A DNA stretch of 64,000 nt from Candidatus Aramenus sulfurataquae (GTDB taxonomy: Archaea; Thermoproteota; Thermoprotei_A; Sulfolobales; Sulfolobaceae). The number at the start of each line of letters is the position of its first letter. The first letter of the stretch is position 1. Of this stretch, positions 1 through 64,000 are shown piece by piece. The stretch lies in NCBI GenBank assembly GCA_000565255.1, contig ASRH01000006.1, forward strand, positions 1-64,000, written 5' to 3'. Below the pieces are notes generated by a model. That model was not told the origin of the DNA. It did no database searches and was given only the letters and a program-made list of their open reading frames with translations. Made by a program: the position numbers and the translations under genes.

Positions 1-66
1 GGTTCTAGGAGTTAACGCTCAGGCTATACTGCAGAAGAACAACGAAGCCTGGTCTTCTTTTTCTCG

Positions 67-1116
67 TTGCTAAAACAAAGAAAAGACCTGCTATTAATTA
101 ACCGCGTTTCGCCGCCAGGCTACTGGAAGGAAGGCGGAAAGAGAAAGTTGATCCTAGTCATTAGACAAGATCGTTACGAGGTTGATGAGGTAAGGTGCGT
201 AATCTTTCTGAAGGATTGGAAAATGAAGATACCCTTCGAAGGTAGGTTAAAGTGGTTTGGGGCACAAGGTCGTTTAGAGATTCACGTGATGGGAAACAAG
301 TTTTACGCCCACATTCCAGTTGACGTTGGCAGAATAACTACAAAGAAGAGCGGTAAACCAATGAAGGACTCTCTTGTCGTCCACGGCGAAAGAGAAAGGA
401 TTCAGCTTGAAAAGCCCAAAGGTGAAAAGGTAGCCTCTATTGACCTCGGCGTAAACATGTTGGCCACTGTAGTAGTTGAGGACGGTGCTGTTCTATTTTA
501 CCGTGGTTCCCTCGTTAAGAGCGACTACTTTTACTTTGAGAAAAGGATTGCCGAGCTTGACAGGTTGAAAAGCGAGGCTGAGAAGGTTCAAGAACAAGAA
601 GCCAAGGAAGAGGTGTTGAGGGAAAGGAAGAGGCTTTTCTCGAAGCTTTACCGTAGGCTTCTTCACTATTACAGAAGTTTAGCCTCTCACTTGGCTAAGT
701 CGCTGTGGTCTCTTGGAGTTTCAACGGTGTATTTGGGCTATCCCTATTTTATCGCTCAGGAAAAAGGCAACAAGTTTACTGTGAACGTTTGGTCCTATCG
801 CAAGTTAGTTGACGCTATAGTGAACAAGCTTCACGAGTACGGCATAAAGACATATCTAGTCGTCGAGTACAACACTTCGCGGCTCTGCGCCTTCCATGGC
901 GTTGAAGTTGACAGAAATCCTAGAGGAGTCGTTAACTGTCCTTTTGGCCATAAGCTTCACAGCGACGTCAACGGCGCGTTAAACATTATGAAACTAGGAG
1001 TGAAGAAAATTGTCGACGCTTTGAGTAAGCCTCTTTCCTTTCTCGTTACATCTAACGGAGTAACTCCCATAAAGGGGAGTAACGCTCAAGACCCCGGCAA
1101 AACCCTCGCCCTTTAG
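67..1116 (+). CDS. tnpB: TnpB (OrfB) RNA-guided nuclease of IS200/IS605 family, 5' part frameshifted
   Basis: All three RuvC acidic positions are visible: D in SIDLGVN, E in VVEYNTS and D in HSDVNGALN. The zinc-ribbon region reads CAFHG then CPFGH, with His in place of some of the usual Cys, a pattern I associate with Sulfolobales TnpB. The reading frame from the TTG at 67 has 349 residues. The expected N-terminal part continues upstream in another frame (positions 2-70, containing NAQAILQKNNEAW), which reaches a stop at 71-73. Adding one T to the T5 run at 58-62 would join the two frames. The gene is therefore probably inactive as written, or carries a base-calling indel. Family assignment is firm. 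Confidence 0.85.
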   Translation: MLKQRKDLLLINRVSPPGYWKEGGKRKLILVIRQDRYEVDEVRCVIFLKDWKMKIPFEGRLKWFGAQGRLEIHVMGNKFYAHIPVDVGRITTKKSGKPMKDSLVVHGERERIQLEKPKGEKVASIDLGVNMLATVVVEDGAVLFYRGSLVKSDYFYFEKRIAELDRLKSEAEKVQEQEAKEEVLRERKRLFSKLYRRLLHYYRSLASHLAKSLWSLGVSTVYLGYPYFIAQEKGNKFTVNVWSYRKLVDAIVNKLHEYGIKTYLVVEYNTSRLCAFHGVEVDRNPRGVVNCPFGHKLHSDVNGALNIMKLGVKKIVDALSKPLSFLVTSNGVTPIKGSNAQDPGKTLAL

Positions 1117-1129
1117 GGCGGGGAGAGGG
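1103..1129 (+). ncRNA. Hairpin at tnpB 3' end (probable right-end or omega-RNA stem)
   Basis: CGCCC (1107-1111) and GGGCG (1116-1120) form a 5-bp stem around loop TTTA. CCCT (1103-1106) and AGGG (1126-1129) extend it across a purine bulge. The TnpB stop codon TAG lies at 1114-1116. TnpB-associated guide RNAs in this family end at the right end of the element, so this is the likely scaffold stem. The guide would lie beyond the element boundary, which I cannot place. Confidence 0.45.
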
Positions 1130-1214
1130 TCAGCAAACACGGGCCGTGAAACACTCTACGAAAGAACTATCAGGGCGGGGTGAACTACGGGAAGTTAAGA
1201 AGTTGAGAGGGTGG

Positions 1215-1844
1215 TCAAGATGTATTGACTAACTCCCTTAACTCGCATAAAGTTCGTATGATTTTTGCTCCATACTTTACGCCTTCTTCTCTGTTTATGT
1301 TTAACTCGCTTATAACTAGAAATATTCGTTCTATGTTAGCCCTGTAGTAAGCTATTACGTCTTGTAATGTATCGCCTACTCCAAAGACCTCCTTAGGACT
1401 TAGGTTCATGGCTTTTAGTGCCTTAATGACGGGTTCGGGGTCTGGCTTTCCCCTTTCAACGTCGTCACCTGCTACGATGAGGTCTGGCTTAAAGTTAAGG
1501 ACGCTCAAGGTAAGTTGGGCCGACGATCTTATTGACGAAGTCACTACTGCAATCTTTACTCCCCTTTTTCTTAGCTCCCAGAGTATTTCCTCTGCACAAC
1601 AAGTGGGGTTAGCTAATCTCTTTACTAACTCCTTGTAATGATTGTTCTTTTTCTCGTAGAGTTCCATGTACCTCTCGTTTGCTAGGATTTTAGCTATTTC
1701 TAAGGTTCTCATTCCCATTAGCATGTCAAGGTTTACTTCCCTCTCTATGCCCATCTCCTTTAGGGCTAGTTCCCACGCGGTTTTGTGAACTACAGCAGTG
1801 GACACCAAAGTCCCGTCCAGATCAAAGATGGCTCCTTTGATCAT
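1215..1844 (-). CDS. HAD-superfamily phosphatase (phosphoglycolate phosphatase/beta-phosphoglucomutase-like)
   Basis: Small cytosolic haloacid-dehalogenase-fold hydrolase of about 209 residues. Motif I is FDLDGTLVST near the N-terminus (nucleophile is the first Asp), motif II is VVTSS, motif III is the Lys in GKPDPEP, and motif IV is GVGDTLQDV. A helical cap domain lies between motifs I and II. I chose the ATG at 1844 because it forms a 4-nt ATGA overlap with the bax1 stop and puts motif I at the usual distance; the frame stays open upstream to 1877. It is the last gene of the xpb-bax1 operon, although a DNA-repair role is not implied. The substrate cannot be told. Confidence 0.85.
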   Translation of the reverse strand: MIKGAIFDLDGTLVSTAVVHKTAWELALKEMGIEREVNLDMLMGMRTLEIAKILANERYMELYEKKNNHYKELVKRLANPTCCAEEILWELRKRGVKIAVVTSSIRSSAQLTLSVLNFKPDLIVAGDDVERGKPDPEPVIKALKAMNLSPKEVFGVGDTLQDVIAYYRANIERIFLVISELNINREEGVKYGAKIIRTLCELRELVNTS

Positions 1845-3286
1845 CTCTGCACTATAGCATCTGTAATGTTGAGCCATTTAAGCCTATAGCCAAGGTACTC
1901 TAGGACTTCCACTATGTAGCTTCCGTACTCGCTTACAAGATCGTTGAGCCTCCTGCCTTGGAAGTCCTTTGTTTTTAGCCTCTCTAGTAGTTCGTTTTTA
2001 ACGTAGTAGTTTCTGAGGAGCGTGTACCCAACGACGGGCTTTGCGTTTTTCCTCACCACATCCAACGGCACGTTTAACGACTTTGAGATCTCCTCTAAGG
2101 ACACCACGTCCTTGTCCAAGGTAAAGGTCACGTTGTAGTTGGCGTTCTTCCTCTCGTATTCCTTAAGCCACTTATAGACCTCTGCGACGTTCACTTTTCC
2201 CTTAAACTTAATGACCTCAAAGCCGTTAAAGTCCTCCTTGCTCAACTCGGAATTGAGGAGAACTAATATGGGGACTTTCACCTCTCTTAACTTCTCTAGC
2301 TTCTCTCTCACGTAATTCTTGGTCCAAAAGCCCACTATCTCTATATAGACCTCCAAGTTGCCCTTTGTAGCAGAGAAGTCCGGTATGAAGAGTCTGTCCT
2401 TGACTACCAGGGCAGATGGCTCCCTCTTAAGCTTCCAGTCCTTTATTGACGACACGAAGTCCTTGAAGAACTTCTCCTCTACCGAGCTGTCAAACTCGCT
2501 CTCGTATAACGCGGTGTTTGAATCTATTAAGGGGAAGCTGGAGACTTCCATTGTGTACACTCTCTTTTTCTTCTTTCCAAGGACTACCTCGGCGCTTATT
2601 TTCCAGCTCCTTGACGCCACAATGTAAGGCAAGAGCACTGCCATGTTCCTCCCGTACTTCTCGGTTAGCTTTAGGAGCGTCGCTGGTCCGACGACCTCTA
2701 TTCTCACTGGGTCGCTATAGGCTGTGTACATTAGGCCCAGGAGCTTTATTCTCCTAACTATTTCCTTCCAGTTGTCCTGGACCTCAACCGTAAGCTTGTA
2801 ACACCTAAACAGGAGCGTCTGCAATAAGGAGAGGTTGTACTCCTTAATTAACTGGATTGGGGAGGTCTGTTGCACCGAGGATACCACCTTTTCGCTGTCT
2901 AGGTCAGCGTACAAGTTTTCCTCAGCGTTGACGCCTAGTTTCTGGGAAACCTCCCTTAGTATTTTCTCCCTTTCCTCCTTCGTTAACGCAGGGCCCCTGG
3001 AGAAAACATCCCTCCTAATTAGCACGGGTTCGACGTCGGACTTGCCGGAAAGCGTGACTTTCCTAGCCATGAGTTTAAAGAGTCCCCTAACTAGCTTTAC
3101 CTCGTTTGAGTTCCTCGAGTAGGCCTTCTCCAGCATTTTTTCCTCTTCCTGGATCTCCCCGAACTTCTTGCCTACTGTAAACAGTCCTATTACTTCCTCT
3201 GCGACGTCCTTATCCTCCTCCGTAGCGAAGAGGGGTAACACCTTGTCTCCAACTACCTTAAACCTTCCTAGTTCAGACGGAAGCAC
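1841..3286 (-). CDS. bax1: Bax1, nuclease partner of XPB (DUF790 family)
   Basis: A 481-residue protein lying directly after xpb and overlapping its 3' end by 14 nt. This is the conserved archaeal arrangement in which Bax1 binds XPB and acts as the structure-specific nuclease of a minimal nucleotide-excision machine. Length and overall sequence (N-terminal helical part, then a nuclease-like core with the stretch LFIPDFSATKGNLEVYIEIV) fit DUF790. The Asp in PDFSA and the Glu in YIEIVGFW look like the expected metal-binding acidic residues of the PD-(D/E)XK-like core. Assignment rests on this core and on gene order. Confidence 0.85.
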   Translation of the reverse strand: MLPSELGRFKVVGDKVLPLFATEEDKDVAEEVIGLFTVGKKFGEIQEEEKMLEKAYSRNSNEVKLVRGLFKLMARKVTLSGKSDVEPVLIRRDVFSRGPALTKEEREKILREVSQKLGVNAEENLYADLDSEKVVSSVQQTSPIQLIKEYNLSLLQTLLFRCYKLTVEVQDNWKEIVRRIKLLGLMYTAYSDPVRIEVVGPATLLKLTEKYGRNMAVLLPYIVASRSWKISAEVVLGKKKKRVYTMEVSSFPLIDSNTALYESEFDSSVEEKFFKDFVSSIKDWKLKREPSALVVKDRLFIPDFSATKGNLEVYIEIVGFWTKNYVREKLEKLREVKVPILVLLNSELSKEDFNGFEVIKFKGKVNVAEVYKWLKEYERKNANYNVTFTLDKDVVSLEEISKSLNVPLDVVRKNAKPVVGYTLLRNYYVKNELLERLKTKDFQGRRLNDLVSEYGSYIVEVLEYLGYRLKWLNITDAIVQR

Positions 3287-4604
3287 GGGACCTCCTCTTG
3301 CTCAAATTGTAGTCAGAAGTGCCCTTGGTCACTATCTCAAATAAGGTAGCCTTTTTCTCTCCACTCTTCCTGAGTATTCTTCCCAACCTCTGTATGAATT
3401 GCCTTGAACTCCCATACCCTCCTAGTACCACCGCCATGTCGGCGTCAGGTATGTCCACTCCCTCGTCGAAGACGTTAGACACGACTATTACCCTATACTT
3501 GTTCTCCTTGAACTTTCTCATGATCTCTTCCCTTTCGTCCTTAGGTGTCACATAGGTCACTGCAGGTATGAGGAACTCCCTCGAAACTGCGTAACACATC
3601 TCCACGTCCCTGGTAAACACTATGATCTTCTTGTCTGGATTTTCCCTTAGTATTTCCCTCAATTTCTCTATCTTTGCCTTAGAGTTCACAGCTAGCCTCA
3701 AAGCCTCGTGCCACGCAAGGAGGGCCTCCCTTGCTTCCTTGGACTTCGCGCTCATATAGAGGAGCCTGTGAAACGCCCTCAAACTGTCTAGTTTCATCTT
3801 CTTCTCTTCCAGGAACTTCTTCAGCTTTTTCCTCAGCTCCTTGTACCTCTCCTTTTCATCCTCCGTGAGTTCCACGTACACTTTCTTTATCTCGTATGGG
3901 GCAATGTACTTCCCCACAAGGTCTTTAGGCGTTAACCTAAACACAACTGGACCGACCAGTCTGGGTAGCTCCACGTGCCTTCCGTCCTCTCTCTCCACGG
4001 TAGCGGAGAGCCCCATCCTGTAAGGAGAGGCCATTAGTTCGGCTATCTGCGAGTACCCTTCTGATGGGAGGTGATGTACCTCGTCAAAGACCACAAAGTA
4101 GAACTTGTTTCCCAGTTCCTCAGCTCTAGTGTAGGCTGAGTCATAAGTTATCACCGTTATCCCCTTTAACTCGTCGTACCCCCCTCCTATCCTCCCAGGC
4201 TCTGTACCTAAAAAGCTCAGGATTTTCTCGTACCACTGGTCTATTAACTCAAGGGTTGGCACTACGACTAACGTAGATACCTTCAGCTTTGCCATGGCCT
4301 TTATTGCAATTGCAGTCTTCCCTCCTCCTGTAGGTATTACTATAACTCCTCGCTTAGTTTTCAGCCACGCGCCCAAAGCCCTCTCTTGGTATTCCCTCAG
4401 CGTTAGTTTGTCCTCGACGAGGGGAAAAGGCAAGGGGTCCATGACGGAGTCCTCTACTTCAACGTTTCCCTCCCTAAAGAAGTTGAGCACTTCCCTGTAC
4501 TTATAGGCAAGGGAAACATATGCGTTGAACTTCTCATTCCACTTTAATCCAGGGGCGTAGTGGTCGGACAGCAGAAGTCCCTTGTAGTACCTTAATGTTA
4601 CCAC
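3273..4604 (-). CDS. xpb: XPB/Rad25-type superfamily 2 DNA helicase
   Basis: ATP-dependent DNA-unwinding subunit of archaeal repair/transcription-coupled remodelling, 443 residues. Visible motifs in order: damage-recognition-like N-terminal region (about 1-60), Walker A PTGGGKT (91-97), motif II FDEVHHLP, motif III LSATVERED, which includes the RED motif characteristic of XPB, and motif VI QRLGRILRKSG. It lacks the long eukaryotic N-terminus, as do other archaeal XPBs. A T-rich box read on the minus strand (about 4627-4638) lies some 27 nt before the start, so the transcript is probably leaderless. First gene of the xpb-bax1-HAD operon. Confidence 0.93.
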   Translation of the reverse strand: MVTLRYYKGLLLSDHYAPGLKWNEKFNAYVSLAYKYREVLNFFREGNVEVEDSVMDPLPFPLVEDKLTLREYQERALGAWLKTKRGVIVIPTGGGKTAIAIKAMAKLKVSTLVVVPTLELIDQWYEKILSFLGTEPGRIGGGYDELKGITVITYDSAYTRAEELGNKFYFVVFDEVHHLPSEGYSQIAELMASPYRMGLSATVEREDGRHVELPRLVGPVVFRLTPKDLVGKYIAPYEIKKVYVELTEDEKERYKELRKKLKKFLEEKKMKLDSLRAFHRLLYMSAKSKEAREALLAWHEALRLAVNSKAKIEKLREILRENPDKKIIVFTRDVEMCYAVSREFLIPAVTYVTPKDEREEIMRKFKENKYRVIVVSNVFDEGVDIPDADMAVVLGGYGSSRQFIQRLGRILRKSGEKKATLFEIVTKGTSDYNLSKRRSRASV

Positions 4605-4696
4605 AGAATAAGTAACGCCAACTGGGAATAAAAACGTAAAGCAAAATCACCTAGGAATGGAAAAGATATTATCAACCTTGAACAAATAATTACCAT

Positions 4697-5620
4697 GTGG
4701 AAATAGTACCTTTAGCCTTCGAGAGCCTCGGCGTTAGGTCTCAAGCTACCTTTGTTGAGACCAAAGACGTTAGGATACTCATAGATCCTGCCGTTTCCTT
4801 AGCGCCTAGGAGGTTCGGCTTGCCCCCTCACCAAAGGGAGGTTGATAGACTGAGCGAATTGGCCAAGGTCATAGTGGACAAGGCAAAGGTGGCAGACGTG
4901 ATCATAGTCACCCACTACCACTACGATCATCACGATCCAGGGTACGTTATACCAAAGGAGATATACAAGGGGAAGAAGGTCTTCATAAAGGATCCCAACA
5001 ACATGATAAACACAAGCCAAAAGAGAGTGAGGGCACCTAAGTTCTTGAGGGCAATAAAGGACCTACCCATCTCCTTGGAAGTAGCAGAGGGTAAAGAAGT
5101 TAGAATAGGGAATACTAAGATAACCTTCTCCAACGCTGTACCGCACGGCGCAGATGAGAGGTTGGGCTACGTAGTGCAGGTTGCAATAAGCGACGGCGAC
5201 CAAACGCTGCTAGTGACCTCAGACATTGAGGGGGCCCCAAGGGACTCCCACTTGGAGTTTACGCTGAGGGTCAAACCCAACGTCCTCATCATTGACGGTC
5301 CCCTTAGCTACTTGTTGGGCTACGCCCTAACCGAGGAGGACCTCAACAAGTCCTTGGACAACATGGAGAAGATTGTGAAGGAAGGTCTAGAAACCATGAT
5401 AGTGGACCACCACGTGCTGAGGGATCAGAACTACAAGCAAGTTCTATCGAGACTCTACGAGGAGGCGAGAGAGGTGAACGCCAGAGTAATAACTGCAGCG
5501 GAGTACTTGAACGTGGAGCCCCTAATCCTGGAGGCGAGGAGGAGGGAGCTGTTTAAGGAGGAAAATAAACCAGCTAGGATACCTAGGAACTTGGCCCAAC
5601 TGCTTAGGGTAGATAGCTAA
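4697..5620 (+). CDS. Metallo-beta-lactamase-fold hydrolase, UPF0282-like
   Basis: A 307-residue MBL-fold protein. The metal-binding signature [11 protein letters not shown] is present around residue 76, followed by a second His in NAVPHGADE, Asp in TSDIEG and a C-terminal VDHHVLRD. This order matches the archaeal UPF0282 group, whose substrate is unknown. The start is a GTG at 4697; the ATG two bases upstream is out of frame and closes at once. It is divergent from xpb, with 92 bp between the starts. It overlaps the VIT1-like gene by 17 nt tail to tail. Confidence 0.85.
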
Positions 5621-6344
5621 CTGGGAAGAAGTGGGCCAGTACTAACCCTCCTACGTAGCTGCCCACAAGCGCTATAAGTCCAGTGCCTATTTGCTCTAGC
5701 GCCCCCCTGCTTTTGCTTAGACCAGTGAACTTCGTGGCCATAGCCCCAAAAGTCCCCAAGGTTATTAAGATTAAAGCGATGGAGGAGAAGAGAGCATAGT
5801 AGAAGTCGACCTTGAAGAACACGCTCACCATGAAAGGTATCAGAGGTAAGAGGCCACCTACTATTAAGTAAGTAGCCATTAGGAAGCCTAACTTTGTAGG
5901 TTTCTCGAACTCCTCTGGGAACATCTTCAGCTCGTTCATTAACATCTCGTTTAGGGTGGCCTTTTTGTCCTTCATGATTATGTCTGCTATCCTCTCCGCG
6001 TCCTCCTTGCTCATGCCCTTCTTTAGATAAAAGCCTACTAATTCCATTCTCTCCTTCTCTGGGAAGTTCTCTATCTCATATTTCTCCTTCTTAATCTCGT
6101 TGAGGATCACTTGGTTCCTGACCCTAGTTGATATGTACTCTCCAATGCCCATGGAGAAAGCCTGGGCAATTGTAGCTATCAGCCCAGTTATAAGTACAAC
6201 CATGGGGTCGTGGGAGTATCCTGCGGCTCCTATGGCTATGCTCCCCACACCTATTAGCCCGTCTTGAATCCCGAAGACCTTAGTCCTAAACACGTCAGCC
6301 TCTTCCGTGTAGTGCACTACGGGTTCTTTTTGAAAGTCCTGCAT
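5604..6344 (-). CDS. VIT1/CCC1-family metal transporter
   Basis: Integral membrane protein of 246 residues in the vacuolar-iron-transporter family (Fe2+/Mn2+ transport). The N-terminal part has [20 protein letters not shown] followed by a second membrane helix, ending in the signature [12 protein letters not shown] charged cytoplasmic segment (about residues 88-150, rich in Glu/Lys) corresponds to the metal-binding domain between TM2 and TM3. At least two or three more hydrophobic helices follow. A TATA-like AT stretch read on the minus strand lies at about 6365-6385. Transport direction and metal are inferred from family only. Confidence 0.88.
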
Positions 6345-6406
6345 AAATTGATTATGTACCTCTACTTTAAAAAATATACTTGGATTACGCCTTATCGCAA
6401 AGCCTT

Positions 6407-6880
6407 TTATTGAACGTTTACCTTGAACTTTTCGTCTCCGTACCTAGATATAAACCCCGAGTATATACCCCACTCCAAGAGCGTGATCTGTAGGTCGTAA
6501 AGCCCCTCTGGGCTGTTGTAGATCTCCACGCCCTTTTTCTCTAATGCCTCCTTAAGTTCCTCGAGGCTGAACACTTTTAACTCCTTGGCAGTAGCAAATG
6601 GCTCCACGCTGGAGATACTCTCCTTCAGTATCTCCTTTCTCTTTCTGATGTTAGACTGGAGGAACTCTATGCCCTTGTCCGTGACGATTATGTCCCCTTC
6701 TCCAATGGTAACGAAACCCAAGTAATTTGCGGTGTAGACTATGGGCATTAGGTCGTCAAGGTCCACTTCCATTTCCTTCTCCAACTTGTAAAGATCCGTC
6801 TTTCCTCCAAAGGTGTTTTTAAGTACATTTAAAAGCCCAATCAAGTCCGCTATTCTTGCTGCAGGGTCTACTACCTTCAC
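6407..6880 (-). CDS. Stand-alone AAA-associated C-terminal domain protein (PF09821-like)
   Basis: A 157-residue soluble protein that resembles the domain usually fused to the C-terminus of NitT/TauT-type ABC ATPases: an N-terminal winged-helix-like part (DPAARIADLIGLLNVL, then IVYTANYLGFVTIGEGDIIVTDKG) and a C-terminal helical part ending LQITLLEWGIYSGFISRY. No ATPase domain is attached or adjacent. It could be a free regulatory domain acting on an ABC importer elsewhere, or a DNA-binding sensor. No transporter permease lies beside it. Confidence 0.65.
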   Translation of the reverse strand: MKVVDPAARIADLIGLLNVLKNTFGGKTDLYKLEKEMEVDLDDLMPIVYTANYLGFVTIGEGDIIVTDKGIEFLQSNIRKRKEILKESISSVEPFATAKELKVFSLEELKEALEKKGVEIYNSPEGLYDLQITLLEWGIYSGFISRYGDEKFKVNVQ

Positions 6881-6907
6881 ACTATATCATTACTCGATCT
6901 CAACTTA

Positions 6908-7273
6908 TCAAACTTTCGATCTTCTGGGCAAGAAGGCCCAGTCAACTATGTACGCTAAGGGGAAAACGTAGAAACCAAGTATCATTAGTACGTCTAACTC
7001 TGTTAAATACGCGTTCTTCCCAAATTGCGCCAAAGCTTCTTGGTGGGCAGAGGAAATCGACGACGTAATTATGCTTAATAGTGCAAGGATCACGCCTGCC
7101 TTAATCAGCCTCTTATTTTTACTTTTCTCTATGGCGATAGCGAGGAGAAAGAGGACTACTACTACGACTAAAGTACCTGCGGTTAACAACAAGGGTACCT
7201 TACCAAACAGCAGGACGCCTCCAAGAGCTAGCGCTATTGAAGAACCAAGAAGATATATGGTAAACCTCAGCAT
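6908..7273 (-). CDS. Predicted membrane protein, unknown function
   Basis: About 121 residues with four hydrophobic segments: an N-terminal helix FTIYLLGSSIALALGGVLLF, a second very Leu/Val-rich helix, a third (AGVILALLSIITSSISSA) and a fourth (VLMILGFYVFPLAYIVDWAF). I chose the ATG at 7273 because the frame upstream would run into the promoter and start of the divergent gene at 7365 and has a charged, non-membrane composition. No family was recognised. It is separated from its downstream neighbour by 27 bp and may be co-transcribed with it. Confidence 0.6.
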   Translation of the reverse strand: MLRFTIYLLGSSIALALGGVLLFGKVPLLLTAGTLVVVVVLFLLAIAIEKSKNKRLIKAGVILALLSIITSSISSAHQEALAQFGKNAYLTELDVLMILGFYVFPLAYIVDWAFLPRRSKV

Positions 7274-7364
7274 TACTAGTAAACTATTCTGCTCGTTCAA
7301 AAGGCTTTCCGTATAACGATTAGTATAAAGAAAGTTTTTATTTTTTAAATGATATATTTTCCTC

Positions 7365-7604
7365 ATGAACGTATTGCTCCCAGCGTTGGCAGGCGGCTTC
7401 ATCATCACTACTGCCCTAATAACCTTCATCTTGATAAGGAGGCCGAGGTTCTCCGATACCCTAATATTTTACAGTACATACGCTGGCTATTACATGGGGC
7501 TCATCCTTTATTACTTTCACATGATAGTTCTTGGCGTAATAACAGCGTTCTTGGTAATATTACCAGTTTTGCTTTGGAAGTTCCTGAAGAAGCTTTATAT
7601 ATAA
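7365..7604 (+). CDS. Small two- or three-helix membrane protein
   Basis: A 79-residue protein dominated by hydrophobic helices (LPALAGGFIITTALITFILI, a Tyr-rich middle helix and VLGVITAFLVILPVLLW). It ends with a basic KFLKKLYI tail, so the C-terminus is probably cytoplasmic. It lies 19 bp before the amino-acid permease gene on the same strand and may be transcribed with it. No family assignment. Confidence 0.6.
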   Translation: MNVLLPALAGGFIITTALITFILIRRPRFSDTLIFYSTYAGYYMGLILYYFHMIVLGVITAFLVILPVLLWKFLKKLYI

Positions 7605-7623
7605 CCCCCTTTAAACGGGTTAT

Positions 7624-8967
7624 GTGGTTAGCCTATCCAAGAAGCTGGAGCCCAAGGAAGACTCCATTCCGAAGTACCTTGTAGTTGCTCAATCCCTTAG
7701 CTCAATAGCACCACTGGGCTCCGTCTCAGCCTATTTAACTTTCGCCATGACGTATTCCTTGGCCTCAACTGGGCTCTCCGCAATACTTGGCTCTCTTGTT
7801 TACCTAGTATGGGTAATAATAGGCTATAGGTACTCCAAGGTCATAGCTTCCACTGGGGGAACTTATGAATTCGCCAAGCAGGGAGGAGGTGAGCTAGTAG
7901 GTAGGATTGCTGGGTGGCTTTATTGGATAAGTTACGCCACCTACTTGTCCTCCGTGACGACGTACCTAGTTAGCTCAGTCATTCCAACCTTTGTGGGCGT
8001 GAGTCAAACGGAGCTATCCGCAATTGAAGTGATCCTGCCTGTCCTTCTCTTTCTCTTGGTGATCTCCGGAGTAAAGCCCCCGCTTTTCTATTCACTGGTG
8101 ACGTCAAGCGTGGAGGTCCTCCTTATAATCGCACTGGGCGTTAAGGTATTCGCGTTGAGGGGTTTCTCTTACTCGGCCTTCACGCTCACGGTGCCAACAT
8201 CTAACTTTTTCGCAGGTGCCATGGCAGTTGCCTTCACCTTGGCTGGAGGAGGAGCGTCTTTCTTTCTTGGATACGAGGCTAAGGGAAAGGGAAAAACAGT
8301 TTCCACGTCCTACTTGCTTGCGTTTTCCATAGCTGCCGTTGCCGTGATCTTCGCATCCTTCTACGAGGTGGCTTTCGTTGGTTACGCCAACGCAGGCGTA
8401 ATATCGTTGCTTAACGAAACACAGTTCCCCGGCTACTACATCTCTGAGCAAGTGTTCGGTGCTCCCTTCTCGGCCGTATTCTTAGCGTTTACTGTGAACA
8501 GCCTAATAGGATCAGCAGTGGCAGCGTACGTTGCCCTCGCTAGGCTAACGTATACTCTAGTATCGAGGGACATGTTTAGGTCAGTGGTGATTGTTTTCTT
8601 GTTCTTCTTTGCATGGAACTTAGTGGGCGGAATTACGGGACAGCTCTTGCCGCTGTATTACCTAACGACGGAGATTTCGCTTGTTACGCTTTTCGTTTCA
8701 CACCTTATAGTTTCAGTCGTGTATCCTCTATTCTCTAGGAGGATTAAGGGGATAAGCGTTGTAGACGTAGCGTTAGCTACTTTAGGTTCAGCGACAATGG
8801 CTTACGGTGTCTACTCCAACCTATTTCCCCTTCAGTTGGATTCAGGCATAGCGTTGGGCACTACGTTGGCAGTTAGCGCAATAATTGCTCTGCGTAAATG
8901 GGCAAAGGTATGGGGGTCAAGCTACAGTCAAGGAAAGAAACCCGATCTTAAGCCCAATAAGGGGTAG
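7624..8967 (+). CDS. APC-superfamily amino-acid permease
   Basis: A 447-residue polytopic membrane protein, about 12 hydrophobic helices. The first helix region carries SSIAPLGSVSAYLTFAM, the unwound glycine-containing TM1 typical of amino acid-polyamine-organocation transporters. A Gly-rich segment AFTLAGGGASFFLGYEAKG in the middle corresponds to the conserved TM6 region. Start is GTG at 7624; the overlapping ATG at 7622 is out of frame. A hydrophilic basic tail (KPDLKPNKG) ends the protein. Substrate is not predictable from this alone. Confidence 0.87.
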   Translation: MVSLSKKLEPKEDSIPKYLVVAQSLSSIAPLGSVSAYLTFAMTYSLASTGLSAILGSLVYLVWVIIGYRYSKVIASTGGTYEFAKQGGGELVGRIAGWLYWISYATYLSSVTTYLVSSVIPTFVGVSQTELSAIEVILPVLLFLLVISGVKPPLFYSLVTSSVEVLLIIALGVKVFALRGFSYSAFTLTVPTSNFFAGAMAVAFTLAGGGASFFLGYEAKGKGKTVSTSYLLAFSIAAVAVIFASFYEVAFVGYANAGVISLLNETQFPGYYISEQVFGAPFSAVFLAFTVNSLIGSAVAAYVALARLTYTLVSRDMFRSVVIVFLFFFAWNLVGGITGQLLPLYYLTTEISLVTLFVSHLIVSVVYPLFSRRIKGISVVDVALATLGSATMAYGVYSNLFPLQLDSGIALGTTLAVSAIIALRKWAKVWGSSYSQGKKPDLKPNKG

Positions 8968-9079
8968 GAGATCTAATAGCGCAAAACAAGAAAAGATGTT
9001 TATTAAAGCGAGAAGTTCGATCAGCACTGTAATATTCAAACGATCGTTTTAATAGCCTTTTACCTACAACCTCTATATC

Positions 9080-9502
9080 GTGAAATTAGCAGAAGTCATA
9101 TTTGAAATAGGAAAGGAGAACCCGCAAGACCTCGCAGATGCCCTTGAAGGCAAAGTAGATAACAAGGAAATAGCCGAGATGAGACTAAAGGCAGCAAAAT
9201 TCTACCTAGAAAAGAGTAAGGGTGAGCTAGACTTTCCTGCGTTAGCCTCTGAGGACATGTATAAGGTAATATTGGAGGGAATAAAGGCGTTGAGGGCCTA
9301 TTTCGAGGTACAAGGAGATTTGAGGGAGGCCATTTCCCATTTGGAGGACATTCTCGGTGGCTGGGTTAGGGAAGGTTGGGAGCTTGGCTTAAAACTTCAC
9401 TACGACGGTTACCTATTCGAGAACATCGACTCCGCGTACGCGAAGGAGTATCTCTACAGAGTAGAGGACTTTTTGAAGAACTGTGAAATTGCAATAAGCT
9501 AG
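9080..9502 (+). CDS. PaREP1/HEPN-like domain protein
   Basis: A 140-residue all-helical protein with the pattern of the PaREP1 family common in Pyrobaculum and Sulfolobales: an N-terminal helix with repeated Glu/Lys, a middle ASEDMYKVILEGIKAL helix, then LEDILGGWVREGWELGLKLH with YLFENI near the C-terminus. Related proteins have the HEPN-like four-helix fold and often pair with nucleotidyltransferases; none is adjacent. GTG start, with the box CGTTTTAATAGCC (about 9044-9056) upstream. Its stop codon overlaps the stop of the minus-strand microprotein gene. Confidence 0.7.
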   Translation: MKLAEVIFEIGKENPQDLADALEGKVDNKEIAEMRLKAAKFYLEKSKGELDFPALASEDMYKVILEGIKALRAYFEVQGDLREAISHLEDILGGWVREGWELGLKLHYDGYLFENIDSAYAKEYLYRVEDFLKNCEIAIS

Positions 9503-9645
9503 ATCAATTTTGTCGTAAACAGTAAGAGCAAAGACAAGAAGGCGACCATAAATATAGTTGTAATAGCCAAGAACAAGGCTAAACCCGAATATATAGGTCT
9601 TAAGTACGCGAGAAGTATCTGTATAGTATCGAGAACTTTACTCAT
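9499..9645 (-). CDS. 48-residue membrane microprotein downstream of Ig-like surface protein
   Basis: Reading the minus strand from the ATG at 9645 gives 48 codons and a TAG at 9499. The product has an N-terminal amphipathic stretch (SKVLDTIQILLAYLRP), then one strong transmembrane helix (GLALFLAITTIFMVAFLSLL) and a short basic end. It begins 45 bp after the stop of the Ig-like protein and points the same way, so it is probably the third gene of the MscS operon. The frame was not disturbed by any stop, and the hydrophobic pattern argues for a real gene. Function unknown. Confidence 0.55.
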   Translation of the reverse strand: MSKVLDTIQILLAYLRPIYSGLALFLAITTIFMVAFLSLLLLFTTKLI

Positions 9646-9690
9646 TAAAACATGAGGATATTGAGTCAAATAAAAATTTTCGTTGACTTT

Positions 9691-11580
9691 TTACTTCTTT
9701 CTCGCGCTTCTCACAGCGAGGACTATCACTACTATCACAAGGATAATTATTATGACTATGAACGCAACTACCGGAATTCCAGCGACATTTTCGCTCAATA
9801 GCTGGTTCTCTAGGGTAGGCGACACAGACACGCTGGTAGCTATTGCTTGAACTAACGGGTACAGCGAACCGGTCTGGTTCCACTCTAAGGCTAACGCTAT
9901 AGGATACTTGCCAGGCGATACGCCAGAGCTTACGTCAACTACGAAAGTTACGTTAACCTCCTGCCCTGGACCAACGTCTCCCAGGTACGCTGTAGAAGCG
10001 GTAAGAGCGCTTAATGGGTTAGAGGAGCTGACGTAGGGGTATATGACGTCAGATGGACCCAGCCTGACTATTACGTTCTTTGCGGTCGAGTTACCTTCGT
10101 TCTTTAACGTTATAGTAATGGGGACTTGAGAAGAGCCCGGAGTGAGCGTGTAGTACATCGCTACGACTTCGAAATTGGCCTTAGGATACACAGTTAAATT
10201 GAAGGTCTTTTCCACCACGCCGCCGTCGTAGACTAGCGTGAACTTTATGGGGTAATTGCCGGGAGCAGTATCGTTAGGCACGTTAATTAGGAACGTCACG
10301 TTAATTGGCCTTCCGCCTGGAATCACTCCCAGCGAAACGTTATCTTGGGACACTACCTCAAAGGGAGAGGTGATCTTTATGGAGGCATTTTCAGCGTAAC
10401 CTTGTCCGTAGTTAAGTACTACAGCCTCCACTCTTACATCGTAATAGCTTGGGAACACCTGCGGAGGTACTGTAAAGACGTTAAGTGATATAGATGGCGA
10501 GGAAATCAGGACGGGAACTTCATATACCGAGTTGACGTCGAAGTAGTGCACCTTCACGGGGATGTAATATATCCCTCCTGTAGCGTTTGCGTAAACGCTT
10601 GCAGTGACAGTTCCCTCGTTAATCTCCCCTGCTGGGACTACGCCAAGGCTTAAGGAGCTCTGCGCGAACTTAACTGGATAAGTACTTTGGAAGTAGAGGG
10701 TAACGTTAGTAGCGCCCACGATGCCCAAGTTTCTCACGACGAAGGTCAGGGGTAGATTGATGCCTCCTGCTGAGGCGGTTATTGGTGAAGACGGGGTGCC
10801 CCAAACTGCGGTAATTGAGAAGTTTGTGTATCCGTTTACGTTAACGCTTAGGTTAGTCCTTAAGCTAGCTCCGTCGAAGTAGTTCACAGTGATGGGTACA
10901 TTGTAGGTACCCATAGTAGCGTTAGGGTAAATAGAGGCATAAGTAGTTACCTCCACAGGCTCTCCTATGGGCAAATACCCTACACTTATTTTCTGTTGCT
11001 CGAACTTGAGCGGGAAGCTAGACGTGAGCTCTAGCGATACGTTGCTGGCTATCACGTTACCTTGGTTTACCAGAATTATTGTCAAGGGTACGTTAGTTTC
11101 TCCTGGGCTTACCACCAATGGGGATGACGGGGAACCCCAGACTCCTTGTGCCGAGATCTGAACGTTTCCCAGTACTGGTACGGGGGCGTAGACCACGTAT
11201 GAAGATGTGGTAGTGTTAACGAATAGAGACGCTTTATATACTCCGTCCTTAGCAGTGGGAGCTACGCTGTAGAGAAACGTCACGTTTATTGCTTCGCCAG
11301 TTTGCCACACGGGTATAGTGAGCTCGTCAGTGGAGTTGTAGTAGTTGTAGAGCTCGAAGGGGAAGGTTTGGCGCGGGGATATGGTTACGTTAACTAAAGT
11401 GTTTCCCGTGTTTATTAGCGTGAAGGTTATTGGGACTTCCGTTTCCCCTGGAGCTATAAGGGTTGCGGGCCTAGCGTAAGCGAGGAAGCTCTGTGTACTA
11501 CTGCCTTGTGTTAATGAGGACAGAACAGGTAGGGCAAAAAACACGACCAGAAAGGCTAAGACTAGTGTGTTTCTTTGCAT
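9691..11580 (-). CDS. Membrane-anchored surface protein with tandem Ig-like (CARDB/NEW3-type, COG1361-like) repeats
   Basis: About 629 residues. It starts with a signal peptide (QRNTLVLAFLVVFFALPVLS), has about five extracellular beta-sandwich repeats of roughly 100 residues and ends with a transmembrane anchor (VAFIVIIIILVIVVIVLAV) plus basic tail RSARKK. Two repeats carry closely similar openings (VWGSPSSP and VWGTPSSP), and the pattern PGETxVPLT..N.GN recurs. Many N-x-S/T sites suggest heavy glycosylation. I chose the ATG at 11580: it starts the signal peptide, and ACTTAAATATTT lies about 30 nt upstream as a promoter. The frame is open upstream to a TTG at 11628. It follows the MscS gene and may form a surface complex with it. 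Confidence 0.8.
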   Translation of the reverse strand: MQRNTLVLAFLVVFFALPVLSSLTQGSSTQSFLAYARPATLIAPGETEVPITFTLINTGNTLVNVTISPRQTFPFELYNYYNSTDELTIPVWQTGEAINVTFLYSVAPTAKDGVYKASLFVNTTTSSYVVYAPVPVLGNVQISAQGVWGSPSSPLVVSPGETNVPLTIILVNQGNVIASNVSLELTSSFPLKFEQQKISVGYLPIGEPVEVTTYASIYPNATMGTYNVPITVNYFDGASLRTNLSVNVNGYTNFSITAVWGTPSSPITASAGGINLPLTFVVRNLGIVGATNVTLYFQSTYPVKFAQSSLSLGVVPAGEINEGTVTASVYANATGGIYYIPVKVHYFDVNSVYEVPVLISSPSISLNVFTVPPQVFPSYYDVRVEAVVLNYGQGYAENASIKITSPFEVVSQDNVSLGVIPGGRPINVTFLINVPNDTAPGNYPIKFTLVYDGGVVEKTFNLTVYPKANFEVVAMYYTLTPGSSQVPITITLKNEGNSTAKNVIVRLGPSDVIYPYVSSSNPLSALTASTAYLGDVGPGQEVNVTFVVDVSSGVSPGKYPIALALEWNQTGSLYPLVQAIATSVSVSPTLENQLLSENVAGIPVVAFIVIIIILVIVVIVLAVRSARKK

Positions 11581-11624
11581 AAAAGGAAAAAGATATATCG
11601 AAATATTTAAGTTCTTCGAGTACC

Positions 11625-12500
11625 TCAACCGCTCTTTGCCTGCCAGTAGGCTTTATCGAAGGCCCTGTTGATGAGGTCTAATATACTGTTAAGTTGTGTG
11701 ACTTCTTGAAAACGAATAATCACGGAGAAGACGTTTGTCCCACCGTTCTTGTTTGTGAAGTAAATTTCAGGGAAGGGAAGTTTTGCCTTGCTTAACTCGT
11801 CTCTAATGTAGTTGTTTGCAAGGCTCAGCACTTTCTCTGCGGGTACGTCTGCGTTAACAGTAACTTGGTACGCAAAGGTCAACGAGTTCTTTCCTTCCAA
11901 CTTGGTGAAAACGGTGTTTCCCAGGAAGGCAGAGTTTGGGATCTTAACTACATTGCCGTAAATCGTCCTAACCTCCGTGAAGAGTATGTCCACTTTTTCC
12001 GTTTCTCCTATTATTGGGGATCCCCATATCCAAGAGGTCAAAGATACAGCGTCGCCTGGCCTCAGCGTTTTGCTGGTGGTAACTAGGATTCCGGAAAGGA
12101 TGTTAGAGAGAAAAGTCTGCGCTGCGAGGCCTATCGCTATTCCCACTACTGCTCCGCCTATAGCCGCCCCTGTTAAGTTTACTCCGAGGGCCGAGAGAAC
12201 TGCTAGGACTAGAATGGAGTAGAGGGCTATGTTTAGTATTAGTGATATCGTGTGCGCAGTAGACCTTTCAATCCTAGAGAGGAGGTAAAGGGATATGACG
12301 TTTTGGACAATCTTGACTACTATAAATCCTCCTATCCCCACTATTACCGCGTTTATACCTAGGATTACGTCGTCGGAATAAGGAGCTAGAATTGGTAAAA
12401 GCTCCACCATTAACTTGGTTATAACTTTAGCGAAATAGGCCACTACAGCCAGGACTACTAGGATCGCAAAGATCTTAATGACGTTATTTCGAGCCGACAT
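11625..12500 (-). CDS. MscS-family mechanosensitive channel
   Basis: A 291-residue small-conductance channel homologue. Three N-terminal transmembrane helices (about residues 7-27, 42-65 and 85-108) are followed by the pore-lining helix with the Gly/Ala pattern GAAIGGAVVGIAIGLAAQTF. The cytoplasmic beta domain follows with LRPGDAV, then VEVRT-like FTEVRTIYGNVVKIPNS. Length and order match the MscS core. A TATA-like box on the minus strand (about 12520-12530) precedes the ATG. It is the first gene of an apparent operon with the Ig-like surface protein and the 48-residue microprotein. Confidence 0.9.
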   Translation of the reverse strand: MSARNNVIKIFAILVVLAVVAYFAKVITKLMVELLPILAPYSDDVILGINAVIVGIGGFIVVKIVQNVISLYLLSRIERSTAHTISLILNIALYSILVLAVLSALGVNLTGAAIGGAVVGIAIGLAAQTFLSNILSGILVTTSKTLRPGDAVSLTSWIWGSPIIGETEKVDILFTEVRTIYGNVVKIPNSAFLGNTVFTKLEGKNSLTFAYQVTVNADVPAEKVLSLANNYIRDELSKAKLPFPEIYFTNKNGGTNVFSVIIRFQEVTQLNSILDLINRAFDKAYWQAKSG

Positions 12501-12648
12501 GGGGGAAATATGGAAAAACGACTATAAAGTCTTTCCAGAAAATGTATATGATTCGAGAGAGAATCTTTTCACAATTGAAGGTTAGCGAACTACGTTGACC
12601 GCCTACGTAATTAGGTAACTTTATAAGATAAGTTCACAAGTTCGTGCC

Positions 12649-13242
12649 GTGAAGTTCTTCAAGAAGGTTAAGAAGGAGAAAGACGTAAATGTTGCGCTAG
12701 AGATCTTCTCCGAGTTGGCTTCCTCTAGGCTAGCTCAACGTTTAAGCTATCCTCTGCTAACGCTTGAGCTCAAGGACATTAACGGCGAGAAGGGCATCGA
12801 AATGGAATACCTAGGCGAGAGGGCTACAAGGGGTGCCAAGAACCTCCAAAAGGTGAAAGAAGCGTTAGCGTTTGAGGAGTGGATACTTAACGTTGACTTG
12901 AAGGAGGAGCATGTGCTGGCTAAGGATGGCTTCGCGTACATAATAGACCACGGGCACTCGTTGACTGCGTGGAAGCCTTTGTACTACGTTCAACAGATTA
13001 TCGACTCATCGGTGACTAGGTTCAACTTGTGGAGCGACCAAGAGTCGTTCATGGAGGGCGTTAGAAACATCAGGGGAGTTAATTACGACGAGGTTAGGAA
13101 AGTTCTTTTGGACTCCGCTAAGGAGGTCTTGGATGCTAACTTTTGTAAACTGATGACTAGTCAGGTTGCAGAGGAGAACGTTGAGCTAAGCTTGAGGATA
13201 CTCAAGTACCGCGCGAGGATATTAGACCATTTATACAACTGA
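12649..13242 (+). CDS. HipA-like kinase-fold protein, short form
   Basis: A 197-residue protein. The segment FEEWILNVDLKEEHVL followed by FAYIIDHGHSLTAW resembles the catalytic loop and the metal-binding Asp of HipA-like kinases (pattern W..N.D....vl, then iIDhG). The N-terminal EIFSELASSRLAQRLSYPL resembles the helix where these proteins contact substrate. The glycine loop and the ATP-binding Lys of a full N-lobe are not evident, and a stop codon at 12616-12618 blocks extension, so this may be a non-canonical or inactive form. GTG start. CTTTATAAG at about 12619-12627 is a good TATA box. No HipB partner is adjacent. Assignment is tentative. Confidence 0.5.
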   Translation: MKFFKKVKKEKDVNVALEIFSELASSRLAQRLSYPLLTLELKDINGEKGIEMEYLGERATRGAKNLQKVKEALAFEEWILNVDLKEEHVLAKDGFAYIIDHGHSLTAWKPLYYVQQIIDSSVTRFNLWSDQESFMEGVRNIRGVNYDEVRKVLLDSAKEVLDANFCKLMTSQVAEENVELSLRILKYRARILDHLYN

Positions 13243-13353
13243 GTTTCGAGATATCCTCAAATAAACTCTATAATATTATTATTTATGTAGAAAGAAAAAG
13301 GTTATCAGTTCTGTACAAAAAAGATTTATAAGGATAAAGGTACATAGGTATAT

Positions 13354-14010
13354 ATGTTACCTATGAGAATCCTGGCAGCACCAGGTCCAGTCTCCTATCC
13401 AATAATAGCCTCAACTCTGAGGAACAAGGATGTGGAGATAACCTTCGGCAAGGAAAGCGGGGAAAACGTTGACGTAGTTTTAGACTCTACTGTGTCTTTG
13501 GCTAGGAGGAACTTAAGGATAGACTATGTGACGATAAAGGGATTAATGGTCATACACCCAGACGTCGGCAAAAGAATAGGCGTCTGGAGAAAGGGCAGCG
13601 CAGCCGACGTCCTCACTAGGGCTTTGTTAGCAAAGAAAAGCATAAGCGCAGAACTAGTTTACGCTGACGAGATGCCTCAGTTGATGGCTCTACTTAAGGA
13701 TGGAAAGGTCGACAGCGTAGTGGTGTCCTCGGCCCTAGCCAAGGGAAAGACGTTCGAGGAGCTACTCAACGTTCCAGGGAGTTGTGGAGCTACTGTATTT
13801 AGAAACGAGGACGAGTTCGTGAGGCTCTATAACGAGGGGATAGAGATAATAAGGCAAGACCCGGAGGGAAGCGCACAGTACGTCTTATCCAAGTTGCCCA
13901 TTAAGGTGCAGAAGGAGTTCATCATAGGCAATATAATGAACTCTAAGGTCGAAGTAACCAAGCTCAATAGCGACGTGGAGTTCAAGAACTTAATAAGGGA
14001 GTTTGTTTAG
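13354..14010 (+). CDS. DUF3834 protein, solute-binding-protein-like
   Basis: A 218-residue protein that resembles DUF3834, a family thought to share the type-2 periplasmic-binding-protein fold. The opening MRILAAPGPVSYPIIAS, the middle RIGVWRKGSAADVLTRALL and DGKVDSVVVSSALAKG fit a two-lobe binding protein. No signal peptide is present, so it is probably cytosolic. Two starts are possible, ATG 13354 and ATG 13363; AGATTTATAAGG lies about 30 nt upstream. The 3' end overlaps the opposing gene by 4 nt. Ligand unknown. Confidence 0.65.
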   Translation: MLPMRILAAPGPVSYPIIASTLRNKDVEITFGKESGENVDVVLDSTVSLARRNLRIDYVTIKGLMVIHPDVGKRIGVWRKGSAADVLTRALLAKKSISAELVYADEMPQLMALLKDGKVDSVVVSSALAKGKTFEELLNVPGSCGATVFRNEDEFVRLYNEGIEIIRQDPEGSAQYVLSKLPIKVQKEFIIGNIMNSKVEVTKLNSDVEFKNLIREFV

Positions 14011-14783
14011 ACTACCTTAAACCCGTACCTTCTGTAGATTTCCCTAACTTGTGGATTTTTTAGGATATTAAAGACCGCCTCAGCCTCCCTTCCAGCTCCC
14101 TCTAAGAGAGCAAAGGCTAGTCTAGAGGTTCTGTTTTTCTCGGGTACAACGTGTTTGAAGCCCCAATAAAGGGCCTCAGTCATCCACATAACTCCAGCCT
14201 CAATATCACCCAGCTTTAGCATGTTGGGTATTTCCCTGTGGTGCATAGCAGTTAGGTAGGCCCCCAAGCGAACTAGCTCCTCGTAATTGCCGCAGCTCTC
14301 CTCATAGATCTCCATGAACAGCTTGCCAATTCCTTCTGTCTTAGGGTTAGGTATCGCTATCCTTTTTCCCTTTAATTCGCACCAGCTCTTGATTGGTTGA
14401 CCGGAAAACACTATGGCAAGGTCGTTTTCGACGTAGTCAAACTTCTCTTTCACTTTCAACCCCTCAAGCATAGAGGGTGGAAGGGACACTATCTCGGGCT
14501 TTAACGAAATTAGCAAGTTACCTATCTTTAACGGCTCGCCCTCAGCTCTTTTTCTTACTATTCCAGGGGGTATGGTCTCCACGTAGACCTTCAATCCCTC
14601 TCTTTCTATGTACTCTATGAGGTCCCTGACTACGAACCACTGGTTTCCCGCAAATGACATCCTCACTCCAGAGATGTCCCCCCATAAGTCCTCTAGGTTG
14701 TCGAAAAGTGGTAAGTTTAGCTCCATAAATTCTTGGGGGAATATTAAGTAAAAAACTACGCTGCGACGAGTTAAGGTTGCCAA
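14007..14783 (-). CDS. Type-2 periplasmic-binding-protein-like protein (molybdate/anion-like)
   Basis: A 258-residue protein that resembles substrate-binding proteins: the segment CELKGKRIAIPNPKTEGIGK (compare ModA/Wtp-type sequences with a PdPkTs.gG pattern), then MLKLGDIEAGVMWMTEAL and a C-terminal LKNPQVREIYRRYGF. No lipobox or signal peptide is visible, so its location is unclear. The start may be the TTG at 14783 or the ATG at 14726; the extra residues look structured, so I keep the longer form. It is convergent with the DUF3834 gene, another binding-protein-like product, and no ABC permease is nearby. Confidence 0.55.
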   Translation of the reverse strand: MATLTRRSVVFYLIFPQEFMELNLPLFDNLEDLWGDISGVRMSFAGNQWFVVRDLIEYIEREGLKVYVETIPPGIVRKRAEGEPLKIGNLLISLKPEIVSLPPSMLEGLKVKEKFDYVENDLAIVFSGQPIKSWCELKGKRIAIPNPKTEGIGKLFMEIYEESCGNYEELVRLGAYLTAMHHREIPNMLKLGDIEAGVMWMTEALYWGFKHVVPEKNRTSRLAFALLEGAGREAEAVFNILKNPQVREIYRRYGFKVV

Positions 14784-14882
14784 ATAGCGTTATACTTAGG
14801 AGGAATACTTACGGGTTTTAGCGTAGCTGTAAAGCGGGACTTTAGAGTAACCTAAAATAAATAAAGACCTTTTTTATTATAG

Positions 14883-16349
<1,467 letters not shown>

Positions 16350-16355
16350 AAATAT

Positions 16356-16820
16356 GTGGATTGTGAAGCAGCGGTAGTGCTGATAGTCGACGGTAAAAAG
16401 TTCTTGGTAGTGAAGAGGGCGGAAAGGCCTGGAGATCCTTGGAGTGGGGACATGGCCCTCCCTGGGGGGAGGGTAAAGCCAGGGGAAGACTGCATGGAAG
16501 CAGCATTAAGGGAATGCAAGGAGGAAATAGGGTTTAGTCCCGAAATAATCGGCTTCCTTGGCTATTACTCCCCAAATAACGTGAAAGTGAAGGTATCTGC
16601 GTACTTGGGAAGATATAAGGGCGAGGAAATAAGAATAAACAAGGACGAAATCTCAGCCTATTTCTGGGTTACCAAGGAGGAATTAATAGAGGGGGACTCG
16701 GCCTTCATTTACAAGGGATATAGAATATGGGGAATGACCTACAGGATAATAAGAGACTATATTCAGTCCGGCAACGACCATTTCATCGCTCAAATTCGTC
16801 GCCAATCATCACTTGAGTAA
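16356..16820 (+). CDS. NUDIX hydrolase
   Basis: A 154-residue NUDIX protein. The full Nudix box is visible: [20 protein letters not shown] then EIGF, giving G-x5-E-x7-RE-x2-EE-x-G. The upstream LPGG and the hydrophobic strand [15 protein letters not shown] fit pyrophosphatase-type members (CoA, NADH or nucleotide substrates). GTG start, 6 bp after nadB, so probably one operon. The C-terminal 18 or so residues look unlike the family and are encoded over a C/D-box RNA on the other strand. The stop lies inside the TIP49 gene end (12-nt overlap). Confidence 0.85.
16763..16812 (-). ncRNA. C/D-box guide RNA at the 3' end of the TIP49 gene
   Basis: Read on the minus strand, a C box GTGATGA (complement of 16806-16812) overlaps the TIP49 stop codon, and a D box CTGA (complement of 16763-16766) follows to give a 50-nt unit, the usual archaeal size. 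The 11 nt just before the D box (complement of 16767-16777) are perfectly complementary to UCCGGCAACGA, a conserved archaeal 16S rRNA segment near E. coli position 1100. By the N+5 rule the methylated base would be the G near position 1099. The internal D' and C' boxes are weak (TTGA and GCGATGA), so only the D guide is convincing. It is probably processed from the TIP49 mRNA. Confidence 0.6.
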
Positions 16821-18152
16821 TAAGTTCTCATACTCCTTTACGTATTTAACGCTTCTCTTGACGTCTACGAACAAGTTAAACGCCTCTCTAACGTCTTCCA
16901 TCTTCACCACGTTTCTTCCGTTCCTCTTTGCTATTACACTGGCGGGCTCTAACAACTGCACCGCGTACCTTAAGCTCTCCTCAGTCCCTATCTTCGTTAG
17001 CTCCTCTAAAGTCTCGTTGTCCAGCTCAATCTCTAGTTCGTCAGCCCTTATCTTCACGATCTCCTTGATCTCTTCTGCGTTATATGGCCTCGTCGGGATA
17101 ATCAATAGTCTGTCCAGCAAGTCCAGGGGTATGCCGTGGGGAGACTCTACGTCAGTTCCCCTTATTTTCGTTACACCCCTGTTGGTGGCGAGTATTAGGA
17201 TTGGAGCGAGCTCTGACTCCAAGGCCTTCGTCAGGAAGGAGTAGGACTCTATGTCCAGCATATGGGCGTCGTCTATGAACAGGACTCCTGGTAGGAGTTC
17301 CGCATTTCCCTTCCCTACCATATCCTTTACTATTTTGTCTACTTGCTTTCTTACATCGTCATTTATCTCCTTTTCTGTCCAGAGGGAGAAGATTGCAGAT
17401 AGGGAGATATTCTGCAATGCCAGATTTAGGTCTAAGTCGTGGAGCGTGACGGTGGTCACGAGTTCCTTCTCCTTCTTGACTGCACCAGAAGGCACTTCCA
17501 CAGTCCTGCCTATGTCGTACTGTACAGAGCCCTTTGCCTTCCCTACTTTAAACACCTCCCCAGTCTGGGCATCTATCCAAATTACGTCCCCCTTTCTCAC
17601 GCCAAGCCTTGCTATTTGCTCGGCAACTGCGTCTCCAGCTGTAAGTTTCATTTGGTCGTCCTTTGTGGCCAAGGTGATCTCAACTTCTCTAGGAACTTGG
17701 TAATACGGGTTCAGCCTGCTCCTGGCTACCTTGAGCTTTAGTTCCTTAACCTCTCCCTCGTATACTAGCCTCTTCTCCCTTAGCCTTACGCCTATTGACC
17801 TCCTTATTGCCTGGGTCAGAATCTCGGTCTTCTTCAGCTCGGTGGAGTAGATCTCGGAGGCGTTAATCATGGTAAACGGAGTTCCTTCGCCTAGCTCCTT
17901 CGCTATTGCAACCGCTATTGCGGTTTTTCCAGTGCCCGGAGGACCTACTAAAAGTACTCCTTTTCCAGCCATTTTGCCCTCTTTAACGAGCTGAACTACT
18001 ATCCCTGCAGCTTCCCTTGCTTCAGTCTGGCCCACCATCCCGTCTGCCTTGAAGATGGCTTTTCCCTTCTCGTCTAGTCCGAGACCAGTTATGTGGCTGT
18101 GGATGCTCGCCTTTTCCTTCTCTATTTTCCTAATTTCCTTTATTTCTACCAT
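16809..18152 (-). CDS. TIP49/RuvB-like AAA+ ATPase
   Basis: A 447-residue archaeal homologue of eukaryotic RuvBL1/2 (TIP49), a hexameric AAA+ ATPase. Walker A is [11 protein letters not shown] near residue 70. The inserted OB-fold domain (about residues 125-240) separates Walker A from Walker B, as in RuvBL proteins. Walker B reads [10 protein letters not shown], with Asp where most RuvBLs have the catalytic Glu. Sensor 1 (ILATNRG) and the Arg-containing [14 protein letters not shown] segment are present. The 3' end overlaps the NUDIX gene tail to tail and hosts a C/D-box RNA. Confidence 0.92.
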
Positions 18153-18225
18153 CCTGGTTTCAATAAAGTTTTTGAGGACAAGTTTTTGAGATTAACTTTT
18201 GACCTCTCCCTTAAGTTACACAGTG

Positions 18226-18233
18226 TTATAAAC
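18226..18233 (+). promoter_or_regulatory. TATA box for the C/D RNA and kinase transcript
   Basis: TTATAAAC with its centre about 26-28 nt before the C box at 18257, so transcription should begin at about 18252-18256, just ahead of the guide RNA and 50 nt ahead of the kinase ATG. Confidence 0.5.
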
Positions 18234-18256
18234 TCTTAATAACTAAAGTACCAATA

Positions 18257-18305
18257 GTGATGAGGACCTTTGAGCCTGAAAAGTGAAGAGGTGGCGGCTA
18301 ACTGA
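18257..18305 (+). ncRNA. C/D-box guide RNA in the leader of the kinase gene
   Basis: All four boxes with ideal archaeal spacing: C box GTGATGA (18257-18263), 12-nt guide, D' box CTGA (18276-18279), 3-nt spacer, C' box GTGAAGA (18283-18289), 12-nt guide, D box CTGA (18302-18305). The last base of the D box is the A of the kinase ATG. A TATA box sits 26-28 nt upstream of the C box. The guides are GGACCTTTGAGC (D') and GGTGGCGGCTAA (D). I could not assign rRNA or tRNA targets from memory. The symmetry makes chance very unlikely. Confidence 0.82.
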
Positions 18306-19150
18306 TGAAACCCATACACTTAAGCGTCGGCAAGTTTAACGTTGATGTAATAGTAAGGCTGGACAAATTTCCAGAGGCCGACTTCTCGGTGAACACGGAC
18401 GTATTTGAGATCCTCCCTGGAGGCTCTGCCACAAACTACAGCGTGGCTGTGAACAGACTAGGCCACACCTCAAAGTTGCTATCCAAGGTAAGCAAGGACT
18501 CTGTGGTAAAGCCCCTTATGGCGAGGCTTGCTGAGGAAGGGGTAGGTTTGGACTTAGTGGAGGAATTGAACTCCCTCCCGAATTACGCCTTAATCCTCCT
18601 AAGGAAAGACGGTGGGATATCAATAGTCAGGAGGACCATAGACCAGTTGCTCCCCACGGCTGAGGACGTGAAGAAGTACAACGGCATATTCGACGTAGTT
18701 CACTTTGCCTCTATACATCCTAGCGTAGTAACAAGGGTTTCAAAGATGATAACCTACGACCCTGGGGCTTACTCTAAGTATTACGAAGGGGAGGAAGTGG
18801 ACGTACTGTTCGTCAATAAAAAGGAGTACGAGGACGTTAAGGGGAAGGCAAATGCAAAACTCTTAGTAGTGAAAATGGGAGGAGAAGGGGCAATGGTGAT
18901 AGGCGAGGGAGAGGAGTGTTACTCGGAGGCAATTAAGACTGACGTAGTTGACACAACAGGAGCAGGTGACGTCTTTGATGCAGCGTTTAACGTGTTTTAC
19001 TTGGAGAAGAACAGTCTAGAAGACACGCTTAAACTAGCTAACGTAGCCGCGGGAATTAAGGTCTCCAGAATAGGCGGTACTAGCTCACCTACATTAGAGG
19101 AAGTGATGCAAAAGTTAAAAAAGACAAGCATTAAGGCTAAATGTAAATGA
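18305..19150 (+). CDS. PfkB/ribokinase-family kinase
   Basis: A 281-residue cytosolic sugar or nucleoside kinase. The N-terminal substrate motif is [17 protein letters not shown] and the catalytic, anion-hole motif is [13 protein letters not shown] near residue 222, with the Asp base. Length is typical of archaeal nucleoside kinases and ribokinases, so the substrate cannot be named. The ATG at 18305 shares its first base with the D box of the guide RNA, which occupies the whole 5' leader. It is joined to dpo4 by a 4-nt ATGA overlap. Confidence 0.85.
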
Positions 19151-20202
19151 TCGTAGCTCTTGCTGATATAGACTACTTCTTTGCCCAGGTTGAGGAAATC
19201 CTTAACCCGTCCCTTAGAGGAAAGCCAGTTGTAGTCTGCGTTTACTCTGGGAGGACTAAGGACAGTGGCGCTGTGGCGACTGCAAATTACGAGGCGAGGA
19301 GGCTGGGCGTTAAGTCTGGAATGCCCATAATAAAGGCCAAGGAGATAGCGCCAGACGCAGTTTACTTGCCAATGAGAAAAGAGCTTTACAAGGAGGTGAG
19401 TAAGAGGGTCATGTCAATCCTGGCCAAGTACGCGGACAAGGTTGAGGTGGCCAGCGTAGACGAGGCGTACCTAGACATCACCGGAAAGGCGAGGAACTAC
19501 GACGAAGCTTACGCCTTGATGAAGAAAATGAAGGAAGAGGTCAAGGAGAGGGAGGGACTAACCATGACCGTAGGCGTTGCCCCGAACAAAGCTTTCGCCA
19601 AGGTCATTGCAGAGAGGAGTAAACCCAATGGGCTTGGAGTACTAAGGGAGGAAGAAGTTCCCCAGTTTATTTCCACCCTCGACATCTCTGAAGTCCCAGG
19701 GGTAGGGAAAGTCTTAGAGGAGAGGCTAAGAGGTGTAGGGGTTAACAAGCTAGGTGACGTGTTGAAGGTAAACTCGGAAAGTTTGGTTAAGGCAGTGGGC
19801 AAGAAGAAGGCTAATTACTTGTTGTCATTGGCCAACAACACTTATAACGAGCCAGTAAAGGAGAGGAAGGTAAAGCATCAAGGAAGGTACTTAACCCTCA
19901 AGTCCAACACGAGGCAGTTGGAGGAAATCCTTCCCTATCTAAGGAGGGCCATAGAAGAGGCCTATGCTAAAGTCGATGGAATACCCAAGAGCATTGCTGT
20001 AGTAGCTATAATGGAGGACCTCGACATAGTCAGCAGGGAGAAGAGCTTCACCTATGGCTTGGACAAGGTGAAGGCGTTTGAAGAGGCGAGGAAGCTACTC
20101 GAGAAGATACTCCAGGAGGACAAGAGAAAGCTAAGAAGGGTAGGCGTAAGGCTAGGGAAGATATACAAGTCGACCACGCTAGATAAGTTCTTCAATCTTT
20201 AA
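19147..20202 (+). CDS. dpo4: DNA polymerase IV (Dpo4, Y family)
   Basis: Lesion-bypass DNA polymerase of 351 residues. The metal-binding Asp is residue 7 in [14 protein letters not shown], and the catalytic DE is in [11 protein letters not shown] near residue 105. A thumb with helix-hairpin-helix ([17 protein letters not shown]) and a little-finger domain (about 240-340) follow, ending in a PCNA-binding-like tail TTLDKFFNL. Translation is coupled to the upstream kinase by ATGA. The 3' end overlaps the opposing gene by 24 nt. Confidence 0.95.
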
Positions 20203-20610
20203 GTCGCTTAAGGTCAACTTTGCCTTTATCTCGCCGTACTTGTTGACGTAGTTTAAGTATCCCACGACTCCCCTGTCCATAGTTTCAGGCTTGTCTTTCA
20301 CTTTTATGTTGACGAAAAAGGGTATCCTAGGGGTTACAAGGATCTTTGGAAGCCTAACTTGCTTCTTTATTTCGTCGAATGCCTCTTTAACGTGATACGC
20401 CTCTACTACCCCCTTGTCCCCCTCCACAACCTTTATGGAATTAACCTCCTCGTACTTGTCAAGAATTAACACGAACCTAGCGAGGTTTCCGCCAGCAACG
20501 TCCTCGTAAAAGTTCAGCGCTAGGAGGTAGTCCTTCTGTCTCGCTATCGGTATAGCGAAGAACTCCTCGTGGCCTATGACGTTGAGTATAGGCTTAATTT
20601 TGATCTCCAT
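20179..20610 (-). CDS. Conserved crenarchaeal-looking protein of unknown function
   Basis: About 143 residues, soluble, mixed alpha/beta ([20 protein letters not shown] and [20 protein letters not shown]). I take the ATG at 20610, because upstream sequence would run into the divergent rtcA start at 20624. Only 13 bp separate the two start codons, so the two promoters must lie inside each other's coding sequence. I do not recognise the family with confidence; DUF2286 is a possibility I could not check. It overlaps dpo4 tail to tail. Confidence 0.6.
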
Positions 20611-20623
20611 ACTACAACATAGT

Positions 20624-21625
20624 ATGATTGAGATAGATGGGTCTTTCGGCGAGGGTGGAGGAGAGATTCTACGAACCTCCCTTACGCTCTCAGCCCTCAC
20701 TGGCAAGCCCTTCAAGATGTACAACATAAGGGCTAAAAGGGAAAAACCCGGGTTACAAAGGCAACATCTCGCAGCCGTGAGGGTAGTGAAACAGTTGTGT
20801 AACGCCGTGACTAAGGGCGATTACCTCGGCTCGACTGAGCTGGTGTTTGTCCCAGGGAGGCCGCTGGAGGAGGGGGAGATAACCTATGACGTAGGGTCTG
20901 CGGGAAGTGTGACTTTGATCTCTGTCGCTGCTATCCCCATATTGCTCAACAGAAACGTGAAGTTGACGTTAATAGGTGGTACCGACGTCCCCAAGTCTCC
21001 TCCCATTGACTACATTAGATTAGTTTACATGAGGATCTTGGAAATGATAGGCGTAAAGGGTAACGTAATCTTGGTGAAAAGGGGGCACTACCCCAGGGGA
21101 GGAGGTATAATTAGGCTAGAGGACTTCAAGGGAGATCCACACAAGTTTGAGATCACGAAGTTTGGCGAGTTGCAGAAGGTCATCGGCATTGCCCACGTGT
21201 CTTCCCTTCCACAGCACATAGCGGAGAGGGAAAGGAGTTCCGCAGTTCAAGTTCTCAGGAGAATTACAGACAACATAGAAATAGAACTGGACGTCAGGAT
21301 CAACGAAAGCGAGGGCACTGGGATAACGTTGGCCGCAATAGGAGAGAGCACGATGGGGGCCGACTCGCTAGGAGAGAAGGGAAAGAGGGCGGAGAAAGTA
21401 GGGGAAGAAGCTGCGATCTCTCTTATCTCGGAACTTAAGAGTGGAGGGGCAGTTGACAGTCACATGTCCGACATGTTAATGGTTTACGCTAGTCTTTTCG
21501 GTGGAAAATTTGTAGGGGCCAAGCTCACTTCCCACGCCAGCACTAATTACGAGATAATTAAGAAGTTCGTTAATAGACAAATAGAGGTTAAGGGTGATTC
21601 TCCTTTCACGTTTGAGGCAAAATGA
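20624..21625 (+). CDS. rtcA: RNA 3'-terminal phosphate cyclase RtcA
   Basis: Converts RNA 3'-phosphates to 2',3'-cyclic phosphates using ATP. About 333 residues from the ATG at 20624. The signature [18 protein letters not shown] opens the protein, followed by [16 protein letters not shown] and [11 protein letters not shown]. The C-terminal [13 protein letters not shown] contains the His that becomes adenylylated in this family. The frame is open upstream to 20576, but the conserved start is [14 protein letters not shown]. Its end overlaps the dehydrogenase gene by 20 nt. Confidence 0.93.
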
Positions 21626-22607
21626 CCGCCCTACCTATTATCCTCCCTGAAATGAGGTCGTCTATCGCTTGGTTTATTTCGCTCAGCAAGTAGGGGACAG
21701 CAAAGGTCTTGAGTTTCCCCTCCTCGTACATTTTCTTTACTGCAAACAAGTGCTCTTTTTTGCCATATAAGATTCCCCTAACCCTAAGCCCCCTTAGGAC
21801 TAGCAATTGTTCTGGTACCTTTAACGTTCCTCCGAATTCCCCCACTATCCTAAGCTCGCCAAGCCTGCTCAACATCCACGGCAACTCGTTTAACGTCAAG
21901 TCGCTCCCAATGAAGTCAATTACGTAGTCGAACTTCCTAGTGCTTGCCTTCTCCGAGAGGTCCCTTGTGTACTCTCCTTTAGTCACTATAACTTCGTCTG
22001 CCCCAAGTTCCTTCATCTTAGATAGTTTAGCCAAGTTCCTCCCAACCACAGTTACTTCTGCCCCAAAGTTCTTCAGTATCTGGAGGGCAAGTAAGCTCAC
22101 AGCCCCTGTGCCCAAGATAGCCACCTTCTCCCCGCTTCCTATACTCTCCGAGGCGTGAAATGCTGTAATACCAGCGTCAGCTAATGGGGCCAAGTTGACG
22201 GGATTTCCCTCTACCTTAACCAAGTTGTCCTCATCAGGGACCTTGACGTACTCTGCAAAGCCTCCGTCTTCGTGAATTCCGAGGACTTTTACTCTTTCGC
22301 AATACTGGTAGTAGCCGGACCTACAGTACTTACATGTGTTACAACCAAACGCGTTGTAAACAAGTACCTTATCTCCCTTCTTTACCTTTTTCCCTCCAGC
22401 CACCACTTCCCCCAAGATCTCGTGTCCTAGGATCCTACCCTCCTTAACGTATATATCACCTTCCCAGTCCCCCATTATTACGTGTACGTCACCGTGGCAA
22501 AGGCCTGTTGCGAGCACCTTTAGCAGAACTCCTCCGTCTGGCTTTGGGTCTTCCACTTCCTTTATCGCGAGGGGCTTTCCCACGCCGCTAAATACGGCAG
22601 CCTTCAT
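21606..22607 (-). CDS. Zinc-dependent alcohol dehydrogenase (MDR family)
   Basis: Medium-chain dehydrogenase of about 333 residues. The catalytic zinc ligands are Cys in GLCHGDVH and the His-Glu pair in GHEILGEV. The structural zinc lobe has four Cys in [15 protein letters not shown]. The Rossmann fold begins with [14 protein letters not shown]. The ATG at 22607 gives the standard MKAAVF opening; the frame stays open further upstream into the preceding gene. It follows the glutamine synthetase-like gene by 11 bp on the same strand. Substrate not predictable. Confidence 0.88.
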
Positions 22608-22618
22608 TTTCGGCCACG

Positions 22619-23902
22619 TTACCAACCGGCCTTGAGGTAAGCGTCTAGTTCCCAAGGAGTTATGTAGGCGTTGTAGCTCTCTATCTCCCTCTTTTTGAGC
22701 TCCACGAATGACGACACAACCTCGTTGCCCAGTGAGTACTTTAGGTAGTTGTCTCTCTCCAACTTGTTCAACGCGTCGTTTATGTCATTAGGTAGTTCAG
22801 CCGTGACCGAGTTAATTTCCACGTCCAAGTTTCTTTCTATTCCGTCAATGCCAGCAAATATTATTGAGGAGAGCAATAAATATGAGTTGGCCAAGGGATC
22901 GGCCAGCCTGAACTCCAAGAGGCCAATGTCCCTGAAGTTGCTCGGTACCCTTATTATGAAGTGCCTTTCAGTGCCTATGCCAGCTAGGTTCGGCGTTACT
23001 AGCTCTCTAAACCTCTTGTACGAGTTTATGGTTGGAGCAGCAAAGCTGATTATTGCGCCCAAGTGTTCTAGTACTCCGCCAATGAAGTTGTAGACCACCT
23101 TGTTGAGTCCAATACCCTTGTTATCCGACTGGTCAATAAGGGGCTTTCCATTAGAGTCCTCTAACATAAAGTATATGTCCATACTGCTTCCAGGCTTGTC
23201 TGCGAAGGGCTTTGGCATGTACGTGGCAAAGTACTTGTACAGCCTTGCTGTATCCCTTATGACTTCCCTAGCTGTGATCAAGGAATCTGCAGCTTCCAAA
23301 GCTTCCTTTTTGGAGAAAGTAATCTCGTATTGTCCCGGTCCGTAATGCTTGTTCACCATTTCCACTTGTATGCCCACAGCCTCCAAGTACTTTATTACGT
23401 CCCTCAGAAAGTTCTGCTCTTCCATTAGCCCCTCCGGCGAGAAGGCCTTAGCGTAATCAGCCGGGAAGATGCCGTTCTCGTTTTTGATGAGATAGAATGT
23501 GGGCTCAAAAGCTACGCTAAGCCCAAAACCCAGTTCCTCAAGTTTCTGCAACGCCCTCCTCAACAAACCTCTGCTGCACAGCGGATAGGGAGTCTGGTCT
23601 GGGTTATTGAGGTATGACAGCACCCTGGCAGTCCTCTCGAGGTAAGGTAATACAATAAAGGTGGAAGGATCGGGGACAGCAATAACGTCTTCATATCTGG
23701 ACTTAATGGGAGTGTCCTTGTAGTCAAGCAAGACTAGGGATTCTGCGTAGGGCACTCCTCCTGACTCCTTAAGCATTAGGTTCTCGAACTCCGCTCTCCT
23801 CAAGGACCTACCTCTAACGTTTCCTAGGAGATCGATAAACTCGACCCTCACGTAATCTATCCTACCGGATTTCAGCGTCTCAACTACGTCTTCCCTTGAC
23901 AA
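22619..23902 (-). CDS. Divergent glutamine synthetase-family ligase
   Basis: A 427-residue member of the GS family. The overall order is kept: beta-grasp N-domain, then [30 protein letters not shown], the VP-Arg segment and [17 protein letters not shown]. Several canonical metal ligands differ: the E.E pair of G.E.EFF appears as AFEPTFYLI, the Glu of HHE appears as His in NKHYGPGQ, and the GSGMHxH motif reads GSSMDIYF. So it probably uses another amine or acid substrate, or has a changed metal site. The TTG start at 23902 is about 8 nt after the expected transcription start, given an ATTTTTATT box upstream. Function inferred only at family level. Confidence 0.75.
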
Positions 23903-23951
23903 TTTATTCCCTAAAACCTCAATGAGCGCATGGAATAAAAATATTGCACAT

Positions 23952-24179
23952 CTAGAGGAGGGAGTACATTATCTCTCCAGCAAACGATACCGCGTTACTG
24001 TACTCTGTGAATATTCCCTTCCTCACCAAGTTGCCCATAAAGAAGAGCTCGACCACGTAAATATACTCGTAATTTTTCCTAGACACTTTTCTCCTCTGAA
24101 ACTTTACCATGTAGTTTCCCACTTCGACTCTCTTTTTCTGCGATACGTTATATCCTAGTATCATTTTGTCAATGTCCAT
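23952..24179 (-). CDS. Small hypothetical protein
   Basis: About 75 residues, basic, with a beta-rich pattern ([21 protein letters not shown], then [19 protein letters not shown]) and a hydrophobic C-terminal helix. I take the ATG at 24179; a TTG lies two codons upstream. A TATA box TTTATAAATTTTAAA, read on the minus strand, lies just upstream in the gap before the methyltransferase gene. No family recognised. It stands alone between the methyltransferase gene and the GS-like gene. Confidence 0.55.
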
Positions 24180-24212
24180 TACCAAAATCCTTCTTTTTAA
24201 AATTTATAAACA

Positions 24213-24974
24213 TTATTCCCTTATGTCGAGAACAATGTGGTACCTCGACGGACTCACGCTTCTTACTACTCTACCGAAGAAGGCTTTTGGGTACTCTTTC
24301 ATGGCCTCCTTGACTGGATCCTGGCCCTTTTTTACCTCCACCTCAACGAAGAGGTGGATTACTCCGCCTTTCTTTACCTTTTGCCTTGCCACCTCGTATG
24401 CCTCCCTGTGCTTTTCGGGCAAGGGAGATATTACCCTGTCCACTTCCTCCACGTCGTATACCCTCTTGAAGGCGTCACCGTACATAGGAATCACGTTGTA
24501 AGTTCTGTTCAAGTTGACGTTTACCAACATGAAGTAATACGCATACGGGTTTAAGTCTATGGAGTAGACTACTTCTGGGTCTCCTAGCTTTGCTGACAGG
24601 ATCGAGAAAGGTCCAAATCCTGCAAAAAGGTTTATCACCTTCTCACCCTTTTTCACTTGTTTAGCTACCCTCAAGTGTTCGTAGCTCAAAGTCTGGGAGA
24701 AGAAGACTCGCGTGAAGTCAAGGTAGTATAGGCAACCGTGTTCCTTGTAAATTGTGGCGCTTCTCTTTTCCCCCGCTATGTGGTAATAATCCGTTAACCT
24801 ATATTCCCCTCTTGTATTTCTGTACCTTCCCCAGACCGACTTGACGTACTTGTGCTCCCTCATGATTTCCTCTGCGTATTCCCTTAAGTCCTCTGGCGAC
24901 TTTCCAAAGGGTATTCCAATTATAGCTATGTCTCCCACAATTTCAATTCTTTTCCATATTTCTGTACTTTTCAT
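24213..24974 (-). CDS. Trm5/Tyw2-like tRNA methyltransferase, compact form
   Basis: SAM-dependent methyltransferase of about 253 residues. The SAM-binding loop is [17 protein letters not shown] and the next acidic strand is [10 protein letters not shown], as in Trm5 and Tyw2 enzymes that act on G37 of tRNA. The catalytic motif expected as NLP reads [14 protein letters not shown]. It is shorter than typical Trm5, so the D1 tRNA-recognition domain seems absent, as in some crenarchaeal Trm5-type proteins. Start ATG 24974 (TTG 24977 also possible) overlaps the preceding amidohydrolase-like gene by about 32 nt. Confidence 0.78.
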
Positions 24975-26076
24975 CAACTTCCTCGATCCTCTCCTGAGCT
25001 TCCTCTATGTCCTTAGTCCCGACGTTAAGGGCTACACCTCCGTCCAGAACAACCTCTCCCTTTACTATCGACGTCTCAATTGTGTAAGAGGAATACACCA
25101 GGCTCTCGTAGGGGCTATCAAGGTCTAAGGGGTATGACGGGGGCTCGGTTAACTCAAACACTACTATATCTCCCACGCTCCCCACCTTTAGGGCCACATT
25201 TATGCCTAACTGGGAATAACCCCACTTTGTGGCAGACTTGAACGCCTCTTCTGGAGTCAAGAGTAGCCTTGAGGTGGCGTAGCTGAGTTCAGACCTAATG
25301 TCGTACTTAGGGGAGATGTCAAGGGAGATGGAGGGCTTCAAGGCACCTAAGGTGAACTTGCACACCTCGTAGGTTGGGGTAAAGGACAATTGTATCCCTG
25401 TCTTCTTGACGAGCTCGAAGTCCTTCCTTGACGCCCCTCCTAACGCGATGACGTTCTTTGGTATGTCCTTGAATCTGGACAGGTTGACGGACCTCTCCAC
25501 TAGCACGGGAACCTTGTACTCCCTAGATATTCCAAAGACTTCCTCCGCCTCTTCCTCGTCGCATAATCTCAGTAATACCTTATTCTCCTCGCTGGTCGAC
25601 CACCTGGAGTAGAGGGTCTTGAACTCCTTTTTCCAGTCCCCCTTTGCCCAGCTACACCCAGCGCTCACAGCAAGTAATGGATTTAGCCCAACCGCGTTTA
25701 CAGCCCTAGCGGAATGTTCTGGCTCCGGATCGGCCACGACGACCGTTGTTACGCCTGTTTTAAGCAGGTGATAGCTGGCTAATAGTGAAAAGTAGTAGAA
25801 GTCCTTGTCGTTCATGACTGAAATTAAGTCGTTAACGTTGACCTTTCCAGAGAATATCCTGTACCTAAACGGGTAAAGGGACAAGAAGGTTTGAAGGCTT
25901 ACGAATCCTGGGGAAACTATCCTGTTGTTACCGCCAATGGATAGCTCGGCGTTCTCATAGTCCTCCGGCTGCTCCCTTGATATAACATCAATCCTCTCGC
26001 CGTTTATCCCTATGTAAACGTTTTTAACCGGGGCGTCGTCTGCCATTGCTAGTGCAGCCTTCAGAAGAATCCTCAA
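24943..26076 (-). CDS. Amidohydrolase-family protein lacking the metal-binding HxH motif
   Basis: A 377-residue protein with the amidohydrolase shape: an N-terminal beta-sandwich strand ending [12 protein letters not shown], a TIM-barrel middle, and the C-terminal [11 protein letters not shown] strand that returns to the sandwich. In active members PGFV is followed by an H.H metal pair (PGFVNAHTH); here those positions are Gln and Phe. The later metal-binding His residues are not evident either. The protein is probably a non-catalytic or differently acting member. TTG start with GGTGAT seven bases upstream. The following Trm5-like gene overlaps its end, so the two are translationally linked. 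Confidence 0.7.
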
Positions 26077-26128
26077 AGCATATCACCTAGTCGGTCAAGA
26101 TTTAAACCGCTTAGGGACTATTAAATTC

Positions 26129-26965
26129 ATGGATTACGTCAGGGTCATGGAGGAGGAACTAAACGCTGACTACAGAGTTAAAGCCGACATACAGCTAGAG
26201 GAAGCTTACGTAACGGGGGCTGGCGACTCCTACGCTGTAGCCCTTACCGTTCAAGAGAAGACAGGAGGTAGGTTTAGAGCAGTAGATCCCTACGACGCCA
26301 TCAATTACAGGATAGACAAGCCACTAATAGTCGTCTCCGTGTCCGGGAGGCCGAAAAGCAACGTCATTCTAGCAAAAAGGCTCAGGGGAAAGGTTAAGGT
26401 AATAGCGGTCACCTCAAACTTGGATAGCGATCTTGCTAAAGTTGCCGACCACGTTGTACATTTGCCCTACAAGCCAAAGGCTTTGTTGCCAGGAACACTT
26501 TCCTTCCTAATGTCCTTAAGTGCAGTTTACTCGATTGCAAACGCTGAAGAAGATAAGGGACAAGGGGACGAAGTGTCCCTTACTCATCCATTCTTTGTGG
26601 GGAAAGGGGAGAACTTCGGAATAGCCTATTTCGCCTACCTTAAGATGGCGGAGGTCTTCGGGGAGAGGTCTGGGTACGAGAGGCTGGAACAGTTCTGTCA
26701 CTCTCCTATATTTTCCTCTAGGGGGTCCACGCTCGTGCTTTTAAGCTCAGGGGACAAGAGGGAGAAGGAACTGGCAAACCTGATTGATTTCACCAGTGTC
26801 TATTCTACCAGTTGCCATGGGGCTTTCTGCAACGCCAGGGCGATAATAAGGTCTCTGGTCTCAGAAATGAAGAAGAGGAACTGGAACAGAGTGTACTTTA
26901 CCGAGGACTCAAAAATATTAGCCATTAGTTCGAGAATGATATATGATGAAAGAGCTAGACCTTAG
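26129..26965 (+). CDS. SIS-domain sugar-isomerase-like protein
   Basis: A 278-residue protein with two SIS-like halves, as in phosphoglucose/phosphomannose isomerase or GlmS isomerase domains. The phosphosugar-binding loop VTGAGDSYAVAL and the SGRPKSNV segment after VVSV fit the first SIS domain, with KVKVIAVTSN and ADHVVHLPY following. The catalytic Glu region of the isomerases is not clear. ATG start 52 bp from the divergent amidohydrolase-like gene, with AGATTTAAACC as probable TATA box. It overlaps the next small gene by 23 nt. Confidence 0.75.
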   Translation: MDYVRVMEEELNADYRVKADIQLEEAYVTGAGDSYAVALTVQEKTGGRFRAVDPYDAINYRIDKPLIVVSVSGRPKSNVILAKRLRGKVKVIAVTSNLDSDLAKVADHVVHLPYKPKALLPGTLSFLMSLSAVYSIANAEEDKGQGDEVSLTHPFFVGKGENFGIAYFAYLKMAEVFGERSGYERLEQFCHSPIFSSRGSTLVLLSSGDKREKELANLIDFTSVYSTSCHGAFCNARAIIRSLVSEMKKRNWNRVYFTEDSKILAISSRMIYDERARP

Positions 26966-27185
26966 TCAACAATCTGGAGGCTGCGGTTCCAATAGCACCT
27001 CAGTTAGGCTTATGCGTTTCTGGCTGGAGAGCGGGGGTAATCAGACGGTTAAGATCATAGCTCAACAGGGAGTTCAAGCAGATGAAGTGGAGATGTGGGC
27101 TACAGTAATGCAAGAGAGAGGAGTAAAGGTTCTTAAGAAGGAGTTAGTGGACGGCAAAGTAGTCTACGAAGTGTACCTGCCGTGA
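26943..27185 (+). CDS. Small TusA/SirA-fold-like protein
   Basis: An 80-residue protein whose predicted secondary structure (strand, helix with a Cys just before it, strand, helix, two strands) matches the TusA sulfur-carrier fold: KELDLSQQSGGCGSNSTS, then RLMRFWLE, TVKIIAQQ, ADEVEMWATVMQERG, VKVLKKEL and VVYEVYL. The usual CPxP motif is replaced by CGSN. Two adjacent ATG codons (26943 and 26946) lie inside the SIS gene. Its neighbours are the SIS protein and a membrane protein. The resemblance is topological, so function stays uncertain. Confidence 0.5.
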   Translation: MMKELDLSQQSGGCGSNSTSVRLMRFWLESGGNQTVKIIAQQGVQADEVEMWATVMQERGVKVLKKELVDGKVVYEVYLP

Positions 27186-27189
27186 GACC

Positions 27190-27780
27190 ATGAATATCTC
27201 AACAAAGGTAGCTTTTTATCTATCGTTGATTCTCTTGGCTTCATCAGCCGTCACATACGTTGTTGGAGACCCATTGACGAGGCTCCTCTCCTATCAAGGT
27301 CCAATACTGGGAGGAGGACTCCTTGGGTGGTATGTGCTAAATTCCTCTGTATCTAAAGACCAATTGGTAGAAGTTGACGGTAGCCTGATGCCTGCAGTTT
27401 CCTACATTTTGAGGAAGAGAACATGGCTAGCTTTTGTTGTGTTTTCGGTCCTAGTAACACCTTGGCTAATTCCACCAGTGGCAGTTGTGGTGGAGCATAG
27501 TATTGCTTTTTCAATTACAGCCTTTATCTCTCAACTAGTGGGGGGTTTCGTTTTAGGGTATTTTTTATCTTCTTTGAAGTTCATGGAAAAGGTAGTGCTC
27601 TTTAGCCTTGGCTTCGCTGGAGACATATTTTATGTCATGTTACTTTACATATTCTCCACCCTGTTCCAGGTTTCTCAGTCCGTGTTAGTTAACGACGTCC
27701 TTGGTTTCATATACGGCATAAAGTTCACCGAAGGAATAGTGTTCGCCGTTTACGTCATAAAGAAAGTTAACGCCATATGA
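27190..27780 (+). CDS. Multi-pass membrane protein, unknown function
   Basis: 196 residues with about five to six hydrophobic helices, including [20 protein letters not shown] at the N-terminus, a middle helix [39 protein letters not shown] and a C-terminal pair. Small polar loops only. It sits 4 bp after the TusA-like gene and overlaps cobA by 4 nt (ATGA), so all three should be co-transcribed. No family recognised. Confidence 0.6.
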
Positions 27781-28541
27781 AAACTTATTTTTGTAACGGG
27801 GCTGATTTTGGAGTCGTGAAAGGGAAAGTATACTTAGTAGGGGCTGGACCAGGGGATCCTGAGCTAATAACGGTTAAAGGCCTTAAAATCCTGGAGATGG
27901 CTGACGTAGTTGTCTACGACAGGCTCATTCCAAGGGAATTGTTGGCCAAGTGTAAAAAGGAGGCGGAGCTCATATACGTGGGAAAGGGAGTCGGGGAGTC
28001 AGAAACCCAGAGCGAGATCAACGAGATCTTAGTTGAGAAGGCCAAGGAGGATAAAGTAGTTGTGAGGCTGAAGGGCGGCGATCCATACGTCTTTGGAAGG
28101 GGTGAGGAGGAGTGCTCCTACGTAATTGAGTCAGGTTTAGAGTGCGAGGTGGTACCGGGCATTACAAGTGCCATAGCTGTACCAGAGTACGCGGGAATAC
28201 CAGTGACCAGCAGGTGGTACTCCTCTGGTTTCTCCGTAATTACGGGCACTAGGGCTGGCGGGCAGGTTATAGACAACGACTACATCCCAAAGAAGGGCAC
28301 TATAGTTGTCCTCATGGGCGTAAATAGGGTGGAGGAGCTACAGAAGGTACTCGCTGAGGTCAGAGATCCAGAGACTCCTGTGGCTGTAATACAAGAAGGC
28401 ACTACTGCCTCACAGAGGGTCTTTGTGACCACGCTTTCTAAGCTTAGCGTTACGATAAAGGAAAACAACGTTAGGTCTCCGGCAGTAATAGTGGTGGGGG
28501 AGGTCATTAAACTAAGAAATAAATTGTGGAAACAGTCCTAG
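27777..28541 (+). CDS. cobA: Uroporphyrinogen-III C-methyltransferase (SUMT)
   Basis: SAM-dependent bis-methylase that makes precorrin-2 for sirohaem and cobalamin. 254 residues. Signatures are [15 protein letters not shown] near the N-terminus, VVYDRLI, the SUMT motif [16 protein letters not shown] and [20 protein letters not shown]. The ATG at 27777 forms ATGA with the upstream membrane-protein gene; an internal GTG at 27816 would give a start closer to the family average. Cobalamin supply fits the B12-dependent methylmalonyl-CoA mutase encoded at 34.6 kb. Confidence 0.92.
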
Positions 28542-28549
28542 TAAATCAT

Positions 28550-28693
28550 ATGAGAGACCCCGTTTGCGGTGAAGAAGTAAAGACCACTACCTATAAATAC
28601 ACCTATAAATCCGTCACGTACTATTTCTGTAGCCCTATGTGCATGGCCGAGTTCAAGAAGAACCCCGAGAAATACATAAAAAACATTAAATAA
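28550..28693 (+). CDS. YHS-domain microprotein (47 residues)
   Basis: A complete YHS metal-binding domain in 47 codons: it opens [10 protein letters not shown], has an aromatic strand ([12 protein letters not shown]) and ends [17 protein letters not shown]. The two Cys-containing motifs (DPVCG and CSPMC) are the expected metal ligands. The gene begins 9 bp after cobA and ends 21 bp before the FAD-subunit gene, all on one strand. Its ATG is at 28550 and its stop TAA at 28691. YHS domains often accompany copper or iron handling proteins. A role in metal delivery to this cluster is only inference. Confidence 0.75.
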
Positions 28694-28714
28694 CACGTCG
28701 TTTTGATTAGCATT

Positions 28715-29551
28715 ATGTATCCGCCAAAAATAGGCTACGTTATTCCTGATAGCGTCACTGAGGCCCTGGAGTTCCTAGAGAAGCACGACGATGCTAAGCC
28801 CTTAGCTGGAGGGCATAGCCTAATACCAATGTTAAAGCTAAGGCTATTGAGACCGTCTTACCTTGTAGAAATAAGGAGATTGCAAGAGCTCAAGTACTTG
28901 AGGAAGGATGGAGCTCAATACTCCATAGGGGCTTTGTCCACGCACTACGAAATCTCCAAGGCTAATATACCCCTCTTGAGCGAGACTGCTTCTAAGATTG
29001 GAGATCCGCAAGTTAGGAACATGGGTACCATAGGCGGTAGCATATCTCACCTAGATCCCTCCGCCGATTATCCTGCAGCGCTTATAGTCTTAGACGCTAA
29101 GGTCAAGGTGGTTGGGACTAAGGGGGAGAGGGTAGTCGATTTTGCTTCCTTTGCCAAGGACATGTTTACTCCCGACCTAAACCAGGGAGAGTTAGTGAAG
29201 GAGGTACTCATTAACGACTATTCAGGGTACAAATACTCTTATCAGAAGCTAGAGAGGAGAGCAGGGGACTTTGCAATTGTGGGCGTCGCGGTTCTCCTCA
29301 AGGTTGATGGAGAGGAGATTAAGGACGCCAGGATAGGCCTAACTGCCGTGAACACAAAGGCTGTAAGGGCTACCGAGGCAGAGAACGTACTAAAGGACAA
29401 AATCTGCGAGAAAACCATTGAAGTAGCGTCTGATCTAGCCGTAAAGTACGCGAATCCCACATCCGACATAAGGGGAACAGCTGAGTATAAAAAGAAGGTG
29501 ACCAAGGTAATGACTAAGAGGGCAATTTTGACTGCCCTAGGCAAGAGGTGA
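28715..29551 (+). CDS. FAD-binding (medium) subunit of a molybdenum hydroxylase, CoxM/CutM type
   Basis: Medium subunit of the xanthine-oxidase family. About 278 residues. The flavin-binding motifs [18 protein letters not shown] and [20 protein letters not shown] are clear, and the C-terminal domain ([20 protein letters not shown]) is the CO_deh_flav_C type. I chose ATG 28715, whose product starts MYPPKIGYV; a TTG four codons upstream is less likely. It is fused by a GTGA overlap to the Fe-S subunit gene. The large molybdopterin subunit is not adjacent. Confidence 0.92.
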
Positions 29552-30069
29552 ACGAAGTGAAGGTGTACGAAAAGGACCAGAAAGTAAAAATTCACTTTAA
29601 AGTAAATGGCCAAGACGTAGAGTATGAGACTGAGCCAAGGAAGTTGTTAGTCCACGCTTTGAGAGAACTGGGATTCACGGGAGTCCACATAGGTTGCGAC
29701 ACCTCCAACTGCGGCGCATGTACAGTGATAATGAACGGAAAATCCGTGAAGTCTTGCACAGTACTTGCAGTTGAGGCTGACGGCTCCGAGATCCTAACGG
29801 TGGAGGGGCTAGCTAAGGACGGGAAGCTCCACCCCATACAAGAGGCGTTCTGGGAAAAGCACGCACTTCAGTGCGGTTACTGCACCCCAGGGATGATAAT
29901 GGAGGCCTATTGGCTTTTGAAGGAGAAGCCTGACCCAACGGAGGAGGAAATAAGGGAAGGCATCTCTGGCAACCTATGTAGGTGTACTGGGTACCAGAAC
30001 ATAGTTGAGGCCGTTAAGTTAGCATCTCAGAAATTAAGGCTAGGTCAGACTCCCTATCAACGTCAATGA
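29548..30069 (+). CDS. [2Fe-2S] (small) subunit of a molybdenum hydroxylase, CoxS/CutS type
   Basis: 173 residues carrying two [2Fe-2S] clusters. The N-terminal plant-ferredoxin type has four Cys in CDTSNCGAC and SVKSC; the C-terminal helical domain has CGYCTPG and CRCTGY. The flavin and small subunit genes overlap by 4 nt (GTGA). The 3' end overlaps the opposing MobA-like gene by 56 nt. Enzyme substrate (CO, aldehyde, nicotinate and others) is set by the missing large subunit. Confidence 0.92.
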
Positions 30070-30577
30070 GAACTTCTTTTCCAACCTCAACCTCACAAAC
30101 GTCTTTTCTTTTTGGGAGAATTGCTTTCGCTCCCACGTCTCCCGTTAGCTTAAGCACTTCGTCAAAAAGGGGCTTTCCAAGGAGAACTGGGTTTCCCCAC
30201 TCGCCCTTGTAAGTGGGCACTACAGCACTACAGGAATCGCGGTACGACGAAACTATCTTGGCTGTGAGATCCCTAGTTATGAGGGGCATGTCGCCTAGGA
30301 GTACTAGCAGTGCGTCGTAAGAGTAGAAGAACTGAACGCCCAACTTTAACGATGTGCTTAGCCCCTCTTTCCATCTCGGGTTGTAGATGATAACCTCGTC
30401 CTTCAAGAGCTCTATAACCTCCTTCCAGTACTTCCCTGCTACGATCACCCTTTCCGCGGTAGGCACTGCATCCAATACCCTTAGTATTATTTCCCTTCCC
30501 TTGACCTTTACCGTGAGCTTATTGCCCCCAAACCTCTTCCCTTCTCCAGCAGCTAAAATTACTGAGCCTACCCTCAT
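30014..30577 (-). CDS. MobA/MocA-like molybdenum-cofactor nucleotidyltransferase
   Basis: 188-residue NTP-transferase. The N-terminal loop [13 protein letters not shown] is the NTP-binding signature, followed by a VLLGDMP metal-binding motif and a WGNPVLL segment. These match MocA/MobA proteins that attach CMP or GMP to molybdopterin. The gene is divergent from coxG and runs back over the CoxS gene end, so it sits within the molybdenum-hydroxylase region. ATG 30577 is preferred; the TTG one codon upstream is possible. Confidence 0.85.
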
Positions 30578-30610
30578 CAAAAATATATTCTTTAGATACT
30601 ATAAGAGGTT

Positions 30611-31033
30611 ATGAGGTTCCAAGGGGCCATAGAAGTAAAAGCAAGTAAGGCCCAGATTATGGAAATGCTGAAAAACTTAGAAGGCGTAGCCACGTGTTTT
30701 CCTGGAATCAAGGAGGTTAAGAAAGATGGAGAAGAGTACAAGGTAGTTGGTACCGCGGGAATCGGTTTCGTCAAGGGCGAGTACAGGGCTACGGTAAAGT
30801 TCACGAAGTTCACTGAGCACGGGTTAGAACTTTCGGCAAAGGGCACGGGGATGAACAGCAACGTTGACATTCTAGCCCAAGTAAAGGTCTCTGATGGCAA
30901 GATAGAGTACGACGCAGACGTTAAGGTTTCAGGGGTTCTAGCGTCTGTTGGAAGTAGATTGATGGAGCCTGCAGTAAAGAAAATAGTAAACGAACTATTT
31001 GACTGCTTAAAGCAGAGGATTGAGGGAAAATGA
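30611..31033 (+). CDS. CoxG-like SRPBCC protein
   Basis: 140-residue protein of the SRPBCC/START fold related to CoxG, which helps recruit the molybdenum CO dehydrogenase to the membrane. Characteristic parts are the opening FQGAIEVKASKAQIMEMLKN, CFPGIKEVKKDGEEYKVVG and the strand EYRATVKFTKF. It is divergent from the MobA-like gene, with only 33 bp between starts. It ends in an ATGA overlap with a second, related gene, suggesting a heterodimer or tandem duplication. Confidence 0.8.
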   Translation: MRFQGAIEVKASKAQIMEMLKNLEGVATCFPGIKEVKKDGEEYKVVGTAGIGFVKGEYRATVKFTKFTEHGLELSAKGTGMNSNVDILAQVKVSDGKIEYDADVKVSGVLASVGSRLMEPAVKKIVNELFDCLKQRIEGK

Positions 31034-31449
31034 GCGAAGTAATGGGAACTAGGAAGATCAAGGACAAGGACAAGGTCTTGGAGGCACTGAGCGATAAGAA
31101 GACCCTGCTAGGCTGTACGCCAGGGGTTAAGGAGATCGACGGGGATAAGTTCACAGCTCAAGTTAAGGTTGGTCTCCTAAACGTGGAGGTAGAAGGGATC
31201 CTTAAGGATTTCAAGGTTAACGGGAACGAAGTCTCTAACTTACTGGAAGTCACGGGTCCCGGTATCATCGTTGCAATAAGCACCTCGGTGAAGGTATACG
31301 ATGATTACTTAGAGTGGAAGGCATCCTACGACGTCACGGGTCCCCTTGCCAGGGCAATTAGCAACACTATAGATCGTAAGGCAAAGGAGATCGCTACGGA
31401 AATAATAGAGTGCACGCTTTCCTCAGCCGACGTCGGTGACGATTCCTAG
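31030..31449 (+). CDS. Second CoxG-like SRPBCC protein
   Basis: 139 residues with the same layout as the preceding gene (opening helix, CTPGVKEIDGDKFTAQVKVG, beta sheet, C-terminal helix IATEIIECTLS). It starts inside the stop codon of its neighbour (ATGA) and overlaps the opposing GTPase gene by 27 nt at the end. The pair probably arose by duplication and is expected to act with the flavin and Fe-S subunits upstream. Confidence 0.75.
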   Translation: MSEVMGTRKIKDKDKVLEALSDKKTLLGCTPGVKEIDGDKFTAQVKVGLLNVEVEGILKDFKVNGNEVSNLLEVTGPGIIVAISTSVKVYDDYLEWKASYDVTGPLARAISNTIDRKAKEIATEIIECTLSSADVGDDS

Positions 31450-32988
31450 GCCCCTAGTTCTTCCCTCCCTAAATATAAATATCTGGCCCTTCTCGAGGAA
31501 CTCTGGCCTATAAAGGAAGGCTAACTCCACCTCAGCTGTGTCCCCAGATCTCAGAAACCCCTTTGAGATCTTAGTGAACCGAACAGCTTGCCTTATCGTA
31601 TAGAGGTGCACAGTGGCCACGTAACCCTCCTTTATCGTAGTGGGGTGGTGAAGTACTATGACCTTTGCCTTAAATTTGTCCGTAGCCCTTGGCTTTTTCG
31701 TTGTAATTACCATTCCCTTTCTTAGAAGTTCCCTCTCCACTCCCTGTACTGCAAACGTGGCTATGCTACCCGAATCCGCCTTGTCCACGAACACCCTGTT
31801 GACTTGAATGGTCTTCACCCTAGCTTGCACGAAGTCGCCTAGTTTCGTTGGCCCTATAAACACCTCTTGATTCGCCTTGATAGTCCCCCTCACCACAGAT
31901 CCAAGCACAACTGTGCCTACACCTTGCACGTTATATATCTCATCGATGTAAACTAGGGGGTCCTCTGTCGGCTGGAACACCCTTCTAGGAGGTAACATGT
32001 AAAGGAACCTCTTGAGTTTATCTAGACCTAGCCCAGTCACGTTAGACACTAGGAAGATGGGAACTACCCTTCCAGTCCTTATGCCGACTATAGCGTTGAG
32101 TATGTCGTCCTCGTCCTCGACCGTCATGGTGAGCCTGTTTATCCCTGGAATCTTCAACACCTTTTTAATGTCCTCAATTATTCCTTCAACCCTTTCCTTT
32201 GGGAACTTATCGACCTTCGTAATGACAACAAATATGGGGAACATCAGCACAGAAGCCACGGCCAAATGTTCCTTTCCCATGGCACTTAGTCCGTCGTCTG
32301 TCCCAACTACCAACATGACGTAATTTATATCGTATCCCATCAACCCCTTAAGGGTGGTCCTAAGGTACCTCTCGTGTCCACCGAGGTCTATGAGCCTCAC
32401 TATCTTGGTGCTGTTCAACGTTACGTCAGCCTCGTCCAGCGGGTCCCTCAAGGAGTAGTTTGCTACCTCTCCTTTGTCGTTGAAGCCGAGTATCCGTATC
32501 GTTATCGAAGAGGTCCTCCCGCTTATTACCTCGTGTAGATATCTAGCTATAGAGGCCCTAAGGCTGCCGTTTCCATCGTCGAGCTTACCTAAGATCAAGG
32601 TCCCGGTCAACGTGCTCTTGCCAGCGTTTACGTGCCCCATCACAGCTACGTTAACTTGAATCGGTATGTCCTCCTTGTGGACGCGTATCAGTAGCTCTGC
32701 CACATACTTTGACTTCTTTACTTCGATGAACCTCTTGTGTACAACTCTGGCATTTGTCATGCTTGCGATTCTTTCAAGGACGCTTATGGTCTTCTCTATC
32801 TCCTCCATGTTGAGCCCTATCACGTTCCCGTTGTCGCTAACGCCTATTACGTATATTGCCTCTCCTCCTCCCTCCTCAATCCTAAACTTCATCTGAGAGG
32901 CTAGCTGTTGTAACCTATCCTCGGAGACCTCGCTGAGAATAAGCTTATATTCTATCTTCCCAATATCATTCTCCTGTGGATACCTCAT
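31423..32988 (-). CDS. GTPBP1-type translational GTPase
   Basis: 521-residue elongation-factor-like GTPase. G1 is GHVNAGKSTLT, G3 is DLGGHERYL, G4 is TKVDKF, and beta-barrel domains 2 and 3 occupy the C-terminal third (GTVVLGSVVRGTIK and HHPTTIKEGYVATVH). The N-terminal 120 residues carry an archaeal/GTPBP-type extension. It resembles the eukaryotic GTPBP1/2 and archaeal homologues more than EF-1A. Start ATG 32988. Its function in archaea is not established. Confidence 0.88.
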   Translation of the reverse strand: MRYPQENDIGKIEYKLILSEVSEDRLQQLASQMKFRIEEGGGEAIYVIGVSDNGNVIGLNMEEIEKTISVLERIASMTNARVVHKRFIEVKKSKYVAELLIRVHKEDIPIQVNVAVMGHVNAGKSTLTGTLILGKLDDGNGSLRASIARYLHEVISGRTSSITIRILGFNDKGEVANYSLRDPLDEADVTLNSTKIVRLIDLGGHERYLRTTLKGLMGYDINYVMLVVGTDDGLSAMGKEHLAVASVLMFPIFVVITKVDKFPKERVEGIIEDIKKVLKIPGINRLTMTVEDEDDILNAIVGIRTGRVVPIFLVSNVTGLGLDKLKRFLYMLPPRRVFQPTEDPLVYIDEIYNVQGVGTVVLGSVVRGTIKANQEVFIGPTKLGDFVQARVKTIQVNRVFVDKADSGSIATFAVQGVERELLRKGMVITTKKPRATDKFKAKVIVLHHPTTIKEGYVATVHLYTIRQAVRFTKISKGFLRSGDTAEVELAFLYRPEFLEKGQIFIFREGRTRGLGIVTDVG

Positions 32989-33049
32989 CGTTGCACTTAT
33001 CTCAAATTAAATTTACTTGGAACTACCAAATAAACTTTGGTTGATCAAA

Positions 33050-34067
<1,018 letters not shown>

Positions 34068-34107
34068 TTTGGATCACCTAATGTTATCTCATTCAAATCT
34101 ATTAAAA

Positions 34108-34536
34108 TTAATGCACGTTGTGCTCCTGAACCAATTCCACTAGCGTTCCCATGGCGCTCTTGGGGTGGAGGAACGCTACCAGGTGACCTCTAGCGCCCTT
34201 CCTGGGCTCCTTGTCAACTAGCGTCATTCCTTGGTTTTGTAGTTCTTCCAGCGACTTTTTGATGTCTCCTACCTTGAGCGCTACGTGGTGCAACCCTGGA
34301 CCCCTGTTCTTGAGGAACTTCGCGACAGTGTTGTTCATGTCCTCGTGGTTTATTGGCTCCAGAAGCTCAATTGCCGTCTCTCCCTTCTCCCCTACCAGGA
34401 AGGCTACCTTTAATCCCCTGTCCTGCAGGGTCTCCCTGTGAACTACCTTCATTCCGAACTTCTCTTGATAAAGACTAATTGCCTTTTCTATGTCCTCTAC
34501 GGCTATACCAATGTGGTCTATGTTTTCGGTTTGCAT
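34108..34536 (-). CDS. mce: Methylmalonyl-CoA epimerase
   Basis: 142-residue VOC-fold enzyme that interconverts (S)- and (R)-methylmalonyl-CoA. Two beta-alpha-beta modules are visible; metal-ligand regions are DHIGIAVED near the start, GLHHVALKV in the middle and the Glu of LVELVQEH at the C-terminus. It is divergent from the mutase gene, separated by about 88 bp, and the two steps are consecutive in the 3-hydroxypropionate/4-hydroxybutyrate cycle. In Metallosphaera the genes lie side by side in the same way. Confidence 0.93.
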   Translation of the reverse strand: MQTENIDHIGIAVEDIEKAISLYQEKFGMKVVHRETLQDRGLKVAFLVGEKGETAIELLEPINHEDMNNTVAKFLKNRGPGLHHVALKVGDIKKSLEELQNQGMTLVDKEPRKGARGHLVAFLHPKSAMGTLVELVQEHNVH

Positions 34537-34584
34537 GTGATATAAGTTTCATTTAAGTTTATAAATTTGATTAAAAAGCAAAGG

Positions 34585-34592
34585 TTTTATAT
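34585..34592 (+). promoter_or_regulatory. TATA box of methylmalonyl-CoA mutase gene
   Basis: TTTTATAT in the divergent gap between mce and the mutase gene. It predicts transcription from about 34614-34620, after the first possible TTG at 34604, which favours the TTG at 34625 as start codon. Confidence 0.5.
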
Positions 34593-34624
34593 CGTTTAAG
34601 CATTTGTATATTTGGGTATTTATA

Positions 34625-36286
34625 TTGGACGTAGAGGGAAGGGTAAAGGAATGGGAAGAAAAGGTATACAAGGCTTGGGTATCTAAGAGAAAAGAGAGAA
34701 AGCAGAGCTTTATAACCCCCTCTGGCATAACGGTTAAACCCCTCTACACTCCGTTGGACGTCAAAGGGGACTACATGGAAAAGATAGGCCTACCAGGGGA
34801 ATATCCGTTCACCAGGGGAATATACCCCAACATGTACAGGGGGAGGATATGGACAATTAGGCAGTACGCAGGGTTTGGCTCGGCAGAAGACACTAACGCT
34901 AGGTTCAGGAAGCTGATGGAGGCTGGACAGACTGGGCTCAGCATGGCGTTTGACCTCCCAACGCAGTTAGGCCTCGACCCGGACAACGAGCTAGCCTACA
35001 CTGAGGTGGGAGTTGTAGGAGTCTCAATGTTCCACTGGAAAGAAATGGACATTGTGATGAACTCAATACCGTTGGACAAGGTCTCAACCTCGATGACAAT
35101 TAACGCTACTGCGATAGAGCTCCTCTCAATGCTCGTAGCCACTGCAGAGAGCAGGGGCCTAGACAAGAGCGTGCTTGACGGAACGGTACAGAACGACATA
35201 CTTAAGGAGTACATAGCCAGGAAGAACTTCATATACCCGCCAGAGCAATCAATGAGGTACGCCATAGACTTGATCGAGTACTCCTACAAGAACATACCCA
35301 AGTGGCACCCTATAAGCATAAGCGGTTATCACATAAGGGAAGCTGGGGCTGACGCCGTACTAGAAGTGGCCTTCACTCTGGCAGATGGAATAGAGTACGT
35401 GAGGAGGACTGTGGAGAGGGGAATACCAGTGGACGACTTCGCTCCCACGTTGTCCTTCTTCTTCGCGGGTTACACTAACATATTTGAAGAGGTAGCCAAG
35501 TTCAGGGCAGCAAGGAGGATGTGGGCCAAGATAATGAAGGACTGGTTCAACGCTAAGAAAACTGACTCAATGACGCTTAAGTTCCACACCCAGACTGGAG
35601 GCGCTGAGCTAACGGCACAACAGCCTGAGATTAACATAATAAGGACTACTCTACAAGCCCTGGCTGCAGTGCTAGGAGGTACCCAAAGTCTTCACGTGAA
35701 CTCTTACGACGAGGCGTTGGCATTGCCTAGCGAGAAGGCAGCAAAGATAGCCATTAGGGTTCAGCAGATAGTAGCTTACGAGAGCGGAGCGACAGAGACC
35801 GTAGACCCGTTAGGAGGCTCTTACTACATTGAGTGGCTAACCGACGAGATCGAAGAGAGGGCGTGGAAGGTAATACAAAAGATAGAGGAGATGGGGGGCA
35901 TGATGAAGGCAATAGAGAAGGGCTACCCTCAAGCTGAGATCGCCGAGAGCGCCTATAGGTTGCAGAAGAGGATTGAGGAAGGTGACCTAGTGAGGGTAGG
36001 GGTTAACTTAGCCTATGAGAAGGACTGGATAGGCACTACAGAGGTGTTCAGAGTAAACCCAGAGGTCAGGGAGAGGGTATTACAGAGGCTGAAGAAGTAT
36101 AGGTCAGAGAGGGATGAAATAAAAGTGAGAGACGCCTTAAACGAGGTCAGGAAGGCTGCGGAGAACAGCCAAGTCAACATGTTCCCATATATACTGAACG
36201 CAATAAAGGCTGGGGCGACTGTAGGAGAAATAAGCGGTGCCTTGAGGGAGGTCTGGGGCACCTACAAGGAGCCCATAATTTTCTAG
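34625..36286 (+). CDS. Methylmalonyl-CoA mutase, large (catalytic) subunit
   Basis: About 553 residues: the substrate-binding TIM barrel only, as in archaeal mutases with a separate small B12-binding subunit. Visible motifs are FGSAEDTNARF, SMTINATA, the substrate loop LKFHTQTGGAELTAQQP, and VDPLGGSYYIEWLT. The C-terminal DxHxxG cobalamin domain is absent. Start is not certain: TTG 34604 would lie before the predicted transcription start, so I use TTG 34625, which yields LDVEGRVKEW. Its 3' end overlaps the phosphoribosyltransferase gene by 4 nt. Cobalamin-dependent step of CO2 fixation. Confidence 0.9.
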   Translation: MDVEGRVKEWEEKVYKAWVSKRKERKQSFITPSGITVKPLYTPLDVKGDYMEKIGLPGEYPFTRGIYPNMYRGRIWTIRQYAGFGSAEDTNARFRKLMEAGQTGLSMAFDLPTQLGLDPDNELAYTEVGVVGVSMFHWKEMDIVMNSIPLDKVSTSMTINATAIELLSMLVATAESRGLDKSVLDGTVQNDILKEYIARKNFIYPPEQSMRYAIDLIEYSYKNIPKWHPISISGYHIREAGADAVLEVAFTLADGIEYVRRTVERGIPVDDFAPTLSFFFAGYTNIFEEVAKFRAARRMWAKIMKDWFNAKKTDSMTLKFHTQTGGAELTAQQPEINIIRTTLQALAAVLGGTQSLHVNSYDEALALPSEKAAKIAIRVQQIVAYESGATETVDPLGGSYYIEWLTDEIEERAWKVIQKIEEMGGMMKAIEKGYPQAEIAESAYRLQKRIEEGDLVRVGVNLAYEKDWIGTTEVFRVNPEVRERVLQRLKKYRSERDEIKVRDALNEVRKAAENSQVNMFPYILNAIKAGATVGEISGALREVWGTYKEPIIF

Positions 36287-36813
36287 CCCTTAAAGTAAGA
36301 GTGAATCCTAAAGAACTTCTCCTTGTTTTTTACTGGGGCCTCCCTATTTTCCCTCACGACTTCCCACTTGTCCCAAGGGAATATTATCCACTTGTCTATC
36401 TCTTTACTGTAGTAGTCTGGCCTCTTCCTAGACCACGGCTTTACGTAAATCGTGGCCGTCCTCACTTTCGCTGGGTTAAACATGGTGATAACGTTGCTCA
36501 CGGCCTCAAGGGTCTCCCCAGTGTCTGACACGTCGTCAACCACCAATACGTTCTTGTTGTCAAGCTCGTTGACGTACACTGCCCTGATTACAGGCTTCGA
36601 CTCTGTCTTGCCCACACTTCTGTAAAACTTAATGTCTATGTACTTTGTGTTCTTGACGCCCAGGACATCCGAGAAGAGTTTGGCTGGGATCACGCCTCCA
36701 GTTAATATTGCAACTATAACGTCGGGGTAGAAGCGGTCCATGGCTATTTTTTCAGCTATGTTCAAGATGTCGTCCTCTATTTCGTCCCAAGTAGGGACGT
36801 GGTACTCAACCAT
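36283..36813 (-). CDS. Purine phosphoribosyltransferase (Gpt/Hpt-like)
   Basis: 176 residues. The PRPP-binding loop VLVVDDVSDTGETLEAV and the early ILTGGVIPAKLFSDVLG segment place it in the archaeal xanthine-guanine-type phosphoribosyltransferases used for purine salvage. The C-terminal segment WIIFPWDKWEV carries the base-recognition aromatic residues expected there. Its start lies inside the 3' end of the phosphodiesterase-like gene (8-nt overlap), so the two are co-transcribed. Confidence 0.85.
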   Translation of the reverse strand: MVEYHVPTWDEIEDDILNIAEKIAMDRFYPDVIVAILTGGVIPAKLFSDVLGVKNTKYIDIKFYRSVGKTESKPVIRAVYVNELDNKNVLVVDDVSDTGETLEAVSNVITMFNPAKVRTATIYVKPWSRKRPDYYSKEIDKWIIFPWDKWEVVRENREAPVKNKEKFFRIHSYFKG

Positions 36814-37888
36814 TGATTACCACCAGGGGGATTTCAAACTCCTCAGGCAAAAGTCCACCGTGGTGACCTTTTAATTTTCCGTACTCTCCCTTTTCCTTGT
36901 AGTCGTAGATATAGGCCTTGTTGTCCTCTGGAACAGCTACAAAGTCGGGCAACTCCACATTGCCCACCCTGCCCAAGAGCCTAGCCAACTCCTCTCCTTG
37001 GAACACTCTTACGTTGTACTTCCTCGTCAAGTAGGTCTTCAAATCGTACCTGCTCTTGAGAAACAACGCTCTAGAGTCCCCATATGGAGGCAAGTCCAAC
37101 ATCTTCATGAGCTCTGCGTCCTGCTTCACGACGACGTTATCGGAGACCTCCACGTGTCCATGGTCTGCTGTTATCACGAACGTGTAGTTGGGGTGTTTCT
37201 TTGCCAGCTCGTAAAGCGACTCGAATATTTCCCTCGCTGCTTGTAAAGTGGGTTCAGCGTAAGGGCCGTGCTTGTGGGCCAATGTATCCACGTAGGGCAA
37301 GTAGAAGTAAATGAAGTCGTAGTCTCCCTGTAGGCTCTGCGAGAACAAGTAAAGCCCGTCCCACCAGTCAACGTACGGTTTGTGGTCTGTGGTTTTCGCG
37401 TGGGTAGCCCTCGAAAACTCCGTGTCTTCTAACCCTTTCGGGACCACTTCCAGCGTCTTTCTATCAGTTACCTCGCCCAAATACCCCCTAACCTCAGGGA
37501 ATGCCTTTTCAAAGGGCACAGATTCCTTTATTGAGTCCCTTAAGTCCACGGCTGGATGCGTGTATTTCAAGGTGTTTATTATCCCACCGAGCTCCTTAAC
37601 AAACGTGTTGTAGCCTAAGACCCCGTGTTCACCTGGCGTTAACGCAGTGAAAAGCGTTGTGAGAACTGTGGAGGTAGTCGATGGGAACACCGTCTGTATT
37701 TTCCTGGCCTCCCGCTTAACTATGCCTGCCCTCTCCATGATGTTCCAACCAAAGCCGTCCATCAGCACGAGGGCGAGTCTCCTTCCCTGGAGTTGTGTCT
37801 TGCTTATGCAGTTTCTCTTTACTCCTAGGAAGTCAGCCACTCCGCACGCGAGTGAGAAAATGTTGTTTGCATAGTCGGGTAAGATCAT
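36806..37888 (-). CDS. Alkaline phosphatase/nucleotide pyrophosphatase-like protein
   Basis: About 360 residues of the type I phosphodiesterase fold. The first metal Asp is in LVLMDGFGWN, the nucleophile Thr region is VFPSTTSTVLTTLFTAL, the DYDFIYFYLPYVDTLAHKHG segment supplies the second Asp and His, and VITADHGHVE supplies the last ones. The predicted leaderless ATG is 37888: TTATAAAAT (read on plus at 37912-37920) lies about 28 nt before. No clear signal peptide; the gene begins near a small membrane-protein gene transcribed the other way. Confidence 0.8.
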   Translation of the reverse strand: MILPDYANNIFSLACGVADFLGVKRNCISKTQLQGRRLALVLMDGFGWNIMERAGIVKREARKIQTVFPSTTSTVLTTLFTALTPGEHGVLGYNTFVKELGGIINTLKYTHPAVDLRDSIKESVPFEKAFPEVRGYLGEVTDRKTLEVVPKGLEDTEFSRATHAKTTDHKPYVDWWDGLYLFSQSLQGDYDFIYFYLPYVDTLAHKHGPYAEPTLQAAREIFESLYELAKKHPNYTFVITADHGHVEVSDNVVVKQDAELMKMLDLPPYGDSRALFLKSRYDLKTYLTRKYNVRVFQGEELARLLGRVGNVELPDFVAVPEDNKAYIYDYKEKGEYGKLKGHHGGLLPEEFEIPLVVING

Positions 37889-37911
37889 GGGGATAAATGT
37901 TAATATCTGCC

Positions 37912-37920
37912 TTATAAAAT
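37912..37920 (-). promoter_or_regulatory. TATA box of phosphodiesterase-like gene
   Basis: Read on the minus strand as ATTTTATAA, about 28 nt before the ATG at 37888. This supports a leaderless start there. Confidence 0.5.
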
Positions 37921-37927
37921 ATCCCAT

Positions 37928-38035
37928 GTGGCAACTCAGGAAGTATTAGTAATATTCTCTTACTTAGCTATAGGATTTGTATCAATAGCTCTCGCCATGG
38001 CAATGCTTGCGTGGATGGTGGAGAGGAAGGAGTAA
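37928..38035 (+). CDS. 35-residue single-helix membrane microprotein
   Basis: A GTG at 37928 opens 35 codons ending in TAA at 38033-38035. The product is one strong transmembrane helix (VLVIFSYLAIGFVSIALAMA, then MLAWM) with a charged C-terminus VERKE. The last base of its stop is the A of the ATG of the flavoprotein gene (TAATG), so the two are translationally coupled. Length, hydrophobicity and coupling argue for a real protein, perhaps an anchor or subunit for the oxidoreductase. Function unknown. Confidence 0.6.
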   Translation: MATQEVLVIFSYLAIGFVSIALAMAMLAWMVERKE

Positions 38036-39591
38036 TGTACGATGTAGTCATAGTAGGAGGGGGGCACAACGGCCTCGTTGCAGCTTCATACCTAGCTAAG
38101 GCTGGCCTCAAGGTGGGCGTATTTGAGAGGAGGCACATAGTCGGAGGGGCCTCAGTAACCGAGGAGCTGTGGCCCTCCATAAAGGCCTCCACTGGTGCTT
38201 ACGTACTTAGCCTCTTTAGGAGGAGGATAATCGAGGAGTTAGAGCTAGAGAAGTTTGGATTGAAGGTTTACACAAAGGATCCCGGGCTCTTCGTCCCCTT
38301 CGACAACGGGAGGAAGCTTTACGTCTGGAGCGACGTAAAGAGGACCCAGAAGGAAATAGAGAAGTTCTCAAAGAACGACGCCAAAAACTACGAGAAGTGG
38401 GTGAAGTTCTGGGACCCCCTCTATGATATGGCGGACATCCTAATGTTAAGCAGGCCACCGAAGTTGGGAGAGCTGGAGGAGCTAGTCAAGTTGCTTAAGG
38501 CTGTTAACATAGACGAAGAGAGGGCTCTGAACCTGGCAAGGGTGTTTGTGCAAGACGGCAAGTCGTTACTGGACGAGTTCTTTGAGAGCGACGAGGTCAA
38601 GTCTGCCCTCATAGAGGATGCCGTTGTTGGCACATTTGCGTCGCCCTCAATGCCCGGCACCGCTTACGTAATGGCCCACCACGTAATTGGGGAGGTTAAC
38701 GGGATTAAGGGCGCTTGGGGCTACGTGGAGGGAGGAATGGGAGGAGTGACCCAAGCCCTCCTAAGGAGGGCAGTTAGCCTAGGAGTAGACGTGTTCACTG
38801 AGGCTGAAGTGGAGGAGATAAAGGTAGAAAAGGGAAGGGCAAAGGGGATAGTACTGAAGGGAGGAAAGCTAGTAGAGAGTAAAGTTGTAGTGTCAAACGC
38901 CGACCCCAAGACTACCTTCCTCAAGCTAGTTAAGGAAGGGCTGGACGAAGAGTTCGTGAGGAGGGTTAAGTCCCTCAAGACCAAGGGTGTTTCGTTTAAA
39001 CTCGTGGGTTACCTAGAGGAGCTACCTGACTTTGGCAATGGCACTGCCCTTTCGCCGGAACACGTGGCCTCGGAGCTCATAATGCCTAACGTGGATTACA
39101 TAGAGAAGGCCTACGACGACGCAAGGGCTTACGGATACTCCAAGGAGCCGTGGCTCTCCATAAACATACAGTCAAGCATAGACCCCACTGTCGCCCCTCC
39201 AGGAAAGTTCGCCTTCTCAATATTTGGACAGTATCTACCATATTCAAAAGACCTCGACAAGCTCAAGGAGAAGATAGCCGAAATAACCATAGAGAAGATA
39301 GGGGAGTACGCTCCTAACTTCAAACCACTCAAGTACGAGGTGTTAACGCCTTTGGACATAGAAAGGAGGTTTGGGATATGGGAAGGCAATATCTTCCACT
39401 TGGACATGACTCCAGACCAGCTGTTCGCCTTCAGGCCAATGCCCGGCATGAGTGACTACTCTACTCCCATCAAGGGGCTTTACCTTTGCGGTTCAGGTAC
39501 GCATCCAGGGGGAGGAGTTACTGGAGCTCCGGGCTATAACGCGTCGCAGAAGGTACTAGAGGACTTGAAGGCTGGTGTCCTTAAGGACTAG
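38035..39591 (+). CDS. Phytoene-dehydrogenase-like FAD-dependent oxidoreductase
   Basis: About 518 residues, the family of CrtI and PYROXD2. The dinucleotide fold opens VIVGGGHNGLVAASYLA with ERRHIVGGASVTEEL following. A Gly-rich loop WGYVEGGMGGVTQALL in the middle and the C-terminal flavin motif GLYLCGSGTHPGGGVTGAPG complete it. Whether the substrate is an isoprenoid cannot be told; no other carotenoid genes lie here. ATG 38035 couples it to the 35-residue microprotein. Downstream (39592-39741) is a 150-bp gap with a 7-bp inverted repeat (AGGATTC/GAATCCT). Confidence 0.85.
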   Translation: MYDVVIVGGGHNGLVAASYLAKAGLKVGVFERRHIVGGASVTEELWPSIKASTGAYVLSLFRRRIIEELELEKFGLKVYTKDPGLFVPFDNGRKLYVWSDVKRTQKEIEKFSKNDAKNYEKWVKFWDPLYDMADILMLSRPPKLGELEELVKLLKAVNIDEERALNLARVFVQDGKSLLDEFFESDEVKSALIEDAVVGTFASPSMPGTAYVMAHHVIGEVNGIKGAWGYVEGGMGGVTQALLRRAVSLGVDVFTEAEVEEIKVEKGRAKGIVLKGGKLVESKVVVSNADPKTTFLKLVKEGLDEEFVRRVKSLKTKGVSFKLVGYLEELPDFGNGTALSPEHVASELIMPNVDYIEKAYDDARAYGYSKEPWLSINIQSSIDPTVAPPGKFAFSIFGQYLPYSKDLDKLKEKIAEITIEKIGEYAPNFKPLKYEVLTPLDIERRFGIWEGNIFHLDMTPDQLFAFRPMPGMSDYSTPIKGLYLCGSGTHPGGGVTGAPGYNASQKVLEDLKAGVLKD

Positions 39592-39741
39592 GTTGTCCAG
39601 GATTCCAATGACGATATGGTAGGAGAATCCTAGTTAAGGGTAACGGCTTAAATAGCCTTAAACTGAGCTACACTTCCCCGTTGACCTCTTCCGAATATTT
39701 ACTTAAATAGAGCCTATGAGAGAATAATATCTTGAAAACCA

Positions 39742-41550
<1,809 letters not shown>

Positions 41551-42288
41551 CCAAAACGTCCCCAACTAAGTTAACGTTATCTATTCCCGGGTTTATTCTC
41601 TCTCCTTTAAGGTTGACAGGGAACACGCCTAAGGTAGAACAGAACCCAGTAGAAGCTGCTATGTCTATGTTCCTGAGCTTATTCCTAACGTCAAAATATA
41701 GATATGCCTTTCCTAGGCAAACTAAGATCATGTCTAAGGAGGCCGACCCCAAGCTCCTTATTTTCACCTTTTCTACGTTGTTGAGCATCTTTAGCGCCTT
41801 GTCCAGATCTCTTTTAGTGAAGTAGCCCAAGACAACGTTGCTCCCTTTCTTTGGTTCAGTCACTTCCACACCGTTAACGTAAGACCTTCCGTTATAGTAG
41901 GAGTAAACGTCCCCCGTGAACACGTTGGCTACTACCCCTGCAAACGACTTGTTAAAGTCCCTCTCGCCCCTCTTGTACAAGGCAATGGACACAGACGACC
42001 AAGGTATTCCACTAACGAAGTTAGTGCTCCCGTCAAGCGGATCTATTAAAGCCACGAACTCGTAGTCGTCGCCTTGCCTCACTACTCCAGACTCCTCTGA
42101 AACGAAGAGGAATTTGTACCCAGTCTCGTTTAGTAACTGAAACACGTACTCCTCTGATTTCTTGTCTACGACTCTGGTGACGTCATCGCCGTGCCTCCCT
42201 ATTACCCTGTCTAATCCGCTCTGATTCCTTATTTCCTGGATAAAGCTTACAGCTTTCCTCCCTATTTCTAGGAGAAGGTTCTCCAACT

Positions 42289-43257
42289 TTACCTTACCTT
42301 TCTCTCATTCAAGTAAGTGTAAGCGCTGCGTGCAGCCACTGCCCCTTGGGCTACTGCAGTTACCACTTGTCTAAAGCCAAGCCAAGTGGAAGTACAGTCC
42401 CCAGCCGCGAATACCCCTGGCAAGTTGGTCCTCCCCCACTCGTCCACCTTTATGTACCCGTTTTGGTCAGTTTCCAAGGAATTAACCTTGGCGAACTCAA
42501 CGGGGGGCTCGAAACCTATCTCAATGAATATCCCGTTGACGTCTACGTCCTTGGTCTCACCTGTCTTTAGGTTCTTCACGGTTATCTGCCTAACGAGTTT
42601 GTCGCCCTTGATCTCGGTCACGGTGGAGTTTAGGATTATTTCAACGTTGGGCTTAGCCTTCACAGTGTCCACGTAAACCGGCTGGGCCCTAAACTGGTCT
42701 CTCCTGTGTATAAGGTACACTTTAGTGGCGTACCTAGAAAGGAGCTCTGCGCCCTCTAGGGCTGAGTCGCCCCCTCCCACAACTGCCACTACCCTGTTCT
42801 TGAAGAGAGGGGCGTCGCATACAGAACAGTAGGAAACTCCTCTCCCTGTGAACTTGTCTTCTCCAGGTACGTTAAGCTTTCTCCTCTTTACGCCTATGGC
42901 AACTATGACTGTTCTCGCTTTTATCTCTCCCTTTCTCTTAGTCTTTACAACGTAAATGTCCCCTTCCCTTCTAAAGGACTCAACTGTGTCTATTATCGCG
43001 GGTATGTTGTACTTCTCAATGTGAGCGTTAAATAACTTTATCATGTCCTGCGCTTGTACACCAATTAGTCCCAAGTAATCGTCTACTTCCCCTGCCTCAG
43101 TGAGCTGACCTCCTGGAGTCTCCCCTATGACTAAGGTCTTAAGCATGTATCTACCTGTGTAAAGAGCAGCGCTGTAAGCTGCGGGTCCGAGACCAATTAT
43201 AACCGTGTCAAAGATCTGATTCAGGTCCACGTTAAATGACTTTGGTAAAAGGCTCAT
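42289..43257 (-). CDS. trxB: Thioredoxin reductase
   Basis: About 322 residues. FAD-binding GxGxxA is in [17 protein letters not shown], the redox-active pair is CSVC in [12 protein letters not shown], the NADPH-binding GGGDSA is in [12 protein letters not shown], and the C-terminal flavin motif is [13 protein letters not shown] chose ATG 43257; an in-frame extension upstream is basic and lacks conservation. A promoter element GATTTAAGA, read on the minus strand, lies about 30 nt upstream. First gene of an operon with the phosphatase. Confidence 0.93.
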
Positions 43258-43363
43258 GCATTTTTTTATATCTCTTTGGCTCTTAAATCTTGTTGCTTTC
43301 TTATTAGGTCTGCCTCTGTTGTATAGATTCAATGTTATATTTGCGACCTATTAGAGTATCTTT

Positions 43364-44860
43364 GTGAAAGTTCTAGTAATCACAGGTAAACTTGCGTACC
43401 CTATAGTTAAGGAAGTTGTGAGCGGGATAAAAGACGTAGAGGTAAAGGCTTTGGACTACCCTGTGGCGGCTTTAATGAGCGTTAGGTATATCTTGGAGGG
43501 AATTAAGGACTTAAAGCAGAAGTACGACGTAGTTCTCATTCCTGGGTTAGCGAGTGGGGACGCCAGGGAAATCCAGGAGAGGTTGGGCGTGAAGGCTTAT
43601 AAGGGGACCGAGAGCGCATGGGACATTCCTCTAGTATTGGAAGCGTTGAGGAACGGCGTAGAGTTGTCAACTGTGGAACCAGCTGACAGCATAATTAAGG
43701 AGTTAAAGGAAAGAGAGCTCGAAAGGATAGAGGAATCTCTCGAGGTGAACTCCAAAGTAGCTTTTGAAGCTGGGATCAAGGTACCCCTCTATCCTCCGCC
43801 CTTTAGGATATTCTTGGAGTTGGACCCCAACTGGGACGTAGAAAGGATTAAGGAGGAAGTGGAGAGGACCAAGGATTACGTCGACGTCTACGTCGTTGGG
43901 TTCCCAGTAGGGCACCACGACCTGGAGGAAGTTAGGAGGAAAGTGAAACTGGTCTTGGACGAGGGAAAGGTGGCTGGGGTAGACTCGGAGTCACCTAGGG
44001 AGCTGATAGAGGGAGTTAAGGCAGGGGCGGCCTTTGCTTTCAATCTCAACGAATTGAACGTGGAGAAATTGGAGGAGGTGAGGAGAGAGTCCGCATTCGT
44101 TGTTGCGCCGTTTACGACAGAGGATAGGGGTGACGTTACCATATCTTTGGTGAAGAAGGCCAGGGAAATGGGGTTCGAAAGGCTCTTGGCTGACCCAGTC
44201 CTGTCACCTCCCCTACAGGGGCTAATGGACAGCCTCTGCGAGTTCAAGAAGGTGAGGAAAGCTCTAGCGGACGTACCCATGTTGATGGGCATCCTCAACG
44301 TCACTGAGTTAATTGACGCAGACAGCCACGGCGTCAACGCTTTAATGACTGCCATTGCTGGAGAGCTCGGAGTAGCGAACCTTCTGGTAATGGAGAAGGG
44401 AAAGACCAAGTGGAGTTCCCTTGAGACGAGGATAGCCAGCAAGATGGTTAGTATGGCAATGGTCCAGAAGAAAACGCCAAAGGACGTGGGGATGGACTTG
44501 TTGATCCTAAAGGACAAGAGGAAGGTTAAGGAAGAGGAAGTAAAGGGGGAGGAAGTTGGTTACGTCCCGCCTAGTATGGATCCCTCCGGGTTTGTGAAAG
44601 TCTCCAAGGCTAAGGACAAGTTAGCTGTGGAGTTCTACGGGAAGAAGAGGATCGCGTTGACTGGGACCGACGCCCTATCCTTGGGCAGAAGGCTGGTAAG
44701 CGAAGTTAACGTCACCCCCCAGCACGCCCTCTACATAGGATATGAACTTGCCAAGGCAGAGATAGCCTTAGCGCTTGACAAGAATTATATACAGGACGAG
44801 CCACTATTTAAGAGGGTATATGCTAGTAGCGGTGCCAAGGGTAATAAAGGAGACAGTTGA
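43364..44860 (+). CDS. Dihydropteroate-synthase-like protein (archaeal, pterin-related)
   Basis: 498 residues. The first 130 or so residues form an archaeal N-terminal domain (opening MKVLVITGKLAYPIVK); the middle TIM barrel is related to dihydropteroate synthase, with LLADPVLSPP, LMGILNVTELIDADSHGVNA and the glycine-rich GTDALSLGRR near the C-terminus. Archaeal members are thought to serve synthesis of methanopterin-like C1 carriers rather than folate. GTG start. It overlaps the next gene by 41 nt. The neighbours (PTPS-like, MptE-like) fit a pterin pathway. Confidence 0.85.
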   Translation: MKVLVITGKLAYPIVKEVVSGIKDVEVKALDYPVAALMSVRYILEGIKDLKQKYDVVLIPGLASGDAREIQERLGVKAYKGTESAWDIPLVLEALRNGVELSTVEPADSIIKELKERELERIEESLEVNSKVAFEAGIKVPLYPPPFRIFLELDPNWDVERIKEEVERTKDYVDVYVVGFPVGHHDLEEVRRKVKLVLDEGKVAGVDSESPRELIEGVKAGAAFAFNLNELNVEKLEEVRRESAFVVAPFTTEDRGDVTISLVKKAREMGFERLLADPVLSPPLQGLMDSLCEFKKVRKALADVPMLMGILNVTELIDADSHGVNALMTAIAGELGVANLLVMEKGKTKWSSLETRIASKMVSMAMVQKKTPKDVGMDLLILKDKRKVKEEEVKGEEVGYVPPSMDPSGFVKVSKAKDKLAVEFYGKKRIALTGTDALSLGRRLVSEVNVTPQHALYIGYELAKAEIALALDKNYIQDEPLFKRVYASSGAKGNKGDS

Positions 44861-45200
44861 CGACTTAGAGGTTTACATTTCCGTAATGCCCTGCATTACG
44901 GAGGGGGAAGTGGTGGAGAAGTTAAAGAAATCGATGACCTTGAAATCACTTGACGAGGTCAAGTATTATCCATACTTGTTTGGAGGAATAATTGTCCTTA
45001 GAGGCAACTCTGTCCTAGTCAGATACGAGTTTGATGGATTTGTTAAGGTGGAGAGCGTAAGGAACAAGTACCGCAAATTCAAGTTGGCTCCAGAGATCCA
45101 AGGTTGTTACCAGTTCGACAATGAGGCTGTTTGTTTTTTCAAGGACAAGTGCGAAGGCTGTCTCCCTGTTGACAATATAGGCCTAAGGTTTATCGTGTGA
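44820..45200 (+). CDS. Unknown protein coupled to the dihydropteroate-synthase-like gene
   Basis: About 126 residues starting at the ATG at 44820, inside the upstream gene. The N-terminal half is alpha/beta (VAVPRVIKETVDDLEVYISV), and the C-terminus carries Cys-rich GCYQFDNEAVCFFKDKCEGC, a possible metal or redox site. No family recognised. Tight overlap with the pterin gene and position opposite the PTPS-like gene suggest the same pathway, but that is inference. Confidence 0.6.
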   Translation: MLVAVPRVIKETVDDLEVYISVMPCITEGEVVEKLKKSMTLKSLDEVKYYPYLFGGIIVLRGNSVLVRYEFDGFVKVESVRNKYRKFKLAPEIQGCYQFDNEAVCFFKDKCEGCLPVDNIGLRFIV

Positions 45201-45222
45201 AACTGTTGGCCATTAAATCCGC

Positions 45223-45639
45223 CTAGGGGTAATCTATTTCAGCGTAGGAATCCTTCCCCTCGTATATTTTGATGTTTACCTTGTACTTATTGCCCAGCCT
45301 TTGGTAAACCTCTTTAGCGATCTCCGTGCCTATGTATTCGGCAGTGGCGAAGGGAGCGTTTATCTTCTTTATTTCCATTTGAAAAGGCGCCTCTACCCTT
45401 ATTTTGTCGATGTCTTTAGCGGGGACGATTAGCTTGTGGTCCCACTCTTTGACGACTTCAGATACTGTCTTCCTTAAGATCTCAAAGTCCATCACGAACC
45501 CAGAAGATGGGTCAACTTGGCCCTCAATTTCCACTGAAATGACGTAAGTATGACCGTGGAGTTGCGCGTTGCCCGGAGAAGACAGAGTGTAGTGGGCTGA
45601 GTCAATTGCGAAGCCCTCTATTCCAATTCTCACTTTCAT
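45223..45639 (-). CDS. 6-pyruvoyl-tetrahydropterin synthase/QueD-family protein with altered active site
   Basis: 138 residues. Zinc His residues are in FAIDSAHYTL and QLHGHTY. The C-terminal catalytic region SGFVMDFEILRKTV, WDHKL and the final Glu of SYAEIDYP fit the family. The residue four before the HGH His, Cys in 6-carboxytetrahydropterin synthase, is Asn here (GNAQLHGH), so chemistry may differ; archaeal relatives act in alternative pterin steps. It overlaps the upstream gene by 4 nt (ATGA) and lies in the pterin neighbourhood. Confidence 0.8.
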   Translation of the reverse strand: MKVRIGIEGFAIDSAHYTLSSPGNAQLHGHTYVISVEIEGQVDPSSGFVMDFEILRKTVSEVVKEWDHKLIVPAKDIDKIRVEAPFQMEIKKINAPFATAEYIGTEIAKEVYQRLGNKYKVNIKIYEGKDSYAEIDYP

Positions 45640-46118
45640 ACAGTTAACGACTTAGCAATGTTTTTATTAAAATGTTCCCACAACGCTTCCCCTAGGTATC
45701 TTATCTCGTCACAAAGGGATACTATGTCCGAATCCCTCCTACTGTACTCTATTTTCCTGTAGGCTCTCATCAGTTGATTAAAGTCACCGGAGACGAGAGT
45801 CCTCTCCTCGAACTTTATCTCGCTCCCTATGACTACGTCCCCTCCGTACTCCACTAGCCTATATATTGCGTAAAGTAAGTTGTCAACATTTGCGTTAAAC
45901 TCGGAAAAGATATCCTCCAGTTTAGATCTTAGCGTTGCCACTTGAACGTTGATAAGGTCAGTCAAGCTGTCCACGACCTCCAACTGCGACTTGAACGCCT
46001 CGTTGTTTAGCAGCTCTCTAAACTTACCGTTCATAATGCACTCAGTCCCACAGGGAACGTCAATCTCGACGCCCTTGATCTTCGTTGAGGGTCTCTCGGT
46101 TAGGTATGCCCTCTCCAT
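45636..46118 (-). CDS. Unknown helical protein co-transcribed with the PTPS-like gene
   Basis: 160 residues, mostly helical (VVDSLTDLINVQVATLRSKL, FNANVDNLLYAIYRLVEYGG), with a CGTEC pair near residue 23 that could bind a metal. Stop overlaps the ATG of the PTPS-like gene, so translation should be coupled. No family recognised; a helper of the pterin enzyme is possible but unproved. Confidence 0.6.
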   Translation of the reverse strand: MERAYLTERPSTKIKGVEIDVPCGTECIMNGKFRELLNNEAFKSQLEVVDSLTDLINVQVATLRSKLEDIFSEFNANVDNLLYAIYRLVEYGGDVVIGSEIKFEERTLVSGDFNQLMRAYRKIEYSRRDSDIVSLCDEIRYLGEALWEHFNKNIAKSLTV

Positions 46119-46181
46119 AATGTTATTTTCTTTACCTAAACTAATAAACTTGCGGAAAAAGGAGGATTTTGGTGTAAATCA

Positions 46182-46385
46182 ATGGAGAGGGTTGTCGACC
46201 TAGACTCGTCAACTTGTAGTTCAGAACCTTTGGAGGCTTTGGGCTTCCTTCTTAGAAAAAAAGGAGTAGTGTTTTCCATATCTCTGGATAACCCATACTA
46301 TCAAGAAATAAAAAGAAAGTATGAAATTGAAATCGTGAAGAAAGAGGGTGACAAAGTATACTTTTTGATACTTTCTGGTGGTTAA
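46182..46385 (+). CDS. Small TusA-fold-like protein ending in Gly-Gly
   Basis: 67 residues with the strand-helix-strand-helix-strand-strand order of TusA sulfur carriers: [17 protein letters not shown], helix [25 protein letters not shown], then two strands. A Cys precedes the first helix, as in TusA, though CPxP is not conserved. The chain ends LILSGG, a C-terminal diglycine like that of ThiS/MoaD-type carriers; this may be chance. GGAGG at about 46161 lies upstream. The MptE-like frame begins across its stop codon. Confidence 0.5.
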
Positions 46386-46996
46386 ACTTCTACTCTAGAA
46401 TAAGGTCAGTACTAGGTTTCAGCGAGAAAGACGACTACGAGTCAGCCCACATCCTAAACCAGATGCTGAAGGATAACCCATTGGACCTCCTCGAGGAGAT
46501 AAGGGGAAGAAAAGTCGCAGTGGTAGGGGCTGGCCCGAGCCTTGAAGAGGTGAGGGAAATTGACGCAGACATTGTTGTAAGCGCAGACGGAGCAACCAAC
46601 TTTCTCGTAAAGAGGGGTATAATTCCGGAGTTTGTGGTAACTGACCTCGACGGGATAGAGGTCTTCCCTAAGGAAAGCGTTTACGTAGTCCTTGCCCATG
46701 GCGATAACGTGCACTTGTTGGGGAAGGTCTACAATATGGAAAACGTAATAGGTACATGTCAAGTAATGCCGTTCGGTAGGCTGAACCTCTTTGGCGGGTT
46801 TACGGACGGTGACAGAGCAGTAGTGTTAGCAAAAAGATTTGGAGCACGTGAAATAGTCCTATATGGCATGGACTTGGAATCAAATTTCATAGGAAAATTT
46901 TCAAAGCCGTTCCTCAGGGATAACGTACCAGTTTCATGGATGAAGAGGGAGAAACTTAAAATTGCGAAGGCAATTATCGATATGGTTCTAAAGTAA
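46376..46996 (+). CDS. mptE: MptE-like 6-hydroxymethyl-7,8-dihydropterin pyrophosphokinase
   Basis: Enzyme that activates the pterin alcohol before coupling, DUF115/MptE family. The nucleotide-binding loop is [13 protein letters not shown], followed by [16 protein letters not shown] and [11 protein letters not shown], as expected for the archaeal enzyme. The first ordinary start is ATG 46463 (177 codons), but the frame is open upstream and encodes sequence that fits the family ([18 protein letters not shown], then ESAHILNQM), back to about 46376. No ATG, GTG or TTG exists between 46352 and 46463. I give the longer extent. It overlaps the end of the TusA-like gene. Confidence 0.7.
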
Positions 46997-47039
46997 AGTT
47001 TTTAAAAAATAATATACTCTTTAAGAGTAGTGCTGAGGT

Positions 47040-48177
47040 ATGAGTATTCTCCAAGCCTAAAGTCAGGATATTAGATACAACCCTGAGGGATGGGGAACAA
47101 GCCCCAGGGATAGACTTAACTGTAGAACAGAAGGTGAGGATAGCAAAACAACTAGTTAGATTAGGCGTCGACGTAATTGAGGCCGGGTTCCCTGCTGCAT
47201 CAGAAGGGGAGTTCATTGCAACAAAGAAAATCCTTGAGGAAGTAGGTGACTATACAGAGGTAATAGGTCTAGCTAGGGCAAACAAATACGACATTGACAA
47301 AGCAATAAGCGCGGGGCTGTCGAGCGTTCACGTGTTCATAGCCACCTCCGATATTCACTTGAAGTATAAGCTTAAGATGACGAGAGAAGAGGTACTGGAG
47401 AGGATTTACGACAACGTGAAGTACGCTAAGGACCACGGTCTAGTCGTGGAGTATAGCCCAGAGGACGCCACGAGGACTGAGAGGGAGTTCCTTTTAAAGG
47501 CGGTCAGAACGGCAGTAGAGGCAGGGGCAGACAGGATAAACATACCAGACACGGTAGGTGTCATGGAGCCGTTTACTTTCCATGACTTAATAAAGGACGT
47601 AGTTAAGGCTGCAGGAGACAGGATAGTGAGCGTCCACTGTCACAACGACTTTGGCCTTGCTACTGCAAACTCTTTGGCTGGGGTGAGGGCTGGGGCAAGA
47701 CAAGTCCACGTGACAGTAAACGGAATAGGGGAGAGAGCAGGCAATGCCTCACTGGAGGAGGTAGTTATGGGGTTAAAGAAGTTAATGGGATACGACACAA
47801 ACGTAAAGACGTGGTTGTTGTACGAGACAAGTAGGCTGGTCTCGGAGCTGACTGGCGTGCCAGTACCGTTCTTTAAGGCAATAGTAGGCGACAACGCGTT
47901 TGGTCACGAGGCTGGGATCCACGTACACGGAGTAGTGGAGAATCCGCTAACTTACGAGCCGATAAGCCCAGAGGAAGTGGGTAACTTCAGGAGGATAGCC
48001 CTAGGAAAGCACAGCGGAGTCCACGGCTTAAAGAAAGTTCTAGAAGATCAAGGGATATACTTGGACGATGAGAAGCTGAGGCTAGTGTTACAGGAGATAA
48101 AGAAAATGGCAGACAACGGGCAAAGGATTACTTCAGAGGACGCTAAGAGAATAGCAACTAAGCTTTTGAACTCCTAA
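47040..48177 (+). CDS. LeuA-type acyl-transferring synthase (isopropylmalate/citramalate family), start region frameshifted
   Basis: Claisen-condensing enzyme of the homocitrate/isopropylmalate synthase family: [23 protein letters not shown] (LeuA-type signature), [16 protein letters not shown] and [12 protein letters not shown] are all present. No regulatory C-terminal domain, as in AksA/CimA-type members. Conserved coding starts at about 47044, yet in that frame the only start codon before the core is the GTG at 47134, which would remove the catalytic RDGEQ motif. An ATG at 47040, at the expected leaderless position, is one frame off; removing one C from the CC at 47051-47052 would restore it. 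Confidence 0.75.
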
Positions 48178-48193
48178 CTCCCCAAATTTTTTG

Positions 48194-48805
48194 ATGATAA
48201 AGTACTTCGGCCATTCTATGTTTTCAATAGACGACAAGATCGTCATAGACCCTCATGACGGAGGGAGCATAGGATTAGAGAGGCCCGAGATCTCTCACTC
48301 AGATATTGTCTTAGTCACCCACGACCATTACGACCACAACGCCTATGAGATATTGACGTACAAGGACCTTAAGGTCATGTTCACTGGTACAATAACGTAC
48401 GGGGACTACAAGATTACTGGGTATAAGTGGTACCACGACAAAGAAAGGGGGAAAAGGAGGGGCGAGACTGCGATATATAAAATAGAGACAAAGGACTTCA
48501 CGGTGGTCCACCTAGGGGATATAGGGGAAATCCCCAGGGAGGACATACTTAAGGAAATATCCTCCCCAGACGTCCTGATGATACCAGTGGGAGGGCTTAT
48601 TACGATCGACTACAAGGAGGCGATTTCCCTAGTTAGCGCGTTGAAGCCAAGGATAGTTATCCCTATGCACTATTGGGTTAAAGGTCACTTAATGCCTTTG
48701 GATCCTCTGGAATACTTTCTGAAGGAGTATAAAGGAGAAGTAAAGGAGGTAAACAAAAAATACATTGAGGGAAACGAAAAAGGGGTTATAATCTTCAGAG
48801 TTTGA
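48194..48805 (+). CDS. MBL-fold hydrolase (UlaG-like)
   Basis: 204-residue metallo-beta-lactamase-fold protein. The metal site is VTHDHYDHN near residue 42, with Asp in VVHLGDIGE and His in VIPMHYW near the C-terminus. Members of this compact group include UlaG-like lactonases. Start ATG 48194; TTG one codon upstream is possible. Lies 16 bp after the LeuA-type gene on the same strand. The tail overlaps the RHH gene by 11 nt. Substrate unknown. Confidence 0.82.
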
Positions 48806-48971
48806 CCTTCTCTACCTTAGCTACTGGAACAGTCTCCTTCTTTATGTCTTCTCCCACAAGCTTCTCGATTGCTTTCCTTATTGCTTCGCTTCTGTTTAGA
48901 CCGTACCTTATTGCGTACCTGTCCAATAGCTCTAACAGGTCTTCTTCCGCTTTGAATGTGACTACTCTCAT
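48795..48971 (-). CDS. Ribbon-helix-helix (CopG-like) regulator
   Basis: 58 residues. [19 protein letters not shown] forms the N-terminal beta strand and first helix, [13 protein letters not shown] the second helix, as in Arc/MetJ-type DNA binders. A polar tail follows. ATG 48971 (a TTG at 48980 would extend it by three residues). The first arm of a perfect 12-bp inverted repeat begins 15 bp upstream of its start. Likely autoregulated. Confidence 0.78.
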
Positions 48972-48985
48972 GATTCTCAAAGTAT

Positions 48986-49054
48986 ATCTTCCTCTTGTAA
49001 GGTTTAAGTATTTTCTAGAGCGATATTACACTATTCCTATTCCAAGAGGAAGAT
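48986..49054. repeat. Perfect 12-bp inverted repeat between divergent RHH genes
   Basis: ATCTTCCTCTTG at 48986-48997 is the exact reverse complement of CAAGAGGAAGAT at 49043-49054, 45 nt of spacer between. The left arm falls between the TATA-like box (about 49001-49010, read minus) and the start of the leftward RHH gene; the right arm lies just upstream of the TTAATATATT box of the rightward gene. This is the layout of two operators, or of a looping pair, for RHH dimers. Confidence 0.65.
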
Positions 49055-49115
49055 TCCATAGACAAGATTAATATATTCGGATTACATAGATATTTTTAGA
49101 GAGGGAAATACAGGA

Positions 49116-49412
49116 ATGCCTACCATACACTTATCGTTGCCGGAGCAACTTTACGAGGAGCTTAGGAGTAAGGCTGAAGAAATGGGAGTACAGATAACAG
49201 ACCTCGTAAAGTTCTTCATAAAGCAAGGGATTGAGGGTAAGTTGGAAAAGCAGGACGACAAAAGGATAGAGCAGTACGAAGAGAACGTAGCTTTCCTCGA
49301 GGCTAAGGTGGCCCAGTTAGACGCAATGGTGTCAGAGCTTATGAAGAAGCTCAAGTCCCTTGAGGAAGAAGAGGAAGAAGAGGAAATAGAGATAAGCGGA
49401 GGGAACTCCTAA
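49116..49412 (+). CDS. RHH-like N-terminus with C-terminal coiled coil and acidic tail
   Basis: 98 residues. The opening TIHLSLPEQLYEELRSKAEE is an RHH-like strand and helix, with ITDLVKFFIKQGIEGKL as second helix. Then a heptad-repeat coiled coil (VAFLEAKVAQLDAMVSELMK) and a stretch of nine Glu. GAGAGGG upstream could be a ribosome site. The long coiled coil distinguishes it from the divergent 58-residue RHH gene and may allow higher-order assembly or partner binding. Confidence 0.7.
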   Translation: MPTIHLSLPEQLYEELRSKAEEMGVQITDLVKFFIKQGIEGKLEKQDDKRIEQYEENVAFLEAKVAQLDAMVSELMKKLKSLEEEEEEEEIEISGGNS

Positions 49413-49456
49413 AAAGCTCTTAAAAGCTAATAACCCCTTATGTCCCATAAAAATCT

Positions 49457-49511
49457 GGGCCTATGTGAAATGTTCCCGTGTCCCGGGAGCAAATGAGCAT
49501 AGGTGGGTCCC
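49457..49511 (+). ncRNA. Structured RNA candidate (two-part hairpin)
   Basis: GGG and CCTATG (49457-49465) pair with CATAGG (49498-49503) and CCC (49509-49511). An inner hairpin TCCCG/CGGGA (49474-49478 and 49484-49488, loop TGTCC) sits on top. The internal loop has TGA on both sides, the pattern of tandem sheared G-A pairs of a kink-turn. The box CTTAAAAGC near 49418 could start a transcript that includes this element and the C/D RNA that follows. I cannot name a class; H/ACA-like is one option. Confidence 0.4.
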
Positions 49512-49531
49512 AATTCTATTACGTTTAAGAA

Positions 49532-49585
49532 ATGATGTAGTAGGGACGTACTGAAAAAAATGAGGAGAATTCCAAAGGGTTCTGA
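49532..49585 (+). ncRNA. C/D-box guide RNA, predicted 16S rRNA target
   Basis: C box ATGATGT (49532-49538), a 12-nt guide AGTAGGGACGTA, D' box CTGA (49551-49554), 5-nt spacer, C' box ATGAGGA (49560-49566), guide of up to 15 nt, D box CTGA (49582-49585). The D' guide pairs with UACGUCCCUGCU of archaeal 16S rRNA (near E. coli 1376-1387), 11 Watson-Crick pairs and one G-U. By the N+5 rule, methylation would be at the U near 1380. The D box touches the stop of the minus-strand RAM gene. Confidence 0.65.
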
Positions 49586-49816
49586 TTACATGGAAATTAA
49601 CGTGACCGTCCTTATGATGTTGGGGTTTCTCCTTATCTGGGAAATTGTCTTGTTTAGCTCCTCCAAGGACTGGGCCTCTATTACCACCACTACGTCGTAC
49701 TCGCCGTATACGGGGGTTGCCTCCCTTACCCCTTGAATCTTCTTCAACTCGTTTGAAATATCTGTTTCTTTTCCAATTGAAGTTATAATTAAGACATATC
49801 CTTTTACAGAGCTCAT
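49586..49816 (-). CDS. Stand-alone Lrp/AsnC ligand-binding (RAM) domain
   Basis: 76 residues forming only the RAM domain of Lrp/AsnC regulators: [20 protein letters not shown], then [20 protein letters not shown] and a final helix and strand ending RTVTLISM. No helix-turn-helix. Such single-domain proteins bind amino acids or modulate full-length Lrp members. Start ATG 49816. It lies 32 bp downstream of the ABC permease gene on the same strand. Confidence 0.85.
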
Positions 49817-49848
49817 ATTCTATTATAGTCTTTCAAAAAATAAAAGCT

Positions 49849-51012
49849 TTATTTGAGCAAAAGCCTTTCGCTGTCCAGGAACCTAGACGAGATCAAAATT
49901 AACAGTATACAAGCTATTATTGTTCCTGATATATAGAATATGGATTCCTGTACGAGTCCAAATACATATAGCAATAGGGACGCTACTATTTGGACGTAGG
50001 GTATAAGCAAAATAGTGGAGAGCGGGAAAGACAAGTTGCCGAAGTTTACCAGCAGGGACGAAAAGGATGCGACTAGACCAAAGCTGGTTATGACGAAATT
50101 GACTATTTGGACGTTCTTGCTCGATCCCCCAATTAAGACCAATATGAGGACGCTTATTGATGCGGTTAAAAACACCATCAAGAGGTAGAGAACCACAGTA
50201 AGGGCAACGAAGCTCAGGGAGAAGGAAACTGAGGCCCCCACTATGAAGGGCGCAAACAAGGAGAAGACCACCAGGCCCGCTACGTCCCCTATGGAGGATA
50301 TTATCCCAAGAAGCATGGAGATGGCGACTTTAGACGCTATGAATGACTTTGCCGAGATTGGAGAGGCCAAGAGGGACTCTAACGTCTTCCTCTCCTTTTC
50401 GCCCAATATGCCGTCAGTTACAAAGAAGATCACTGGAGTAGACGCCGGAAAGAGGATAACTGCTACTATCCTCGCTAGCTGTGCCAGGTTGTTCTCCGAG
50501 CTACTCGCTGCCTTACCAGTAGGCTGGACATAAGCAATGTAGACGACCAATGGATCCCTTATCTTTTGAGGAGGAACTGAGACGTTAGAGATCTTCTCTA
50601 TTTGCTCAATTCTGTTCAACGACGAGTTGTAAAGAATGTTGTAGAGTCCGTTCTCCACAAGGTCAAAAGCTTGGCTATTCGCTGATATCAAATATGTGAT
50701 TTCCACAGAAGCAGTCCTGTTGATGTTTGTTATGTTGTAGTAAAACTGTGAAGGGAAGACCACCTTCACGTCAGGCAACACGGGGGAAGAGTTAACGTAA
50801 ACTAAGCCCCCATGTGAGGTTATGTAGTCAACTAGGTAATTCACGTACTTTAAGTTGCTCACGTTCTCGTTAATGATCTCCACTACTGGAGGTTGAGTAA
50901 CGGCAGCTGCGAACAGGATTCCGCCTATCAGGGGGAGTAGCACGAGGGGAAGGAGAACCGAGCCGAGGAGTAGCTTCCTGTCCCTCTTTACGTCAGTCCA
51001 CTCCTTAAGCAA
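49849..51012 (-). CDS. ABC-2 type exporter permease
   Basis: 387-residue membrane protein with the ABC-2 exporter layout: one N-terminal helix ([20 protein letters not shown]), a long extracytoplasmic domain (about residues 45-165), then five or more helices with the conserved [16 protein letters not shown] loop before TM2. TTG start overlapping the ATPase stop by 8 nt. Together with the ATPase it forms an exporter of NatAB type; cargo unknown. Confidence 0.87.
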
Positions 51013-51757
51013 TAAGTCCCTTATCGTTCTCCTTCACCGTGAGTTTTATGAAAGCTTCCTCCAAGTTATTTGTTTTGGTTAGCTCCACTATCTCCTTTGG
51101 TCTCCCCACAGCCACTACTCTCCCGTGGTTAATCAGCACTATAGAGTCGCAAAGGTACTCTACCTCGAGCATGTTGTGGGAGGATATGACTATTGTTGAC
51201 TCTCCCCTCATGCCCCTTATGGTTTCCCTCACCTTTATGGCAGATTCAACGTCGAGGGCGGTAGTTGGCTCATCGAGGATGGCCACCTTTGGCTTCACCA
51301 TCAACGTTCGAGCTATCAACAACCTCCTCTTCATACCCCTACTGTAAGACGATGCCCTGTCGTAGATCCTGTCGCCCAAGTTGGCGATCGTGATACCCCT
51401 CTCCACGTACTCCCTGGCCTTTGCCTTGTCTCCCTTAGAATATATCTTAGCGTAGAACTCCAAGTTTTCGTACCCTGTCAAGTTGTCATAGGGGAATGCG
51501 TCCTCTGGCATATAGGAAATGTAGCCCACTTTCCTAGCGTCTACCGGCTTTAGTCCGTAAACTCTCACTTCCCCCTCATACTTCCTTATAATCCCAGCGA
51601 TGATCCTCAGCGTAGTTGTCTTCCCAGCTCCGTTTGGTCCTATAATCCCAAACACCTCCCCTTCTTTAACTTCGAACGTAACGTCGTCGAGAACGACCTT
51701 GTCGCCGAACTTCTTAGTCAACTTAGTAACACTGACGGCAAAGCTGTCGTTGGTCAT
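51005..51757 (-). CDS. ABC transporter ATP-binding protein
   Basis: 250 residues. Walker A is [12 protein letters not shown], signature region [15 protein letters not shown] (variant of LSGGQ), Walker [14 protein letters not shown]-loop ISSHNM. This is the NatA/CcmA type that pairs with ABC-2 permeases. First gene of the two-gene exporter operon, with the ATG at 51757. Confidence 0.92.
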
Positions 51758-51793
51758 ATTCCGTTTAATGTAGTTTTAGTATAATATAATCCT

Positions 51794-52489
51794 TTGGCAA
51801 GATTACATTTAGTGTTAGGCGGAGTCAGGGACAGGACAATAGAGGCGCTAACGAAGTACGGCGAGAAGGCTAAGGCCGTGTTGAGGGTAGCCTTGAGTAT
51901 CTACGACCAAAACGGAGAGAGCGAGCTAGGGCACTTCGACTACAAGACGTTATACTCGGAGCTTCAGTCCCTTGGTTACTCCTGGGATCCAAAGATGATA
52001 TTGAGGGCTTTGGAGAGGGACTTCGGCATAATCGAGACGTCGTATAAGTCTTCTAACCAGCACTGGTGGAAGTTCATAGACGCCGAGGAAGTGAGGAACG
52101 CGTTAGAGGAAGGGGAAGAGGATCCAGAAGTGAAGTTGGTAAAGATACAAGCAAACAGCCTAGACATAGAGGGGATAGAGAAGAGGCTAGATTTCATGCT
52201 AAAGAAGCCTAGGATTACAGAAGTTGACAGGGCCATGTTCAGGAGGATAGCATTTGAGGACTTAAGGTTAGCCATAGAGGTCTATAAGAAGGCTGAGATG
52301 TACGAGGAGACGCAGTACATTGCAAACAGGATAAGGAGAGTTTTAAGCTTGGCTGATAAAGTGTCATTGAGGTTAAATGGCAAAGGTAACGATAAGGGAC
52401 TTCTTAAAGAGAAAGGGGAAGGGCAAGCTGACTATGCTGACGGTCTACGATTACTCGATGGCGAGGATATTGGCAAAAAGCAAGCTTGA
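51794..52489 (+). CDS. Unknown protein overlapping panB
   Basis: 231 residues from the TTG at 51794. Two regions can be seen: an N-terminal helix-turn-helix-like part ([16 protein letters not shown], then [17 protein letters not shown]) and a C-terminal helical part with [20 protein letters not shown]. The frame continues 113 nt into panB, and the last 38 residues there are low-complexity and look like panB read in another frame. The natural end probably lies near 52376. No family recognised; a transcription-regulator-like fold is possible. Confidence 0.55.
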
Positions 52490-53165
52490 CGGCATCCTAG
52501 TAGGTGACTCCCTCGGCATGGCTATGTTGGGCTACCCCTCTACGTTACCTGTAACAATGAGGGACATCGTCCATCACCTTAAAGCAGTAGTGAACGCCAA
52601 GCTAGATCAACTGATAGTTGCGGATATGCCCTTCCTTTCCTACGAGCACTCCGTAAAGGAGGCAGTAAAGAACGCCGGTAGGTTGGCCAGGATAGGGGCT
52701 GACGCTGTTAAGTTAGAGGGAGGGAGAGAAATCTCAAAGACCGTGAGGAGGATAGTTGAGGCTGGGATACCGGTCATGGGGCACATAGGCCTCACTCCCC
52801 AGAGGTACCTAAGGATCGGAGGATATAGAGTAATAAAGGACAGAGAAAGGCTTCTAGAAGACGCTAAAGCGTTGGAGGAAGCTGGCGTCTTCTCCATTGT
52901 GTTGGAGAACGTTTACTCCGACATAGCAGAGGAGATCACGAAGGCAGTTAGCGTTCCCACCATATGCATAGGTGCAGGGCCTCACTGCGACGGACAAGTG
53001 CTCGTAATACACGACTTGTTGGGGCTAAGCGAGTTTACGCCTTACTTCGCCAGGAAATACCTTAACTTGAGCGAGGAGATCTTGAAAGCGGTTAACGCCT
53101 ACGTGGACGACGTAAACTTAGGCAGGTTCCCCGGAAAGGAGAACTACAAGTCCTCCGAGAGCTGA
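52377..53165 (+). CDS. panB: 3-methyl-2-oxobutanoate hydroxymethyltransferase PanB
   Basis: First enzyme of pantothenate synthesis, 262 residues. Typical sequence throughout: [20 protein letters not shown] near the start, [19 protein letters not shown] with the metal-binding Asp, MGHIGLTPQ, and the C-terminal [24 protein letters not shown] 52377 gives the canonical N-terminus. Together with pantoate kinase and phosphopantothenate synthetase (convergent, next genes) it covers the archaeal route to phosphopantothenate. Confidence 0.95.
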
Positions 53166-53935
53166 ATCAACCTCGAGGAAATGAACTTCAGAGACTCAGA
53201 TAAGTTTTTCTTGTTGTCGAACTGGTCGATCAACTTCTTAATCTCTTCCCTTCTTACCTCCTTCATTTCCCTGGCAAACCTTATCATGTTAGGGAAGGCT
53301 CTTATCACGTTGTCTACTATAGTTACGGTGGCTGAAAGGGAAGTCCTAGAGAGGGGGTTCAGATCTATTGCTATTACCTTCTTCCCCATGTTAACTAGAG
53401 CTTGTGTCCTGTCCCCGTCCTCCATCGCCAAGAGGACTACGTCTGCAGAGTACATTCCCTCCTTGCTGACTTTCCTCCTTTCGCTGAAGAGCTCTGGTAT
53501 TGTTGCATCCCCCTCAGTGAGTACCTTTTCTGCTCCGTTTTTCTTTAGCTCCTCGGCGATGGCTTTAACCCTCTCCTCGCTCCTGTAGAACAAGTTCACC
53601 TCCACCTTTGCGTTAACTTCCCTAGCTAGTTCCACTATCTCCTTTGGCACTAGGGCGGCCATGTTTCCGTTTACTGATATTACAGGATTCTTGGCTAAGA
53701 GCAACATGGCTACGGCAACTTTCTCTGCAAGTTCTGCGAAGGACTGCGTCTTCTCTCCTATTAGGTAGTCGAAGCACTCGCCCCTACCGTGGGCGATTAG
53801 GCCTTGAGCTACCAAGATTCCATTTTCTAACGCTTCAACCAGCTTCTCTCTGACTATCAAGGACTCTCTCCTTGGATGATTATCTGGGATCAGCCCACGT
53901 AGGCTCCACGCATCGCTGGAACGTGACTTATCCAT
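53144..53935 (-). CDS. 4-phosphopantoate-beta-alanine ligase (phosphopantothenate synthetase)
   Basis: 263-residue archaeal enzyme (DUF137 family) that replaces bacterial PanC. Clear segments are [31 protein letters not shown] and [14 protein letters not shown]. Conserved sequence begins near [11 protein letters not shown], about 16 residues after the ATG at 53935; no canonical start lies closer. Its 5' end overlaps the pantoate kinase gene by 46 nt and its 3' end overlaps panB by 22 nt. Confidence 0.9.
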
Positions 53936-54636
53936 CCGCTCTCAGCTGGATTTCCAAGTTTGACTATTAATCCTTTTTTCCTGAAGGAGTCGTTGTAATC
54001 TGAGTGAAAACCTAGCTCCTCGTTAAACCTCCTGGACACTTCAAAGAATTTCTTAAGAGTCCTGTCCTCAAGAAACTCTTGGATTAAGGCCTTTGCGATG
54101 TCTAGTTGCCTTATTACCCCCTTGGTTGACATCCTTTCAATGGGTTTGGAGTACACTTCCTGCCACTCAACTTCCACCCTCTCTACCTCCCCATAGCCTG
54201 GCGCACCTGGCCTTTTCCTGTACACTAGTCCTCCACCGTAGTACTGCGATATGACGTCGCCTAAGCCGTTATTGAAAAGTACCTCACTCTCGTGTGCCGT
54301 CTCTAAAGCAACCCTTTCACTGACGTTGTAGATCTCGCTAGCTCCCAGCGCGTAGGCCAGGCTAATGGATCCGCTTAACCCATATCCGTAACCTAGGGGG
54401 ACTTTGGCCTCTCCCTCTACCCTTAAGTCTCCCAGCCTCTTAAGAACGGCAACGTTAGGGAAGTCTATCTTAATCCCATTGAATACAATCACGGGGGTGT
54501 CGGACTTCTTAACTTCAAAGACGCTATATGGCTCCAGCACAAGGGTTAGCCCTACTGATCCGGTCTTGCTTACAATTTCCGACTTTATTGGATACCAAAT
54601 TCCTGAAATACTTACTGGAATATGAAGAAGTACCAT
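53890..54636 (-). CDS. Pantoate kinase (GHMP family)
   Basis: 248 residues. The GHMP ATP-binding motif is [19 protein letters not shown], with conserved [20 protein letters not shown] after it, matching archaeal pantoate kinase. It makes 4-phosphopantoate for the downstream ligase, with which it overlaps by 46 nt. ATG 54636. Confidence 0.9.
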
Positions 54637-54694
54637 TTATTCGATTTTTGGCAAAACCTTCTATTATTTTTATCCTAATACGTGGTGAGGACAG

Positions 54695-56944
54695 TTGTTA
54701 CTAGACGCGTCGATCTTTAGCAGGGCTATTACGTCCTTTGACCTGTCGTCCCTGAAGAAGTTCATGGTTGAAGGGGGAGAGGTGATAGTAGGCAGAGGCA
54801 CATCTTTGGACGGGAGCTTACTGAGAAATTTGAACCCCAAGTACTTGAGCGCTATGAATAGGCTGGAGGATGGATCTATGTTCTCTATCTTAGAGAAAGG
54901 GGACATCTACGCAAAGGCTAGGGTAGCTCCCGGGGCCACTTTCGAGGAGCTCTTTAACTCGTTAGCCAAGGAGGGTTATTACCCTGCCCTCTTTCCCCTC
55001 TACCCTAAGGGTACTGTAGGGGGATTCATTGTTACAAACGGTTCTGGGTTCGGGAGCTACAAGTTTGGGTTCGTTAAGTACAAGAAGGCAGTCCACGAAA
55101 ACGGAGAGAAGGGGTCTATTGTTACTTTAGTCAAGTATGACGAAGTAATAGAGGTATCCCAAGAGGAGAAACTCTCCTGGTCTAGCCTCATAATTGACGG
55201 TACCAAGAGGTATTTCGTTCCCTCAATTTACTCCTCGCTTGTTGGCGGGAAATCTATCAGCGTAAAGGAACTTGTCAATGAGGTGTTTAGGGCTTCCTAT
55301 AGGTTAGTGAAGAAGGACTACGTGCCCATATGCTTGAGGACGACAGATCCATCCTTTTTTAACGGTTTCCCTGGGGAACTCGTCATCGGGTATGAAATCA
55401 ACTTCAATAGCCCAGCAAAGTACACGGTGATGTGTGGTTCAGTTAAAGCAGATGAGTTAGAGGAGGTCTTTAACTTCCTCAGGAAGAACCCTGGCGTTAT
55501 TCCATTCCCCAACTTGAGAGACTACGACGACCTTCAAAAGCAAATACTAAGCAAGTACAAGAGGAGAGTCAAGATACCTAAGCACGCAGAATTCATTAGG
55601 GACGAGTACATAGACGCTACGCGTTGCGTGAACTGTTCACTGTGTCTCGACTCTTGCTTAGCGTACAAGACCACGAAGAACGTCTTTTACTCCGCCATGG
55701 GTAAGCTAAACAGACTTGTTACTGAAGAGACTGCATTTGAGGCGTGTTTTGGCTGCAAGGAATGCGAGGACGTGTGCCCAGAGGGCATAAAGATCTCCAA
55801 GATCACTGAGGTCCTTCCGAGAATTGGGTCAAACTTAAAAGTGTCCATCTCATTGGAGAACTCTTCTTTGAGGGCGAAGGAACTGGAGAAACAGTTAGAA
55901 GACAAGTTCAGAAGCTATCCGAGGTTCCTTCTCTTCGTAGGCTGTTCAGCGAAGTACGACCCGGTGGGTCTGGAGGGCTTCTTGAAGTTCTTAATGGATA
56001 ACGGCGACAAGATACCCACCTCTCCCAGAGTGAAGCTGATCGACGGCATGTGTTGCGGCTTTGACAAATACATTAGTGGTGACGTGGAGGGGGCTAGGAG
56101 AGATGTCCAGAGAATCTTGGAGCTAAAGAAGGCGAACGGAGCTGAGGGGGTCTACTTCCTTTGTCCAGAGGGGCTTTACGTATACAACGCGTTAAGCGGA
56201 GAAAAGGGGTATTTTGCCTTCGAGGTAATAAAGCCCTTCATAGATGAGCCAATACACGCTGGCTGTTGGGCTAGGAAACTGGGAGTTGAAGGCCAAGACA
56301 AGGAGTGTGCAGGGCTCTCCCTAACGTCCTATATGGGAGGGCAAGTCTACATGAGGCAAAAGAACATACTCACAGTATGTCCCTTCTCCACTTGGAAGTT
56401 CGGGACGAGGTCGGTTTACAGCAAGTTCTACTCAGCAGAGGCTAGCAAGCTAAAGGCTATCGCAGGTGAAACCGTCACATTGCCAGATACTGTAATGGTT
56501 GAGATAATTGTTAATGCTATTAGAGACGCCTCCTTGAGAAGCGTTGACGAAATAGCGAGTAAGGTAGACCTCTGGAAGGTAGGAGGAAGGAACTACTTCG
56601 TTCTTATCGTAATACCTATCGTGAGGAAAGAGTTCACGAGTGTCTTGAGGGCGAAATTGTCAGAAGACGCCAACGTAGTAAAATTCTTGAAGGTCGTGGT
56701 AGAAGATCAGATTCTACTCAACGAGAAGGTGTCAAAGTACGTTGACGCAGTGAGGTCTTACGACGTGGAGCCCATAGTGAGGGAAATAGTTCAAAGGGTG
56801 AGCAATTCAAGGAATTTGGCTTTCGAGAACAAGGACGTGGTGGAAAGTCAGAGCTTTTCGGAGGCTTTAAGAGACGTATTAAAGAGTATTGCGACCGCGT
56901 CTACTTTGCAGACTATAATTGTAGAGGTTGCTTCTGCCTCCTAG
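54695..56944 (+). CDS. Large FAD and Fe-S oxidoreductase (GlcD/GlpC-like fusion)
   Basis: 749 residues. Residues about 20-280: FAD_binding_4 (PCMH) fold with PLYPKGTVGGFIVTNGSGFG. Residues about 305-370: two 4Fe-4S motifs (CVNCSLCLDSC and CFGCKECEDVC). Then a heterodisulfide-reductase-like part with GCSAKY and GMCCGF (about 400-450), GCWARK and TVCPFS. The last 140 residues have no clear match. TTG start. Related fusions oxidise 2-hydroxyacids such as lactate or glycolate to a quinone; the second CCG motif is incomplete here, so the electron partner is uncertain. It overlaps the following gene by 4 nt tail to tail. Confidence 0.8.
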   Translation: MLLDASIFSRAITSFDLSSLKKFMVEGGEVIVGRGTSLDGSLLRNLNPKYLSAMNRLEDGSMFSILEKGDIYAKARVAPGATFEELFNSLAKEGYYPALFPLYPKGTVGGFIVTNGSGFGSYKFGFVKYKKAVHENGEKGSIVTLVKYDEVIEVSQEEKLSWSSLIIDGTKRYFVPSIYSSLVGGKSISVKELVNEVFRASYRLVKKDYVPICLRTTDPSFFNGFPGELVIGYEINFNSPAKYTVMCGSVKADELEEVFNFLRKNPGVIPFPNLRDYDDLQKQILSKYKRRVKIPKHAEFIRDEYIDATRCVNCSLCLDSCLAYKTTKNVFYSAMGKLNRLVTEETAFEACFGCKECEDVCPEGIKISKITEVLPRIGSNLKVSISLENSSLRAKELEKQLEDKFRSYPRFLLFVGCSAKYDPVGLEGFLKFLMDNGDKIPTSPRVKLIDGMCCGFDKYISGDVEGARRDVQRILELKKANGAEGVYFLCPEGLYVYNALSGEKGYFAFEVIKPFIDEPIHAGCWARKLGVEGQDKECAGLSLTSYMGGQVYMRQKNILTVCPFSTWKFGTRSVYSKFYSAEASKLKAIAGETVTLPDTVMVEIIVNAIRDASLRSVDEIASKVDLWKVGGRNYFVLIVIPIVRKEFTSVLRAKLSEDANVVKFLKVVVEDQILLNEKVSKYVDAVRSYDVEPIVREIVQRVSNSRNLAFENKDVVESQSFSEALRDVLKSIATASTLQTIIVEVASAS

Positions 56945-57345
56945 ACGAGTTTGTACTCCTTACTTTCAGCGTCATAGTAGACTAGCCCGTTATTTTTTAG
57001 GAAGGTGAAGAGAAGCCTTAACCTCTTAGGCATCTCGTCCTCTGCTCTCTCCCCCATCTTCATATACAGCTTTAAGAGGTCCATGGTGTCCTTAAACGTC
57101 ACGAGGTAGTTGGATGAGTCCAACTTCATGACGAAGAGGTTGGGGTGAGTGTTTTGGTTTATCCTTCTATTCGTCACTACGTAGGTCTTTTCCAGTATTA
57201 CCTCGCAGAGGCTCCCCTCCTTTTCCCTCTTCTCCTTCATCAGAGTCCTCAGCAAGAACTCTATCTCGTCGAGCTTCCTCATTATGGAGTTCCTTGGGGG
57301 CTCCCCTCCCTCTATAAAATCAAGTATTTTATCGTCCTCTTCCAT
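56941..57345 (-). CDS. Unknown soluble protein
   Basis: 134 residues, charged N-terminus (MEEDDKILDFIEGGEPPRNS) with a possible coiled coil (RKLDEIEFLLRTLMKEKREK) and a C-terminal alpha/beta part (KRLRLLFTFLKNNGLVYYD, a winged-helix-like ending). ATG 57345. It is divergent from the MoaD-MoaE gene, with 36 bp between. No family recognised. Confidence 0.55.
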   Translation of the reverse strand: MEEDDKILDFIEGGEPPRNSIMRKLDEIEFLLRTLMKEKREKEGSLCEVILEKTYVVTNRRINQNTHPNLFVMKLDSSNYLVTFKDTMDLLKLYMKMGERAEDEMPKRLRLLFTFLKNNGLVYYDAESKEYKLV

Positions 57346-57381
57346 GTATAATAAGGGCTTTGTAGGAAGGGAGTGTGCAGG

Positions 57382-58089
57382 ATGAAAGTTAAGTTAAAGT
57401 ACTTCGCCTTTATGTCTGATCTCACAGGGAAAAAGGAGGAGGAGTGGGAGACTAGCTGTACTGACGTTAACTGCCTCGTGGCTGAGCTCTCGGGGAAGTA
57501 CGGTAGCGCTTTCCTCAATTACGTGAAGAACGGCATAGGAGGTATAAAGGTCGTTGTCTTAGTCAACGGTGTCGCCAATGTGTCCACCTTGAAAAACGGC
57601 GACGAAGTGGCCTTCCTGCCCCCGCCGTCTGGAGGAGAGCTCGTCAAGGGGAAGTTCAATTTCCTTGAAGAGATCAGGAAGTTCAGGGAGGATGCCCCTC
57701 CAGAGGCTGGCTCTTTGGTGGTATATTTGGGCTTCGTTAAGGGGGTTGTAGAGTCTCACAAGGTCTACGAGCTTGACTACGAGGCCTACGAGGATTACAC
57801 GGTCAAAAGGATAAGGGAAATAGAGGAGGCAATAAAGGAGAAGTACAAGGACGTAGTAAAGGTAAAGATAATCCACGCAATTGACAAGATGAAGCCTGGA
57901 GACGACGTGATTCTCATAATGGTAATGGGAAAGGGGAGAAAGGACGCCATAAGCGCTGTGGGCGAGGCCATAGAGTTAGTGAAGCACACTACTGGCATAT
58001 GGAAGCTAGAGGTTAGGGACGACGGTCAGTTCTGGGTTGTAGCGGGAAACACAAGGGTGAAGAGGGACGAAAAAGCCGGTAGCCCTTAG
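57382..58089 (+). CDS. MoaD-MoaE fusion: molybdopterin synthase
   Basis: About 235 residues. Residues 1-85 are a MoaD-type sulfur carrier ([15 protein letters not shown] ... PPPSGG), with the diglycine at 84-85 followed directly by MoaE (FLGF-like YLGFVKGVV, then RIREIEEAI and the catalytic Lys region [19 protein letters not shown]). Free MoaD must expose its C-terminal Gly for thiocarboxylation, so this fusion should need cleavage after the GG, as reported for MoaX and Deinococcus MoaD-MoaE. ATG 57382 (GTG 57373 possible). It overlaps the ThiDN gene. Confidence 0.9.
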
Positions 58090-59398
58090 CGTAGCTGGGC
58101 TTGATACTGGCGGAGGGGCTGGAGCGGAGACTGACTTAAAGGTCTTCGAGCTCCTCCAAGTCCACGGCATAATGGCACTCACAGCCATAACTGTCCAGAA
58201 TACAAGGGGAATAAAGGAAGTGTATCCGGTGTCCCCTGAACAGCTGGCCTCCCAAATAGGCTGGCTCAAGGAGGACTTTGACTTCAAATATGCCAAGCTA
58301 GGCATGGTGTACAACTCTGGGCAGTTCAAGGTGGTGAGCGAGGAGCTCTCAGATAAGAGGCTCGTTGTGGACACAGTAATATACGCAAAGGACGGCACAC
58401 AGCTAATAAAGGACTTAGAGGACTACAAGAGGTTTGTTCTGAGAAAGGCTTTCATCGTTACTCCAAACGCCGTGGAGGCTTCAATGCTCACCGGTATCAA
58501 GGTGGAGAGCTTGAGGGATCAGGAGGTAGTAGCGAGGGCACTCCACGAAATGTTCGGCGTGCCGTATGTTGTGGTTAAGGGAGGCCACGTAAAGGGAGAG
58601 TACAGCTTTGACGTGGTCTTCGACGGAAAGGAGTTCTACGAGGTAGGATACCCAAGGATCGAGCAAAAGAACACCCACGGCACCGGCTCAGTCTTCGCCT
58701 CTGCCATCGCTGCAGAGCTAAGCAAGGGAAATGACGTGCGTTCGGCCGTAGAAGTAGCAAGGAGGCTACTGCAAGGATCCATACTCTACGGTCTAGAGGT
58801 AGGCAAAGGGATAGGGCCAGTTGATCCATATTTCCTCCTGAAGGACTCCATGAAGTACAAGATTATGGAGGAGATGAGGGAGTTTGGGGACTTCGTTGAG
58901 GGCCTAGAGTGCTTCTGGAAGCTCATCCCTGAAGTGCAGTCGAACTTCTCCCACTCCGTACCGCCCGAGTACGTAAGAGGGCTCGACGACATTGCGACTT
59001 TCAGGGGAAGGATAGTCAGGACGTGGGATAGAAAGGTAAAGGTAGGTTTCCCAGCTGTTTTTGGTTATCCAACGCATACCGCAAGGCTTCTCTTATCCCT
59101 TACTTCCCAGGGAGTTAAGGCTGACTCGCTGATAAACATTAGGTACGACGAGAGGGCAATCCGGTTGTTAAGGAATTTGGGATACGAGGCCGTGGAGGTA
59201 AACAGAGAGTTAGAGCCTCAACACGGTGAGGGGAAGACTATGCAATGGATAGTGGAATACGTCGTTGAAAACTACGGCAAGGTGCCTAACGTTATATACG
59301 ACAAAGGGATGAAGGGCAAGGAGGCAATGATAAGGTTCTGGACAAATGGAGTAGATGAGATGAAAAACTCTTTAGAGTACCTCTGCAGAGAGTTGTAA
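58070..59398 (+). CDS. thiDN: ThiD-ThiN bifunctional thiamine enzyme (ThiDN), no ordinary start codon
   Basis: HMP-phosphate kinase fused to ThiN thiamine-phosphate synthase. The ThiD part carries [19 protein letters not shown] (58091 onward), [13 protein letters not shown], and [12 protein letters not shown]; the ThiN part covers about the last 170 residues with [12 protein letters not shown] and [17 protein letters not shown]. The first ATG is at 58172, which would delete the ATP/substrate GGAGA region, yet the frame back to 58061 has no ATG, GTG or TTG. A GTG at 58057 is one frame off; losing one A from the A5 run at 58070-58074 would join it. Coding similarity starts at about 58073. Confidence 0.8.
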
Positions 59399-59400
59399 CC

Positions 59401-59931
59401 ATGCAACTGGAGAGGCTTTTAACGGCTTGTAAGAACTTGGCTAGGACTGGCTGGATGCAAAGGGGGGTACCACCCTCAATGGCTGAGACCGTGTCTTCCC
59501 ACAGCTTCGAGGCGTCCGTACTTGCCTACGCAATTTCCCTTAAGTTGAGGGAAAAGGGAGTTGAGGTAAATCCGGACCACGCTGCAGTAATTGCCCTCTT
59601 CCACGACGTGGGAGAGAGCGTACTGGGCGACCTCCCAAAGTGGGCTAGCAGTAGGGTTGACAAGAGCCAGGCTGAACTTGAGGCCTACAGGGAGCTGGGA
59701 ATAGGGGAGGAACTTTTCAAGGAGTACAAGGAGAGGAACACCGTGGAGGCAAAGGTAGCCAGGCTATCTGACAGACTGTCGACGATAGTGCAAGCTAATA
59801 GGTACGCGAAGCTGGGCTTCGACGTTAGGGAGATAGCCGAGAGCTATCTCAAAGAGATCAACGAGATGTTGTCCAGCCATCCCTTTGATCTAGTGAAGGA
59901 CTTCGTCCAGAGCCTCATAGGTGTCCAGTGA
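59401..59931 (+). CDS. HD-domain phosphohydrolase (YfbR-like)
   Basis: 176 residues. Metal residues: H in SSHSFEAS, HD in LFHDVGESV and Asp in LSDRLSTIVQ. Length and order resemble the deoxynucleoside 5'-monophosphatase/YfbR group. ATG 59401 is 2 nt after the ThiDN stop, so co-translated. It could dephosphorylate nucleotides or thiamine intermediates; the context with ThiDN and Ppa fits nucleotide housekeeping. Confidence 0.82.
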   Translation: MQLERLLTACKNLARTGWMQRGVPPSMAETVSSHSFEASVLAYAISLKLREKGVEVNPDHAAVIALFHDVGESVLGDLPKWASSRVDKSQAELEAYRELGIGEELFKEYKERNTVEAKVARLSDRLSTIVQANRYAKLGFDVREIAESYLKEINEMLSSHPFDLVKDFVQSLIGVQ

Positions 59932-59974
59932 ATAAAACATAAAAGTCTCGTTGTAGAGTCAATTATGACCCTTT

Positions 59975-60493
59975 ATGAAAGTTGGTCCAGGGAAAAACGC
60001 ACCAGACGTGGTAAACGTATTTATAGAGATACCAATGGGCTCCAACATAAAGTACGAATTTGACGACGAGGAAGAAGTGGTAAAGGTTGACAGGATACTC
60101 TACACCTCCATGGTCTACCCCTTTAACTACGGATTTATACCGGGTACGTTGAGCGAGGACGGCGATCCCATAGATGTGCTAGTTTTGAGCAACTACCCGT
60201 TCTACCCGGGCACGGTGATAGAGGCAAGGCCCATAGGTATGCTCTACATGAGGGACGAGGAAGGAGAGGACGAGAAGGTTATCGCAGTGCCAAAGGACAA
60301 GGTAGATCCTACCTTTTCCAACATAAAGGACATCATGGACTTGCCCCAAGCCATTAAAGACAAGATAAACCACTTCTTTGACCACTACAAGGAACTAGAG
60401 CCAGGCAAGTGGGTAAAGACGTCAGGATGGGGGACGGCCTCGGTAGCAAAGGAAAAAATTAAGGCAGCGATTGAGAGGAAAAACAAAGGATGA
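59975..60493 (+). CDS. ppa: Inorganic pyrophosphatase (family I)
   Basis: 172 residues. The signature [11 protein letters not shown] with three metal Asp residues is present, along with YGFIPGT and RVGVLPLR-like segments and a C-terminal helix [10 protein letters not shown]. Length is the family standard. Removes pyrophosphate made by biosynthesis. AACATAAAAG at about 59937 may be its own promoter; the 3' end overlaps the glycosyltransferase start (ATGA). Confidence 0.95.
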
Positions 60494-61758
60494 ATCTCTT
60501 TTTATCGCTCCTGTTGCTCGTTTCGTCGGTTTTCTCTTCTGCTTGGCTTATTCTGCAAGGGATCTACTACGCTAGTGAGGAAAAGGTAAGTAGAGGAGAG
60601 GAAAGGAAGGAGAAGATAAGCGTCGTAGTGGCAATAAAGGACGAGAAGGTCGAGACGGTCAAGAGCCTTGTGGATAACTTGTCCAAGTTGGACTACGAAG
60701 ACTACGAAGTAATAATAGTCTCTGACGACAGCGAGGAGAGATTTAGGGAACTCCTCTCCATTCCCATGCCAGAAAACTTCAGGCTAGTCAGGAGGGAGAG
60801 GCCAAGGGGAAGGAAGGCAGGGGCCCTCAACTACGGAGTCCAACTAAGCAAGGGCGATTATTTAGTTTTCCTAGATGCCGAGGCGAGGGTCGAGAAGGAC
60901 TTCCTGAGGGAAGTAGCAAAATTGACAAACTACGACGCTATTGCCCTTAGGCTAATCGTGAGGAATAGGGAAGGGTTGGGCAAAATCTACTCCAGGATGA
61001 CTGATTTCTCAATGGCTTCGTTGTTCAGAGGGAGGGAAAGGAGGGGGCTGTTCGTTTTTCCCAACGGCTCTGCATTCGGCATAAGGAAGTCCGTTCTCCT
61101 AGCCTTGGGAGGTTGGAAAGAGGGAACGGTCACGGAGGACCTTGAAATGGGGATAAGGCTAGCGTTAAACGGGGTTCAAGTGAAGTACTTTGATAGGCCC
61201 ACGGTGTCGATACTCTCGCCCTTTACCTACTACGACCTTTACGCCCAAGTTAAGAGGTGGGCCTACGGTTCAGGGGAGCTGCTCCTGGAGGGACTGAAGC
61301 TCTTAAGGAAAGGGATAAGGGGCTTAGAGGGCTTCCTATACGTAGCCCAGTGGGGCATCTATTCGTTCTTCCCCCTCTCGCTCATCTTAGTCTCCATGTT
61401 CCCCGGGAGCGTTTCATTACCCTGGTACTTGCTATCACTAGCTATCTACGGGGCCTCGCTTGCGTTTTACTACGGTAGGTCGATGGAGGGCTCTGGGGAA
61501 ATAGACTTGAGCAGCGTGTTGGTAATCTTCGCCTCGATGGTGGGTTTTGCACAAGGGCTAAGTAGGCTAAAGTTTGAATGGCGGGTAACGCCAAAGATGC
61601 CCGTAAAGGAGAAGGTACCTACGTCGCTGCATGTGTTGAAGTACTTACTGTTCCTCCTGGCCTTATACGACTTGTTTAGTGGGGATTACCTAAGCTTTAT
61701 CATAATGCTGGGCCTCTCTCTAGCCCTCTTTGAACTTACCTCCAAGATTAGCTCGTGA
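60490..61758 (+). CDS. Membrane glycosyltransferase, GT2 family
   Basis: 422 residues. An N-terminal transmembrane helix, then the GT-A domain with [10 protein letters not shown], the DxD-like [24 protein letters not shown] and the processive-enzyme motif [11 protein letters not shown], then four or five C-terminal helices. This is the layout of cellulose/chitin synthase-like and lipid-glycosyl transferases. The donor sugar and acceptor are unknown; S-layer N-glycan or exopolysaccharide synthesis is possible. Starts inside the ppa stop (ATGA). Confidence 0.87.
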
Positions 61759-61763
61759 GAAGC

Positions 61764-61794
61764 TGATCCCAATCTCCTAGGGGTCAAGGTTTTT
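61764..61794 (+). terminator. Stem-loop with T run after the glycosyltransferase gene
   Basis: TGATCCC (61764-61770) pairs with GGGGTCA (61780-61786), six Watson-Crick pairs and one G-U, with a 9-nt loop, followed by a T5 run at 61790-61794. This would end the ppa-glycosyltransferase transcript before the HerA-like promoter. Confidence 0.4.
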
Positions 61795-61813
61795 GGCCTC
61801 CATGAGATCGCTC

Positions 61814-61822
61814 CTTTTTAAG
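61814..61822 (+). promoter_or_regulatory. TATA box of HerA-like gene
   Basis: CTTTTTAAG with centre about 28 nt before the ATG at 61846, pointing to a leaderless transcript that starts there. Confidence 0.5.
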
Positions 61823-61845
61823 TCAATTTGCGAAATAGAGGAAAC

Positions 61846-63453
61846 ATGCTAGAAGGAGGGAAAACAGTAGGGATCGTCCTACAGAAAGGGGAGTCCAACT
61901 CAGTCAGCGCCATCATAGACCCCTCGGTGGAGGTGTCCAGCGGTAGGCTCTTTGTGGTGAAGGATGGAGGAAAGATCTCGCTTTGTAGGCTCGACAGCTT
62001 CGAGTACATAAACGAGTTTTACGACGAGAAAATACCCATACTTAGGTCTATGATAACGGAGGAGGAGTCTTTTGAACTGTTGAACATGAACACCGTTATA
62101 AAGGCCTCGCTCAGCATAATCAAGAGGTACAACCACTCCTCTTCACCGATGCCAGGCTCGTTAGTCAAGCTCCTCCCGGAGATAAGGGACGAGAAGGGGC
62201 TAATGGAGTTTTACGGCTTAAACGACCTGACGGGATACGTAAAGTACGGGCTCCTTGCAGGTTCCGACATTCCCCTGTTGCTGGACCTAAACTCAATAAC
62301 TATGCACGTGGGCATCTTTGGCGAGACCGGTAGCGGGAAGAGCTATAACATGAGGTACTTAATTTCGATCCTCTCGAACTTGGAGATAAGGGGGAAGAAG
62401 ACTGCTATACCCTTGATAGTCATAGATGCCAACGGGGACTATGCCGACTTTGTAGATCAGAATCACTCTCTGGTTAGTGGAGGGAGGAACTTCGTTAGGA
62501 AGTTCGTGATCAGAGACCCCTTGACGAGGAACGAGGCGAGGCTTACCATAGACTTGTCCCTTTTCACGCCTAAGGACTTAGCCGACTTCATAATTTCCCT
62601 CAAGTTCAGCGGAGAGACCACAAACTCTCTCCAGAGCAACCTCTTGGAGTTCATCCTCTCAAGGCACGATGTAAAGGAATATAACCTCATCTTGGGGACC
62701 GAGCAAGGCATTGAAATGCTCGAAAAGGAGCTGTCGGACTCATCGCTGAAGGACTTGGGCTTCAACTACAGCACTGTTAGGGCAGTGATTAGTGCCCTCG
62801 AGATATTCAAGAACAGGCTAGTGCAGAAGTATAAGCTAATAGATAGCTCTTCCAGCTTCAATGAGTCCACACTAGAGTTGCTCTGGAAAAACAAGGGCCT
62901 ACTCATCGTCGACTTCTCAGCAGATGGGTCCCCAGGAGTTGATATAGCTACGAAGCAACTAATTGTGAGCTATATCGCAAGGTCCCTCTTGAACTACTTG
63001 ACCAAGGCAAAGTACTCAGGGAATCAGAAGCTAATAGGCTTCGTCATAGAGGAGGCGCAGAACTATATTCCCTCAAATGATTACCCCGTGAACGCTAGCA
63101 TTACAAAGGACATCCTAGTCACCTTAGCGACTCAGGGAAGGAAGTTCGGCCTCTCCCTCTTTCTCGTCAGTCAGAGGCCAGCCTTCGTGGACAAGTACGT
63201 GCTCTCCATGCTGAACACCTTCTTCTTCCACAGGATATACCACGAGGATCTACGCTACGTGATGTCTGCCAGCGGTGGTCTGCCCGAGTCCTTGGCCAAG
63301 GCTATTCCCTCCCTGGACACGGGTTACGTGGTCGTCAACGGCCTCATGTCGGCGTTGAAGGTATCCGCGCTGGTGAGAATACCTTGGGATCCTAAGTTGG
63401 GATCATACGCTGGTTCCTTGGAAAGAGTTGATAGAGTACTATTAGAAGACTAA
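61846..63453 (+). CDS. HerA/VirB4-like DNA-translocase ATPase
   Basis: About 535 residues. HAS-barrel-like N-terminal part, Walker A GIFGETGSGKSYN (about 156-168), Walker B IGFVIEEAQNY (about 396), and a conserved VTLATQGRKFGLSLFLVSQR segment with the trans-acting Arg. No transmembrane helix is evident. Canonical HerA is normally encoded with nurA, mre11 and rad50, which are absent here, so this is a paralogue: perhaps a DNA pump such as CedB of the Ced import system, or another HerA-like protein. Its stop overlaps the next ATPase start (TAATG). Confidence 0.8.
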   Translation: MLEGGKTVGIVLQKGESNSVSAIIDPSVEVSSGRLFVVKDGGKISLCRLDSFEYINEFYDEKIPILRSMITEEESFELLNMNTVIKASLSIIKRYNHSSSPMPGSLVKLLPEIRDEKGLMEFYGLNDLTGYVKYGLLAGSDIPLLLDLNSITMHVGIFGETGSGKSYNMRYLISILSNLEIRGKKTAIPLIVIDANGDYADFVDQNHSLVSGGRNFVRKFVIRDPLTRNEARLTIDLSLFTPKDLADFIISLKFSGETTNSLQSNLLEFILSRHDVKEYNLILGTEQGIEMLEKELSDSSLKDLGFNYSTVRAVISALEIFKNRLVQKYKLIDSSSSFNESTLELLWKNKGLLIVDFSADGSPGVDIATKQLIVSYIARSLLNYLTKAKYSGNQKLIGFVIEEAQNYIPSNDYPVNASITKDILVTLATQGRKFGLSLFLVSQRPAFVDKYVLSMLNTFFFHRIYHEDLRYVMSASGGLPESLAKAIPSLDTGYVVVNGLMSALKVSALVRIPWDPKLGSYAGSLERVDRVLLED

Positions 63454-64000
63454 TGAGTAAAATGTGCCAGTTTAGGCTAAGTGAGACTTCAGCTGACCCA
63501 GAAAGCATCTTTAAGCTCTACAAGTGCGTGGTCTCCAAGACCAAGCACGTTGACAGACTCAGGTTCTTTAGGCAGGTAGGCGAGGAGATAGCGAGGGTTA
63601 AATCGCCGAGGGAGAGCCCCGAAATTATAGCTCTAGTCGCGGACTGGGGGCAGGGTAAGACGACCTTCCTGAGCATAGTAAGCGAGGCCCTAAATGAGGT
63701 GGGAAAGAGGTTTGCTAAGCTAAACTTCGTGGACGTCTTGAAGAACTTGAAGGTTCTCGAGGAGGTTAAGCTCAACGACGTAGTGCTAATAGACGAGGTG
63801 GAGAGCGCTATAGATTTTGCAACCACAAAGTACTCCGATCAGATTAAGGAATTCTGGCTTTTCGTTAAGGAACTGGCCAACTCCAAGGGGAACAAGGTGG
63901 TCTACTTGTCCATGACCCCCAGCGCTTACTCAAAGCTTTTCTCCAATATCCTACCGTCAATGTTCCCAGAGACGTATTACTCCATCCTCCAAAGGATGAA
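63453..64000 (+). CDS. P-loop ATPase, 3' end beyond window
   Basis: Starts with the ATG at 63453 and stays open to the window edge (182 codons). Walker A is VADWGQGKTTFLS near residue 65-74, Walker B VVLIDEVESAID near residue 110, then KVVYLSMTPSAYSKLF with a sensor-1-like Ser/Thr. The form WGQGKTT is typical of AAA-type ATPases in conflict or conjugation loci, though no specific family can be named. Overlapping start and stop with the HerA-like gene make a two-component ATP-driven machine likely. Confidence 0.75.
   Translation, partial: MSKMCQFRLSETSADPESIFKLYKCVVSKTKHVDRLRFFRQVGEEIARVKSPRESPEIIALVADWGQGKTTFLSIVSEALNEVGKRFAKLNFVDVLKNLKVLEEVKLNDVVLIDEVESAIDFATTKYSDQIKEFWLFVKELANSKGNKVVYLSMTPSAYSKLFSNILPSMFPETYYSILQRM

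Follow-up and report, generated by a model that had tools for sequence, protein, structure and literature searches.

A HerA–NurA operon carrying an AAA+ ATPase and a coiled-coil protein in Sulfolobaceae

The window, by which we mean the whole analysed stretch of 64,000 nucleotides, covers positions 1–64000 of contig C6 in a 1.80 Mb draft genome (G000), which its relatives place in Sulfolobaceae; the window ends inside the second gene of an operon of four co-oriented, overlapping genes, here called A to D (Table 1). Positions above 64000 belong to the same contig, outside the window, and there an RsmB/F-type methyltransferase gene follows D, as judged from open reading frames and Pfam. Genes A and B share a single base in TAATG by their ORF coordinates, which place the ATG of B at 63453 and confirm the overlap of two ATPase genes described in an earlier, sequence-only reading of the window; the WGQGKTT protein of that reading is B, where this motif forms the Walker A. 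Upstream of A, the TTTTTAAG box is identical in the sister genome G011, comparable T/A-rich stretches precede A in other genera, and its placement would fit a leaderless archaeal transcript. The locus had seemed strange because nurA appeared to be absent along with the other canonical HerA partners. This apparent absence arises because the window edge cuts the operon before D, which is a NurA gene, whereas mre11 and rad50 are indeed missing from the operon. A standard HerA operon downstream would have refuted the sequence-only reading; the sequence beyond the window shows none, since mre11 and rad50 are missing and herA is separated from nurA by two further genes.

Table 1 Features of the A–D locus on contig C6 and further HerA–NurA loci of the same genome.
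Feature	Coordinates	Strand	Description
Putative TATA-like box	61815..61822	+	TTTTTAAG; 24–31 bases upstream of the gene A ATG
Gene A	61846..63453	+	HerA-like ATPase, 535 aa; PF01935; ATG at 61846, stop ends at 63453
Gene B	63453..66506	+	AAA+ ATPase with long helical tail, 1017 aa; first 182 codons (63453..64000) inside the window
Gene C	66481–67152	same orientation as A, B and D	Coiled coil, 223 aa; outside the window
Gene D	67149–68204	same orientation as A–C	NurA-family nuclease, 351 aa; PF09376; outside the window
C/D-box sRNA-like element	68175–68223		ATGATGA ... TCCTAGTCCA-CTGA; abuts the 3′ end of D
HerA–NurA locus L056	C3:32.4–38.7k		
HerA–NurA locus L057	C1:194–197k		
HerA–NurA locus L058	C2:196.5–199.4k		
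HerA–NurA locus L059	C1:232–235k		

Gene A matches the HerA central domain (PF01935, DUF87) at E 2.7e-34 (119.7 bits against a cut-off of 23.2), in agreement with its initial description as HerA-like. In an alignment with the standard HerA of the same genome, the protein retains Walker A (GETGSGKS), Walker B (VIEEAQ), SQRP and then RIYHED, and hhalign matches the two at 99.8% over 441 columns. The HAS-barrel model (PF09378) reaches the N terminus of A below its cut-off (E 0.011, 16.2 bits against 25.2), and a PADLOC DndH model match is restricted to residues 159–217 (E 5.6e-5). A falls short of both the standard HerA equivalog (NF040937, 84.6 bits against a cut-off of 800) and the NCBIfam CedD model (61.4 bits against 600). 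In a tree of paralogues, A groups weakly with standard HerA (support 0.75), apart from longer HerA-like proteins with hydrophobic starts. The comparison with the import ATPase CedB, raised in the sequence-only reading, loses its footing on these two results, and CedB is not the closest relative of A.

The predicted structure of B (AlphaFold, mean pLDDT 81.3, pTM 0.58) comprises an AAA+ core at about residues 5–260, followed by a middle part of mixed alpha/beta structure and a long helical tail in which two short strands lie at 773–786. Foldseek places Hda proteins first (5x06_E, E 2.4e-4). In VIA, p97 (9mpq_F, Z 12.7, rmsd 3.6, 214 aligned) ties with ORC (7tjf_A, Z 12.1, rmsd 3.4, 220 aligned). 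Hda, DnaA and ORC are all among the structural matches. On this model the core is an AAA+ domain, probably of ORC/Hda type, although p97-type chains score equally. WGxGK, DEVE and R181 are invariant in all 18 B proteins of the family sample described below, and R181 directly precedes the last core strand (182–186). By sequence, B finds mainly coiled-coil look-alikes and two weak P-loop matches among solved structures.

The product of gene C is predicted to be entirely helical (AlphaFold, pLDDT 85.2), and no fold match to it is significant: the best E is 0.43, and the best VIA hit (Z 8.6, rmsd 2.0, 65 aligned) is a designed coil. The assignment of C therefore stops at coiled coil. In the two genomes of genus g7, C is a diverged coil of 268 residues that hhalign relates to the other C proteins at 38% over 113 columns. 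Gene D matches NurA (PF09376) at E 2.2e-15 (57.3 bits, with the cut-off at 21), and each of the 18 D orthologues does so at E 0.01 or better, although sequence searches with D against solved structures returned no match. D60, E123 and D138, which we take to be the acidic active-site residues of NurA, are invariant in all 18 D proteins and align with the genome's standard NurA. Above cut-off, the Pfam scan of A–D contains no restriction-endonuclease, SIR2 or DUF4297 domain, no csm6/CARF domain in B or C, and no membrane, pilus, relaxase or CedA/CedA1-type family.

The distribution of the operon was followed in 31 Sulfolobaceae genomes from eleven genera. A is present in 18 of these and B in the identical 18, with neither found alone and the two always adjacent, a pairing beyond chance; the suggestion of a DNA-moving or defence machine in the sequence-only reading holds up as well. 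The order A–B–C–D is intact in all 18, with spacings between −26 and +6 bases and no broken frame. By genus, the operon occurs in every genome of five genera (2 + 7 + 3 + 4 + 2) and in none of the 13 genomes of the six others. One of the operon-bearing relatives is Sulfolobus sp. UBA167. A search for B over 197 genomes of the order identified these 18, and the B profile run over 398 genomes across the phylum gave 16 matches, 11 of them full-length and all in Sulfolobaceae. The five others are short P-loop pieces, which we excluded as members together with two weak matches on the coil from the order search. Within the phylum sample, full-length relatives were found in Sulfolobaceae alone. No relatives of B were found on the plasmids or viral contigs searched, and none of A in the phages searched.

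The standard HerA is found in all 31 genomes, including the 13 that lack A–D, and G000 itself carries a standard herA–mre11–rad50–nurA operon on another contig. This coexistence, with the absence of A–D from 13 of 31 genomes, argues for an accessory character. Five NurA genes are present in G000, each near a HerA-like gene: one in the standard operon, one in A–D and three in further pairs. In G059 (g5), standard HerA is matched from residue 164 onward, with a TGA inside the match (G059:C1:1510562-1511548), which may mean that the copy is truncated, that the match itself has an end effect or that the sequence contains an error.

Estimates of dN/dS between G000 and G011 point to purifying selection on each of the four genes (A 0.06, B 0.16, C 0.29, D 0.11; standard HerA 0.075). 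Between genera g1, g4, g5 and g6, A retains 60–66% identity and standard HerA 59–64%, with B at 35–45%, D at 33–44% and C at 21–27%; by these alignments B, C and D diverge much faster than HerA, and C is fast-evolving. The histories of the two HerA proteins conflict. In the standard HerA tree, which holds 17 of the 18 rows with G059 left out, g6 pairs with g7 (72% identity), whereas the operon trees pair g1 with g6 and set g7 far off (operon HerA 44% between g6 and g7). The chromosomal site of the operon is common to g4 and g5 and differs from it, and from one another, in g1, g6 and g7. Because of this conflict, judged against a single reference gene tree, and the differing sites, the operon has probably moved as a unit, and the pattern would speak for occasional block transfer followed by long residence within genera. 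No clean empty site was found for the g1 operon, whose flanking genes lie far apart in other genera.

The C/D-box sRNA-like element at the end of the operon offers a further view of its surroundings. The guide TCCTAGTCCA before CTGA is strictly kept across Sulfolobaceae (also at loci L143–L159, L100, L101 and L111), and in both g1 and g4 the element begins where D is about to end, so that the two overlap at the 3′ side of D. Where no operon adjoins it, the element lies next to RsmB/F in g2 and next to an SPFH gene in g3, g6 and g11. Its neighbours are thus RsmB/F in g1 and g2 and SPFH in g3, g4, g6 and g11. Since the operon abuts the same sRNA gene in two chromosomal contexts, we suggest that this gene served as a homology or target for insertion, or that it moved with the operon. 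We weighed whether the element is an RNA component of the system and set this aside, because it is also present in genomes that lack the operon. Rfam gave below-threshold matches to it and nothing above thresholds.

The scanned flanks of the operon consist mainly of housekeeping genes, with no recognisable defence island. In two genomes, PADLOC matched three of ten flanking proteins (a mad3-like ATPase, a ParA-like protein and a second HerA); these belong to general ATPase families and prove little. In G108, a different HerA-like protein of 659 residues adjoins the operon convergently (L054:13997-15976) and matches the PADLOC model HerA ‘Type III coevolved’ at E 3e-56. A thermopsin-family gene adjoins the operon in g7 (L053:12054-13910, L054:5331-7187) and lies two genes off in g4 and g5 (r13), possibly by coincidence. 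In G146, of genus g4, about 60 residues from the ATPase core of another B-like copy survive as a lone, decayed remnant (L055:8044-8253, on G146:C2). This remnant is about equally close to several lineages and adjoins a dehydrogenase gene, like one flanking the L058 HerA–NurA pair in G000.

We then compared A–D with known systems that contain HerA. Like the standard operon, A–D encodes HerA and NurA together with their catalytic motifs kept; in place of mre11 and rad50 it carries the large AAA+ ATPase and the coiled-coil protein. HerA/FtsK capture systems combine an ORC/Cdc6 AAA+ protein with HerA/FtsK, an REase and a wHTH protein (PMC10853773); HerA/FtsK with ORC/Cdc6 AAA+ proteins, nucleases and rapidly evolving proteins is read as an anti-invader assembly (PMC10853773, PMC12839542). 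A–D resembles these in uniting HerA, a possibly ORC-like AAA+ protein, a nuclease and a fast-evolving protein in one operon, and differs in that its nuclease is NurA with no REase fold and that C is assigned as a coiled coil and not as a wHTH. In the BREX-related capture (BRC) systems, too, HerA occurs alongside a nuclease and a large protein of the AAA+ class; their further components (DUF6079/BrxC, PglZ, a STAND NTPase and DUF4007) were not found in the A–D operon (PMC12839542). The terms ‘NurA’ and ‘Sulfolob’ are absent from the main texts of both PMC10853773 and PMC12839542.

Other relatives combine HerA with different partners. The nurA–csm6–herA clusters of Thermoproteales, related archaea, are also a second HerA–NurA pair with a gene added in between; there the addition is csm6 next to CRISPR arrays, and in A–D it is an AAA+ ATPase and a coil (PMC3396285). 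SIR2–HerA and HerA–DUF4297, which act in bacterial defence, pair HerA with an effector enzyme as A–D does, with effector domains that differ, neither SIR2 nor DUF4297 being found in A–D (PMC12977600). DndFGH and PbeABCD are multi-subunit, ATPase-based systems against foreign DNA, and DndH has a HerA/FtsK domain, as outlined in PMC10853773; the subunits of A–D differ from theirs. PbeABCD was dropped as a model, ‘HerA’ and ‘NurA’ being absent from the main text of PMC6459918. The open-access literature searched gave no description of the A–D operon, and an earlier description elsewhere is possible. A–D is not the standard repair operon, BREX/BRC, nurA–csm6–herA or SIR2–HerA; it is a HerA–NurA pair with two new subunits.

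In the HerA–NurA machines already established, six HerA subunits form a pump for duplex DNA and feed it to a dimer of NurA for degradation. By analogy, A–D would form a single multi-subunit DNA-processing machine in which an A hexamer pumps duplex DNA into a dimer of D for degradation. B and C, because they are constantly present between herA and nurA, are likely subunits or regulators of this machine. The AAA+ core and long helical arm of B may recognise the target or load the machine there and so license it, and C may serve as a fast-evolving adaptor between B and the HerA–NurA core. The target, less surely, would be invading viral or plasmid DNA, which would make A–D an archaeal, NurA-armed form of the HerA/FtsK capture type with no DNA-modification partner in its operon.

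We thus favour, at a probability of roughly one half, a stand-alone HerA–NurA capture machine with B as loader or sensor and C as adaptor, likely directed against foreign DNA. The role of HerA–NurA is itself disputed between end resection for repair and degradation of foreign DNA, and a 2026 study proposes that it may be antiviral (PMC12977600). We place defence first and repair second because of this proposal and the published parallels to capture systems. Several observations run against defence: the mostly housekeeping flanks, a genus-wide presence steadier than that of most defence systems, a HerA subunit that evolves as slowly as standard HerA, and the lack of any copy of B on the plasmids and viral contigs searched. 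A more specific form of the defensive reading is less probable. It describes a self-contained immune machine of Sulfolobaceae in which a dedicated, long-armed AAA+ protein of ORC type would place a HerA–NurA degradosome on invading DNA. As no DNA modification would mark self, the fast-evolving subunits B and C would discriminate by sensing an end, the structure or the replication state of the DNA.

A second chromosomal complex for repair or end processing, our tentative second choice, would instead use the HerA–NurA paralogue with B and C in place of Mre11–Rad50, loading on broken or stalled DNA. In its favour, A is conserved from genus to genus to the same degree as the standard protein (60–66% versus 60–63% for standard HerA, comparing g1 with g4, g5 and g6), both site and neighbours are kept across two genera, and the flanks are housekeeping genes; an ATPase, a coiled coil and a nuclease may also echo Rad50–Mre11 logic. 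Against it stand the 13 genomes that retain standard HerA and do without the operon, the tree conflict and changes of site, and the AAA+ fold of B, which is not that of an ABC/Rad50-type ATPase. The signs of movement would suit a machine for DNA transfer, or one derived from a mobile element and serving segregation, conjugation or import, with B loading HerA for DNA export or uptake. HerA-like pumps act in Ced/Ted import, and HerA–NurA has been proposed to make the single strand for transfer (PMC9905601). This reading is unlikely given the missing membrane, pilus and relaxase families in the Pfam scan of A–D, the CedD score far below cut-off and the absence of plasmid, viral or phage relatives of B and A from the searches above.

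Least probable, and in our view very improbable, is a reduced BREX-type system of the BREX-related capture kind, in which B would be a true BrxC/BrxD. PF10923 (BrxC_BrxD) does match four of the 18 B proteins, with a best E of 4.1e-8 at locus L053, a match that lies above the Pfam cut-off; the NCBIfam BrxD model (best 1.5e-6) and the PADLOC BrxD model each match two of 18. The layout of B, with its AAA+ core, mixed alpha/beta region, long helical tail and small two-strand piece, also resembles BrxC as described in PMC12839542. The PF10923 matches that we inspected in detail, however, span solely the P-loop region (residues 33–90). An hhalign comparison of the B family with eight BrxC proteins aligned 24 Walker-A columns at a probability of 3% and nothing behind the AAA+ core, where the positive controls HerA and NurA reached 99.8% and 97.5%. 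PglZ, PglX, BrxA, BrxB, DUF4007 and STAND partners are not among the four operon genes by ORFs and Pfam. No BrxC or REase chain is among the VIA matches listed for B, a result that carries no weight on absence.

A–D looks like an undescribed, probably defensive variant of the known HerA–nuclease machines. The operon would be present in Saccharolobus, whereas Sulfolobus acidocaldarius and Metallosphaera sedula would lack it. Gene deletion is routine in Saccharolobus, and if these species assignments hold, loss and transfer of the operon would both be directly testable in laboratory strains. Studies of helicase loading would also gain a useful point of comparison, a DNA-translocating pump that is paired with a dedicated AAA+ protein. 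For the disputed role of HerA–NurA, A–D offers a natural second version, set apart from mre11 and rad50 and built on another ATPase; it is retained in several genera and dispensed with in the rest.
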